64,000 nt of DNA, from contig OY727103.1 in NCBI GenBank assembly GCA_963402885.1, positions 6,734,501 through 6,798,500 on the forward strand, written 5' to 3'. The translations under genes and the position numbers were made by a program. The notes beneath the pieces are model-generated. The model made no database searches. It was not told where the DNA came from and was given only the letters and a program-made list of their open reading frames with translations. The DNA comes from Antedon bifida. Taxonomy: Eukaryota > Echinodermata > Crinoidea > Comatulida > Antedonidae. This document shows, in pieces, positions 1-64,000 of the stretch (position 1 is the stretch's first letter; each line of letters opens with the position of its first letter).

Positions 1-825
1 TGTTATGGCACGGGAAATTGACTTTCTGCTCAGCGGTGATCTGTCTTCAGGTGGACAGTCTTGTAGTTGTAGGACATTTATTTATTTTGATAACAAATAA
101 CACATCTGCTTCAATAATATCTAGGCCTGTGTGTACAATGAAATCTTGAAATACATTCGATTTCGAAAGCATAGAAAGTATTTAAGGGAAATGCCAGCAA
201 AAAAAAAATACTGACGAGTAATCAATCGGCTTATGTATTTTCACTGGTACTTCCTTAATTTTACGGTACGACTAGACACCATTCATCTTTAGTCTGACAT
301 TATAGCGCCACATGTTCAGGTTTCTGTAGTGTGTGCAGATATTTAGCCTAGTCTACATACACAAACTAGCACACTTTAGTTTGAACACTCGAGTAAAGTT
401 CGAGTTTAGCAAGAAAATCTTTCCAAAGTTTGCTACTGCAGACTAATTTACAAACATCGGCAGAAAACTTGTTTTTGATTAAAGCAGAAGTTAGGTCTGT
501 CACCTTGACAACCAACTGTAGTCTGTTTAGGGTTTGTAAACTCAACAGATCCAAAAACTATCTTTGTAGTCACGTGATCCTGCAGATGGATAGATGACAG
601 CCTAGTAATATTTCAGACAGGCAACTTCTTCAAATAGTGGAATCTTAGAGTTTGATAAAATTAGTTAGATATAAATAGGAGATGCAACTTCCTATAGTTG
701 GATTCTGGGACGTCCCAGTGCCAAGCCGGGTACATAATGTTTGTTCAGAAAGTTAGAAAATAAAATCTACAATAAAGACAAAATTGTAGAAAAGGAGGAC
801 CAAAATCAAAATTATAGTAAACTAC
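1..825. other. no gene seen
   Basis: AT-rich sequence with no recognisable coding potential, RNA gene or repeat. The short open frame at 366-554 on the minus strand has no family signature and looks like chance. Confidence 0.5.
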
Positions 826-923
826 TGGTCTTTCTAGACTTTGAATCTTTTATTTAATACTTTGAATTAATCTGTAACAACTTATCAAGCGTGATGCATG
901 TGAAATAAAACTAACGAACGAAC
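826..923 (+). mobile_element. LINE-like 3' tail, copy 1
   Basis: The stretch from CTGGTCTTTC to the AACGAACG-rich end closely matches 3903-4010: both hold TTTAATACTTTGAATTA, a CTTATCAAG motif, and end in GTGAAATAAAAC followed by a tetranucleotide repeat (AACG here, GAAT in the other copy). A shared 3' segment ending in an AATAAA-type signal and a variable short tandem tail is what a 5'-truncated non-LTR retrotransposon leaves. No reverse transcriptase is present, so the family is not known. Confidence 0.5.
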
Positions 924-2850
924 TGTAGCTCCAGCACTACCACCTACAACATCATAGTGAGATGTGGATTTTACAAGTTCAAAGTTACAATTTTACATTT
1001 TACACGCCATAATGGAAAATATATCTACAGAGATGAAGTTATGTTTGAAATGTACACAATTATTATAATTCAACTTTATTTTTTACTAGGGATTAGTTTA
1101 AACATCGGCGGTGACGTCGTCGTCATGTATAAATCAGTTCATAACAATATACATTGTTGCCTGCTTGGTCTACTTAAGAAGCAGACGATTGAATAATCAT
1201 TTACATAATTAAAATGTTAATTAAACTCTGTACAATAATATATAGCTTTGTTGTAAGGCTGGGCCGATGACTCATGATGTTTAATCATGGTATAATAGTG
1301 GTTGTATTAATCCCTCAGCCAAGTTTACTCACCTTGTAAACACCTGTTGCTATTGTTGTATATAAGGAATCTACACAAATAAAAATATGCTCATTGTATT
1401 GTTAATTGTAGTCTGCGTTTCCCCCTTTTCTTTTTTTATCTTGATGACACATCTTTACCGCATTTTTCCTCCTATGCTTTGTGTAGTGGTAAAAAGCACA
1501 ATTTTCTGACAAATTACTTTTTACCAAACTAAATAAACACTACGACCACAAGGCTATTTTTGGTTTGCAATAGACCTACAATTATAATTTGGTTAGACCG
1601 GTAGGCCTACTTCGTGGAGACACTGTAGTAGTTATTACATAGGTTATTGTTTATGCAGAACCCCAAACATCGTGATTAGCACACATTTTACAACTTTAAA
1701 AACATTGCAACAGTGCAGACTTCCTAACTTTGGGTTTTATAAAAGTATAGAGGCCGCTATTATAATACATCAAACCATAGAGGGCGCTATAAAAACGTAA
1801 AGATATTGTAAATAGATACTGTAAAAATGAGTTATGAGTGAAAAAGGCGGGAAATGTTTATTATTTCACTTATTACACAGCATGAATTATAAACAACTTA
1901 CTGCAGAACATTATCAGTATATTTTCTATTATGTTCTATCTAGAGTAATAGAAATTATAAATGTATACATCGGGAGATGATTTCGAGTCATATTGGGGAT
2001 GGTGGGTGTGTGTGTAGGGGACGGAGGGGGGTAGGTGGTGGACGGCTAGAGCGGGGCGTTGCTGCATCATTCCTATCATATTTTGTTTTCTATAAGTTAC
2101 TTTATTTAACAGTGAATCAAAATGTATAGAAATTGGATATTCCTTCATGAGTATATTATCATGTTATGTTCATAAAACAACCAAGAAAACATTTTTTTTA
2201 AAAGACATTGCATACAGGTTGCGAGGTCACGATACATCTCTCTATATATATTCTTAATTCATCATTTAATCAAAAACAAATTTGATGATATACGCCGAAG
2301 GTATCTTGTATAATCACATGTTGGTGATTTGATTAACCCAGGAATAGTGGTGAATAAAAATTGTGTCCTTAAAATAAAACATTTTATTTTTTCAAATTAG
2401 ACAGTTTACCATATTAATCCTAAGACTAATAGTTTTTATCCGATTCATTGTTTTGCCTACCGGCAAGTTTAATATCAATAAAATAATGTTATTGATATTC
2501 TCGGAGATTTATGTTTATACATTACACACGAGGAGTTTGAATTACGTGGCTATTTATAACTACGTTATAGTTATAATGTATTCAACAAGGTTGTATTTAC
2601 GAGCTTTAGCCTTGTTTGTTCCATATTTTCTACATAGAACATTAAGGGTAATGGCCATGTACATCAATTTAATAACGAACATGTCCTTGTCACTGTGGTA
2701 CGATGCACGATAAGTGCATTTACACAGTGGCATTACACAATTAGACACTCAACAGCAACGCTGTACACCAGTTTCATTAACTCAACATTGTTTTCTCTAG
2801 AGATTTTTCAGTTAGTGCAGCACGTAGTCTGCACAGATGTCAGAAAAATA
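924..2850. other. no gene seen
   Basis: Only short, low-complexity open frames. A GT- and G-rich patch lies at 1998-2045. One TAGGCCTA motif occurs at 1602-1609. Nothing else is supportable. Confidence 0.45.
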
Positions 2851-3230
2851 GAAATGTTACAATATTTTGGCGCACAATTAGTTGCAAATGTGGGCTGACG
2901 TAGCGAAGCAGACAATAGAAATGTTACAATATTTTGGCGCACAGTTAGTTGCAAATGTGGGTTGACGTAGCGAAGCAGACGATAGAAATGCTACACTATT
3001 TTGGCGCACAATTAGTTGCAAATGTGGGTTGACATAGCGAATCAGACAATAGAAATGTTACAATGTTTTGGCGCACAATTAGTTGCAAATGTGGGTTGAC
3101 GTAGCAAAGCAGACAATAGAAATGTTACAATATTTTGGCGCACAAGTAGTTGCAAATGTGGGTTGACGTAGCGAAGAAATGTTACAATATTTCGGCGCAC
3201 AATTAGTCGCAAAAGTGGGTTGACGTCGGG
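2851..3230 (+). repeat. 67-bp tandem repeat, about 5.7 copies
   Basis: Monomers start with GAAATGTTACAATATTTTGG at 2851, 2918, 2985, 3052, 3119 and 3176. The first five intervals are 67 bp and the last is 57 bp because of an internal deletion before 3176. Each monomer carries GGCGCACAATTAGTTGCAAA and GGGTTGACGTAGCGAAGCAG. The open frame at 2695-2898 runs into the array but is not conserved along it. Confidence 0.9.
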
Positions 3231-3902
3231 AATGTCAATGGGTCAGACGATTCAGAAAGTAATTATCACAGGCCTACCGTTGTAATTCACAGACTACGGT
3301 CTAAGTTTTTTAGTCCTCAAAACCGTGTTAGTAAAATTGAGCTAAATTTGGTTTTAGAATTCTATTCAACATTTGCTATGCCATTTAATAACTTTCAAAG
3401 TTCAATCAGTATTTAATTATTATGAATTTGTATCTTTTTAAAGTAGACCCACGCAGTCAGCCAATCTTACGACAGTAATTCTCTAATAACTGCCCTTTCC
3501 TACGCACAGAATTACCACTTTTTTTCTACGATCACAAACTATTCAAAATATTCATATTTAACCAAAATGAAGAGAATTGGAAATTGCCGTGTTTCTTCTC
3601 TATTAAAAAGCTTTTAACTACAGTGAATGGTTATCAGTATTAGCTCTCTTACCGAAGTATAATTCATAGTTCCACATATTATTATTTAATGAATACTATT
3701 TATTTAATGCAAAGTTAAGAACTGGAAATGATCTACCGCAATCGTCCTCCTTATAAATAGTACCGAGTACCCGAAGAATCGCATTATTTTTATTTAGCAG
3801 ATTCATGGAAATTATATTATACAATTATATAAATCATGAATGTCTATTAGTTATTTCAGATACAAATATGGGTAGAAAGGCTTAAAACTCTATTGAGATT
3901 AT
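3231..3902. other. no gene seen
   Basis: AT-rich, no coding signature, RNA gene or repeat recognised. Confidence 0.45.
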
Positions 3903-4010
3903 TTGGTCTTTTCCAGGCTTTGCATCTTGTATTTAATACTTTGAATTATTCTGTACCAACTTATCAAGTGTGATGCATTGTGAAATAAAACGAATGGATG
4001 AATGAATGAA
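3903..4010 (+). mobile_element. LINE-like 3' tail, copy 2
   Basis: Same tail as 826-923 but ending in GAATGGATGAATGAATGAA instead of AACG units. The change of terminal tetranucleotide between two otherwise similar tails supports separate retrotransposed insertions rather than a local duplication. Confidence 0.5.
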
Positions 4011-4099
4011 GTAGGCTACAGTATAAACGTTCAGCAAAAACATGCAGAACACACTAATAATTTTATAGTGAATACACGCGCCAAAAATATGTATCTATC

Positions 4100-4672
4100 T
4101 TCACTATAGTCGCATTTCGTAGACTGCAGTGTCACTCTAGTCGTTGGGTACTATCGCATTTCGTAGACTACAGTGCCACTATAGTCTTTGGTACTATCGC
4201 ATTTCGTAGACTACAGTGTCACTCTAGTCTTTGGTACTATCGCATTTCGTAGACTACAGTGTCACTCTAGTCTTGGGTACTATCGCATTTCGTAGACTAC
4301 AGTGTCACTCTAGTCTTTGGTACTATCGCATTTCGTAGACTACAGTGTCACTTTAGTTGTTGGGTACTATCGCATTTCGTAGACTACAGTGTCACTCTAG
4401 TCTTTGGTACTATCGCATTTCGTAGACTACAGTCACTCTAGTCGTTGGTACTATCGCATTTCGTACACTACAGTGTCACTCTAGTCTTTGGTACTATCGC
4501 ATTTCGTAGACTACAGTGTCACTTTAGTTGTTGGGTACTATCGCATTTCGTAGACTACAGTGTCACTCTAGTCTTTGGTACTATCGCATTTCGTAGACTA
4601 CAGTCACTCTAGTCGTTGGTACTATCGCATTTCGTACACTACAGTGTCACTCTAGTTGTTGGGTACTATCGC
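4100..4672 (+). repeat. 43-bp satellite, 13 monomers, with higher-order structure
   Basis: Thirteen monomers carry CGCATTTCGTAGACTACAG, then GTCACTCTAGTCTTTGG. The sequence variants show that monomers 6-9 (from 4326) and 10-13 (from 4497) are a four-monomer block repeated at about 171 bp: the order CTTTAGTTGTTGGG, CTCTAGTCTTTGG, a form lacking GT, and a form with GTACACTACAG recurs in both. Sequence at 4690-5090 contains scattered GCGATAGTG and GAAGAC motifs that look like decayed inverted monomers. Confidence 0.92.
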
Positions 4673-6143
4673 ACCTTCGTAAACACAAAGTTTAGCGTAA
4701 ACATGCATAAGGCAACCGTAACATAAGTTGATAACAATCTGACGAGTGTCTACTACAGCGACACTGTAAATGGTGTGTGCGATAGTGTTTAAGACACATT
4801 CACATACAGTAGTACAGTGCAACAGTATTGATCGCAATAAAATTGTGGACTACAGTGATAATATATTTACTGTATGGGAATGCAACATTAACATTTTATT
4901 TCAAAAATATGCGATAGTGTGTTGAAGACGATACTGCGACATTATAGTACAGTATGTCTATATATTATTAGTCATTTTAGTCTACAACAATGCGATAGTG
5001 ACGAAGACTATTGCACATCTATATTTTAGTACACGACAATTGTAGATAGCAACAACAGTGCAGTCTACAATGCAATACTATTTCGAAGACCAGCGACACG
5101 GATGAGCGCTACTAGAGATTACAAGGTCAGATTATCCCAAGGTCATTACGTCATACGTTCACTGACACATATACGTAAACGTCCATTTAATCTAAACGTT
5201 CATATATTTGTCGACGAGCAACAGTCGACTACGACCCATGTGGACGTGGACTTCGGTCACGTTCACTCAAATCTAAAAGTCCATAGTGTCGAAGAAGATA
5301 ACAACCGATATTGTAAATGTATGTTGAAATACTCTGCGAAGAGTAGTAAGAAACACATATAATGAAGTGTCAAAACAGCGTAGGCCTAATGTAGTGAGGT
5401 GTCAAACCTGAAAGAATGTTGTGCAATGTATGTCATTTAGGGGTGACTTTGCCTCGTTATTCGAACAGAAAATAAGACATAAAACCCAAAAGATCTAGGC
5501 CTAGCAAACATAATACTATCAAATAGAACGTTATATGAACCAATTCAGTTTTAAACAATTGTATGTAAAATCGAAATTATCTTGCTAGCTATATCGTGCA
5601 AATTGTTACAGCTTCGTGCAAATCTAATAATCCGATTTGCTTTCTCTTTACAAAAAAAAATATTTGATGTTAATTACGCGTAGCAATTTTAAATGTTTAA
5701 ACATTAGTACAGCGATAAAGTTATTAGTAATTTGAGATTACAATTACAGATTGCAACACACTCGAAAACCCCGTTTGCAAGACGTATTAGTAAAATAGTC
5801 GATAAATTGAGAAACAGCACGAAAGGACAAGCGTTCTACATTGATGTTTTATTACGCTTTGTGAACAAATTATTGTCAACGTTCTCGGACAATAATAGAC
5901 CTACATTTTACAAAGTATCCCCGTCATCAAATAAAAGTTGATATTAATGCGTATTTGAACAAGTCCTTTTTAAAAGATTACTAAGGCATATATTTTGATC
6001 TCTTCGATTTCAAACGTAATCTCGTCTTTTCTAAGACTGACAGAAAACTAACTTTGATGTTAATGATACCTCATCCTACATTGTACTAATGGTTTAAGGA
6101 TTTGCATCAAAATATCTTTAATATTTGAGTTGGCGCAGTTTTA
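4673..6143. other. no gene seen; possible decayed inverted satellite at its start
   Basis: 4690-5090 repeats ATGCGATAGTG and GAAGAC motifs that are inverted relative to the neighbouring satellite. The open frames at 5102-5362 and 5732-5941 on the plus strand show no domain, repeat or splice context and are probably chance. Confidence 0.4.
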
Positions 6144-6205
6144 CACCCGATTCTTCAGCTGTCACTAGGTAGATCTTAACTGTATACTGACAGTCATCTA
6201 GATAC
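6144..6205 (+). mobile_element. partial CACCCGATTCT MITE, left end
   Basis: Begins CACCCGATTCTTCAGCTGTC and shares about 60 bp with the left end of the element at 7701. No matching right end was found, so this is a fragment or solo end. Confidence 0.55.
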
Positions 6206-6477
6206 GAGTCTATGTGTAAGTATCTTGTTATCCCTATCCCATCACAAGCGACAAGTCGGATGATATGTTGCTCGTGATTGGTTAAATCACTTGCGTTGTG
6301 CGTACGTCATTGTGTTACTTCATACCGGGAATAAGGCTTAGTAGTAAACAGGATTTACGTAGAGAAATTTATAGTATAGGCCCCTAGTTTTGTTACGTAT
6401 TGCAAAATAAAAAAAAAAGATATATGCCTAACTTATTATTCATACACAAGTCTGATTTTTTTTCTGAATACATAAGA

Positions 6478-6570
6478 CCGCGACTCTACAACTCACTATG
6501 TCGGTCGGTTGGTCGATCGATCGGTCACTAACTCAAATTTGAGCACGCGACTGCAGCCATGTATATGGCC
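6478..6570 (-). mobile_element. ACCG-rich short dispersed element, copy 1
   Basis: On the minus strand this reads from GGCCATATACATGGCTGCAG through TCAAATTTGAGTTAGTG and an ACCG-type microsatellite to a terminal TAGAGTCGCG. Related copies lie at 14224, 14569, 40251 and 46901. The boundaries are taken from the copy at 40251, where a flanking duplicate gives the empty site. Confidence 0.7.
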
Positions 6571-7700
6571 TTCTTTATTTAAAAGATTTAATCTAGAGAT
6601 TTAGATTCTACTATATCAATATCCCCTCATTTTCCCTATTCTATGAAACGCTAAATTATCACATTTTGATTTCCTTGTTAAAATTGTGAGTCATCGAATT
6701 GTTTTAAATTCGAAAGAAATCAATGTATATTGGATTTCTGTTATTTTACGAGGCGAGAATGAAACTTAATAGTCACAGTGGTATCGTATACAATTTAGTT
6801 TCTTCTTACAAATTTGCATCAAGTATTGCATTTAAATAAATAAAAAAAGGAATCCACGATAACTTGTAAAGCATAATTTTATTTCATTAAGTGACTTTCT
6901 TGAATCTATAATTTTAAATCTCTTCTCTTATTTTAAAATCATATAACACTAAAATAAAAATATGCTGCTTGTGTACAGTACCATAAAAAACATCTACCAA
7001 ACCCACGCAGTTTTTCCGCGGACCAAATTCGGACAAAACGCGGGTAGTTAGGTAACCTTTCACACAACCTTTAAAACAAATTTCGACGACCGCGCTGTAC
7101 CGCGAGTTCCGACTTTTAACAGGAAGTAGCTGCTAAATAGTTACGCAATGGACCTCTCGCGGAATAATTGACACACGTTTTTTCCGAATATTTTCTGTGG
7201 ACAAGAATAGGGGTGGTTTTCTGGATAGTACTATACGTTGCGATTAATCACGCTGTCCGTGCACCACTGGAGCGTCACGTACAACGGATAATGAGTTAAA
7301 ATGCAACACAGTTTTCAGCTTTCAATTTATAATTAATTTATGTTTTATTATTTAACGCTCTTTTCATTTTAATGATGTTTTATTAAAATAGAATTCATCA
7401 CATATTTTAAAAAATATCTTAATGTTTTATGTATGTTTGTGATTACGTGATCAAATTGAAAGCAGATTTTTAAACATGCCTTGCTAAACGAATGTTATGA
7501 TTTTCAAAATAAAGAAGTGATACGAAAAGCAAAGTTTTTTTTATCACGTGTCACATTTTATAAAAGTAGTTTTATCACTATTTTTGTTCTGTATCATTTT
7601 ATTATGTTCTTTGTATGTTTCTACTGGTAAGATCAGGAATAATTAGGGCATGTTTCTAATCAAATGAAAGCTGTTAAAACATATGTATTCGTATCACCAC
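6571..7700. other. no gene; CpG-rich non-coding patch at 6995-7290
   Basis: 6995-7290 is richer in G+C and CpG than its surroundings (for example TTTTTCCGCGGACC and CGACCGCGCTGTACCGCGAG) but all frames are closed. It might be a promoter or other regulatory DNA. The rest is plain AT-rich sequence. Confidence 0.3.
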
Positions 7701-8110
7701 CCCGATTCTGCAGCTGTCACTAGATAGACCTTAACTGACTATTGACAGTCGGGTGGTATCGCGATTCAAACACACCTGCACTGTTGGACTGTATTGTGAA
7801 TAATAATGTAATAATTTCGCAGCCACAACAAAATAAAAAACCGATTTTATTTTTAGTAAAGCAAAACATAACATTCAAGAAGGTCTTTGAAACAAAGTCG
7901 AGTCGACTAAAAATATGATAAACCAGCTATTCTGGTTCCCTGCGTGGTGCATTTGATGAATACACATACATAATATAACGTTGTCTCTAGATATAGGAAC
8001 CCAATGACAGAGATATCGTGTATTAAATGTACTTAATACAGTCAGATAATGTATCTGGTAGAGTGGCAACGGTCTTCAGCAGAGAGTCTCGTGACGGCCA
8101 CAGAATCGGG
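7701..8110. mobile_element. MITE with CCCGATTCTG terminal inverted repeats
   Basis: Left end CCCGATTCTGCAGCTGTCAC (7701) and the reverse complement of the right end (CCCGATTCTGTGGCCGTCAC, ending at 8110) match over about 24 bp with the first 10 perfect. The 410-bp interior has no transposase. Related left ends occur at 6144 and 52660, and possibly at 12880. A clear target duplication is not visible. Confidence 0.65.
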
Positions 8111-11100
8111 TGCAACACCGATTGGAAAAATACTGTTCTTTAGAGTTTTGAATAGAAACAAAGCCTATAATGTTTTCTTTACATCAGATATTTAATTACA
8201 CTGCATGGGTCACGTGTAGCGACCAGTATCAATGAACACATACCAAGTTTTACCTGGAAATAAAAGAGAAGGGGAGGGAGAGTTCACTAACATTCAATTT
8301 CAAAAGGCAATTAGCAGCTCTATTGCAATTTCATGTCATAATAAATCACATTTTTGGCAATTAGTCGTACCGTTGAAAACAACCTAAAAGGTAAACAGTA
8401 TTACCTAGAGCAGAAAACAACAACATTACGAACTGTATCACATTAATTATATCCGAATCAGACAATGTATTTTTTCTATTTACTCTGGGGATATATTTAA
8501 ATGATGCAGAAAAATCCCCTTGTCGTCGTGAACGTACTGGCCTTTTGGCATTACATTGCTAATGAAGAAGTGTTTTTGAATATGATGTCCATTTAATGTT
8601 CTAACGGAGGCATTGTGTTATGGCCAAAACTTTCTTTTATAAGCAAACATAACTAATTAATGTCGTAGTGACCCACATATCCCAACATTTCAATTAAACA
8701 ATTCTTCATCTATACACACCAAGGAAGCTTTCCTGATACACACCAATGTGAGAAAGGCAGTGATACTGTTTCATCCGACCTGTAAATATCCATTCTCACC
8801 ATTCGCCAAAACTATTCGATAAAGGATTTGACCAATGTTCAATGATAAATGCCTACGTTGACAGCCAGACTACCTGTCTGCATACATCTCATATAGACTC
8901 TCTTCTCTCAGACGTTCTTTAGGGTTTGAGCATGCCCAGTCCGAGTCCTAATACCCATTTTTTCAGCCGTAATAAGTAATAAGCTTTCACGGGTGATACA
9001 GTTCCAAAGCCTTCGTTCTCTTGAATTTAGCTGCCTAAAGGCGCGGCGCGAAAACAGATATCGGCTGATAAATTTAGCTTGTTCAAAGCCAAAATAAAAT
9101 AGTTTGCTTTACTAATAATTTGACCGACTTAGATTGAAAGCAAATGGCTAATTGGTCGAGAAATTGTTTGTCTTGTTCAATAAGCAAGCTAAAGAATGAT
9201 GGATAAATACGACACAATCAAAGAGTCACCCGACCGAGATAATTATCTATAAATTACATTTTAAAAATGCACGAGAGCAAAGATTATATGAAAAGTATGA
9301 AACAATAATGAAACTCTAGGACTGATTTATAATGATCTTGGAAAATGCAATTCCAATCTGTTGTATAGTAAGATTTTAAACCCGCTAAATCTTCAACCAT
9401 TTGTTTCAATAGTGACTATTGAAATAACGTAATAGCGTACACACGCCTGAGTGTAATTCTTGCTATTTTAGTTAATCACGTGCTGTTCAGTATTAGTTCT
9501 AATGAATAAAAAAGTGAAATTAAACCGTACTATTGAACTCACTGGTTATGTAATAAATAAATAGATTTTGTTTTGCAATTCGAGGCTGTGACTGGTAGTG
9601 TCCGTCGTCTAGTTCTACACCACATCCAAATTCGAAGTAAATATAATCAGCGGATTAATTCAACAGAAACAGTAGGTGTGTTAAAAAAGAAATATTACGA
9701 TAATGAATGTTTGGTATTCATTGAATGGAAAGTATATTTCATCCGTTGACATTTCTAAATCAGTCAATATTTCAAATCATGATATATTCTCCACATTCAA
9801 CTCATAACTATTATTAATATTATTATTATTTGTATAATAATAAACGCAAAGACTGATTTAATTACTGTGATATTGGAAAATGCAATTCCAATCTGTTATA
9901 TGCAGAGCGGAGACCTTCTGGAACATTTAATGGAGGTGTTATCTGAGTAAGGATTGGCCATAGTGTTAAAACATAATTAGTTCCCTTGTTCGTTTCACAG
10001 GAAAGGGTAATTTTAATAGGGTGTCCCAAAGGAGCGGTTCTAGGCTTACTGTAGGCCTAGTAAGAGTTTAAACTCGCCAAAAATCTGCAATCGTTACTCG
10101 TACAACACCGCACATACTGTTTGAAAAGAAACGATGCAAAACAACAGTTTGCTATGAAATTAATCCGAGCTTGTAGATCATTTTGAAATATTACCGACAT
10201 AAATCTTTAAGAATCACACAACGTAAATTTCTACTTACACTAGAAATAATAATACGTGGAATTAAGTTATTTAAGAAAAGACATTTAACAATCTGAGTGA
10301 CGAATGAAAAACGTCTTGTTAAAGATAGCTTGCATTTGAAATGAGAAATACACCCCATTTATTAATCTGCTATGAATGTCAATTTCATTATGAAAGCTAT
10401 TTCACATGATTTTGATTATTAAACATAACGTTACGGTACGTTTCCTCAAGCGAATGATGGACGCTCATGATAAAGTATCAATAAGTACGTGCTTAGCGAC
10501 CTTTCTGTTTTATACGAACCGCCACGCGACTACGCAGCTGTCGAGCCAAACAGGCATTCTGGTTATGAGAAACAGAGCATGCGTAGAATGACCATTAGAC
10601 TCAATAGCTACACTGTGGCGTGGCGCATCGTGGAAACGAAAAGTTGTCATTGGTGTTATAAAATTACACTTTTACATTTTTAGAGCAAAAAATAGAGAAT
10701 TAAGATTTTAATTTGTCGGCACAATGTGATGGTACATGTTTGAAAAAAAAAATTACGTTGTCTTAAATTCCACGCTATTTACTTATTCAAATAATCATCA
10801 GTCAATATTGCAAACACAACTTCATCAACAGCGAAATCTACGTTTACATTTCCTATGCGCTTACGTGAATATTGCTTTTGACTAACCAATGAAAATTCAA
10901 TGACGTCAAACGTATTTGGCAGCCGATTAATCTAACTATACGTTTTACAAGCATTTACTTCTGGTAACATATACTGCAAAAGTGTAAATATCAGTATGAA
11001 ATTCTAAGTGAAAACGAATAATTATTACAGTATGTCTGTATCTTACCTTAATGAGTTGGTTTCCTCGATCGAACTCGTCTCTGTTGGGTCACTAGCTGTG

Positions 11101-11277
11101 TTAAATCAAGTGATTTATCGTCTTTTTTCTTTAATGGTCTCTTTTTCAACTACACAAGAAAAATACAGAAACATTTAGCTTGTTGCTGAATAAAAACGAC
11201 TTTGACATTTGGTGAAAATGACTAGATACAAAAAACTGGAAATCTTTGTCTAGGTTGATGTATTTTAAAACTTTACT
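8111..11277. other. no gene seen
   Basis: AT-rich DNA without recognisable genes. A short ATT microsatellite lies near 9808-9843. The two overlapping open frames at 10406-10683 have no signature. TAGGCCTA occurs at 10052-10059. Confidence 0.4.
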
Positions 11278-11690
11278 AAAGAGTTTTACACAGGCCCCCC
11301 ATGGTTGTGCATTGGTCTGGGAAGGGGTTCCGGGCATAGTCTGCAGTGCCATCTACTAAAATGTACAGAAGAGTTTACCTCAGGCCCCCATGGTAGTGCA
11401 TTAGTCTAGGCAGGGGTCTGGGCCTAGCATGCAGTGCCATCTACTACAATGTACAGAAGAGTTTAACCCAGGCGCACATGGTAGTGCATTAGTCTTAGCA
11501 GGGGTCTGGGCCTAGCATGCAGTGCCATCTACTACAATGTACAGAAGAGTTTAACCTAGGCCCCCCATGGTAGTGCATTAGCCTAAGCAGGAGTCTGGGC
11601 CTAGCCTGCAGTGCCATCTACTAAAATGTACAGAAGAGTTTAACCTAGGCCCCACATGGTTGTGCATTAGCCTAGGCATGGGGGAAATTT
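11278..11690 (+). repeat. 88-90-bp tandem repeat, about 4.6 copies
   Basis: Units start at GAGTTT positions 11281, 11371, 11459, 11547 and 11636. Each carries CCCCCATGGTAGTGCATTAG, GTCTGGGCCTAGC, GCAGTGCCATCTACTA and AATGTACAGAA. The minus-strand open frame at 11146-11352 falls partly inside and is not preserved in later units. Confidence 0.9.
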
Positions 11691-12957
11691 TGGCAATTGT
11701 TTTAATTATTCATTATCTGAGAAAAGTGGAAGTGGAAAAGTAAATTACCTAAGTGAAAAAGTAGTAGAAAATGTGTGTATGGAAACATAAGGATAGATAA
11801 GGAAGATAACCCATAGTTTGCTTTATAAGGAAACAAACATCATTTTTGTTAATAACCATGTACTTGTACTATGTACTAAAATGTATTTGAATATCTGTCA
11901 TAGCTGTTATTGTACCTCTAGTGTTTTTAATTAAAAAAAGAGATCAAGAACACATCTACCTAAAAAGGTTGTAAGTTCGTCTAATTTTAGCAGCCTTTCA
12001 TTTCCGTTCCTACAAGTTCGACAATAAATGTAAGTTCGACAATAATTGTAAGTTCAATATTCAAAATTATAATAATAAAGTATAAATCTTAAGTACATGT
12101 AATTGTTTGGTGAAAACTTTCATGACAAAAGTGCTTTCTTTTTCAATTATTATTATGATTATGAATTACTTTTTCAGAAGATGTGAAAGTTAAATCTTTT
12201 ATACTATGTTTTTCTAAATATTAAGATTATTCTAATTGAAGTTTTATACCATTTATATCGATTTTAATTTTTTTTTTGGTAGGACTATTTTGTTATTGCA
12301 ATTGTTTTTTACCAAAATAAATGAATGATGGAGAAAAGACTAAATGAATCAAAATAGAACAAAAAACAGGATTTTGTTCTGATGTTAAAAATGATGCGCA
12401 TGAATTTTATTATAATCATTATTATTATGATCATGACATAGACAATGACGTACACTCAGCGCTCACAATATGTTTTGCGCCATGATGTCTCATTCTCAAT
12501 AAAACAATACGCATTAAAAGACAATCATTATCCTCACAACATTTACCATAGTTATTCGAAGTATATAAAATGCCCATGGTAAAATAAATCGGTAAGAAAA
12601 CTGTTGTTTTGGCGCCCGTCTGCCAGACTATATCCTGGGTTAGCCGTTATGCCACGTGACAGTTTCCGCTCTAAACGTCTTTGAGCAATTTACTATCTAT
12701 TTAATGTTCATCATCTTAATTTGCCTTGTGTTTAGTATTCAAAAACAACGATAGATGAATATTTTAACGTGTAATTGGGTAATTCATAATCGTTATACCT
12801 AATCTAAACACGTGACCATACCGAATCAGACAGTAATAATACTTCAGCATTCCTACAAGAAACAGGGGCACAGTCTACCACCCGATTCTCTATACTGTAT
12901 CTCCATGTAGGACCAGATAGAACAATACTGTAATACAGTGTCGCATATGGATAACGT
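11691..12957. other. no gene seen
   Basis: AT-rich. Three short AAGTTCGACAATAA-like units lie near 12005-12055. A possible MITE end, CACCCGATTCTC, lies at about 12880. No gene is supportable. Confidence 0.4.
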
Positions 12958-13030
12958 GGTGCCTGTATTATATAATAATGTTAGGCTACGGCCTATAATA
13001 CAGGCGTCACATGTGATACAAATTATGCGA
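12958..13030. repeat. CACATGTGAT palindromic dispersed repeat, copy 1
   Basis: Contains the perfect palindrome TCACATGTGA (13007-13016) next to ACAGGC and a TTAGGCTACGGCC segment. Similar blocks occur at 36020-36170, 46005-46060 and 53038-53106. Confidence 0.55.
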
Positions 13031-14223
13031 TCACCTATCACAGAATTGGCTTATAATACTGCACACATTAGGGACACAGTGTCGACAACCTGCAAACTAG
13101 GTGTTTTCACTGTTGGCGTCCTATTTGACCTATGTGTTAATTACTTAAGTGTGCCGTAGGTAGATATAAATATGAACGTATTGTTCACTTTTAAAAAATG
13201 GAAAAAAAATACACGATTATTTACAATCAACATGGTAGCCTACACCACGTTCCCAATATTTAAATAATACAATTTATTTGTCACTGAAAAGGTTCATTTA
13301 TCTCTATTTTGCATTTGGAGAATTGTCTTACTTGATGATCCATAAGAAAGGAAACTGTGAAATATGTTAACTAAACAATTGTAGCAAAGAAAAGCAGAGG
13401 AGAACAAAGAGTCAAACTCCTGCAAATGATGATCTATTATAGCTTCTTCGGGACTGTAGTGAGTCGTAAGGCTGTGGCTGGCTTTAACAATGTTTTAGCG
13501 TAAGTCAAGATAGTTTGGTGGAAAAGAATATGAGGCTTTATTTATAAAACCAGATTTTGTTTTATCTTACGGGATGTACTTTTTCATCTATGATTGAAGA
13601 ACAAAAATATTTGTTTAGGTTATGTCCAAAACATACTTAAGTAAAATCGTTGACCTTAAAAAGATGTGTTTGCTTGCAAGTTTGATCAATCCGAACTCTG
13701 AGAGGCAACGTTCACAAAAGAGGAAAAAAAACTGAGATGCAACATGGAAAGATTGGAAATAATAGTATATTAGTAATATCTAAACACGTACGTATTTCTC
13801 TCTATGTGTAATAATGTGCAAGTTGCACGGAAACTATAAAAGCAGTTTTCATCGTCCATTTAAACGAATAGACCATTAAAAGAAGGTCGGCCGTAAAAAT
13901 AAATCTAATTCGAAAGAAAAATTTATATCTAAGCGGGAAATCGGATCTGCCGGATATTTCATACGACTGTAAACTTAATGACGAAATTAAAATAAGTTGC
14001 AAACCGCTTCGAACGTCATTAATTAACTTTCAGGAACATAATTTAATTTAATCGATTGGCAATTTAAAAATACGTTTGAAGATATCGACGAAAATGATCA
14101 TGGGTCGGTGTTTGGAGGCATTCTATAATCAATCATGTTTATTCACGCTATATGGTCTCAATGCATAGTGTTTATTCCATACCTGATTTCTAGCGAATCG
14201 ACACTTTTTAGTCGCGTGCAACA
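13031..14223. other. no gene seen
   Basis: No domain, RNA gene or repeat was recognised on either strand. Confidence 0.4.
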
Positions 14224-14290
14224 ACGCGACTCTACAGCTAACTATGTCGGTCGGTTGGTTGGTCGGTCAGTCGGTTGGTCTGTAAACACT
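14224..14290 (-). mobile_element. ACCG-rich short element, copy 2 (partial)
   Basis: Minus-strand copy with GCGACTCTACAG, ACTATGTCGGTCGG and GGT-rich repeats, ending at TGTAAACACT. It lacks the CAAATTTGAG half. It faces copy 3, about 280 bp away, in inverted orientation. Confidence 0.65.
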
Positions 14291-14568
14291 TAAGGACTTG
14301 CTGTAGAATAAAATCCACTTAAGCCAACTATAAGTAAAAAGAGTAAGTAATAGAAAAGCAATATATATGCCTTGGTAATAGGAGGCCCTAGACCCACATG
14401 ATTCCATTAATGAGTTAGTATTATTAGCCTGTGCTCTATCTGTTTCTGACTTTTCAGCATGTTAAAAAGCATGGTAAACATTTTTTCGCACTATGTTTGC
14501 TGAAGCTTCGCGTGCGTAAATGTGCCTAAATGCCAATTTACACACGAGCGGTAACGGTAAAAACAAGG

Positions 14569-14638
14569 CAGTCGCGTTCTCAAATTTGAGTTAGTATTTA
14601 CCGACAAACCGACCGACCGACATAGTGAGCTGTAGAGC
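14569..14638 (+). mobile_element. ACCG-rich short element, copy 3
   Basis: Plus-strand copy: CAGTCGCGTTCTCAAATTTG, TTAGTATTTACCGAC, a run of ACCG units, then CATAGTGAGCTGTAGAG. It is inverted relative to 14224-14290. Confidence 0.65.
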
Positions 14639-14984
14639 CTAAAAAATATACAATCTAGAGTGGACGAACGGTCTCCACTGAGGATAGATACATATTCTAC
14701 GTGGGACACAATCTACGCGGGTTTCCGCTTACCGTTACCGCTTTTCTGCCTGAAACAACATCATCTGTACTTCGTTGAACATTACTCGTTAAATGATCTC
14801 CACACCTGCGATGAACTTTCTTCTTAAACAAACTTTTAACAACATCAATGGAAACTTACAACAGATTCAAAACAACATCATTTCTATCAGATTCATCGAT
14901 TGGTCGAGTGAGCTGTAGAAACTGATCAGTGCGCTGCGCAAGAGTTTTCAAAAGGACACCATTGGAAACAAGTCATTTTAGGAC

Positions 14985-15124
14985 TTTTATGAGTTATCCT
15001 AGGCATCGCTTTTGTTGAGTATGTATTTGATGTTTTGATCTTTGTTTTCTGTATATATTTATTGTATTTTATCTGTACTTGTTTATTGTGATGATTGTGA
15101 TGCTAAAATAAATCAAATCAAAAG
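14985..15124 (+). mobile_element. LINE-like 3' tail, different family
   Basis: T-rich segment ending GTGATGCTAAAATAAATC followed by AAATC units. The end with an AATAAA-type signal plus a short tandem tail resembles a retrotransposon 3' terminus. There is no coding evidence and no second copy in the window. Confidence 0.3.
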
Positions 15125-15533
15125 CTATTTATTTTGCTTGTTTATGTTTGTTTTTTTTGCTTTAAAATGTACTTTTTAACAGGACCAGTTTAACCAATCT
15201 TTACCAGTAAATATTTACCCATTTCTGAGTATACCATGCAAAACCTACACGACACATGAATAGTTTCCGTCAAAATTCAAACGCAGATTTCAACGTCCAA
15301 CAAGATAAGATAGATAAGCCGCAATAATCACGCGAGAGTCTAAAGACATCCTACTTTTGCAGCCAATAAGGCCCATGGGACAGTAATCCATCCGAAGGAG
15401 AGGCACACTTTGCTGAAGTGCTTTCGATTAGGATCGATGCCAATCACAGAATGATCCAACTCATGGCTTACTTGTACTTACTATTTTTTTTTTATTAACG
15501 ACGGAACACAGTCTGATGAATATTCATTCATTG
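15125..15533. other. no gene seen
   Basis: No recognisable feature. Confidence 0.4.
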
Positions 15534-15651
15534 CTCGGTTCCCACTTGGATGCGCAACGCAATGACGTAAGCGCATCACAAGTGAGTTGACCAATCACGA
15601 CGCGATGGATCACCCCAAACTGTCGCTTTTGATTGGTCAACTCAATTTATC
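15534..15651. mobile_element. GGTTCCCAC foldback MITE, copy 1
   Basis: Starts CGGTTCCCACTTGGATGCG and contains GACCAATCACGACGCGATGG and TTTTGATTGGTCAACTCA, the inverted internal motifs of the family best seen at 35621-35805. The right terminus is lost. Confidence 0.6.
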
Positions 15652-16796
15652 ACCAGAAATATAGTTTGCTATATGTTTATTATATTTTAGAACTCAAATA
15701 CGTTGTGTGATTATTATTATTCAGACTTTCGTGGTTACACAATCCCGTACGAACACAATCATTTTCATGAAAAATAATCATATCAAATGAAAAGTTCACA
15801 AAAATGGCTTTTAAAACGTACAGCCCTCATCTCTAGACGACGCGAGTATTGAGACCAATCAGACGTTTTGCGCATGGTCATATTTCTGAGCTTGCTCAGA
15901 ATGCCGTTTACTCGATGACTGATGCACGTTTCTAATGTCACGTTATGCATTCGATAAATTTTAAAAGTTATTGAAGAATGCAAATTTCAGCCATTTTTAA
16001 CGGTTTTATTATTTAAAGCGCCCTCTTGTGTCATTAACCTTAATTCGTACGGATTTTGATAGCTCTTACTATTATTTTCACATTTTTTATTATTAGAAAC
16101 ACTATAGCGCGGATCATATCCATTACCTTGTAAAATAATTATATAATTTACCTGTACTCCGCTTTTACAAGGCATGATTCATCGCTTAAAATGTCATTTA
16201 TGGATTTTCTTATTCTGCCAAGGTCGACGGTTTGTCTTCATCATTTTTCTTTAAATCCGTCAATTACGTCATCATAAGCTCCATTTATTATAAAATATCT
16301 ATTAGATTAAATAAAAAAGAGAAGGATCGATGTTAAATTTATGAATATTATAATTTAAAAGGTAATTTTATCATTCTTCAACTGGTTTTGAGAAAGTGTT
16401 AAAGGCGTTAAAATGTTGCTATTCAACGTTTATGGAATATCTCTCTGAGCATGCGCTAACCCTGTGGGAAATTCGTTCATTCCTTCATTTATTTACATAT
16501 ACAGTATTTGTCCATATGTTCAGTATCGTGGTATAGTGTCACATGCTCGTCATATGTTACGACTGTTTCATGGAATTATTTCTAAAGTTTGGATATAGTT
16601 AGAGTAAAACGTGTGACGCTGTATTCAATCATTTTCCTATGATACCATTATAACATTACACACTATCGAATCGACAATTTTGAGGAAAAACCCTAAAATG
16701 ATCAGTGCTTGAGGAAATATGTCCAAAACAATACAAAAACAGGAACATTGACAACAAGGAAACAAGATCTTCAACCTATTGAAATCCAATTGATAA
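15652..16796. other. no gene seen
   Basis: AT-rich, all frames closed. It ends at the left edge of the large composite repeat. Confidence 0.4.
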
Positions 16797-18313
16797 ACTA
16801 GAATTTAATTCGTCACTTTGACGAATTATAGGTGATCATTTTTATCATTTTACTGAAATTAATTTTTTTTTAAACATGCACGTACGTTAACATACGATCG
16901 GAAAATGTTGATGTATGCCATCCTATTATATGCTTATAGTGCTGAGTTGTGCCTATATGCCATATACAATATGTACAGTATATACTGTATATCTATATAC
17001 AGTGTAGCATAGGTGAAATTACGGGACACATGTTCTAATTTTTTGGCATGATGACGTTATCAAACTAAACTTTAAGATGACAATTTCGAAAGATAATTAA
17101 TTGAGAAAAAAAATATAAGATTTGGAAAAAAATTTGGCACGTAGAAGCGCTGTGCGCGCTCTTTGAATTGTGTATAACTTTGACGAAAAATATGAAAAAA
17201 CTACTTTTTCACTTCAACTGGCCATATGTTAACGTCACAACATCCGATAGGCTTAATTTTTATATGAATTAATATCTACATTTCATCAGCTTTCATAATA
17301 AATTATAATCATCAAGGTAACCTTCAATTCTGAAGAGCTGTAAGATATTCAAATTTACTGCGAAGGTGAAATTACACGGCCTACGTTATTCAAGTTTTTG
17401 CGCGTGATGACGTCATTAAAATGAAGATAGTGTCAACTCATGATAAAGATAATTAATTAAGCAAGCACATACTGAAAGTTGTGCGAAATTCGAGCACACA
17501 TAACCAAGATGCGCTCTGTTGAATGTGATAATCTACACAAAAAGATAACAAATCCTAATTTTTAAATTCAAGTGGCCATTTGATGACGTCAAAACATTTT
17601 GTACGTAAAATGTGTACATGAATTCATATCTACAACTCAATGGCTTCCAGAATAAGTTAAAAAAATCGGGGGTCATCTTGCATTCTGAAGAATTATTTTC
17701 ATTTTAAAAAAGACCTATTTTTCACCATTTTCAGAACTTTTGTAAAATTAATGTGCGCATTTTGTCATTTTTAACGTGCTCGTATAGCGTTATTTTAAGT
17801 CGGAACTGACTCAAATTTGGTGAATGTACTAAGGATGGTGAGTAGAATGAGATTTGTAAAAAAAATTCATATTTTTTACGCTTTTTAAGTATCGCGCGCG
17901 CAAAAACGCATTTTTGCGCAGTAATTTTTTGAAACACGCAAATGGCCTAATTCATGCTCTAAATTGATCAAAACTTAATTTTGAGCGTTTTAAATTTTTA
18001 ACGCGCGATATCACGCGCATGAACCTACGTGCGCGTGCGTTTTTATTTGCTAATATTTTTACCCTTGATCTGAAGTTTACGTGTAGTGAATTTCATTAAT
18101 ATGTGATAATGAATTATGGAGATATGATTGATAATGTGATTTCGCAAAATGGCGTATAAATGTCGTCACGGATGAGTGATCACGCTGGAAAGCTTATTAG
18201 GATTAAGTTGTATTATTTGAAAGATATTCTGAAATTTTTGTAATCATTGACATTAAACTTTTTGAGATAATTGTTACACAAAATAGTGTACAGAAACAAT
18301 AAAAAGAAAAAAA
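16797..18313 (+). repeat. unit O, 5' body
   Basis: About 1.5 kb from the outer opening hairpin to the first nested unit. It is the most diverged body. It holds the 16-bp palindrome TACAGTATATACTGTA (16974-16989) and the GGTGAAATTACGGGAC motif. Its higher divergence suits its place as the oldest, outermost layer. Confidence 0.7.
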
Positions 18314-20028
18314 ACTAGACATGTAACTCGTCACTTTGACGAGTTAGTTATCCGCACGACAAGCGCCACGCGCACGTCATACGTTGGAATATTGCACACA
18401 GAAAAAGATCATGGCATTTATTACCTTATATCAAAACGAAGAGTGCCAGAGACCTACTATGTCCCTGGATAAGTTGTTTACCAAAAATTAGTGAGTAGTT
18501 TTCACACGAATAGTAAAATAACCAATCAGAACCTAGTCTTATTTGGCCTGCTACATTATAGAAATAGGTAGGAAATAAATGATTTGGGCTATACCATTCC
18601 GTTACAGTCAGTATAACCAGTAAAATCTTTATACATATATTACATACAGTGTAGAATAGGTGAAATTACGGGACCCACCATTTATTCAAATTTTTAACAT
18701 GGCGACGGTATCAAAATGAAAAACTAAGATAGCAATTTCGGAAGGATATTATCTCAGCAACAACATGTTAACGTGAAGAAGAAATTTGGATACGTAAAAT
18801 ATAGATGCGCGCTCTTTTAAATGTGATGAACTATGACGCAAAATATGAAAATACAACTTTTTTTATTAAAATGGCCATGTAATGACGTCACAACGTCGGA
18901 TTGGAAAAATGTTCACATGAATTTGTATCTACAATCCAATAGCTTCCAGGAAACGTTTTAATCATGATTATCACTTTTTATTCTGACGAGCTATAACAGA
19001 TTGAAATTTACTGTAAAGATGAAAATAAGTGACCCACGTTATTGACGTTTTTAGACATAATGACGTAATAAAAATTAAAATATTTTTAACTCATGCGAAA
19101 GATAGTTGATTGACCTAGACACTATCAAAATCGGGGTGAAAATGGAAAACGGATAAGTAGAGATGCGCTCTATTAAATGTGATGAGCTATGACGAAAGAT
19201 ACAAAAATCCTAAATTTTATATTCGCGTGGCCATACGATGATGTCACAATGTCCGATTAACCATATTAATACATGATCCGATATCTACAACTCATCAACT
19301 TCAAGAATATGTCATCCACAAAAAGTTGACCGTCCAGTTTAGAAATTACGACTGTTTAAAAAAAGGTATAATTTTGACAAATTTTGACAAATTTTTTAAC
19401 TTTTTCATCAAAAACTCGCGAAAATTATCCAATTCTACGTGCCCGTATGACGTGAATTTAAGTCGAAATTGTTTAAAAGTTTGTAAAATTACTAGAAAAG
19501 GCTGGAAAAACATAAATCACGCGAAAAAAAAAGTTTTTTTGCGATACGTGCGCACGCATGCGTAAAAAAATTGCGCGCGCCTGGGAATTTTTGACATGCT
19601 TAAAATGACATGAAACGCGTAGAAAGTTGATTAGTAATTGATTTTTCGCATTTTGAAATTTTAAACGCCCGTGCGCGCGTAACTTTGTGTGAAACATGTC
19701 ATTTTTTGTCCACAGAAAGTTAGCGCATGATATAAATTAAACTTTTGCTAAGTTTCATTTGAAATTGTTATATGGTTTTCGATCTATGTTAAATACGCGA
19801 AAAACGTAAAAACGCGCGTAAGTCACGTTGCGCAACTCTGACGTCATTCACAATAAGAGGTGCACAACTTCACGTGAATGCCCATATGTTGACAAAGTTA
19901 TGAAATGTTAACTGTACACGTTTAAGAGATACGCTCTGCACAAAAATGACGGAAAGAAAGATGAATACAGAAAAAAAAAAGATGAAACAGGACAGTTCCA
20001 AGGAGTTATCCGCTGAATGCGGATAACT
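18314..20028 (+). mobile_element. unit B1, complete
   Basis: Opens with ACTAGACATGT, hairpin 18325-18345 (arms AACTCGTCA/TGACGAGTT) and arm AGTTATCCGC (18346-18355). Closes with hairpin AGTTATCCGC (20004-20013), loop TGAAT, GCGGATAACT (20019-20028). The ends TTAGTTATCCGC and GCGGATAACTAA form a perfect 12-bp inverted repeat. Length 1.7 kb, no coding frame. Confidence 0.78.
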
Positions 20029-20032
20029 AATA

Positions 20033-21558
20033 ACTAGACATGTAACTCGTCACTTTGACGAGTTTGGTTTTCCGCCGCGCAAGTGGTGCAACATTAACAT
20101 TAAGGGGATAGGTTGAGGACAAAAGGAAGTGTTCACGTTGGCATTATGACCTGAACTGAAGAATATGATATGTTGTTATTGCTGAATTTTATTATTTAAA
20201 TTCATATATAGTATACACAGTATAATCTGTATCCATATCACATACAGTGTAGAATAGGTGAAATTACGGGACCCGATATTTATTGCAATTTTTAACATGT
20301 TGACGGTTTTAAAATGAAACGCGAAGGTAGCATTTCCGAAAGGAAATTATCTCAGCAACAACGTATTAGCGTGTAGAAGAAATTTGAATACGTGAAATAT
20401 TGATGCGCGCTCTTTTAAATGTAATGAATTATGACGCAAAAGATGAAAATACGACCTTTTTTATTTAACTGGCCATATGATGACGTCACAACATCCGATT
20501 GGCAACATTTTTACATAGTTTCGTATCTACAATCCAATAGCTTCCAGAAAAAGTTTTAATCGTGATTATCACATTTTATTCTTACGAGCTATAACAGATT
20601 AAAATTTACTGTAAAGATGAAATTATTGCCACACGTGATTTAAATTTTTATGCATGATGACGTCAAAAAAATTAAAATATTTTTAACTCCTGCGAAAGAT
20701 AGTTGATTGACCTAGACAATATCAAAATCGGGGTGAAAATGGAAAACGGATAAGTGGAGATGCGCTCTATTCAATGTGGTAAGCTATGACGAAAGATACA
20801 AAAATCCTAAATTTTATATTCGCGTGGCCATACGATGACGTCACAATGTCCGGTTAGCCATATTAATACCTGATACGATATCTACAACTCATCTACTTCC
20901 AGAATATGCCATCCACAAAAAGTTGACCGTCTAGTTTAGAAATTACGACTGTTTAAAAAAAGGCATATTTTAAACGAATTTTTTAACCTTTTCATAAAAA
21001 ACGCGCGCAAATTGTCCAATTCGACGTGCTCGTATGACGTATCTTTAAGTCGAAATTGTTTAAAATTTGGTAAAATTACTAGAAAAGGCTGGAAAAACAT
21101 AAATCACGCGAAAAAAATATGTTTTCAATGCTACGTGCGCACCGCACACGTAAAAATGTGCGCACGCGTGGGAATTTTTGACATGCTTAAAACGACATGA
21201 AACGCGTAGAAAGTTGATTATAAATTAATTTTGCGCATTTTGAAATTTTAAATGCGCGTGCGCGCGTAACTTTGTGTAAAACACGCAATTTTTTTCCCAC
21301 AGAAAGTTAGCGCATAATATAAATTAAACTTTTGCAAAGTTTCAAGTTGAAATGTTATTTGGTTGTCGAGCTATGTTAAATACGAGAAAATCGTTAAATC
21401 GCGCGTACGTCACGTTGCGCAATTGTAAGCATCATGAAAAGCTTCGCTTGACGACGTTACATAAATGTCAAAATGTCAACATAGTTAAAAAAATGTTATG
21501 TTTGCAAGTTTTAGAGAAAAGCGTTACACAAAAATCATACAGAAAGAAAGAAGATGAA
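20033..21558 (+). repeat. unit A1, 5' body (closing hairpin inferred at 31252-31281)
   Basis: Opens with ACTAGACATGT, hairpin 20044-20064 and arm GGTTTTCC (20066-20073). The body ends in a GAAAGAAAGAAG tract where unit B2 begins. By bracket order its closing hairpin is at 31252-31281, 10 kb away. The small open frame at 21012-21200 recurs in units A2 and A3 only because the DNA is duplicated. Confidence 0.7.
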
Positions 21559-23150
21559 ACTAGACATGAAACTCGTCACTTTGACGAGTTAGTTATCCGC
21601 ACCACGACAAACGCCATGTGCACGTAATACGTTGGAATATTGCACACAGATAAAGATTATGGCATTATGACAAGAACTGAAAAATATGATATGCTGTTAG
21701 TGCTGAATTCTGTCAATTTTGTGTCATATAGTATATACATGCAAACAGTATAATCTGTATACATATTACATACAGTGTAGAATAGGTGAAATTACGGGAC
21801 CCGCCATTTATTCCAATTTTTAACATGGCGACGGTATCAAAATGAAACACTTAGATAGCAATTTCAGAAGAAAATTATCTCAGGAACAACATATTAACGT
21901 GTAGAAGAAATTTGAATACGTAAAATATAGATGCGCACCCTTTTAAATGTGATGAACTATTACGCAAAATATGAAAATACGTCTTTTTTTATTCAACTGG
22001 CCATATGATGACGTCACAACGTCCGATTGGCAAAATGTTTACATGAATTCGTATCTACAATCCAATAGCTTCCAGAAAACGTTTTGATCATGATTATCAC
22101 GTTTTATTCTGACGAGCTATAACAGATTGAAATTTCCTGTAAAGATAAAATTAATGACCCACGTAATTAAAATTTTTAGGCATGATGACGTCATAAAAAT
22201 GAAAATATTTTTAACTCATGCGGAAGATAGTTGATTGACCTAGATAATATAAAAATCGGGGTAAAAATGGAAAACAGATAATTGGAGATGCGCTCTATTA
22301 AATGTCATGCGCTATGATGAAAGATACAAAAATCCTATATTTTATATTCGCGTGGCAATACGGTGACGTCACAATGTCCGGTTAGCCATATTAATGCATG
22401 ATCCAAAATCTACAACTCATCAACTTCCAGAATGTGTAATAAAAATAACTTTCACCGTTTAGTTTAGGAACTATGAATGTTTAAAAAAGGGCATAATTTT
22501 GACGATTTTTTGAACTTTTTCATCAAAAATGCACGTAAATTATCCAATTCGAAGTGCCCGTATGACGTAATTTTAAGTCGAAATTGTTCAAAAGTTGGTA
22601 AAATTACTAGAAAAGGATGGAAAAACATAAATCACGTGAAAAAAATTGTTTTCAACGCTACGTGCGCACCACGCGCGTAAAAAAATGCGCGCACCTGGGA
22701 ATTTTTTACATGCTCAAAATGACATGAAACGCGTAGAAAGTTGATTAGAAATTAATTTTTCGCATTATAAAATTTTAAACCCGCGTGCGCGCGTAACTTC
22801 GTGTGAAACATGCCATTTTTTTTTCACAGTCAGTTAGCGCAAGATATAACTTAAACTTTTGTTAAGTTTCAATTTAAATTGTTATATGGTTTTTGATCTA
22901 CGTTAAATACGCGAAATTCGTAAAAACGCGCGTAAGTCATGTTACGCAACTCTGACGTCATTTACAATAGCAGGTGCACAACTTCACGTGAACGCTCATA
23001 TGTTGACAAAGTTATGAAATGTTATGTTAACACGTTTTAGAGATACGCTCTGCACAAAAATGACAGAAAGAAAGAAGAATACAGAAAAAAAAAAAAAAAG
23101 ATGATGAAACAGGACAGTTACAAGGAGTTATCCGCTGAATGCGGATAACT
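21559..23150 (+). mobile_element. unit B2, complete
   Basis: Opens with ACTAGACATGA, hairpin 21570-21590, arm AGTTATCCGC (21591-21600). Closes at 23126-23150 with AGTTATCCGC, loop TGAAT, GCGGATAACT. It starts directly after the purine tail of A1. Confidence 0.75.
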
Positions 23151-23161
23151 AAAAAAAGATG

Positions 23162-24688
23162 ACTAGACATGTAACTCGTCACTTTGACGAGTTTGGTTTT
23201 CCGCCGCGCAAGTGGTGCAACATTAACATTAAGGGGATAGGTTGAGGACAAAAGGAAGTGTTCACGTTGGCATTATGACCTGAACTGAAGAATATGATAT
23301 GTTGTTATTGCTGAATTTTATTATTTAAATTCATATATAGTATACACAGTATAATCTGTATCCATATCACATACAGTGTAGAATAGGTGAAATTACGGGA
23401 CCCGATATTTATTGCAATTTTTAACATGTTGACGGTTTTAAAATGAAACGCGAAGGTAGCATTTCCGAAAGGAAATTATCTCAGCAACAACGTATTAGCG
23501 TGTAGAAGAAATTTGAATACGTGAAATATTGATGCGCGCTCTTTTAAATGTAATGAATTATGACGCAAAAGATGAAAATACGACCTTTTTTATTTAACTG
23601 GCCATATGATGACGTCACAACATCCGATTGGCAACATTTTTACATAGTTTCGTATCTACAATCCAATAGCTTCCAGAAAAAGTTTTAATCGTGATTATCA
23701 CATTTTATTCTTACGACCTATAACAGATTAAAATTTACTGTAAAGATGAAATTAATGCCACACGTGATTTATAATTTTTAGGCATGATGACGTCAAAAAA
23801 ATTAAAATATTTTTAACTCCTGCGAAAGATAGTTGATTGACCTAGACAATATAAAAATCGGGGTGAAAATGGAAAACGGATAAGTGGAGATGCGCTCTAT
23901 TCAATGTGGTAAGCTATGACGAAAGATACAAAAATCCTAAATTTTATATTCGCGTGGCCATACGATGACGTCACAATGTCCGGTTAGCCATATTAATACC
24001 TGATACGATATCTACAACTCATCTACTTCCAGAATATGCCATCCACAAAAAGTTGACCGTTTAGTTTAGAAATTACGACTGTTTAAAAAAAGGCATATTT
24101 TAAACGAATTTTTTAACCTTTTCATAAAAAACGCGCGCATATTGTCCAATTCGACGTGCTCGTATGACGTATCTTTAAGTCGAAATTGTTTAAAATTTGG
24201 TAAAATTACTAGAAAAGGCTGGAAAAACATAAATCACGCGAAAAAAATACGTTTTCAATGCTACGTGCGCACCGCACACGTAAAAATGTGCGCACGCGTG
24301 GGAATTTTTGACATGCTTAAAACGACATGAAACGCGTAGAAAGTTGATTATAAATTAATTTTGCGCATTTTGAAATTTTAAATGCGCGTGCGCGCGTAAC
24401 TTTGTGTAAAACACGCAATTTTTTTTCCACAGAAAGTTAGCGCATAATATAAATTAAACTTTTGCAAAGTTTCAAGTTGAAATGTAATTTGGTTGTCGAG
24501 CTATGTTAAATACGAGAAAATCGTTAAATCGCGCGTACGTCACGTTGCGCAATTGTAAGCATCATGAAAAGCTTCGCTTGACGACGTTACATAAATGTCA
24601 AAATGTCAACATAGTTAAAAAAATGTTATGTTTGCAAGTTTTAGAGAAAAGCGTTACACAAAAATCATACAGAAAGAAAGAAGATGAA
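23162..24688 (+). repeat. unit A2, 5' body (closing hairpin inferred at 27963-27992)
   Basis: Opening hairpin 23173-23193 and arm GGTTTTCC (23195-23202). Nearly identical to A1 over its whole 1.5 kb. Followed by unit B3. Confidence 0.7.
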
Positions 24689-26212
24689 ACTAGACATGAA
24701 ACTCGTCACTTTGACGAGTTAGTTATCCGCACCACGACAAACGCCACGTTCACATCATACGTTGAAATATTGCACACAGATAAAGATTATGGCATTATGA
24801 CAAGAACTGAAGAATATGATATGCTGTTAGTGCTGAATTCTGTCAATTTTGTGTCATATAGCATATACATGCAAACAGTATAATCTGTATAAATATTACA
24901 TACAGTGTAGAATAGGTGAAATTACGGGACCCGCCATTTATTCCAATTTTTAACATGGCGACGGTATCAAAATGAAACACTTGGATAGCAATTTCAGAAG
25001 GAAATTATCTCAGGAACAACATATTAACGTGTAGAAGAAATTTGAATACATAAAATATAGATGCGCACCCTTTTAAATGTGATGAACTATTACGCAAAAT
25101 ATGAAAATTTGACCTTTTGAATTAAACTTGTCATATGATGACGTCACAACATCTGATTGACAAAATGTTCACATGAATTCGTATCTACAATCCAATAGCT
25201 TCCAGAAAACGTTTAAATCGTGATTATCACATTTTATTCTTACGAGCTATAACAGATTAAAATTTACTGTAAAGATAAAATTAATGACCCACGTAATTTA
25301 AATTTTTAGGCATGATGACGTTATAAAAATTAAAATATTTTTAACTCATGCGAAAGAAAATTGATTGACCTAGATAATATTAAAATCTCGGAGAAAATGG
25401 AAGACGGATAAGCGTGATGCGCTCCATTGAATGTGATGAGCAATAACGAAAGAGACAAAAATCCTATTTTTTACATTTGTGTGGCCATACGATGACGTCA
25501 CAACATCCGTAAGGAAAAAATTCTGCATGAATTCATATCTACAACATATCTGCTTACATATTAAGTTAAAAAACTCGGGGGTAACGGTTGATCCTGAGGA
25601 GCTATAATAGATTCAAAATAGGCATAATTTTGACAATATTTTGTAACTTTTGCAACTAAAACGCATGCAAATGGTCTAAATCAACGTGTACGTATGACGT
25701 CATTTTAATTTGAAATGATGTCAATCTTTTTAAAAATGACTAGGAAAGGCTGGAAAATCACAATTTAATAGAAAAAAACATGATTTTCATGCTGCGTGCG
25801 CACTGCACGCGTAAAATTGTTGACGCGCGCGGGAAATTTTGACATGCGCAAAATGTCATGAATGGCGTAAAAAGTTGATTAGAAATTAATTTTGCGCATT
25901 TTAAAATTTTAAATGCGCGTGCGCGCGTAACTTCTTGTAAAACACGCCATTTTTAGTTAACTAAAAGTTTGCCCTTGATATGACTTAAATTTTCATAAAG
26001 GGTAAAAAAAAAATTACTCTTGGTTTTTAAGCTATGATCAATCATAAAAAATCATAAAATCGCGCGTAAGTCACGTTGCGCAACTCTGACGTCATTCAAA
26101 ATAGGAGGTGCACAACTTCACATAAATGCCCATGTGTTGACAAAGTTATGAAATGTTATGTTTACTCATTTTAGAGAAACGCTCCTCACAAAAAGGAAGG
26201 AAAGAAAGAAGA
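24689..26212 (+). repeat. unit B3, 5' body, chimeric
   Basis: Opening hairpin 24700-24720 and arm AGTTATCCGC (24721-24730). The first 400 bp are nearly identical to B2. From about 25107 the sequence diverges strongly (for example GAAAATTTGACCTTTTGAAT), so this unit looks like a recombinant of two subfamilies. Its closing hairpin by bracket order is 27836-27861. Confidence 0.65.
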
Positions 26213-27796
26213 ACTAGACATGTAACTCGTCACTTTGACGAGTTTGGTTTTCCGCCGCGCAAGTGGTGCAACATTAACATTAAGGGGATAGGTTGAGGAC
26301 AAAAGGAAGTGTTCACGTTGGCATTATGACCTGAACTGAAGAATATGATATGTTGTTATTGCTGAATTTTATTATTTAAATTCATATATAGTATACACAG
26401 TATAATCTGTATCCATATCACATACAGTGTAGAATAGGTGAAATTACGGGACCCGATATTTATTGCAATTTTTAACATGTTGACGGTTTTAAAATGAAAC
26501 GCGAAGGTAGCATTTCCGAAAGGAAATTATCTCAGCAACAACGTATTAGCGTGTAGAAGAAATTTGAATACGTGAAATATTGATGCGCGCTCTTTTAAAT
26601 GTAATGAATTATGACGCAAAAGATGAAAATACGACCTTTTTTATTTAACTGGCCATATGATGACGTCACAACATCCGATTGGCAACATTTTTACATAGTT
26701 TCGTATCTACAATCCAATAGCTTCCAGAAAAAGTTTTAATCGTGATTATCACATTTTATTCTTACGAGCTATAACAGATTAAAATTTACTGTAAAGATGA
26801 AATTAATGCCACACGTGATTTAAATTTTTAGGCATGATGACGTCAAAAAAATTAAAATATTTTTAACTCCTGCGAAAGATAGTTGATTGACCTAGACAAT
26901 ATCAAAATCGGGGTGAAAATGGAAAACGGATAAGTGGAGATGCGCTCTATTCAATGTGGTAAGCTATGACGAAAGATACAAAAATCCTAAATTTTATATT
27001 CGCGTGGCCATACGATGACGTCACAATGTCCGGTTAGCCATATTAATACCTGATACGATATCTACAACTCATCTACTTCCAGAATATGCCATCCACAAAA
27101 AGTTGACCGTCTAGTTTAGAAATTACGACTGTTTAAAAAAAGGCATATTTTAAACGAATTTGTTAACCTTTTCATAAAAAACGCGCGCAAATTGTCCAAT
27201 TCGACGTGCTCGTATGACGTATCTTTAAGTCGAAATTGTTTAAAATTTGGTAAAATTACTAGAAAAGGCTGGAAAAACATAAATCACGCGAAAAAAATAC
27301 GTTTTCAATGCTACGTGCGCACCGCACACGTAAAAATTTGCGCACGCGTGGGAATTTTTTACATGCTTAAAACGACATGAAATGCGTAGAAAGTTGATTA
27401 GAAATTAATTTTGCGCATTTTGAAATTTTAAATGCGCGTGCACGCGTAACTTTGTGTAAAACACGCAATTTTTTTTCAACAGAAAGTTAGCGCATGATAT
27501 AAATTAAACCTTTGGAAAGTTTCAATTTGAAATGTTATTTGGTTTTCGACCTAAGTTGAATACGAGGAAATCGTTAAATCACGCGTAAGTCACGTTGCGC
27601 AATTGTAAACGTCATGAAAAGCTTCGCAGCACATCTTCATGTGCATGACGATATGTTGAGAAAGTTACAAAATGTTATGTTTGCAAGTTTTAGAGAAAAG
27701 CGTTCCACAAAAATCATACAGAAAGAAAGAAGCCAAATAAAAAGATGATTTCGTAGAATCACAAGAGGTTATCCTGCAACTTCGTTGCGGATAACC
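26213..27796 (+). mobile_element. unit A3, innermost
   Basis: Opening hairpin 26224-26244 and arm GGTTTTCC (26246-26253). Nearly identical to A1 and A2 until about 27470. It closes at 27767-27796 with arms GGTTATCC/GGATAACC, one base different from its opening arm. Confidence 0.65.
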
Positions 27797-27992
27797 AATA
27801 ATACAGAAAAATATTGATCCAATACAATCACAAGGAGTTATCCGCTACTAAGCGGATAACTAAAAAAAAAAAAAAAAAAGATGATGAAACAGGACAGTTA
27901 CAAGGAGTTATCCGCTAAATGCGGATAACTAAAAAAGATGTTGATTTCGTACAATCACAAGAGGTTTTCCTGCAACTTCGTTGCGGAAAACC
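27767..27992 (+). repeat. cluster of four stacked 3' closing hairpins
   Basis: Four hairpins in a row: GGTTATCC/GGATAACC (27767-27796, inner GCAAC-TTC-GTTGC), AGTTATCCGCT/AGCGGATAACT (27836-27861), AGTTATCCGC/GCGGATAACT (27906-27930), and GGTTTTCC/GGAAAACC (27963-27992, inner GCAAC-TTC-GTTGC). GGTT-type hairpins follow GATTTCGTA(C/G)AATCACAAGA. The B-type copy at 27906 follows ACAGGACAGTTACAAGG. In bracket terms they close A3, B3, an extra B, and A2. Confidence 0.88.
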
Positions 27993-27993
27993 A

Positions 27994-29549
27994 ACTAGAC
28001 ATGTAACTCGTCACTTTGACGAGTTTGGTTTTCCGCCGCGCAAGTGGTGCAACATGAACGTGTAACGACGTACCTTACCGTACCGAACATTAAGGGGATA
28101 GGTTGAGGACAAAAGGAAGTGTCCACGTTGGCATTATGACCTGAACTGAAGAATATGATGTGTTTTTATTGCTGAATTCTATTATTTTGATTCATATATA
28201 GTATACACAGTATAATCTGTATCCATATCACATACAGTGTAGAATAGGTGAAATTACGGGACCCGCTATTTATTGCAATTTTTAACATGGCGACGGCATC
28301 AAAATGAAATACAAAGATAGCAATTTCGGAAGGATATTATCTCAGCAACAACATATTAACGTGCAAAAGAAATTTGAATACGTGAAATATTGATGCGCGC
28401 TCTTTTAAATGCAATGAATTATGACGCAAAAGATGAAAATACGACTTTTTTCATTTAACTGGCCATATGATGACGTCACAACATCCGATTGGCAAAATTT
28501 TCACATGATTTCGTATCTAAAATCCAATAGCTTCCAGAAAACGTTTTAATCGTGATTATCAAATTTTATTCTTACGAGCTATAACAGATTAAAATTTACT
28601 GTAAAGATGAAATTAATGCCACACGTAATTTAAATTTTTAGGAATGATGACGTCAAAAAAATTAAAATATTTATAATTCATGCGAAAGACAGTTGATTGA
28701 CCTAGACAATATCAAAATTTGGGTGAAAATGGAAAACGGATAAGTGGAGATGCGCTCTATTAAATGTGATGAGCTATGACGAAAGATACAAAAATCCTAA
28801 ATTTTATATTAGCGTGGCCATACGATGACGTCACAATGTCCGGTTAGCCATATTAATATATGATCCGATATCTACAACTCATTAACTTCCAGAAAATGTC
28901 ATCCACAAAAAGTTGACCGTGCAGTTTAGAAATTACGACTGTTTAAAAAAAGGCATAATTTTGACAATTTTTTTAACATTTTCAACAAAAACTCGCGCAA
29001 ATTGTCCAATTCCACGTGCTCGTATGACGTTACTTTAAGTCGAAATTGTTTAAAAGTTGGTAAAATTACTAGAAAAGGCTGGAAAAACATAAATCACGCG
29101 AAAAAAATATGTTTTTAATGCTACGTGCGTACCGCACACGTAAAAATTTGCGCACGCGTGGGAATTTTTTACATGCTTAAAACGACATGAAACGCGTAGA
29201 AACTTGATTAGAAAATAATTTAGCGCATTTTGAAATTTTAAATGCGCGTGCGCGCGTAACTTTGTGTAAAACACGCAATTTTGGTTCGACAGAAAGGTAG
29301 CGCATGATATAAATTAAATTTGTGCAAAGTTTCAATATAAAATGTTATTTGGTTTTTGACCTATGTTAAATACGAGAAAATCGTTAAATCGCGCGTACGT
29401 CACGTTGCGCAATTGTAAACATCATGAAAAGCTTCGCTTGACGACGTTACATAAATGTCAAAATGTTAACATAGTTCACAAAATGTTATGTTTCCAAGTT
29501 TCAGAGAAAAGCGATACACAAAAATCATACAGAAAGAAAGAAGATAAAT
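27994..29549 (+). repeat. unit A4, 5' body (closing hairpin inferred at 31193-31222)
   Basis: Begins two bases after the A2 closing hairpin: ACTAGACATGT, hairpin 28005-28025, arm GGTTTTCC (28027-28034). An extra segment near 28055-28087 (ACGACGTACCTTACCGTACC) is missing from A1-A3. Confidence 0.7.
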
Positions 29550-31153
29550 ACTAGACATGAAACTCGTCACTTTGACGAGTTAGTTATCCGCACGACAAAC
29601 GCCACGTGCACGTCATACGTTAGAATTTTGCACCCAGAAAAAGATTATGGCATTATGACCTGATCTGAAGAATATGATATGTTGTTAGTGCTGAATTCTG
29701 TCAATTTTGTGTCATATAGTATTATACAGTATAAACAGTATAATCTGTATACATATTACATACAGTGTAGAATAGGTGAAATTACGGGACCCGCCATTTA
29801 TTCCATTTTTTAACATGGCGACGGTATCAAAATGAAACACTAAAATACCAATTTCGGAAGGATATTATCTCAGCAACAACATATTAACATGTAGAAGAAA
29901 TTTGAATACGTAAAATATAGATGCGCGCTCTTTTAAATGTGATGAACTATGACGCAAAAGATGAAAATACAATTTTTTTTGTTCAACTGGCCATATGATG
30001 ACGTCACAACGTCGGATTGGAAAAATTTTGATATGAATTCGTATTTACAATACAATAGCTTCCAGAAAACGTTTTAATCATGATTACCGCTTTTTATTCT
30101 GACGAGCTATAACAGATTGAAAGTTACTGTAAAGATGAAAATAAGTGACCCACGTTATTTACATTTTTAGACATGATGACGTCAAAAAAATTAAAATATT
30201 TTTAACCCATGCGAAAGGTAGTTGATTGACCTAAAAAATATCAAAATCTGGGTTAAAATGAAAAACGGATAAGCGAAGATGCGCTCTATTAAATGTGATG
30301 CTCTATGACAAAAGATACAAAAATCCTATATTTTATATTCGCATGGCCATACGATGACGTCACAATGTCCTGTTAGCAATATTGATGCATGATACGATAT
30401 CTACAACTCATCATCTTCCAGAATACGTAATAAAAATAACTTTTACCGTTTAGTTTAGAAACTACGACTGTTTTAAAAAAGGTATAATTTTGACAAATTT
30501 TAAGGAATTTTTGAACTTTTTCATCAAAAACGTACGTAAATTATCCAATTCGACGTGCTGGTATGACGTTAATTTTAAGTCGAAATTGTTTAAAAGTTGG
30601 TAAAATTACTTGAAAAGGCTGGAAAAACATAAATCATGCGGAAAAAATTGTTTTTAACGCTACGTGCGCACAGCGCGCATAAAAATATGCGCGCGTGTGG
30701 GAATTTTTGACATGCTCAAAATGACATAAAACGCGTAGAAAGTTGATTAGAAATTGATTTTTCGCATTTTGAAATTTTAAACGCGCGTGCGCGCGTAACT
30801 TCGTGTAAAACATGCCATTTTTTCCTCACAGTCAGTTAGCGCAAGATATAACTTAAACTTTTTCTAAGTTTCAAATTAAAATGTTATATGGTTTTCGATC
30901 TATGTTAAATACGCGAAATTCATAAAAACGCGCGTAAGTCACGTTGCGCAACTCTGACGTCATTCACAATAGCGGGTGCACAACTTCACGTGAACGCCCA
31001 CATGTTGACAAAGTTATAAAATGTTATGTTTACACGTTTTTGAGTTACGCGTGACACAAAAATGACAGAAAGAAAGAAGAATACAGAAAAAAAAAAAAAA
31101 AGATGATGAAACAGGACAGTTACAAGGAGTTATCCGCTACTAAGCGGATAACT
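29550..31153 (+). mobile_element. unit B4, complete
   Basis: Opening hairpin 29561-29581 and arm AGTTATCCGC (29582-29591). Closing hairpin 31128-31153 with arms AGTTATCCGCT/AGCGGATAACT around ACTA. Confidence 0.75.
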
Positions 31154-31354
31154 AAAAAAAGATGATGATGATGATTTCGTACAATCACAAGAGGTTTTCC
31201 TGCAACTTCGTTGCGGAAAACCAATGATGATGATTTCGTACAATCACAAGAGGTTTTCCTGCAACTTCGTTGCGGAAAACCAATAAAAAAAAAAATAATA
31301 ATAAAGATTTTATACAATAACAATAGGTGATCATTTTATTCTAAATGATCACCT
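31128..31354 (+). repeat. terminal cluster of four closing hairpins
   Basis: Order: B type (31128-31153), A type (31193-31222), A type (31252-31281), O type (31325-31354). This is the order expected if B4, A4, A1 and O close from inside outward. The spacers contain GATGATGAT and A-rich tracts. Confidence 0.88.
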
Positions 31355-32714
31355 AATAATGAACAAAACACAACCAAGGTTCAATTCACTTACATAGCCT
31401 ACAGTATTATTAGCTTTAGAAAATCAGAGTTGAAGAAACAATAAAAATTCCTACTAAGCGCAATGCAAGTCATTGGACCAATCACAAGCGGTGGATTATT
31501 CGAACTGTCGCTTGTGCAATGTATTTACATAGGGGAGGGGGAGAGGTTTTGGTGCTGGAAATAGAGACAGAGACAATTTTACTTTATATCAATTACAATT
31601 ATTGCGACGTTTGCGCTCCATGGAAGGCACAAAGAAAAAACTGCACAGTGATATATAGAAGATAATTAGATATTGATACATAATTGTGTCAAAGAGCTTA
31701 TGGAACGAATTATATACAGTAGTTCGATAATGGCATTACAAAACTGTTTTTACCGTAGACTTAATGTATGTGTAATTAAATACAGTATAAAACCTCTATT
31801 GATGGGACACCAAATGGACCAAAGAAATGTTCAGTTGAGTTGGACGTGGTGTTAACGCATTATAATTATTTTCACTTGTTCGTTTCACGACTGAGTGTCT
31901 CCTTAAAAGGAATGTTCATTGAAAATGGATGTTTCAACGGATATACAATGGGCATATAACCGAATATTTTTTTCTTTATTCACAATTACAATTACACTAT
32001 TCAATTCAAAATACTATTACATACACACACAAAAATACCGGTAATGAAAAACATAAATGCAAAATATTGTAAAATCAAACTGACGGTACAGTAGTAGAGA
32101 CACGAGTGAATACACAAAGGTGTAGTAACATTGTATTAACGCGTGTCTATCTAGCCAGAGAGCTAGGCCTATTGATGCGCTGTAATTGAGAGAAAGTATG
32201 GTTTGAAAGGCGGCTGCCCGAGGGACTCACCAAAAAATATCCCTGCACATTCGCTTAAATTAATCGGTACGAATAGCCAGCGAATTGATAGCATCGATAC
32301 ATCTTTATAATTTATGTGTTAAAGTGTTTGTAAGAAAGCAGAGATACGATGTATAAATCACAGAAAGAGATTCGAAAAGTAGAAACGTAACAGAACACGC
32401 AACATTAACATTATAACAATGACAGACATGGTTTAAATTCATCAAAGAAAAGTCGTGAAGCATTAAGCCTGTTTTACACTAGGCGAGTGTATTCACTCGA
32501 ATTCTACGTCACTTGTAGAGAAAACACAATCGTTCTACTATTTTATTATTTTCCATTACAATACTACTATTTTCTACTAAAATTATCTACTACAATTATC
32601 TGTCTTGTGTCTTGGAATTTGCAGGAGTGCTCCTAAAATAATGCGTCATATATCTCCTAACGTAACGTGACGGCCTGTCTTGTGGAGAAAAAATATACTA
32701 GGCTTATGATTTAT
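31355..32714. other. no gene; GGTTCCCAC MITE remnant at 31454-31520
   Basis: 31454-31520 carries GGACCAATCACAAGCGGTGG and GTCGCTTGTGCAATG, interior motifs of the foldback family at 35621. The remaining sequence has no recognisable gene. Confidence 0.4.
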
Positions 32715-32826
32715 AAAGCTTTGTCTACACGATCAAACTTTATGTGACAAAAAAAATGTGATGTGCCCATGGACACGATGACATCATATCACTACCATAT
32801 TGGGGCATATCACACATCAAACTAAT
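32715..32826. mobile_element. CTGTCTACAC MITE, copy 1
   Basis: Starts AAAGCTTTGTCTACACGATC, then TGTGACAAAAAAAATGTGAT and GTGCCCATGG. The right half is degraded. Family defined at 43770-43909. Confidence 0.6.
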
Positions 32827-33507
32827 TTGATACACAGAAGTATTAGAAGCACATGGGCTTGGTATAGGGTTTGAAGAATGTTTAGTAACTTACGCACGTA
32901 AAACGCGGGAAATGTTTTTGTTGAGGGCGCATTCACAACAGTATAATTGTAAGTCAGATGTTTGAATTTATCATTAGTATTAATGTACATCGTCGTCGAC
33001 TTCATAAAGACGATCCATTTGATACATTCATCTTCATTACTCCCTAGCTTTCAATATCCTCTATCAATGATTTTACGGACAAGGCCATAATTACAGGTGA
33101 CATTGGCACCCATTATGCAAACCACGACGCGCTCAATCCAGTTAATATGCAACGATGGTATGAAAAACACAATTTCATTACAGCTTAATTTCCGTGTTTA
33201 GCAGCTTGTGGTAAATTTGACGGAGTGCCATTTAATTCGTTTGTAATAAATCTTTGTTAGAAGATAAATCAGTAAATCCACTTTATTAACGTGCATACTG
33301 TTTCTAAAATAATGTGAATGTATTTCTTAATGGTCGCCTGTGGCTGCTTCATATAAATACCGATACTCTTCTTCTGGAGAGTTTCAGTTAATTTTTAAGG
33401 GAAAATATTACAAATTTTAATATTAATCAATCTGTTTAGGCCTAATAGATATAGTATTAGAAGTACTGTAATACGTAACAACGGCACTCAAAGAGGATCA
33501 AGTATAA
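32827..33507. other. no gene seen
   Basis: No recognisable feature on either strand. Confidence 0.4.
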
Positions 33508-33945
33508 TGATAATCCATCTTGATAGTTTTGACGTACGGCCTAAAATTAGTAAAATAATATAAAATGGTTCAGAATTGGGATCCTGGTCCGGATTGCATT
33601 CGAAATTAAATGAAGTCGTCCGTGACTACATATCTGTTTGTAGTTAAAATGTGGTAAAGATCCATCCTGTAGTTTTGACGTACGGCCTAAGTAAAATAAT
33701 AAAAATTGGTCCAGAATTGGGATCCTGGTCCAGATCGCATCTAAAATTAAATGAAGTCGTCCGTGACTACATATCTATAATTAGTTAAAATGTAGTCAAG
33801 ATTCATCCTGTGTCGTTTTGACGTACGGCACAGCCTAAGTAAAATAATAAAAAGTGGTCCAGAAATGGGATTCTTGTTAGGATTTTTAGTTGACCATGAC
33901 TACATATCTATCTGTGGTTTAAATTTGGTAAAGATCCGTCTTTGC
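33508..33945 (+). repeat. about 145-bp tandem repeat, about 3 copies
   Basis: GACGTACGGC recurs at 33531, 33677 and 33820. Units share GGTCCAGAATTGGGATCCTG, AATGAAGTCGTCCGTGAC and TACATATCTAT. The third unit has a deletion. Confidence 0.85.
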
Positions 33946-35449
33946 AAGAAGTTGCAAAATAGCAACAGAAGTTGTAAAATAGCAACATTAGCATTAGTTT
34001 TTTTAGTAGTAACATTTGTATTTACTAGTTGCAAAAGCAATGAGTAGCAGAGGTATTTACCAGCAGGAATAGTAGTAGTAGAATAGCACCAGCAGAAATA
34101 GAAACACATAGTGTCATTTCAGCAGAAATAGTTACACATTATACACATAATTCACCGAGCTCTCATGTGAGCATGCGCAAAGCATTGTTGTTATGCTGTT
34201 GTAAAATGAGTCTCGCTGTCCGGTCTTAAGCCGACAAAAATAGGAACACACCGCGCTATATTAGATGAAAAATAAGGCACTTATTTTTGTATCATGTGAC
34301 CCACAAAATGACAGGAATCTATGTTGGTGTTACATACCATTAAATAGTAGCACTACACACTATAGCAGAATAAGCAGCGCCGAAATATTGTAATTTTAGT
34401 TCCAAGCAGTAGCAAAAATAAGTAGCAACGCAAGGTACAAGCCAGTTAAATATTAGTAGCGGACTTATCAGCAGTAAGCCTAGAAATACTCTTTAGAAGT
34501 AGTAGGATAATAGAAATACTGTAAGTGTAGTAGTGCAGTATTCGGTTTTCATCATTCTCAATATTATAATTTGCCGATAAAATCAAATGTGGCATTTAAC
34601 ATAGCCCCTTTAGTTAACGTCTTATTTCGTTCAATTAGGATCATGTACATTTACATCTTCTGTGATTTCTGCTTCATTTCGTTCGAATGGCTTGAAATGA
34701 TAGCAACACCAGCAAGACATATACAAGTGAGTAATAAAAATCTATATTTACATAGACTTCTACTTGACTTACGAAAGTGATTTAGTAGACGTTACTGAGC
34801 ATGCGCTCTTCATTCAAATTGGAAAAAAAGTTCGTATGCTAGTTTACATATCTATGTCAGAGTATATGATGCAATGAGCCAAGTAATTTTTAGGCCTGAA
34901 GGAGATTTTGCTAATCAGGAAATAGCAGGGTGCGATAGGTGATGCACGCGTTCGCCGCATTTAATAAATTGCCATTTCGATATTCACAGATAGGCCTACA
35001 TTTTTGTCATTAACGGGAAATATATCGCTTCACCTTTGACCCATTTGTGAATAATCTGCGTCACGATTCGTACTATATAGGCATAAATGTGTATCCAATT
35101 TACAATAAATAATTAATAAAAGGTCAGCCGAGTTTAAATAAATTACCATTCAATTTTTAGTGTGATAGTTATTTTTTAGATCTGCTACATAATGAGAACG
35201 GTCTGTAATTTAAAAAGAATTTTCGTTACAAAAAAAAATGTAAACCGGAAATAACGTATACCGGTATAGTACACCGACAGGTTGACCACCAATACGTGAC
35301 GTAGCAGTCGTGTGAAAAAAAATATCCCGTGTCTGTCTGTACGTAATACGTATAGGCCTACCTTTGTAACCCTGCCGTGTATTATAGTATAGTACTTCCA
35401 AATGTTTGTGATAATTGAAAATCGTAGGTCTAACTCGGAATTTACCGGC
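33946..35449. other. no gene; AGCA/AGT-rich low-complexity at 33955-34130
   Basis: 33955-34130 is rich in AGCAACA and AGTAGTAG. The overlapping open frames on both strands there are low-complexity artefacts. The rest is AT-rich without a recognisable gene. TAGGCCTA occurs at 35353-35360. Confidence 0.4.
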
Positions 35450-35831
35450 TAAAGCTTGGTTCCCACTAGCGACGCAATCTACGCAATGTAAGCAAATGCC
35501 CTTCTAATAATTGTGTTTGCCTCCACCTGCGCGAAATCAACCATGCGATGTTTGCAGCACCATTGCGTCGTCGGTTCCCACTTGTGATTACGCAATACTT
35601 TGCGTCGATACGTCGCTGCGTAAAGCTTGGTTCCCACTAGACCGTAACGCAAGGACGTAAACGCAACGCAAGCGTTTTAACCAATGACAAGCGAAGTTAT
35701 AGACAGTTAGCAATCACAAGCGAATAAGCCATCGCTTGTGATTGGTCAATTCACTTACGTTGCGTTACGTCCTTGCGTTGCGTCGCTAGTGGGAACCACG
35801 CTTTACGTTCTAGTGGGAACCACGCTTTACG
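35450..35831. mobile_element. GGTTCCCACTAG MITE, outer copy split by an inner copy
   Basis: Left end TAAAGCTTGGTTCCCACTAG at 35450. A second, right-hand CTAGTGGGAACCACGCTTTA terminus follows the inner copy and ends near 35830. The inner element at 35621-35805 interrupts it. Confidence 0.72.
35621..35805. mobile_element. GGTTCCCACTAG MITE, inner complete copy
   Basis: Ends TAAAGCTTGGTTCCCACTAG (35621) and CTAGTGGGAACCACGCTTTA (35786-35805). Nearly the whole 185 bp is an inverted repeat, for example AACGCAAGGACGTAA against TTACGTCCTTGCGTT. The central motif is CCAATGACAAGCG / CGCTTGTGATTGG. The family is shared with 15534, 31454, 44268 and 63693. Confidence 0.82.
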
Positions 35832-36897
35832 AAAACGAATAGGCCTACGTTTATGTTACGTACGTTTGCTTATCGTAGTATTCGAAGGTTGCGAACGAAA
35901 GTACGAGTAATATAATATTATTGTATAGGCCTATCAGTTTGAATTTAGTTGTAAGGGTGAACAGGTTTTGGGGTTAAATAATAATTATTTTCGATACGTC
36001 TGTATCTAGATTGTCACATTGCGGTATCATAGGAGCATCACATGTGTTCCATATGTATCGCTTATCATGATCATAACCTAACCTATGATACAGGCATCAC
36101 ATGTGCAATCATGATCATAACCTAACCTAACATGATACAGGCATCACATGTGCTACACATAAGATGCTGTATGACGGAATTGTCCTATGATACTAAGTAA
36201 ACAATTGCCATATGTGGAGTAAGATGAATCGGGTAAAAATCTGCTATACGCTGTATTTACTCATTCAATACAAATATGATGAATTATATGGTATGCTGTG
36301 TTTTTATCAAAAATATTGAATGTTTAAGACATCAGAATTGCAACATAAAAATCATTATTCACCGTACATTGATGTTCAAACGAAAGGTATGTATGACACT
36401 CAGTGACCTGTGACCTGCTTTTTGAAAATTAATTCAAAATGAGGCTCAGGAGAAAACGAAAGAACTCATTAGAAACACAAATTGGTTATTCGAGTCATAG
36501 TGTTTTTTTTGTATCAATCCGCACTGTGTCTAATCAATAAACAATAAGGGTAATTTAAGAAACTCTCGACCTTTCACGAATGGGTTCAATGTCAAAAGTA
36601 ATTCAAATGTGATTTTTGATATCAAAGTTTTTAATGAGATACATTTTTATTAATACGTTATAGCCTTAGGCTGGCGAACATTATCAATAAGCTGAGAGGA
36701 TGTGTCAGTGTAGAAATGAGTGCGAGTTTACCTGGAGCTTGTGGCATCTTTCCGTAGAATTATTAGCCTACGAAGGGTCACTGCTCTCCGTGGAGTTGAC
36801 AGCTACTTAAATCAGACGTATGATAATAATACTGTATTACGAACATACACAGCTTAATTAATATCGTATTAAAAAAAAATAATATATTGTGTATAGG
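35832..36897. other. no gene; CACATGTGAT repeats at 36020-36170
   Basis: 36020-36170 holds three GCATCACATGTG units separated by ATGATCATAACCTAACCTA and ACAGGC blocks. It belongs to the palindromic family also at 13000, 46010 and 53040. No gene was found. Confidence 0.5.
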
Positions 36898-36957
36898 TAT
36901 GTGATGGCGCTAGTTACACTCCGTTATGCATGATTAATTAATAGGGTGACGTAATGT
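36898..36957. repeat. left member of a 60-bp inverted pair
   Basis: TATGTGATGGCGCTAGTTAC, CTCCGTTATGCATGATTA and GTGACGTAATG. This matches the reverse complement of 42807-42864 with few differences. Confidence 0.75.
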
Positions 36958-38217
36958 ATAAATTGCATAAACACGGAGAAACATTTGTACTCGGGGTTCA
37001 TTGCGAGTACGCGCGCGAGACCTATCACGTTATGCTATATTGTAAAAAGCCATATGTATTGCAAATGAATTAAAAATGAATTTAGTAATATTTTAATTAT
37101 TTTTTAGGCCTTCGTGTCGTCAGGATATTATTGAGTTCAAAATGTCATGAATTTTGAAAGGATTGGTTTTGTGTGTCAGAAATCAGAAATGGATTCCTTC
37201 TGCATGTTTGGCTGAAACACTCCAGAACTACGGTACCCAAGGTAGTCATTAGCGGATATAGTGAATTAATAACAAACCGCATGTTGATTTATTGATTTAA
37301 ATTAATCAAAATCATTTGTTTCATTTATGGTATTTTTTTCTATTTTAAAATATAATTTCAATTTTCTTTGTAATCATGCATGGAAGTAATGTTTTAGGAC
37401 AAATACATTCCTATAATCTCACATTATGGAAATATTTGTCACCATGTGTAACCGTCTGTTAATAACTGTTATTATAAAGATTTACTTGAGACCAATTTCA
37501 GATTAAAGTCAATTAGCGCTTTTAATGCACACTACGGTACGTGACATTATATTGGTTAATTCTGTCATTATTCAACACCTTTAATTAAAAAACATCATTA
37601 GACTTGGAAAAGAAGATTTATAATGAGTATGCTTAATTAACCTTAGGTCAAATAATAGTATTAAAATAACACATATACCAAATATGGTAATACTATGCTT
37701 GCAATAACAAGACGACTCTGGAACAAAACTATTTTAATTTGACAAAGCAAAATCAAAGGAAGTTGTATAATTTTCATTTTTATTCGAATCATGAGCTATT
37801 TTCCATGCTCAAATAGTGCGACGTACCTTATGAACATGATGATGTCATATCAAGGCCTAATCATATTGTGTTTCATGATTTAAACATTCAAAAGAAGTTC
37901 ATCAAACACTATAATTACGCCATGGGTTTGTCAACTCTAAATAACTGACAAACATTGTCGGGAATTGCATTACGAATAATTATCAATAAATCCTCGAAAA
38001 GTATTACTATTTTTAGTATAGGCCTACTCTGAAACCAAAGAAAATAGAGGGGAAAACATATGTTCGGTAAAAATATGTAAGCGTTTCATTAAAATATAGT
38101 TGCGTAAGGCTATTGCATAACCCATAAACTAACATTGAAAAAATGCGACTGAATGAAAATGAAAGAAAAATTAAAACCATAATTAATAATGTGCGAGAAA
38201 CCGAGACTGCACCAGAA
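36958..38217. other. no gene seen
   Basis: AT-rich. The minus-strand open frames at 38013-38470 overlap the next tandem repeat and are not credible genes. Confidence 0.4.
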
Positions 38218-38455
38218 CAAAGGTAATAAAAGTAAAAGTGTTTTTCAATATGCCTATAATAAACAAAATGTCTATATATGGTATTTCCTAATGGTGGTTG
38301 CCATAACATAAAACAAAGGTAATAAAAGAAAAAGTGTTTTTCAATAGGCCTATAATAAACAAAATGTCTATGGTAATTCCATAACGGCGATTGCTATAAC
38401 ATAAACAAAGGGAATAAAAGCAAAAGTGTTTTTCTATAGACCTATTAAACAAAGT
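38218..38455 (+). repeat. about 102-bp tandem repeat, 2.4 copies
   Basis: Three units begin near AAAGGTAATAAAAG and share AAAGTGTTTTTC, CCTATAATAAACAAAATGTC and a GGTGGTTGCCATAACATAAA-like end. Confidence 0.8.
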
Positions 38456-39312
38456 TGTTATGCATTTCAACGAAATTATCTTATAAGCAAAAACTCATAA
38501 CTATTAAACAGTATCAATTCCATAACGAAGAAATAAAAGTAAAAAAAAAATTTCAACGAAATTATCGAATAAGAAAACAACTCATAATTACTAACAGGTC
38601 TATATATGGAAATTCCATTAACAGCGATTACCATTTCTTAAAAACTTATAGAAACGTATTGTTTTCAGTTGGCGACAGAGAACTTATACGCGAAATTGGA
38701 GAAGCTGAATAGAATAAAGCACTATTCTTTACTCAAGCAGTAAATCACCGTCAACAGAGCATTGTTAACAAACTACAACAATAACACATTTTAAAATTCA
38801 CTTTAACACAACGGAATCATGGCCTTTATTCTCTAATATAATAGAATAATACTATTGTACTCTTTCAACAAAACTATGAATTGTTATGGAGAGTAGCCTT
38901 GTGTGAACAGCAATCTACCTGAAAACAAATAAAGACGCTCATGTATAGGAATAAGTGTACTAATCCTTTAATAACTTACGCCAAATTCATAAATACAATC
39001 ACAACATCGCTTAAAAGGTAACAAAAACAAATAGACTGGAAAGAGTCTTTTAAATTACGTTTAAAATCCCAGTACGCAGCCATGTGCTTTGTTGATCTTT
39101 AAATACATGATGGGTTACAAAAATTCCTTAATAATTATTTAAAACTACAGAAAGCATCAATTGTCTTTGTATGCAACTTACTGTATTACTTTTAAACATA
39201 TACTACGAACAAAAAAATTCCAGGGGTATGCACCAACACCAATAAAATAGTAGGCCTACCATTTTTCACAATCGGAATTTTTCTGTACACTATATCTTTC
39301 GCAAGCTTGCAT
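38456..39312. other. no gene seen
   Basis: No recognisable gene. The plus-strand open frame at 38455-38712 is lysine- and isoleucine-rich, as expected of AT-rich chance frames. Confidence 0.4.
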
Positions 39313-39463
39313 AAAGCTCTGTCTACACTATCAAACACGTTGACAAAAAAAGTGTGATGTGCCCAAAAATGGTAGTGATATGCCCAAATATTGTAGTAAT
39401 ATGACATCAGCATGTCCATATATGGGCACATCGCATTTTTTGTCACAAATGTGACAAGGCTTA
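39313..39463. mobile_element. CTGTCTACAC MITE, copy 2
   Basis: AAAGCTCTGTCTACACTATC, then GTGATGTGCCCAAAAATGG and two TGGTAGTGATATG-like blocks, ending with GGGCACATCGC and GTGACAAGGCTT. The right end is degraded. Confidence 0.72.
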
Positions 39464-39876
39464 AAACCGATACCTTCTTCTGTGTTCATAATGGATTTCA
39501 GAAAAATCTGAAATCCGTTGATTCCAAAATAGTCATTATTATCTCTGGAATTTCACTGGTTCTCAGCCAATATTATATACTTATATATATAAATGTATTT
39601 GTGGTATACCCATTGTATCAGAGAGATATAGTTTTCTCAAATTGGTGGATACTTGTGAAAAGGGAACATTTCTAAATGTCATACATCAAATAGACAATAC
39701 CTGTTTGGATGGTTCTAATATCAGCAGAAATGGAGGCCATGACGAATTGGTCACTATAAATATTTTGGTAAGGAGTTTACACTTTCACCAATGTTAAAAT
39801 ATAATACAGTTTTCTACGGTTAAAATTGACATTACAAAAAAAAAACACATTCCATTCTCTGTATTACCAAACATTA

Positions 39877-40435
39877 ATGTAGGCCTACCCTATGTTATGA
39901 TAATATACTACGAAATATGAATATATCAGAAAAAAGATATAAATAATGTAATACGCAATGATACCTCATGTAAATAATAGAAATGAAAAATATGGCTGAT
40001 TCTCCACACAAGAGAAAAAATGTCTCCATTACATATAGGCATATTATAATATTTTATATAGTGTATCTTTATATAATCGTTGGCGTCCAAGCAGACATTA
40101 TTGTAGGCCTACGTTATGTTATGATAATATACTATACAAATAATATAATAATATATCAGAAAAAAAGATAAATATAATGTGATACGCAATGATACTTCAT
40201 GTAAATAATAGAAATGAAAAATATGGATGATTCTCCACAAGAGAAAACAAGGCCATATACATGAAGTCGCCTGCTCAAATTTGAATTAGTGTTTACCGAC
40301 CAACTGACCGAGCGAGCGACCAACCTACCGACATAGTAGGCTGTAGAGTAGCGTTTGCACGCAACTAAAAATGTCTCCTTCCATTACATAGGCCTATTAT
40401 TAATATGTTATCTAGTGTATATTTAGATAATTGTT
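39877..40435 (+). repeat. tandem duplication of about 225 bp, second copy interrupted
   Basis: The first copy (39877-40100) and second copy share TGTTATGATAATATACTA, TACGCAATGATAC, TCATGTAAATAATAG, GAAAAATATGG, TGATTCTCCACA and GTTGGCGTCCA. The second copy contains a 120-bp insertion (40251-40373) that the first lacks. Confidence 0.85.
40251..40373 (+). mobile_element. ACCG-rich short element, copy 4, with adjacent empty site
   Basis: Starts GGCCATATACATGAAGTCGC, then CTCAAATTTGAATTAGTG, an ACCG-type run, ACATAGTAGGCTGTAGAG and GTTTGCACGCAAC. The neighbouring duplicate reads straight across, from CAAGAGAAAA to AAATGTCTCC, which gives the pre-insertion sequence. An A-rich target of about four bases is likely. 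No coding capacity. Confidence 0.8.
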
Positions 40436-41030
40436 GGCGTCCATTGACTGTGACAAAATTCCGAGTATCTTGAAGATTTGTATCTTGGACTTAAAGATTT
40501 GTAGGCGATCAGTTGGACGCTCGTTCTGTCGTTTTTACAAGACAAACATGGTTTAACATCAGCTACAAGTTCCAATTAAATGGTTTTATAAGATATTCTA
40601 AGCTATTAAAATCGAGTTTTAGATGGTTAGGAGATATACCAAGATAAACTCAATACTCTTTGAAGGGGCTTAGAAAATCTTTATGGCTCACGTTCGGTTT
40701 GTAGGGTTTTTACAAAATCCAAATGGCTCAATTGACGATATTTTTTCTCTCTGTCAGAACCAATTTAAAGAATTGATTAAGAGATATATATCCAAATCAA
40801 AAAGTACTTGAATTATTGACTAATGGACTCAATATGGCCTACATTCGGGCATACGAAATTGCAATATTAATGAACAGTACATGTAACCAAAGAAGACGTT
40901 GACTCTGATAAAACAGTGAATAACGCATGATACAACATTATTTTATTCGTCCATAAATAATTGTCATGCTTTCTTCTTTCTTTTAAACGTTTATACATGT
41001 TTAATAATAATAATTGAAACAGCGCCACCA
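40436..41030. other. no gene seen
   Basis: No recognisable feature. Confidence 0.4.
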
Positions 41031-41479
41031 CACTGTAAACATAGTGTTTATATCTTAAACATATATTTTGTACCCACTTTTTCACACATTTAGCCTTAAA
41101 CATGTTTAGATATGAACATGTTTATTAGGTTCTAAATACATTCTAATCATGTAGTCTGTAACCAACTCAACACATCAGTGACGTGTTGATTGTTAAACAT
41201 GTGGAGAAATATAAAGACACGTTTAGGTTTTAAACGTGTTTAGTTTTTTTCGCCACAGTAAAATCATATGCAGGCAACGCTAAACACGTACCTTAACATG
41301 TTGACTGAACATAATAGTGACATGTTGACTGCTAAACGAGTGGAGGAAAACAACATGTAGCTATATAAACACGTTAGGTTTTAAACACGCCAAACATGTA
41401 ACACGTGTTTAAAAGCTAAATGTGTGGAAAAAGTGGGTAAAAAATAGATGTTTAAGATCTAAACACTATTTTTATAGTG
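41031..41479. mobile_element. 449-bp foldback element with CACTRT ends
   Basis: The left end CACTGTAAACATAGTGTTTA and the inverted right end CACTATAAAAATAGTGTTTA start terminal inverted repeats of about 65 bp with few mismatches. They continue through ATCTTAAACAT, TACCCACTTTTT and CACACATTTAGC. The interior repeats AACATGTTTA, AAACACGT and GACATGTTGACTG. CACTR ends are typical of CMC (CACTA, Mirage, Chapaev) and Transib-like transposons; family placement is inference. No target duplication of 3-5 bp is evident. Confidence 0.75.
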
Positions 41480-42806
41480 CAGAGTTACTGATGCGAGAAA
41501 ATCAATGTTGTTTCAAATGGACAGGTTTCGGGTTCAATTAAAAAACCTTTGCCGACAAAAACATCCTCTCAAACGAAAACAGATATCAATTACAATTATA
41601 TTAATAATAAACGTTAGTCGGGTAAAAATGTCAAGTTAACTCATTAATAATAAATAACACTAAATCTATTATTGAAAAAAAAACATCAAGTTACCAATTA
41701 TTGTTTTCGAAAGATGCATCAAACAATGTCATAGGCATATGTTGAATGGCGCTCATACTCACATTTTAGAAGATTTGAAACCATACATTTTTAAGATTTT
41801 AGAAAGGCACTGGGGATGGAGAATCCCATTACTTTGAGAGACTAAAAAGAAAATACTCAAAACGCAAAACACGTCTAAACACTTATACATATATTTTTAC
41901 ACTTAATGCCTTTATATCCCATTACTATGAAAGACTAAAAAGAGAATACTCAAAACGCAAAACACGTCCTAACACTTTAAAATAAAACACTTTTTACACT
42001 GAAGGCGCCCCATAAAATTTCAAACAAATACACAATACTACACCCTAGTGTGCAATCCGAAAACCCTCATGAAGTTGTTTGTCATATAATATATAAATAT
42101 CATTAATACAATAACGGAATGTTGACGCCTTTATATCTCTGATGATGAGTCACTTGATGTTCCAATCAACTGACTGATTAAACACTGTCTTTAGGCCAAC
42201 AATATTTATCTAAGGATAAGATAGCCAATATTTCAATTTATTATACAAAATATAAATACTCTGTATTGGGTGCAGGTGATTGGTTAGATACTAATTGATA
42301 AATGTGATACTATTCAAATTTGAGTAGACGAATTTCCAAGAACACAGAATGTCGTTTCGGCAAAAGGCTTAAAATGTATAAATTATTTTTTTAAATACTA
42401 ATGGGTAATGCAGTACGTTTTCACCAAGTAAATATTTCTCAAATGTAATATGAAGGCTCATAGTCTTATTGTAGCCATTCAATAGTAGGCCCATAGGGAC
42501 TAACCACCAAGGTAGGTTCAGGAGATCAATGACTGCAACGGGTTTTTTTATTTTATAATTCAGCTTTAAATATTAGACCTATTAATTTTACAGTCAATAA
42601 CTAAGATTATTAATAACATGAAAATACATTTTAACATTTTAAAAGAGTTTACAAAATCTGATGACAGTAAAATAACACAAAAGCTGAGTGAAAATTTTAA
42701 CAAATAAGAAATGTATGTACATTATTTACAACGCATCTGGCTTGTTAAAATAGCGTAATCTACACCGTTTATATCCCGTACCCGCAATGTACCAATACCG
42801 TTCGTG
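41480..42806. other. no gene; short duplicate at 41821-41985
   Basis: CCCATTACT with GAGACTAAAAAGA or AAGACTAAAAAGA, and ATACTCAAAACGCAAAACAC, occurs twice about 110 bp apart near 41828 and 41938. Nothing else recognised. Confidence 0.45.
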
Positions 42807-42924
42807 CATTACGTCATTTTTAATCAATCATGCATAACGGAGAGTAACTAGCGCCATCACATATACGTCAATACATTAGTTAATCATGCATAACGGAGAG
42901 TTACTAGCGCCATCACATATACAT
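42807..42924. repeat. right member of the 60-bp inverted pair plus a direct copy
   Basis: 42807-42864 carries CATTACGTCATTTTTAATC, CATGCATAACGGAG and CTAGCGCCATCACATA. A second direct copy of its right part lies at 42880-42922. The inverted partner is at 36898-36957. Confidence 0.78.
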
Positions 42925-43467
42925 AACGGGGTACTTTTACTGGAGACTGGTAGAACCAGCTTCAATACACTTTTATATATTTGTTTTCTTTTACTAACGA
43001 TTGTCAATGAGGAGTTGAAGAAACTAAATTACAAATGTCAACAGATAATGCTGTGTAGATAGCGCTCAAAATCTTAATTAAACATCAAGCATAAAATATC
43101 GGCAGCTGTTTTTACGAAGTCTTGACAAGATAAAATGCACAGTTTGATTACCTCTGTCGGCATTGCCTAAGTAAAATACACATAGACTGATTAAATAAAT
43201 CCCTAGGTATCATATCAAGTCGTTTCTATTTAATTCCCAGTGTAGCCGGAAAAATATTAGTTTAACTGTGAAAGTACAAATGATTGTGAAGAAAACCACA
43301 GCTTAAAATTTGCTCATCTTTATGTCATTTTGTTTTGTCAGTGCATGCATAGAACATTTAGGAATTCGATGACGTTCAAAACACATGATATTTATTATTG
43401 ATTTGTTATGTTTTACGTTTTGTTGTCTTCCTTCTGTAAGTTTCAAGACGTTGATATCACTGCCATG
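42925..43467. other. no gene seen
   Basis: No recognisable feature. Confidence 0.4.
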
Positions 43468-43604
43468 GTCTGTCTACACTCAAACTAGTTTGACAAAAAA
43501 AGTGTGATGTTCCCAAATATGGCAGTAATATGCCCAAATATGGTAGTGATATAACAGCATAATTTCCATGGGTATATTACATTTGTTTGTCATATGAAGT
43601 TTGC
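43468..43604. mobile_element. CTGTCTACAC MITE, copy 3
   Basis: GTCTGTCTACACTCAAACTA, TGTGATGTTCCCAAATATGG and duplicated ATATGGTAGTGATAT blocks. The right end, GTCATATGAAGTTTGCTTAA, is degraded. Confidence 0.68.
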
Positions 43605-43769
43605 TTAATACACCTAGATTTGTATCTCAATGACTTGCGATAATCGGTTAAGATGTATTTACTGACGGCTGCATAATGGGGTAAAACAGAAAAGGTGTGG
43701 ATAAATAAGTAGATATGCTTACATTGTCAATTATAATTATAATTTTTACGAAGTTGATGGTAATACTTA

Positions 43770-43909
43770 AGCTCTGTCTACACTATCAAAAAATGTGATG
43801 TGCCCAAATATGGTAGTGATATACCCAATGGTAATGATATTTCATCATCATGTCCATACATGGGCATATCACATTTTGTCACATAAAGTGTGATAGTGTA
43901 GACAGAGCT
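43770..43909. mobile_element. CTGTCTACAC MITE, complete copy 4
   Basis: Ends AGCTCTGTCTACACTATCA (43770-43788) and TGATAGTGTAGACAGAGCT (43891-43909) are a perfect 19-bp inverted repeat. TTA flanks both sides (43767-43769 and 43910-43912). A 3-bp TTA target duplication is typical of PIF/Harbinger elements, so this is probably a Harbinger-type MITE. It is 140 bp long with no coding capacity. Confidence 0.85.
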
Positions 43910-44111
43910 TTAGACTGACCAGGGAAGAATTTATAGATTTAGACCTATACTGACAGATTCACAGAATTAAAAGTGATCAGGTTGGTTCTAATATGTAAAT
44001 TACAATTGGTCCAATGGATCTTTGTTGATCAAAATCAGTTTTACTCTGTTATCTCGCTACCTCAAGCGTACCTATCCTCAACTCATTCTTCCTTATCACT
44101 TAACCTTCTCT

Positions 44112-44240
44112 AAAGTTCTGTTTACACAATCAAACTTTATGTTACAAAAACAAATGTGATGTGCCCATAATGGATACGATTACTTTATATCACTACCAAA
44201 CTTTTTTTTGTCAAAATAATTTAATAGTGTAGACAGAGAT
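44112..44240. mobile_element. CTGTCTACAC MITE, copy 5
   Basis: AAAGTTCTGTTTACACAATC to AATAGTGTAGACAGAGAT. Both ends are recognisable with several mutations. Confidence 0.7.
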
Positions 44241-44267
44241 CTAGAATTTAAGGGTAGGCTAGCTTCA

Positions 44268-44393
44268 CACTATAACGCAACGCAAGCAGGTAAACGCAAA
44301 TGCAAACAGTTCGTATAATCCATCGCTTGTGATTGGTCAAATCACTAGCGTTGCGCGTAAGTCCTTGCGTTGCGTCATATGGGAACAAACCCT
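44268..44393. mobile_element. GGTTCCCAC foldback MITE, copy 4
   Basis: AGCTTCACACTATAACGCAA, AACGCAAGCAGG, CATCGCTTGTGATTGGTCAA, TAAGTCCTTGCGTTGCGTCA and TATGGGAACAAACC. It lies 28 bp downstream of another MITE. Confidence 0.7.
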
Positions 44394-45261
44394 GTAAGAA
44401 TTATTATTATTATTATTATATTATTATTACTAAACATCCATCCAAAAACCTTGAATGCCTATCTGTGTTGTTTACAATTCAAAGGCACATACCTACACAC
44501 TGAATATTTTAATGATTATTTTCACAGACTATATTAAGCTCATTGAGGTTATTCTTTTGTTCGTTGTTCCTGATGGACTTCCTGATTGCCTTTGTATTTT
44601 CATATTTTTAGTTCTATTGTCTGATCTAACGAACATCTTGATAACACGGCTAATAATTTATGCTTTCATACAACCCCCCGGGGGCCCATATTCATTTAAA
44701 AATGTGTTGATTGTCGGGAAACATGAAACCGACTAATTATAGCAACTTGGGAATAGTGTGTTTGCGGAAGATGTAACTATAGGAAAATCTTCGAACGTTT
44801 CTTATAATTATTTTAATCTACCTGACCTTTTGTTGTACTTAAAGTACTTTCAATTATTCATTATCTGTTAAAATATATATTTAAAATAGTACAGACGCAT
44901 GGTACCAGTATAAAAACAAACATCTACATTTTTAATATAATGCTTTTAAAAACAAAGCATGTGCATAACATTGGAGACATGGCAATGAATTGTTTAAATC
45001 ATATTTATCAACAATGTTAAAAATACACAAGCGCGCCTACACAACAAGTATGCAGTCATCACACTATAATTAGTTTACTTATAATTAATATATACGTACG
45101 GTATACACAGTGTTTAATGGTAACCAAATACGGTAACATTTTTGACATATGAAATATATCAATAATTAATTATTTCCCCTTTTAACTCGTAAAACCAGAA
45201 AACAACATCATTTCTGCTTTAATAATACTAAACAAGAGGCATACTACAATATTACTCTAAT
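44394..45261. other. no gene; ATT microsatellite at 44399-44428
   Basis: ATT-type microsatellite followed by AT-rich DNA. The hydrophobic plus-strand open frame at 44455-44736 has no recognisable domain. Confidence 0.4.
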
Positions 45262-45266
45262 TTGGG

Positions 45267-45392
45267 ACACGCCTATTCAGGGGACACGCCTATTCAGGGG
45301 ACACGCCTATTCAGGGGACACGCCTATTCAGGGGACAAGCCTATTCAGGGAAAACACTTAATCAGGGGACACACTTATTCAGGGGACACACC
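45267..45392 (+). repeat. 17-bp tandem repeat, about 7 copies
   Basis: Unit GGGGACACGCCTATTCA. The first four copies are identical and the later ones drift to ACAAGCC, AAACACTTAATCA and ACACACTTATTCA. The overlapping open frame is a by-product. Confidence 0.92.
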
Positions 45393-45639
45393 ACCTAAGA
45401 ACTATTCAAAAACGAATTATGGGTTCCCGCCACATCAAATCCTTACCAAGGGGACACTTGTCCGTCCCCGATAACTATAGGCGAGTCTACTGTTTTCTAA
45501 TGCTTAGGCCTACGTTGATGACACTTTTAGTAATATTTTATCATCTATTTACAGATGTTAAAGTGACTACGAATAGGTTATGCACCTTTGCATTACAATC
45601 TATAACAGAAGCGGAAAGATCAAAGTGTTTAAATGAGCG

Positions 45640-45705
45640 TTGGGATTATGGGGGCAGAGGTTGTGAATCGTTAATCCCGGGTTCGATCCCCATGTCTCCT
45701 AAAGC
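45640..45705 (+). other. tRNA-like B box, probable SINE fragment
   Basis: Contains GGGTTCGATCCCCATG, a strong match to the polymerase III B box GGTTCGANNCC. No convincing A box or cloverleaf can be built upstream, so this is more likely a decayed tRNA-derived SINE than a functional tRNA gene. Confidence 0.4.
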
Positions 45706-45786
45706 AATATCATTGGAAACGTAATTATACCTTTTGAACTACCCCCTCACACTCTATTTCTCCCAAAGGATATTTTTATATTAGAA

Positions 45787-45992
45787 TATGTTTGTAGGAA
45801 AAATAATTGAATGTTTCTGGATAACATAAATGTTTTTTTTTCTTTCTCTGCACTCGATTCTCAATGGTGTATCTCGAAATTATAAGAATAGTTAATAGGA
45901 AAAATAATTGAATGTTTCTGAAAACATATATGATTTTTTTCTTTCCCTGCACACGATTCTCAATGTTGTATCTCGACATTATAACAATATCT
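45787..45992 (+). repeat. tandem duplication of about 104 bp
   Basis: Two copies share AGGAAAAATAATTGAATGTT, TTTTTTTCTTTC, CTGCAC, CGATTCTCAATG and TGTATCTCGA. The minus-strand open frame at 45776-45979 simply reads the duplication twice. Confidence 0.8.
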
Positions 45993-46004
45993 GCCCAGTA
46001 TCAT

Positions 46005-46060
46005 AGGCAAATTCCATAATACATTATCACATGTGGTAGCTGTATCAGAGATTAAGAGGT
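46005..46060. repeat. CACATGTGAT palindromic dispersed repeat, copy 3
   Basis: AGTATCATAGGCAAATTCC and ATTATCACATGTGGTAGC match the inverted form of the block near 36150-36205. Confidence 0.5.
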
Positions 46061-46138
46061 TAGGTCAGAGAGATGGTATATTCTGAACGAACAAACAATA
46101 CACGTTTTGAAAACGCATTTATGTTTGCGTCTCATCGC

Positions 46139-46397
46139 GTGTGGCGCAGTGTTGAACTGATACTTTAGGCAAGATACTTTACTTACGTTTGCCTCTCTCC
46201 ACCCAGGTGTAGGCTATAATTGGGAACCCGGTTAGATCAAGACACAACTTTGCGCTGATTACTAGCTGCATTATGGGAGTATGTTTCCATACGTGTTTGA
46301 TCGGGAAAAATGACTGGGGTAATAATGTTCAGCGCTTTGAGGTTTCACAACATTATTCGCTATATAAATCCAGGATATTATTATTATTATTATTAAC
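46139..46397 (+). mobile_element. tRNA-derived SINE with ATT tail
   Basis: The head GTGTGGCGCAGTGTTGAACT resembles a tRNA A-box region. The body has GGCAAGATACTTTACTTACG, TTTGCCTCTCTCCACCCAGG, AACCCGGTTAGATC and TCAGCGCTTTGAGGTTTC, and a CGCTATATAAATCCAGG end followed by ATT repeats. I associate this body and tail with SINE2-type elements of marine deuterostomes; that is recollection, not a search. Confidence 0.68.
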
Positions 46398-46900
46398 ACA
46401 AAGAGGCCCAGCCACATTGCTTACGAACAGTAAGAACCCATGCGGGAAAAAGATTCATAAGAAACTGCTGTGGGTGCAGTTTATTGAGTGTTATGAGAGT
46501 GACTATGTATCTATTTGTGAACAGCAATAAAAAGAATATGTGTGCAGACGACTGTGTTTTAGCGCATAATTAATTTTAATCACCACTTTAATGTGTTTAC
46601 AATAGTACAATAAACCTATTTTAATAATTACTTTGCGCGCCCCGCGTCGTTTATAAATCCGCGCGCATTATATTTTGAATAAATGATTAAGATTTTATGG
46701 ATCGATGCATGCAAGGATTATAATAGAGTGTGGGCAAACAATCACTCATTAAGACATACATATCGTATCGTTATGAAGGAGAAAATATTTTAATTGGTGT
46801 AGATGTAAAATAATTATAATTAAGTGGGCGCGCGAAAAGTAGAACACATAGGGTAATGGAAGGTAAATTGTGGTCTATCGCTTGTTTTTTAAACGTAAAC

Positions 46901-47006
46901 AAGGTCATATACATGGCTGCAGTCGTGTGCAAACATTTGTTTACCGACGGACCGACAAACCGATCGACCAACCGACCGACCGACATAGTGAGCTGTAGAG
47001 TCGCGG
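46901..47006 (+). mobile_element. ACCG-rich short element, copy 5
   Basis: AAGGTCATATACATGGCTGC, GTCGTGTGCAAACATTTG, TTTACCGACGGACCGAC, further ACCG units, then CATAGTGAGCTGTAGAGTCG. This is the best-preserved full-length copy. Confidence 0.75.
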
Positions 47007-50000
47007 TACGGATATACCTCCGATGGAACTCTGATTTCAAGTATTTTATTTCCGAATAAATAACAGCTTGGCGCGTAAGAACTGTGTGAACGTCAAAACA
47101 GACAAGGCAAGAGTCCACGTGACGATCAGAGGTACTTCGGAGTTATAGGCTTATTGGAGGTATAACTGAAGAGTGATAACTGACCACAAAACACTGACCG
47201 CCTTACATATTAATTTATCCCTATTAAAGAACGCGTTTACCATCAGTACGATTAATGTGTGGACAATATTATTAGTGTTATTGGTTAAACCCACACTTTT
47301 TAAACATGTAAAATACTTAATAATTAAAATCAGTTTGGCTTGATTTACTTTAATATGAAAACATTATTTTCCATTAGACATTGAGTCTATCCGTCGATGA
47401 ACTTATGTGTATGTTAATTGGTAAACACGATAGACTAATAAATTCGAATTATTGAGTTAGTTTTACAGAATAAATAGTTAATTTTACAGATAAAGCGACA
47501 ATGCAATATATATTAAAGGCTCGTGGGCTAGGCCTAAATGTTTCTAATCTAACGCAATGTGTATTCTAATCTACGGCGTTGAAAGTCAAATTTGTTCGGT
47601 CGACAAACTAATTACATGTCCGACTAAGCGTCATCAGCAATTGCTCATTGGCTGGCGTCAAAGTCACTGAAGCAAGCGTTCGTTAGTCTCCTGAAAAGTG
47701 CCTTACGCTAATCTGAGGGGGAAAATGAGTACTCCGCGCACATAACGCTACCTTTAAGTCATGCGTCTGAACACACAGTAATATTAATGACGATGAAGGA
47801 GATATTGATTATGAAGGTAATGCAACATGTATGCAACTAGGATTCTTATGTTCTTTTTTCATCTGTGTTCCACGCGTTGTCTTTATTTTTTTTTATAACA
47901 TCTCCTGTGAGAATGTGTTTGTTCACTTTTATTCATTAATTTATCCTTTGATCTGTTCATACACGATAATAAAATAATTTGTTCCGATATTTTACTGTTT
48001 TATTCATATCGGCCTTATTTATACAAACATGTGAATAACTATAATATCCTATAGTGAGAAAAAAGGTATTTTCAAGAGAGCCCAAATACACAAGTTACAT
48101 GAACCGAATGTTCGCACACATTGATGATGGTGTTGATTAAACGATCGTATAATAGTGCGTACTATTGCATGCCAGGAGAACCACAATCGTCCAATCAAAT
48201 GACAGGAATTTATTTAGGTGTTATACTATAATAATTGATTAACATGTCTTATGATGACGACAAAGGTGATTAATTGATGCAGTGATGAATAAATTATGCG
48301 AAGAAAGATGAGGTTCAGGATAAGTATACCCACGATGCTGATGGAATGCTGATGGCTATATATTAAAACTGTTATTATCTATATATAAATTATGGTTAAT
48401 TCTGGCATAGGCGAGCACAATGCAAAAACTTCGGTACACTCACCCTCTAGTTATACTAAATTATTTGACAAACACAAACCTAAGGTCTACGAAATCATTA
48501 CATCATTGGAATATGTTGTTTACATACGATATACAAACTTTCTGTAATATTGCATTACAAGACAAGAAAACTTATAATTGAAACATTGTATGCCGTAATA
48601 ATTACAACGTATCAAATTATATGGCAGACAATATCAAGTTTTACACATTCCTGTTCAACAACAAAAATCTGTTTCAATTTCTGTATGCGCTAGGGGGAGT
48701 AATGTTCTAGATACAGAGTCATATTTCGATCAATTTGTAAAAAAGAAGGTTTTGAAGATGATGTTTAGTTGATGGAACGGTTGGATTTTCTATCTCTGAC
48801 AATGAACTTAAAAACGATGTGTTTGAACACCCTGCAGGTTACTTCACTGCAGTCAAATAACTAGTTTTTCTTCAGAAGTAGATACTCTTTACGTTAATAT
48901 TGACAGCTAGATTTCAATTAGTGGATTAGCATGCCAAAGGCACTTTCGCTTCGCAGTACTAATGTATTTCTAATCGCCGTATTTTTTTATGTTTATTTCA
49001 TTGTTTAAGTCAGATTTCGTTGACTTCTACATGTTCTAACAGTAAGTAAATTGTGACCACGGAGAAATAAGTTGATTTTGTATCTATTTTGTATCCATTA
49101 TTGTCTATCATCACAAAACAATTTACAAATAATATAAGATATTATTTATCTAATTGGTGTTTTAGACAATAATACACCTATCAATAAAATTAAACTAATA
49201 CTATTTTATTTCAGACGTGTTAATAGTCTGAATTGTTTACTGTGAGATAACGTACTAGTACTGTATACCATTTACCAATATAAACAAAACAACTAGTTTG
49301 ACCAATCCTGTTAAGCTAAAATGTTAGAACCAATCAAGGTGCTTTAAACAGTCCTGGCTTTGTTTGTATCAAACCTGTTAGTGGCGGTAATTATCGCTGT
49401 TGGTTTCGATTGAATAAAATAATATTTAAAAAAATTATTATAAAATAAAAATTTGACGTGATTTGTGTTTTGATCCTCTTTTTATTATGCATAATTATTA
49501 TCTGTCAGTATTTCATCCATTTTTTATAATTTTGTTTTATATATATAAATATATATATTCCAATTGATTTATGAAAAGTTTTGTTTAAATCATTTAAATC
49601 TGTATCCCACTGCGCCTATTAAGAATATGATAGTGTAGCTTCTCACCTGTGTAGTATATTCACCTGTTAAACAGGAAGTTTGAAAAGGTAAATGGAAGAA
49701 ACATGGAGCTAAGGAAGGAATAACAAAACCGCCTGTCTTTCCTGCTTCCCGTAGGCCTATAACCACATGCAAACTAAACAATGAATGTCTTTGTGATACA
49801 CTCCAATCTTCAAAACATATCTATATTCGTCTCAAATTAAATCAATTAACACCAAATTATGTTCTTCTTCGTAAATAGTAACTTCAGGATACTAATCAAT
49901 TATATTGTTTTCAAACATACCATTTCAGTAATACAAATGATATCGTTCATACTTTATATCTGAAAAGTTTATATTGAGTTGAATAAAGGAGTACCTTAGG

Positions 50001-50220
50001 GAATGGTAAAGTACTTCTGGAATTGGATAGTACTTGATAATTGGATAGTATGTGTAAATATTGTTCGATAGCATTACCCAAAACAATAATTGAAATATTA
50101 GGTTACAGATATTACTGTTTAGATGATGACACTGATGTTAGTTGTTTTAACTTTTATCATAAAAATAAATGAGAAAAAACAGATGTGATATTAGGTGGAA
50201 ATCGAAGTCCAAAATAGTTG
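47007..50220. other. no gene; richer patch at 47575-47800
   Basis: 47575-47800 is less AT-rich than its surroundings and contains CTCATTGGCTGG (a CCAAT-type motif) and GCGTCATCAGCA. It is followed by a short ATG stretch ending in ATGAAG before GTAATG, so a promoter with a short first exon is conceivable but unsupported. The rest holds no recognisable gene. Confidence 0.3.
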
Positions 50221-52146
50221 ATACTGGTGGTGGAGTTTCAATGATGAACTCGAAAAGAGAGGATACTACTGGTAGTGGCATTGATGTACTTTAAAATAGA
50301 AGATACTGGTGATGTGTCATTGATGAACTCCAAAAGAGAGGATACTGGTGGGTGTCATTGATGAACTCCAAAAGAGAGGATACTGGTGTGGTGTCAATGA
50401 TGTACTCCAAAAGAGAGGATACTAGTGGGGTGTCAATGTACTCCAAAAGAGAGGATACTGGTGATGTGTCATTGATGAACTCCAAAAGAGAGGATACTGG
50501 TGGTGTGACAATGGTGTAATCCAAAAGAGAGGATACTGGTGGTGTGACAATGGTGTACTCCAAAAGAGAGGATACTGGCGGGGTGTCAATGGTGTACTCT
50601 AAAAGAGAGGATACTGGTGGGGTGTCAATGGTGTACTCTAAAAGAGAGGATACTACTGGTAATGTCATTGGTGTACTTTAAAAGAGAAGATACTGGTGAT
50701 GTGTCAGTGATGAACTCAAAAAGAGAGGATACTGGTGGGTGTCATTGATGAACTCTAAAAGAAAGGATACTGGTGGGGTGTCAATGATGTACTCCAAAAG
50801 AGAGGATACTGGTGGTGTGACAATGGTGTACTCCAAAAGAGTGGACACTGGTGGGGTGTCAATGGTGTACTCCAAAAGAGAGGATACTGGTTGTGTGAAA
50901 ATGGTGTACTCCAAAAGAGAGGATACTAGTGGGTGTCAATGGTGTACTCCAAAAGAGAGGATACTGGTGGTGTGACAATGGTGTACTCCAAAAGAGAGGA
51001 TACTGGTGGGGTGTCAATGGTGTACTCTAAAAGAGAGGATACTACTGGTAATGTCATTGGTGTACTTTAAAAGAGAAGATACTGGTGATGTGTCAGTGAT
51101 GAACTTCAAAATAGAGGATACTGGTGGGGTGTCAATGATGTACTCCAAACGAGAGGATACTGGTGGTGTGACAATGGTGTACTCCAAAAGAGAGGACACT
51201 GGTGGGGTGTCAATGGTGTACTCCAGAAGAGAGGATACTGGTGGTGTGACAATGATGTACTCCAAAAGAGAGGATACTGGTTGTGTGGAAATGGTGTACT
51301 CCAAAAGAGAGGATACTGGTGGTGTATCAATAATGTACTCCAAAAGAGAGGATACTGGTGGGTGTCATTAATAAACTCCAAAAAAGAGGATACTGGTGGG
51401 TGTCATTGATGAACTCCAAAAGAGAGGATACTGGTGGGTGTTATTGATGAACTCCAAAAGAGAGGATACTGGTGGGGTGACAATGGTGTACTCCAAAAGA
51501 GAGGATACTGGTGGTGTATCAATAATGTACTCCAAAAGAGAGGATACTGGTGGGTGTCATTAATGAACTCCAAAAGAGAGGATACTGGTGGGTGTCATTG
51601 ATGAACTCCAAAAGAGAGGATACTGGTGGGTGTCATTGATGAACTCCAAAAGAGAGGATACTGGTGGGGTGACAATGGTGTACTCCAAAAGAGAGGATAC
51701 TGGTGGGTGTCATTGATGAACTCCAAAAGAGAGGATACTGGTGGGGTATCAATGATGTACTCCAAAAGAGAGGACACTTGTGGGATGTGAATGATGAACT
51801 CCAAAGAGAAGACACTGGTGGGGTGTTAACGATGTACTCTAAAAGAGGATACTGGTGGGGTATCAATGATGAACTCCAAAGAGAGGATACTGGTGGTGTG
51901 TCGATGATGTACTCCAGAAGAGAGGATACTAGTGGGGTGTCAATTATGTACTCCAAAAGAGAAGATACTAGTGGGGTGTCAATGTACTTCAAAAGAGAAG
52001 ATACTAGTGGGGTGTCAATGATGTACTCCAAAAGATACTGGTGGGGTGTCAACGATGTACTCTAAAAAATAGAAACTGGTGGGGTATCAATGGAAAATTC
52101 AAAAGATATAATACTGGTGGTGTGTCACAATGATGTACATCAAAAG
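50221..52146 (+). repeat. 39-bp minisatellite, about 50 copies
   Basis: Unit core GAGGATACTGGTGGGGTGTC, AATGGTGTACTCCAAAAGA. Spacing is mostly 36-39 bp, so several frames stay open on both strands for up to about 140 codons (for example a 13-residue repeat containing SKREDTGGV on the plus strand). Frame shifts between blocks, lack of splice or start context, and openness of opposite strands argue against a protein. Confidence 0.95.
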
Positions 52147-53919
52147 GAGAGCGATTCATAGTTGTTTGATCAACATTTCAATGACACGACCCGTGATACT
52201 TACGAATTCAGTTGTTAATGTTGTAGAGATTAGCAGAAAGGAAATTTGAAAATCAAAACAATGATGTTGTTGTATTCTCAACATTGAACGGATGTTTAAA
52301 AAGAAATTCCCACTCCTCGTCGGTATAATGTGTTTATGGAAAGATAATGCATTGTTTATGTAAAAAGTAATTAAAACACTATACTAAGGTATATCTACAG
52401 CATACACGTGTTATGTGTTATAATTACTTACCTTACTAGGGATATCAATAGGTTATATTATGAGAAGGCTAGGTTAAAATGATTCTATATGAACATACCG
52501 TATTTTAATATCTAAAGAAAAATATGGGTACCGGCAATAATGCTTTTGCTGTATACCACTTTTCGATTATTTCAATATAGGCTAACTAAAACCATTAATT
52601 CCTTACTAACGATGTGTTTAAATGTTCACCAAAAAAAAAATGAAAGGTCAACCAACTTTACCCCATCCATCTGATTATGCAGATCACTAGATAGAGTCTA
52701 GCTGACTATCGCAATTCATCTAGATACGCATCTGGCTGCATCAGATACTAGGTTCGTATCTCATAACGGTAAAACGTGATATGTGTATTCAGGATCACCA
52801 ATGTACCGGGAACCAACAAAGCAGGTTTATCGTATTGTTATATAGTATACCTATGCCTTAGCCTAAAATCTGCAACAACTTTCCAACTCTTAATTTGATG
52901 GCCTATGTTATCAGTTCTATCTAGCGAGTAATACTCGGATTATATGTACTGTATCTCGACGTGCATTATCATGGAAAATTCTACAATACAACATGGAGGT
53001 AAAATATTCTCCTCCATGAATACAATAAGTGTCACATAATTATGTATCACATGTAATGTCTGTATTATATTAAGGCTAAGGTTAAGCGTCACATGTGATA
53101 CATTGTATTAATATTTACTCATGACATTTGGCAATATAACTATAGGGAATCGGTTACTTTAAAAATGTTATTTAAATCACTGTGTATACAAAAATCGAGG
53201 TTTTGTGAAGTAATCTTTTAAAAGGGTAATAGACAAATATTCTGACACCATGCGTTTAACGCCAACAAATTTATGATAACGTGATGTTCACACTATATCA
53301 TAAGACAAATGTTCTTAATAATAATCGCGTAGAGAAATGTTATTCTTATATATTGATCTTCGCTTGTAAGGAATAAACGTGATAACCTTTTAGGTCATTC
53401 AGTTGTGATTAAACTGAGTCGTTTCACGCCTCAGCCGTCACGATTTTGACTGATCCCTGTCATATTCAGTTTTAATAATTTTGATCTTAATATTAATCAT
53501 CGTTCTTAGTAAAAAAAAACCAATTATAATTCACGTCGATTTGAAACACATTTCAAGATCAGTATTTTTATTTTTCTTGATGGGATGGACTAGAATATTG
53601 AGTAGAACTTTCATTATCTGTATTATCATAAATGATGATAACGTAAAGATAAATTTGCTAAGTGCAAAGGCTCGTTCATTTAAACGATTGAAAATGGAGT
53701 TGTTAATTAGTAATTTTTGTTTGAAATGACTAATTCTCACAGCTATGTTACATTACTGGTATTATCCATTCATAAAATATGATGCTTATAATTGCTTTTT
53801 AAATACGTCCATATGTTGTACAATTTATTTAACTGATTACCAATGATTTATCATTACATTTTATCAGACTTTCAGTGCTTGTATCTCCCCATATGATAAT
53901 ATCTCAGGTAAAAAAGTAT
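52147..53919. other. no gene; two dispersed repeat fragments
   Basis: 52660-52735 matches the left end of the CCCGATTCTG MITE (GATCACTAGATAGAGTCTAG, ATCTAGATACG). 53038-53106 belongs to the CACATGTGAT family (GCGTCACATGTGATAC). The rest is unremarkable. Confidence 0.5.
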
Positions 53920-54302
53920 TTTCGGAGTATCTTAGTATTCTCATTTTCAGTCCCCTTTTCAGTATTTTAGTATTCTCATTTTTAGTCCCTTTTTCAGTAT
54001 CTTAGTATTCTCATTTTCAGTCCCCTTTTCATTATTTTAGTATTTTCATTTTCATTATTTTAGTATTCTCATTTTCAGTCCCCTTTTCAGTATCTTAGTA
54101 TTCTCATTTTCAGTCCCCTTTTCAGTGCATTATCTTGGTATTCTCATTTTCAGTCCCCTTTTCAGTAGGCCTATCTTAGTATTCTCATTTTCAGTCCTCT
54201 TTTCAGTATCTTGGTATTCTCATTTTCAGTCCCCTTTTCATTATCTTGGTATTCTCATTTTTAGTCCCCTTTTTAGTATCTTAGTATTCTCATTATCAAC
54301 AT
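53920..54302 (+). repeat. about 34-bp minisatellite, about 11 copies
   Basis: Unit AGTATCTTAGTATTCTCA with TTTTCAGTCCCCTTTTC. Unit length varies because of small indels, including one unit with a TAGGCCTA insertion near 54167. Confidence 0.92.
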
Positions 54303-54943
54303 GTAAAAAAGTCCATTAGGGCTAGATTAAAACGTACCGTAGACATTAATTACCCTTTTCTAGGCTCTGTACAAGATGAATTACCTCACCATCAGCTGTT
54401 TATACACGGTCGTAAACCAACTTCTCCCGCTTTGAGATTCCTTATGAGTTTCATGTTTTGTAAAAGTATACTTGATATGCGAAACAGCATTACGCTATTG
54501 CACACTGCATGTTAGCTGATGTTCCAATGAACATATCTGTCATACATGTTGCTATTAAGGAAGACCGTTAACCTTTTTGTTTCTCAAATTTATGTTCTAT
54601 TCGTTTATTTATTTCCATAAATGTAGAATTTTTATTCGATGTTTAATTCCAATGTAGTAGAGTCATTGCCCTGTTATTACAGAACATTAAACTTATATTT
54701 CAGGTAATTTATATTTTTTTTAAATGAGGACGCAGGTTATGTAATTAACTTTTGAATTTATAGGAGGCAATAATATTCAGTCGGGCCGTATAAAAAATGT
54801 AATGGAAAAAAAAACCAGAATAACAATGAGGCTGACATGCACTGAATTGAAAAACAACGTTAGTAAAACACCGCCAACAACTAACACTCCACCTCCTTCA
54901 ATATAACTGCCAAACAAACTATCTATTGTCAATACAGCTAACA
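54303..54943. other. no gene seen
   Basis: No recognisable feature. Confidence 0.4.
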
Positions 54944-55525
54944 GCTAGGCAACCAACCAACCAGTCAACCAATCAGTTAACAAATAAATTAATCAACCAG
55001 TCAACCGATCAGTTAACCAACCAGTCAACCAACCAGTCAACCAACCATTCAACCAATCAGTCAGTCAACCAACCAGTAACCAACCAATCACCAACCAATC
55101 AACCAACCAGTCAACCAACCAGTCAACCAACCAGTCAACCAACCAGTCAACCAACAAGTCAACCAATCAGTCAACCAACCAGTCAACCAATCAGTCAACC
55201 AACCGGTCAACCAATCAGTCAACCAACCAGTTAACCAATCAGTCAACCAACCAGTCAACCAATCAGTCATCCAACAAGTCAACCAATCAGTCAACCAACC
55301 GGTCAACCAACCGGTCAACCAACCGGTCAACCAACCAATCAGTCAACCAACCAATCAGTCAACCAACCAATCAGTCAACCAACCAACCAACCAGTCAACC
55401 AACCAACCAGTCAACCAACCAGTCAACCAATCAGTCATCCAACCAACCAGTCGACCAACCATTAAACCAAACAGTCAGCCAATCAGTCAACCAACCAGTC
55501 AACCAATCAGTCAAACAACCAATCA
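54944..55525 (+). repeat. CAACCAACCAGT / CAACCAATCAGT minisatellite
   Basis: About 580 bp of 12-bp units CAACCAACCAGT alternating with CAACCAATCAGT, with some 8- and 16-bp forms. Long frames stay open on both strands (poly SQPTNQ-type and GWLTDWL-type) because 12 is a multiple of three. They are not evidence of a gene. Confidence 0.95.
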
Positions 55526-56924
55526 TGGAAGAAACCTGACCAATCACAAGAAGCTGATCAAGCAACCAAACAAACACAGAACTCACGGCTGTTTCAAAGA
55601 TATGAATTAAGTCACGCGCCGCCAACGGTAGAGCGGTGTATTGTGGAGCTACCATTCGCAAACATTTAAACGCGAATCCATGTGTGTATACCGGAAGCTG
55701 ATTACTCATAATTTGACCGTTATAAAACCAACCAATAAGAAATAAATATAGACCGAGAGCTGAAATAAAATTATGAATATTCATTAATACAACAGCCGAG
55801 ACAGAAAGCATGTTGTTTTAAAAGCCTACTCGACTGATGACATGCTGATTTTGAGTGTAGAAATTGAGGTCCAATTCCAAACATTTTCATAAAATGCGTC
55901 TTACGTAGGCACAGTCGAAAGTAGGTATACATTTGTTTTTATATATCTTGGTTAAATGTATTTTTCACGGTAAACCTGCTGTAGGGTTTGGTAATTTAGA
56001 TCCTTGTGATTGTTGAAACATTGACTTTTTCAAAAGGTGCCGGCTGAAATTTAAATTATGGCCGGTTCAATTTATGCTATTTCTAAGCCTAGAGGACAAT
56101 TTTTGCCTTCTCCAGTCTCCACGCGCATGTGTATATACACTACATAGTTCTAGGTCTACTACACACAGTACTTACTAGGCCTGCCCTGTTTTAACTGCTA
56201 CCTCTAAGTCTATTACTATTGCTAAGCCTAGACTAGGCCTACCTTATTATTAATTAGTTAGGCCTGGTCTGGACCGCCCAAGTTAAGAGGGTAGGCTAGC
56301 TAGGGAGGAGTAGTTGAGGTAGGGCCTAAAACCTTCCTGGCTAGCCAAGAAGGGGTAGACCTAGCTAGGCTAGCTATTTCTATTATTATATATGTGGCAT
56401 ACTACTACAGTAGGCCTACATCATTCATATCAATATCATATGTGGGTCTGATAAATAATAAGCGTAATTTAAACAGAAATTACAAGAACTATCCTAGGCC
56501 AGGCGATCTACCGGTACTACAGTAGGCTAAATATGCATGTTTACAGTAAGTAAAGTATCATTATGTCTAGGCCGATACTCGTATACTTTTTTTTAGCAAA
56601 CCCGTTCTGTTATATAAACCTAATAATATATATATGTTCTTTTTTATTTAGACCAATCTTAAATCTATAGTACAGGTAATATTGCTACCAAAAGGAAGAC
56701 CGAAAAAAAAAAGATGGATGCAAACATCAAAAAGTAAACAGAATTTTTCACATGCGGACCTATACATGCTCATGCATACAGAGTGGCAAAAATACAACTG
56801 ATACGCGCAATGTCTAATGATGATTGGTGTTTAAGATGAATATTGCTAGCTTTGCACAGATAAGTAACATAAAGAATTATAATTTTTTATTACAGTATTT
56901 ATGAATATTGTTTTCAACAACATT
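55526..56924. other. no gene; AGGCCTA-rich tract at 56080-56580
   Basis: 56080-56580 is dense in AGGCCTA, CTAGGC and GCTAGCTAGG motifs. No Kelch or other coding frame is visible in the position where a RAG2-like partner might be expected. The minus-strand open frame at 55431-55811 begins outside and runs into the minisatellite; I do not support it as a gene. Confidence 0.45.
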
Positions 56925-57627
56925 ACATAAAATTAACTTTCTTATTGTATTCTCATTCCTTTAAAAATAAACCTCAACAGGCAGTTATTTCATTAATTAA
57001 CATTACATAAATTTCAACAACATACAGTTTAACCTGCATTAAAATGCTTATGTCTGGCACAACTACTATTATTAACATTACATAAATTTAAACTTTCTTA
57101 TCTTATAATACCTTTCAAAATTAACCTCAACAGGCAGTTAGCTCATTCTTCCTATTTACAACAACACAACATTAAATGTAACCTGCATTAAAATGTTAAT
57201 GCACACATCGGGCACAATGCATACTTGTACATTTCATTATTTTTCATCTTTATTTTATATTAACATTACATAAATTTAAACTTTCTTATCTTATAATGCC
57301 TTTCAAAATTAACCTCAACAGGCAGTTAGCTCATTCTTCCTATTTACAACAACACAACATTAAATGTAACCTGCATTCAAATGTTAATGCACACATCAGG
57401 CACAATGCATACTTGTACATTTCATTATTCTTCATCTTTATTTTATATTAACATTACATAAATTTAAACTTTCTTATCTTATAATGCCTTTCAAAATTAA
57501 CCTCAACAGGCAGTTAGCTCATTCTTCCTATTTACAACAACACAACATTAAATGTAACCTGCATTCAAATGTTAATGCACACATCAGGCACAATGCATAC
57601 TTGTACATTTCATTATTCTTCATCTTT
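56925..57627 (-). repeat. 188-bp tandem array made from the gene's 3' end
   Basis: CCTCAACAGG recurs at 56972, 57125, 57313 and 57501; the last two intervals are 188 bp and the copies nearest the gene are almost identical. Each of those monomers includes, on the minus strand, AAAGATGAAGAATAATGAAA: the last four codons (Lys-Asp-Glu-Glu), the stop of the RAG1-like gene, and the start of its 3' UTR. Copies further away are more diverged. Confidence 0.9.
57437..57442 (-). terminator. candidate polyadenylation signal AATAAA
   Basis: Minus-strand AATAAA about 170 bases after the stop codon of the RAG1-like gene. It is inside the 188-bp monomer and recurs one monomer further on (57249-57254), so alternative 3' ends are possible. 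Confidence 0.45.
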
Positions 57628-60600
57628 TCTCCGTTTCGTCTGGATTGTGTCTTGGATTGTTGGATCTATAAATGTTAAATGAGCTTTCATAATTGATACT
57701 AATTGATCTAGGGGGCTCTTCATCCCATACACTGACCGTTTCCTCCTATTAAATTCAGCGTGAATTAATTCCCCACCCTGCTCGGCTAGTAAGCCGATAC
57801 CAACTTTCCATTCCCTCATGAACTGGATACAATGATGTTCTAACATGTGTAGCTTTGGCTGGACTACTCTAGGAGCAACTCTCCTGTACTCTTTTGAAAA
57901 GAGTTTTATAGCACTTTCTGTGGAAGAAAGGATATTGTAACATATTATAATGGTAACAGCCCTGCATTGTAACAACGTATTCATAATTATTTAATTTTGA
58001 TTGCATTATCAATATCATTGTATCGTTATTGTGAATATTGATACTAATCTTAAATAATTATTTTATCATTTACAACTGAAATTTACCATATGTGTCTATC
58101 TCTTCGTCAGTTATAGATCGTGTATGATTGATAGCAGTGTGCACTTTACTAAAGGTTGAAAACACTGGCGTAAAAGAATCTTGGATTTTCTTGAATTTTA
58201 CCTCAAGTAGCTTTTTGCAATTTTCTGGGCATTGGTGCATTTGTTGTTTGAGTGTTACATCAACACCATCAAATAGCTTGTCAATTATATTTGACTGAAA
58301 TAAAGGTAAATAAAACTTTTTAGTTATTACCTGCATCCTTTTTTTTATTAAATGCAGCTGGGTACATTGTGTGGGATTGCACTATTCAATATACTCACTT
58401 TACATGCTCTATGAACGTGGTTGCCCACAAAACTTTTGCCGTGGTACTGTTGCCTAGGGATTTTGTTTTGTCTGAGGACCTCATCCATTTTCGTTGCCAA
58501 TGGGCCGCAACCAAATTTCAGGTCTTGGTTTACTGACGTTTCCTTTAAATTTAGACAGAATAATTTTCTTTGTAAATTCTATTATGATTTTAGTGTGTAC
58601 AGTAATTAAATAAAAATGAAACATACCAAATCCATGACTTCTTGTTTTTTCAGATTTATTTTTGCACCAAGTTCAGTTATTTCTTGAGGATTTGCTTTTT
58701 GTCCAACAAGTGCATAGGAGAGGCTATTTCGTAAATCATCAAGTTTTTGATTTGCTTTTTGCACTTTTTCTGCACAAGTAATTCTGTGTGCTGCACATTC
58801 TGCTACCTTACGGTCAAAATCTGCTAGATGTTTACCTTGAAAAAATAATTAATTATTATTATTTTTGAAAATGTGGAGGAAAAAGTTTTAAATAAAAAGG
58901 AAATTAACATTTACTGACATACCTGTTGGAATTGTAGATTCCTGTCTCATGTTGAAGATAATTACATCAAGATTGTGTATTTCAATCTCGAGCAAATCAT
59001 ACATTTTCTTGAATAGCCCGAGAGAAATATGCAGTGCTGGAATTGATACCTGGAAATATACATTAATTAAAGAGGTATGAAAATATTATTAGTTGTTTTA
59101 AGTTTGTTATTTAGAACTAATATTATTTTGGACTTGTTTGTTTGAATTATAATTTAAATAACCTACCAGATTTAATTCAATATCAACCATGTAAGGCCGG
59201 ATGACACTGTGTGATATCAGTTTGCTCTTTTTTGGGTCACTGCCATGGTCAAGAAAACTTTTGTAATCCCTGTTGTATGTCTTTAGGCATCTGTTTTCTG
59301 ATGGTTTGTTGTTAGACCTAATGTCATCTTGACTACACAGGCAGTATATACAGCTATACTTTCCTTTAAAAAAATAACAGAAACAGTATATTATTTTATT
59401 TATCAGAACAATAGTTTATTAAGTTTAAAAACTTAAATAAAAAAATAGGTGAATTTAACTAACCGTTGGGACTAATTAGTCCATATATTCTGCAAAGAAA
59501 GTCATAGTCTCCGAAGAAAAAAAGTCTGATGTTGTGAGGTCTGAAATTAGATTAATATAATTTAATTAATTAAAATAAATAATCTCTTTATATAATACTT
59601 ATCTCTTAGCATATTAACAGTACACAATATTCCAGTTAATTTAGATTGGCTTATAGGCCTACTCTAGTACAACTCCCTCTAAATGTACAAAATTATAATT
59701 TACAAATTTTAATGGAATTGTGAACTTACATTTTGGTTTTAGGAGATATCCACTGACTGCCATTCAATTCCATTACTTCATCCATTATTAAATTGAGTCC
59801 TTTGTTGATGTTGACAGTCAAATCTGGGGCCTGGAATATCAAGACTACTATAATGTTGTGGAGAGCATTTGGTTTGGGTAACGCACAAATTTGTATCTCA
59901 AATTTTGTGGTATCACCACCCTTATCGCCTCCAAATTTAATAAATATTTCTCCATTGTTGAAAAAAGTTAGTTCATCTGACCTGAAATGCAGGAAATAAT
60001 TTGTTTTATATTTATAATTCCTTATGTTATAGCTGTACATACAATTGTTAATAAATGTAACTATTGATATTTCTTATTACTAATTGATAACTTTTATTTA
60101 GTTTGGTTGTTAAATAAAATTGTTATTAACATACAGTTTGTGTTTGTTTTTTTTAAAAAAATTATTAATGTGTACATTTTACGATATTTTAAAAGTACAA
60201 AATATATGTTCAAGTTTTAGTGGTACTGTACTGTATGTATAATAAAAATGCACATCACTGGGTACAGTACTATTACAATACTATAAAAGTTTAGTAAAAG
60301 CCAATCAGCAATGTGTTGTAAGGATAACCAGGAATGGATAAAAAATTGTATACATACATTTCATATTGATTTAAATATTCATAAATCAGTTTCTTAATTT
60401 GGGTGAGTCTGACGACTGCAACCTCTTCCAATGACAGCCCACCAATTGACGTAGCTCCTTCCCTCTTTACAAACATATACTCGGTTGATTTAACTAAATA
60501 GCCATCAACAATTTTGTCTTGGCATATTCTCATCTGGCGTTCTGATGCTAGTAAGCCTGGACAAAACCTAAAAATCAAATAAATAATTCAACTGCATAAT

Positions 60601-61810
60601 AATTTTCATAGTGATCAGTATGTTTTATTACAGTAGTTCTGCAGTGGTTTATAAATCAATCAATTTATTCGTTATGGATTATGAGAATTCACTAATTAAA
60701 ACTTCAATTACCTTCGTAATGCCCGCTGCTGACTCCAATTTATTTTGCAGGCGTTCATGATACCAAGGCACCTTGTTGCATCCATTTTTTGACCATTAGT
60801 ATCTGGTGCAGCAACATTCACTTTGGTGGCTTGTGAAGTGGTAACCATGTTTAGTGGCTTCAAAATTGAAAATGTTTTCAATTAATTACAACCAGAAAAT
60901 AATATTTAAGCCTCACAAAATAATGACTAATCAGATGATTTTAAAGGAAAATTATTTTATTATTATATAATATTAATAATCGGATTTGGAATCTTACCCG
61001 TCCTTGAGTTTTCAAAGTTATTTTCCCTTCAGTCACATCTTGATGAACTAGCTTATGTGCCAGATTTGATAGCTCTGTTGGGTAGACATTTGTGTTGGCA
61101 GTTGCAGTTTGGATGTCTTTAACAGCATTTCTAATTTTCATAAAAGCTTGTTCCTTTTCCGTTTTACATACATGATTGTCTGTTTCACTTAGGTATAATT
61201 TTGACAGACAAATAGAACATTGAAGGACAACTGATGTTAATGAGTGCTCAATGATTGCCGGAATTTGCACAAGTTCGTCCTTCTTAAAATTAAAATTACA
61301 ACTAAAACAGGGAATAGATAATTTGGAAATAGCAGAAAACAATTTAGTTGTACAGTGTGTACAAAAAAAATGGCCACATGGTGTCTGGACGCTATCAAGA
61401 GATAACATTTTATTGCAAATTAAGCATTCATAAATTTTATCACAATCGTTTAAGATTTTGAACTGCCGACTGATTGTGGCTAGCGGCGGAGGAACTGAAG
61501 TAAAATTACCGCTTGTGCCTCTTTGAAAATTTTGTTTCTGTCTTCGCCCTGATACTAGTTGACTTCTGTATAAAAAACATGCTAGACATCTTTCCTCATG
61601 TGGCTTATAATGAAACGGCGAAAGAGAATGCCCTTTATAAAATCGTGAATGACAAGTGGAACAAAGTGCCTCTGGATCAACAGAATTTTTAATTTCAAAT
61701 AAAGGGGGTAATTTGTTCATGTTGGCCAAAGTGTACCTCTCATCTTTTTCTTTCATTTTTTTTCCACAATCAAAACAAATAGAGGACAGTGCCTTCTCAT
61801 GAAACTCCAT
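57613..61810 (-). CDS. RAG1-like RING/zinc-finger DDE transposase-related protein, 11 coding exons
   Basis: Exons: 61810-60998, 60857-60712, 60567-60358, 59981-59730, 59540-59464, 59363-59167, 59049-58923, 58835-58627, 58542-58399, 58294-58087, 57917-57613. All ten introns (84-376 bp) are GT-AG and every phase matches, giving 895 residues. Order of parts: a CxxC...CxxC...H-x3-H...CxxC zinc domain (C12, C15, C50, C53, H67, H71, C75, C78); a C3HC4 RING (C129 to C171); a C2HC finger (C198, C201, H213, C215); and a core with D409 in GGDKGGD, D485 in FGDYDFLC, C504/C507, H818, H822/H823 and E844 in EQGGE. Residues 608-677 are helical, perhaps coiled-coil. RAG1 has the same order of zinc domain, RING, zinc finger and DDE core; its triad is D600, D708, E962 with C727, C730, H937, H942. 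Likely a nuclear DNA-binding transposase or a domesticated relative, possibly with RING E3 activity. Whether it belongs with RAG1L/Transib or with Chapaev-type N-RAG-TP is unsettled. The first ATG follows a strong acceptor, CCACAG, so a 5' exon is likely. Confidence 0.88.
60998..61810 (-). other. exon with the RAG1-type N-terminal zinc domain and RING
   Basis: Encodes residues 1-271 and ends exactly in phase 0 before a GTAAGA donor. The reading frame continues open past the donor to 60941 but that extension (VRFQIRLL...) is intron. All three zinc modules sit in this one exon, so a transcript lacking later exons would still make a complete RING protein. Confidence 0.85.
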
Positions 61811-62640
61811 CTGTGGGAAGATAGTATTTCACATTTGATACAGTGCAATTCCATTTGTTGTAAACTAAATTAATATCTAGTTCTAGGCCTAGGAAAACAT
61901 GCATATTCAGTGAATATTGAAATTAATAAATGAAACAATCGTATTAGCTAGCATTATTAAAAATTATTAATAATCATGTTACTTAAGGAAATTTAATTCA
62001 TTGCGAAAAAATCACACAGGCTTGGGCCTAGCTTAAAGCTAGGCCGCCAGAAAGGCCACGCTCGTCGCGGGCCTCGTCTGCGCCTGCATACCCGGTGATC
62101 GGCTAATGTTTCAAAAAAGGCTGTTGTATTACGATAATTTATAAGATATTGAACCGTCACCTTTTAACAAAACTATGTTAAATATTACCAATTAGTATTA
62201 TTGGTTTACAGAAAATAAGTATTATCTTTTAAAAAATAACGATGTAAACACAATCGGTGAAGTTAGACGGTGTATTTTTAACTTTTGTTTGTTTACAATA
62301 TAGACTACGCTGTTCGCTGCTACTTCCGGGTAAATTAACCGACTTTTATATTCGATAAGTCGTCTTAGTAATTGTTTTTTTATCATTATGCTGTAATGAA
62401 ATCATAAAAAATCTGGTTTCAAACCAGCAAATACTAACCTTAATTGATAACTTGATTAAAAAAACGTTAAATTGACTACAAATGATACTTGTATATTTTT
62501 GACGTTCGCGAAAGTTTCATAACCTCTCGCGAACGAATTTTCAATCTTCCGCGGTTCAGAAAAAGTCGTCTGCTAACATTGAGGGCGCTTGACTTTTTCT
62601 AAAATATTATCATAGGTTGAAACAGCTGTGAACTACTGAT
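61811..62640 (-). promoter_or_regulatory. 5' flank: likely intron, 5' UTR exon and promoter of the RAG1-like gene
   Basis: Immediately upstream of the ATG the minus strand reads TATCTTCCCACAG, a good splice acceptor. A plausible donor, AAG before GTTAGT, lies at 62438-62433, which would give a 5' UTR exon starting above 62439. Further up are an inverted repeat GTTCGCGA (62504-62511) / TCGCGAAC (62527-62534) and another, AGAAAAAGTC (62558-62567) / GACTTTTTCT (62591-62600). A GC-rich island at 62041-62105 lies within the presumed intron. All of this is inferred from sequence motifs. Confidence 0.4.
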
Positions 62641-63692
62641 AGATCCGAACCCAACACATCGAAGAAACCAGAGAACTCCTCCCTGAAGAGCCAAAGCCAA
62701 CCACACATTCAGTCATGCGAATAAATAAACAAGTATATTTGAAGAGTTATATTCATTGTTTCTAAAACTGATTCAATCGTAAACATAGCTAATATCTACT
62801 AGAGTCTGATACAATGTTTCTTGTCTTCAGTGCAATAAAATATTCAAAAATTGTATTAAATTCTACATGGTCATATCACGTATTAAAGGTAGATTGGAAA
62901 TGCAACATAGAAAATCATTACGTTGTTAAATACTTCATTCGATTCACGGAATGTAATTTGATTTGGTTTCATAGATGTATATTTACCGTATAAAAACGAC
63001 CAACCCGGAGTCGTATCACGTGGTCTACAACTTAACGATTCTGCATTACATACAGGCAAGATATACACATATTTTACAGAAATACAGGACATTCGAAGAA
63101 AAGGGTCACAATTGTAAACTTTTATTGACGGATTGACGCACATCGAATTTTTAATAGACTCACGAGAGAGATTAACGTACACTAGAAGACATTTTGTCCG
63201 TTTGCTTAGTAATTTAGTTAGGTGCAGACGATGTTTTTATCATAACATAAAACCGCGATGCCGCGCGCGTGCTAAATGTATTGAAATTCCCGCCAATTAT
63301 AAGGTGTGCAGTATAATGTCTCGTTTTAAATCTTATAATGAATTTACTTTTACACGATTTAGCTTTTATTTGAGGGGTTTGGGAGGGTGGGAGTTATTAC
63401 TCCCTATTTGGCGATATCTTGGCACAAGATATTGCGTCATAGCTCCCTCTATAATATTTATGCAAAATACGGCGTACCTACAGTACCTCGGACAAATAAT
63501 ATTTCTCGACCTCCCGATACTAACAGGAAGCATATAAACACGTCAATGTAAACAATACTGAATACTGATTACGTGGAATTATAAATGGATTACTACTGGG
63601 AACACGATCTAATTCACTAAATACCAGGAAACACTTCAAACACTTTCTAGGGACCATGTCAACATTATTCTACAAAGTAAATACATTTTGTT
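62641..63692. other. no supported gene
   Basis: The plus-strand open frame at 63133-63537 (134 codons, Arg/Cys-rich start, hydrophobic end) has no recognisable domain, repeat or splice context. A 39-codon frame at 62643-62775 (after two stops, without ATG) looks protein-like in places (HIEETRELLPEEP) and might be a retroelement or exon remnant. Confidence 0.3.
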
Positions 63693-63856
63693 CAAGCTTT
63701 GTTCCCACTAGCACGTAACGTAGGGACGTAAGCACAACGCAAGTAATTTTTTTAATCACGACGCGATGGATCATCCAAATAGTCGCTTGTGATTGGCCAA
63801 CTTATGTGTTGCGTCATCGTCGTTGCCTTGCGTTTAAGTGGGGACCAAGCGTTATC
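63693..63856. mobile_element. GGTTCCCAC foldback MITE, copy 5
   Basis: AAGCTTTGTTCCCACTAGCA at the left and AAGTGGGGACCAAGCGTT at the right. The interior has GTAGGGACGTAAGCACAACG, ATCACGACGCGATGG and CGCTTGTGATTGGCC. Both ends are recognisable but decayed. Confidence 0.72.
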
Positions 63857-64000
63857 TCCTTTAAACTGTTTAAACCAATCATATTATTATTATTAATTAT
63901 CATACATACTATTTATTGCCTTACAAACTAATAACAAAACTAAAATCATCATTGCAGCAGTTAAAATATTGTTACTGCAGTAACTACAGAAGACTAATGT
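63857..64000. other. no feature seen
   Basis: AT-rich, with a short ATT run near 63884. Confidence 0.4.

Follow-up and report, generated by a model that had tools for sequence, protein, structure and literature searches.

How the N-terminal half of RAG1, its core, and the 12/23 signals were assembled into the V(D)J recombinase is an old question, and a gene of the crinoid Antedon bifida raises it again. The gene was found in a window of 64,000 nucleotides (the whole stretch of contig OY727103.1, assembly GCA_963402885.1, that was analysed), and the order of its predicted domains recalls RAG1. What kind of gene is it? On sequence evidence we consider it, with a probability of about 95%, to encode the transposase of a DNA transposon from the Chapaev group (CMC/CMCT lineage), one that is probably autonomous and was mobile until recently.

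Gene structure and predicted protein

Eleven exons on the minus strand, running from 61810 to 57613, yield a single frame of 895 residues plus a stop codon, and all ten introns are GT-AG introns with matching phases. The same exon borders were recovered from the window by a spliced aligner, and the same gene is present in a second copy of the element (copy2, see below), which bears out the exon model that a sequence-only reading of this DNA had put forward. Exon 1 (813 nt, 60998-61810) encodes residues 1-271 with a Chapa-type zinc domain, a RING (about residues 128-172), and a zinc finger, and ends in phase 0 between the R and the P of a GRP motif; it is followed by exon 2 (146 nt, 60712-60857) and exon 3 (210 nt, 60358-60567). 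The presumed first catalytic aspartate, D409 (GGDKGG), lies in exon 4 (252 nt, 59730-59981), the presumed second, D485 (GDYDF), in exon 5 (77 nt, 59464-59540), the cysteine pair C504/C507 (CIYC) in exon 6 (197 nt, 59167-59363), and a SIPALHISLG motif in exon 7 (127 nt, 58923-59049). Beyond exons 8 (209 nt, 58627-58835), 9 (144 nt, 58399-58542), and 10 (208 nt, 58087-58294), exon 11 (305 nt, 57613-57917) carries the histidine pair H818/H823, the presumed catalytic glutamate E844 with the likewise conserved E840 beside it, and the stop codon. The protein displays a DDE arrangement with C(2)C and H(3-4)H motifs between the second D and the E (D409, D485, C504xxC507, H818x4H823, and E844/E840), and these columns are invariant in a six-row alignment (A4).

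A splice acceptor lies directly ahead of the first coding codon in all four subfamilies compared, and an upstream GTAAGT donor is found in three of them, the window copy being the one that lacks it. Together these sites make a short upstream exon likely in the family, and the exact 5' structure of the gene is thus provisional.

The transposon and its unequal ends

The gene lies within a complete Chapaev-type DNA transposon of 7,047 bp (55584-62630), in which it is oriented on the minus strand. The borders are the points where similarity to other copies stops, the ends are inverted (CAC...GTG), and the length was taken from the paired ends. This enclosing transposon was missed by the sequence-only reading. 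The tetranucleotide AACT flanks the element on the left (55580-55583) and on the right (62631-62634) as a target-site duplication. A 4-bp target duplication was found in nine of the nine elements with both flanks read (the window element, copy2, L014, L017, L024, L033, L034, L037, and L038), in agreement with the 3-4 bp of Chapaev (CMC) elements. CAC...GTG ends and 4-bp target duplications are described as Chapaev hallmarks (PMC4079192; this and the other PMC-numbered sources are cited from excerpts). Furthermore, a tandem array of three 188-bp units (57070-57627) spans the stop codon and the 3' region, and counts one unit fewer in copy2 than in the window element.

Both ends are bipartite. 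At the 3'-side end (plus strand), block 1 of the inverted terminal repeat (CACGGCTGTTTCA, 55584-55596) is followed by a 12-nt spacer (55597-55608) and a second block that begins with AAGTCACGCGCC (55609-55629). At the 5'-side end (minus strand), block 1 (CACAGCTGTTTCA, 62618-62630) is followed by a 22-nt spacer (62596-62617) and the common second block, beginning with AAGTCAAGCGCCCTCA (62575-62595). This unequal layout is kept in four subfamilies: the short spacer measures 12 nt in 7/7 such ends read and the long one 22 or 21 nt in 11/11. The two spacers thus differ by roughly one helical turn of DNA, as do those of the DNA signals that RAG1 uses. A nonamer-like second block is absent, block 2 being AAGTNNNGCGCC and not ACAAAAACC. 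No description of unequal bipartite Chapaev ends was found in the open-licence literature searched.

We infer from this layout that the unequal ends may function in a 12/23-like manner. It is possible, at rather less than even odds, that this Chapaev family, still alive and separate from both RAG and Transib, follows a 12/23-like rule of its own, by which a RAG1-related transposase would pair a 12-spacer with a 22-spacer end through the two blocks. It is fairly probable, on the other hand, that the spacing is a leftover of how the subterminal repeats came about and reflects no pairing rule; this account bears on nothing but the ends and can stand beside the Chapaev transposase reading. Transposons often have subterminal repeats that are unequal, and the spacing counts as a single evolutionary event because the four subfamilies share one ancestor. 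In addition, the second block taken alone is not significant for L017, nor for L014 with 12-mers. Against a mere leftover speaks the constancy of the spacer lengths while the spacer sequence is poorly kept: across the four subfamilies, 7/12 and 7/22 spacer positions are identical, compared with 15/21 and 18/21 positions of block 2. Nor did any element prove to have short spacers at both ends, and the sole pair of short-spacer ends within 20 kb (14.7 kb apart) belongs to two neighbouring elements, each with its own long-spacer end.

CAC...GTG termini also occur in two further families of the same genome, whose evidence on the spacing is divided. The second family (L033), more distant and with other ends, shows a 9-nt offset between its end spacings, which argues against a leftover, whereas the third (L037/L038) has no significant second block, which favours it and counts against the generality of a pairing rule. 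L035 and L036 carry the second family's left end, and its right end was not found there. For a clustered family on C8 the ends were sought without success: the border common to two copies begins without CAC and is crossed by the sequence at 13 other places, and the search did not get as far as the opposite end.

Copies and recent mobility

The sequence-only reading had named genome copy number as a check, and the gene proves not to be single-copy: the element has many dispersed copies, and 29 paired elements were counted in the genome, 13 of them 6.9-9.1 kb and 16 of them 3.2-3.9 kb long. The 30 matches to the left-end search pattern serve as a copy count and not as a test of spacing because the pattern presets the 12-nt spacing. 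L012 and L013 were rejected as two separate insertions, as they share the same flank and represent a segmental duplication.

Copy2 is a second full insertion, 0.69 Mb from the window element and with its own target duplication (TAAC). The two differ by 7 substitutions in 6,859 aligned bases, and the three that fall in exons leave the protein unaltered (895/895 residues identical). A near-identical copy with a different target duplication indicates that the family has been recently mobile. Gene models were built for eight copies other than the window element. Copy2, L014, and L015 have eleven exons and no stop, although the model of L015 lacks a start codon at the corresponding place, and L017 is stop-free but modelled with 12 exons; L012, L022, L023, and L024 contain 2 to 10 stops each. 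L014 and L015 represent two other subfamilies, with 65-66% amino-acid identity to the window protein. The window gene gives a pN of 0.22 and a pS of 0.84 against L014, and the same against L015; dN/dS was left uncomputed because pS is saturated. Non-synonymous change is far rarer per site than synonymous change, which points to constraint on the protein between subfamilies.

With four of the eight other modelled copies broken, the window element might be a fossil whose frame is open by chance. The few differences from copy2, silent for the protein where they are exonic, and the stop-free frames of two further subfamilies make this very unlikely.

Relation to RAG1 and to host genes

In an hhalign profile comparison, the exon 1 region matched the N-terminal zinc region of RAG1 with a probability of 98, an E-value of 5.4e-14, and a score of 101, as compared with at most 20.6 across 20 column shuffles. 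This measure identifies the N-terminal part as homologous to RAG1. The RAG1 search returned 250 proteins, of which 19, among the 120 matches listed, were used; the relatives' searches yielded 7 proteins, of which P0007 was left out (no Pfam domain, 6% overlap). RINGs are found in many unrelated proteins, and the one in the window protein scores under the Pfam cut-off. The RAG1 importin-binding model PF12560 has no match in the window protein; it is matched by relatives, one of which (P0003) passes its cut-off. Searching exon 1 against NCBIfam brought no informative match (best E 0.91).

The core is RAG1-like only weakly. A core-only profile alignment to RAG1 scored 36.0 (E 0.0014), whereas 30 shuffles reached no more than 22.3 and the reversed profile 17.7; the probability of the match was just 17.7%. 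The alignment pairs D485, C504/C507, H818/H823, and E844 with D708, C727/C730, H937/H942, and E962 of RAG1; D409 lies outside it. As the N-terminal region forms part of the full A4-to-A3 alignment (E 2.4e-22), that alignment was excluded as evidence on the core. Residues 361-462 match the Pfam family DUF1280 (E 1.4e-14, 54.7 bits against a cut-off of 25), which is equated with Chapaev and falls into one clade with RAG1 (PMC3985635).

Could this instead be a genuine RAG1L gene, belonging to a RAG-like transposon of the ProtoRAG type whose RAG2L partner was possibly lost or overlooked? The RAG1-like order of the N-terminal domains and the resemblance of the CAC ends to the RSS heptamer would suit such a gene. 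The core, however, is DUF1280, and the Pfam model of the RAG1 core (PF12940) has no match in the window protein up to E 10; its search of the genome was also blank, and the control genomes were silent too, which leaves absence unproven. Shark RAG1 gave 22 matches in the genome, all within residues 263-383 (the RING region) and none in the core. The target duplication is 4 bp long, compared with 5 bp almost always in RAGL elements (PMC7204232). A Pfam search of the genome for RAG2 found no match, absence being unproven here as well by silent control genomes. A second gene was sought among the 42 frames outside the transposase gene that reach 30 codons or more (the longest 83) by translated comparison with four other elements, and none was conserved: such frames matched only in the terminal 240 bp and in scattered stretches that were short and weak. 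The control exons, 10 and 11, matched in 4/4. By this comparison the element has no conserved second coding region and one recognisable gene. A RAG1L gene is most improbable, and the sequence classes this one as a cousin of RAG1 and Transib outside the RAG1L group.

The sequence-only reading had described a RAG1-like gene of near-complete RAG1 architecture, either a live transposase that had gained introns or a domesticated relative. Its order of zinc domain, RING, further zinc finger, and DDE core is indeed that of RAG1, and a profile comparison of the kind that it proposed confirmed the N-terminal part. A RAG1 or RAG1L gene it is not, given the Chapaev core, the 4-bp duplication, and the lack of a detected RAG2-like partner. 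Of its two alternatives the transposase is the better one and nothing points to domestication: that a Chapaev element became a host gene is scarcely credible, for all the intact frame, the many introns, and the protein constraint, as both ends and the target duplications are kept, a near-identical copy with its own duplication sits elsewhere among the many paired copies, and such constraint is equally expected of a living transposon.

Comparison with known systems

Chapaev elements that carry a RAG1-like N-terminal part were published in 2015 (PMC4411706), and the zinc/RING plus Chapaev architecture is therefore not new as such. Like Chapaev (Kapitonov and Jurka 2007, via PMC4411706 and PMC4079192), the present element has CAC...GTG ends, a 4-bp duplication, a DUF1280 DDE core, and, as in two Chapaev subgroups, a Chapa zinc domain followed by a RING; relative to the excerpted Chapaev descriptions it adds further families, eleven coding exons, and measured bipartite unequal ends. 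With RAG1/RAG1L and ProtoRAG it shares a homologous zinc/RING region at the N-terminus, CAC termini, a DDE core with C(2)C and H-x4-H pairs around it, and unequal bipartite ends (27/31 in ProtoRAG and 12/23 in the RSS; PMC8289069), whereas its core lies beyond the reach of the RAG1 Pfam model, its duplication measures 4 and not 5 bp, no RAG2L was found, and the second block is another. Transib belongs to the same CMCT lineage and has the C(2)C and H(3-4)H motifs (PMC12730594), but is without the N-terminal region (PMC4411706, PMC7204232), and most of its families have symmetric ends (PMC8289069). N-RAG-TP of Aplysia (Panchin and Moroz), compared by description only, likewise places a RAG1 N-terminal-like sequence in a mobile element, that of a mollusc (PMC8355894).

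Proposed mechanism and implications

The spliced transposase, probably as a dimer, would pair one short-spacer with one long-spacer end and cut next to CAC by means of a D409/D485/E844 site that a Cys2/His2 zinc site supports; insertion of the element would then be staggered by 4 bp. Deletion derivatives moved in trans may account for the short copies. By analogy with RAG1, the RING and zinc region probably aids dimerisation or ubiquitin transfer.

An intact, recently mobile element with one recognisable gene combines the N-terminal region of RAG1, a RAG1-type zinc/DDE layout, and ends whose spacings differ by about one helical turn. With both ends and an open frame in hand, and no sign of a RAG2-like partner in the searches made, a one-turn spacing rule outside RAG can be tested at the bench. 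If the rule is real, a bipartite signal with one-turn asymmetry would either predate the RAG lineage or have evolved repeatedly in transposases related to RAG1.

A recently mobile Chapaev family

The eleven-exon gene proposed by the sequence-only reading is present on the minus strand with all its exons (61810–57613), whose GT-AG borders and matching phases give 895 residues and a stop codon. The exon borders were reproduced by a purpose-written spliced aligner run on the window, which was also used for the gene models in other copies. What that reading overlooked is the gene's location inside a transposon. When the window was aligned with copies in the same 315-Mb genome of Antedon bifida, homology stopped at 55584 and at about 62630; the element has the termini CACGGCTGTTTCA... 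and ...TGAAACAGCTGTG and is bordered by AACT at both ends. Nor is the gene single. A second element (copy2), with TAAC flanks, lies 0.69 Mb off on the same contig. Over 6,859 aligned bases it differs by 7 substitutions; it also shows two indels (1 and 3 nt) and has one 188-bp tandem unit less, while its protein is identical. Duplications of 4 bases were found in all nine elements with both flanks read, namely five of the window family (window, copy2, and L014, L017, and L024, which represent three further subfamilies), two of a second Chapaev family (L033 and L034), and two of a third (L037 and L038).

Genome-wide, at least 32 left-type ends (3' side of the gene; 30 by a pattern with the 12-nt spacing built in, whose reversed control had 0 matches, and 2 by similarity) and at least 40 right-type ends (5' side) were counted, all of these being lower bounds. 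They pair into at least 29 elements, 13 of 6.9–9.1 kb and 16 of 3.2–3.9 kb, leaving 3 left and 11 right ends over. The shorter class looks like deletion derivatives mobilised in trans. The protein is under constraint (pN 0.22, saturated pS 0.84) when the window is compared with L014 and with the further related copy L015. With its open gene, ends, duplications, recent copies, short size class, and constraint, the element is a new, intact, and recently mobile family of Chapaev, a known group.

A tandem array of three 188-bp units (57070-57627) covers the last 15 coding bases and the 3' region of the gene, and the two young copies do not have the same number of units. A 12-bp minisatellite (CAACCAACCAGT, 47 units, 54954-55525) lies near the insertion site. 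In the stretch before the coding region (61811-62300 in the window), a splice acceptor immediately precedes the first coding codon in all four subfamilies, and a GTAAGT donor lies farther upstream in three of them, which suggests an unannotated 5' exon; in L024, a start codon may stand at the very end of this candidate exon.

Relationship to RAG1

Chapaev transposases carry DUF1280 and form one clade with RAG1, according to PMC3985635. The window protein matches DUF1280 at residues 361-462 (Pfam, E 1.4e-14) and a RING model, under the curated cut-off, at residues 128-172. Among 5.8 billion proteins, seven relatives were found, six of which (P0001-P0006) have DUF1280; P0007, having no domain, was excluded. 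P0003 exceeds the cut-offs for PF12560 (the RAG1 importin-binding model), RING models, and DUF1280, and P0004 has the same three as precomputed matches, its EukProt name being taken from a RING protein. The RAG1-like domain order is real, but it was previously known for Chapaev. A profile of P0001-P0006 matched full-length RAG1 in the PDB (E 2.8e-12, RAG1 101-377), with a second, collinear stretch (RAG1 878-1003) that is not significant by itself.

An exon 1 profile (window, L014, L015) was compared with the N-terminal regions of 19 RAG1 proteins from vertebrates, chosen from at least 120 matches listed, giving probability 98, E 5.4e-14, and score 101, whereas 20 column shuffles reached no more than 20.6. 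With just the first 100 residues, the probability was 27 and the score 27.9 (at most 17.1 in 20 shuffles). For the core alone (8 sequences), the probability was only 17.7%, with E 0.0014 and score 36.0; the best of 30 shuffles scored 22.3, and a reversed profile 17.7. Judged against these controls, the N-terminal homology to RAG1 is solid and that of the core distant but supported. In the core alignment, which does not include D409, the residues D485, C504/C507, H818/H823, and E844 fall on RAG1 D708, C727/C730, H937/H942, and E962, and the motif SIPALHISLG falls on SIDALHCDIG. The downstream border of exon 1, a phase 0 junction, separates R from P in a GRP motif; this motif aligns with RAG1 GRPR, the start of the RAG1 nonamer-binding domain. 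The C(2)C and H(3-4)H motifs common to Chapaev, Transib, and RAG1 have already been published (PMC12730594).

The RAG1 core model PF12940 matched neither the window protein nor the genome, and RAG2 had no match in the genome; the control genomes likewise lacked matches to both. Shark RAG1 gave 22 genomic matches, every one within residues 263-383, and by position 12 of them fall in copies of the window family. The part of the element outside the gene contains 42 frames of 30 codons or more (longest 83), whose matches to L014, L017, L024, and L033 are confined to the terminal 240 bp apart from a few weak, short stretches. Exons 10 and 11, as positive controls, match in all four. A second gene is therefore unlikely.

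Unequal bipartite ends

Each end consists of block 1, 13 nt counted inward from CAC, and block 2, AAGT...GCGC. Among ends with the block-1 pattern in retrieved DNA, block 2 follows after 12 nt in all seven that lie 3' of the gene; in the 11 that lie 5' of it, the distance is 22 nt (five) or 21 nt (six). In a similarity search, the aligned part of 40 right-type ends showed no net length change from the window end in 31, one nt less in 7, 3 nt less in one, and 3 nt more in one. Across the four subfamilies, 15/21 and 18/21 block 2 positions are identical, and the spacers are more divergent (7/12 for the short, 7/22 for the long). The best common 16-mer of both ends is offset by 10 in the window, L014, and L024 and by 9 in L017; of 200 shuffles, 1.0% (window), 0.5% (L014), 6.5% (L017), and 0% (L024) equalled the match, the values for 12-mers being 0.5%, 9.5%, 9.0%, and 1.0%. 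The four subfamilies count as one origin because they share a common ancestor. The second family, with distinct ends (CACGGCAGTTTC, L033), has an offset of 9 (0% of shuffles for 16-mers, 0.5% for 12-mers), and the third (CACGTATCCGCG, L037/L038) has no significant offset, 41–82% of shuffles being as good. The unequal ends may follow a functional spacing rule.

The transposase would act as a dimeric DDE enzyme that pairs the unequal ends with each other, cleaves at CAC, and inserts with a 4-bp stagger; the RING region may have a structural or ubiquitin-related role. Block 2 is unlike the RAG nonamer. According to PMC8289069, the two blocks of ProtoRAG ends are separated by 27 and 31 nt, and Transib ends are mostly symmetric, unlike those described here. 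The authors of PMC7204232 expected asymmetry of the ends to matter rather little to invertebrate RAGL. In the open-licence literature searched, no account of a spacing of this kind was found for Chapaev.

Chapaev in the Antedon bifida genome

DUF1280 has 66 matches in the genome, on contigs C1, C5, C8, C9, C10, C11, C12, C14, C15, C16, and C22, and numerous Chapaev copies from several families are present. Another Chapaev-like gene, with DUF1280 and RAG1-type PF12560 matches mostly in an open frame of 326 residues, has 20 copies with 95–100% identity across the 500–700 bp compared. Nineteen are on C8 (including L029, L030, L031, and L032), within about 0.65 Mb (21.55–22.21 Mb) and in both orientations, and one is on C22; local amplification, not ordinary dispersal, is a possible source of the C8 cluster. 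The Antedon bifida genome is a favourable place for the study of Chapaev, and the unequal bipartite ends are the part worth pursuing.
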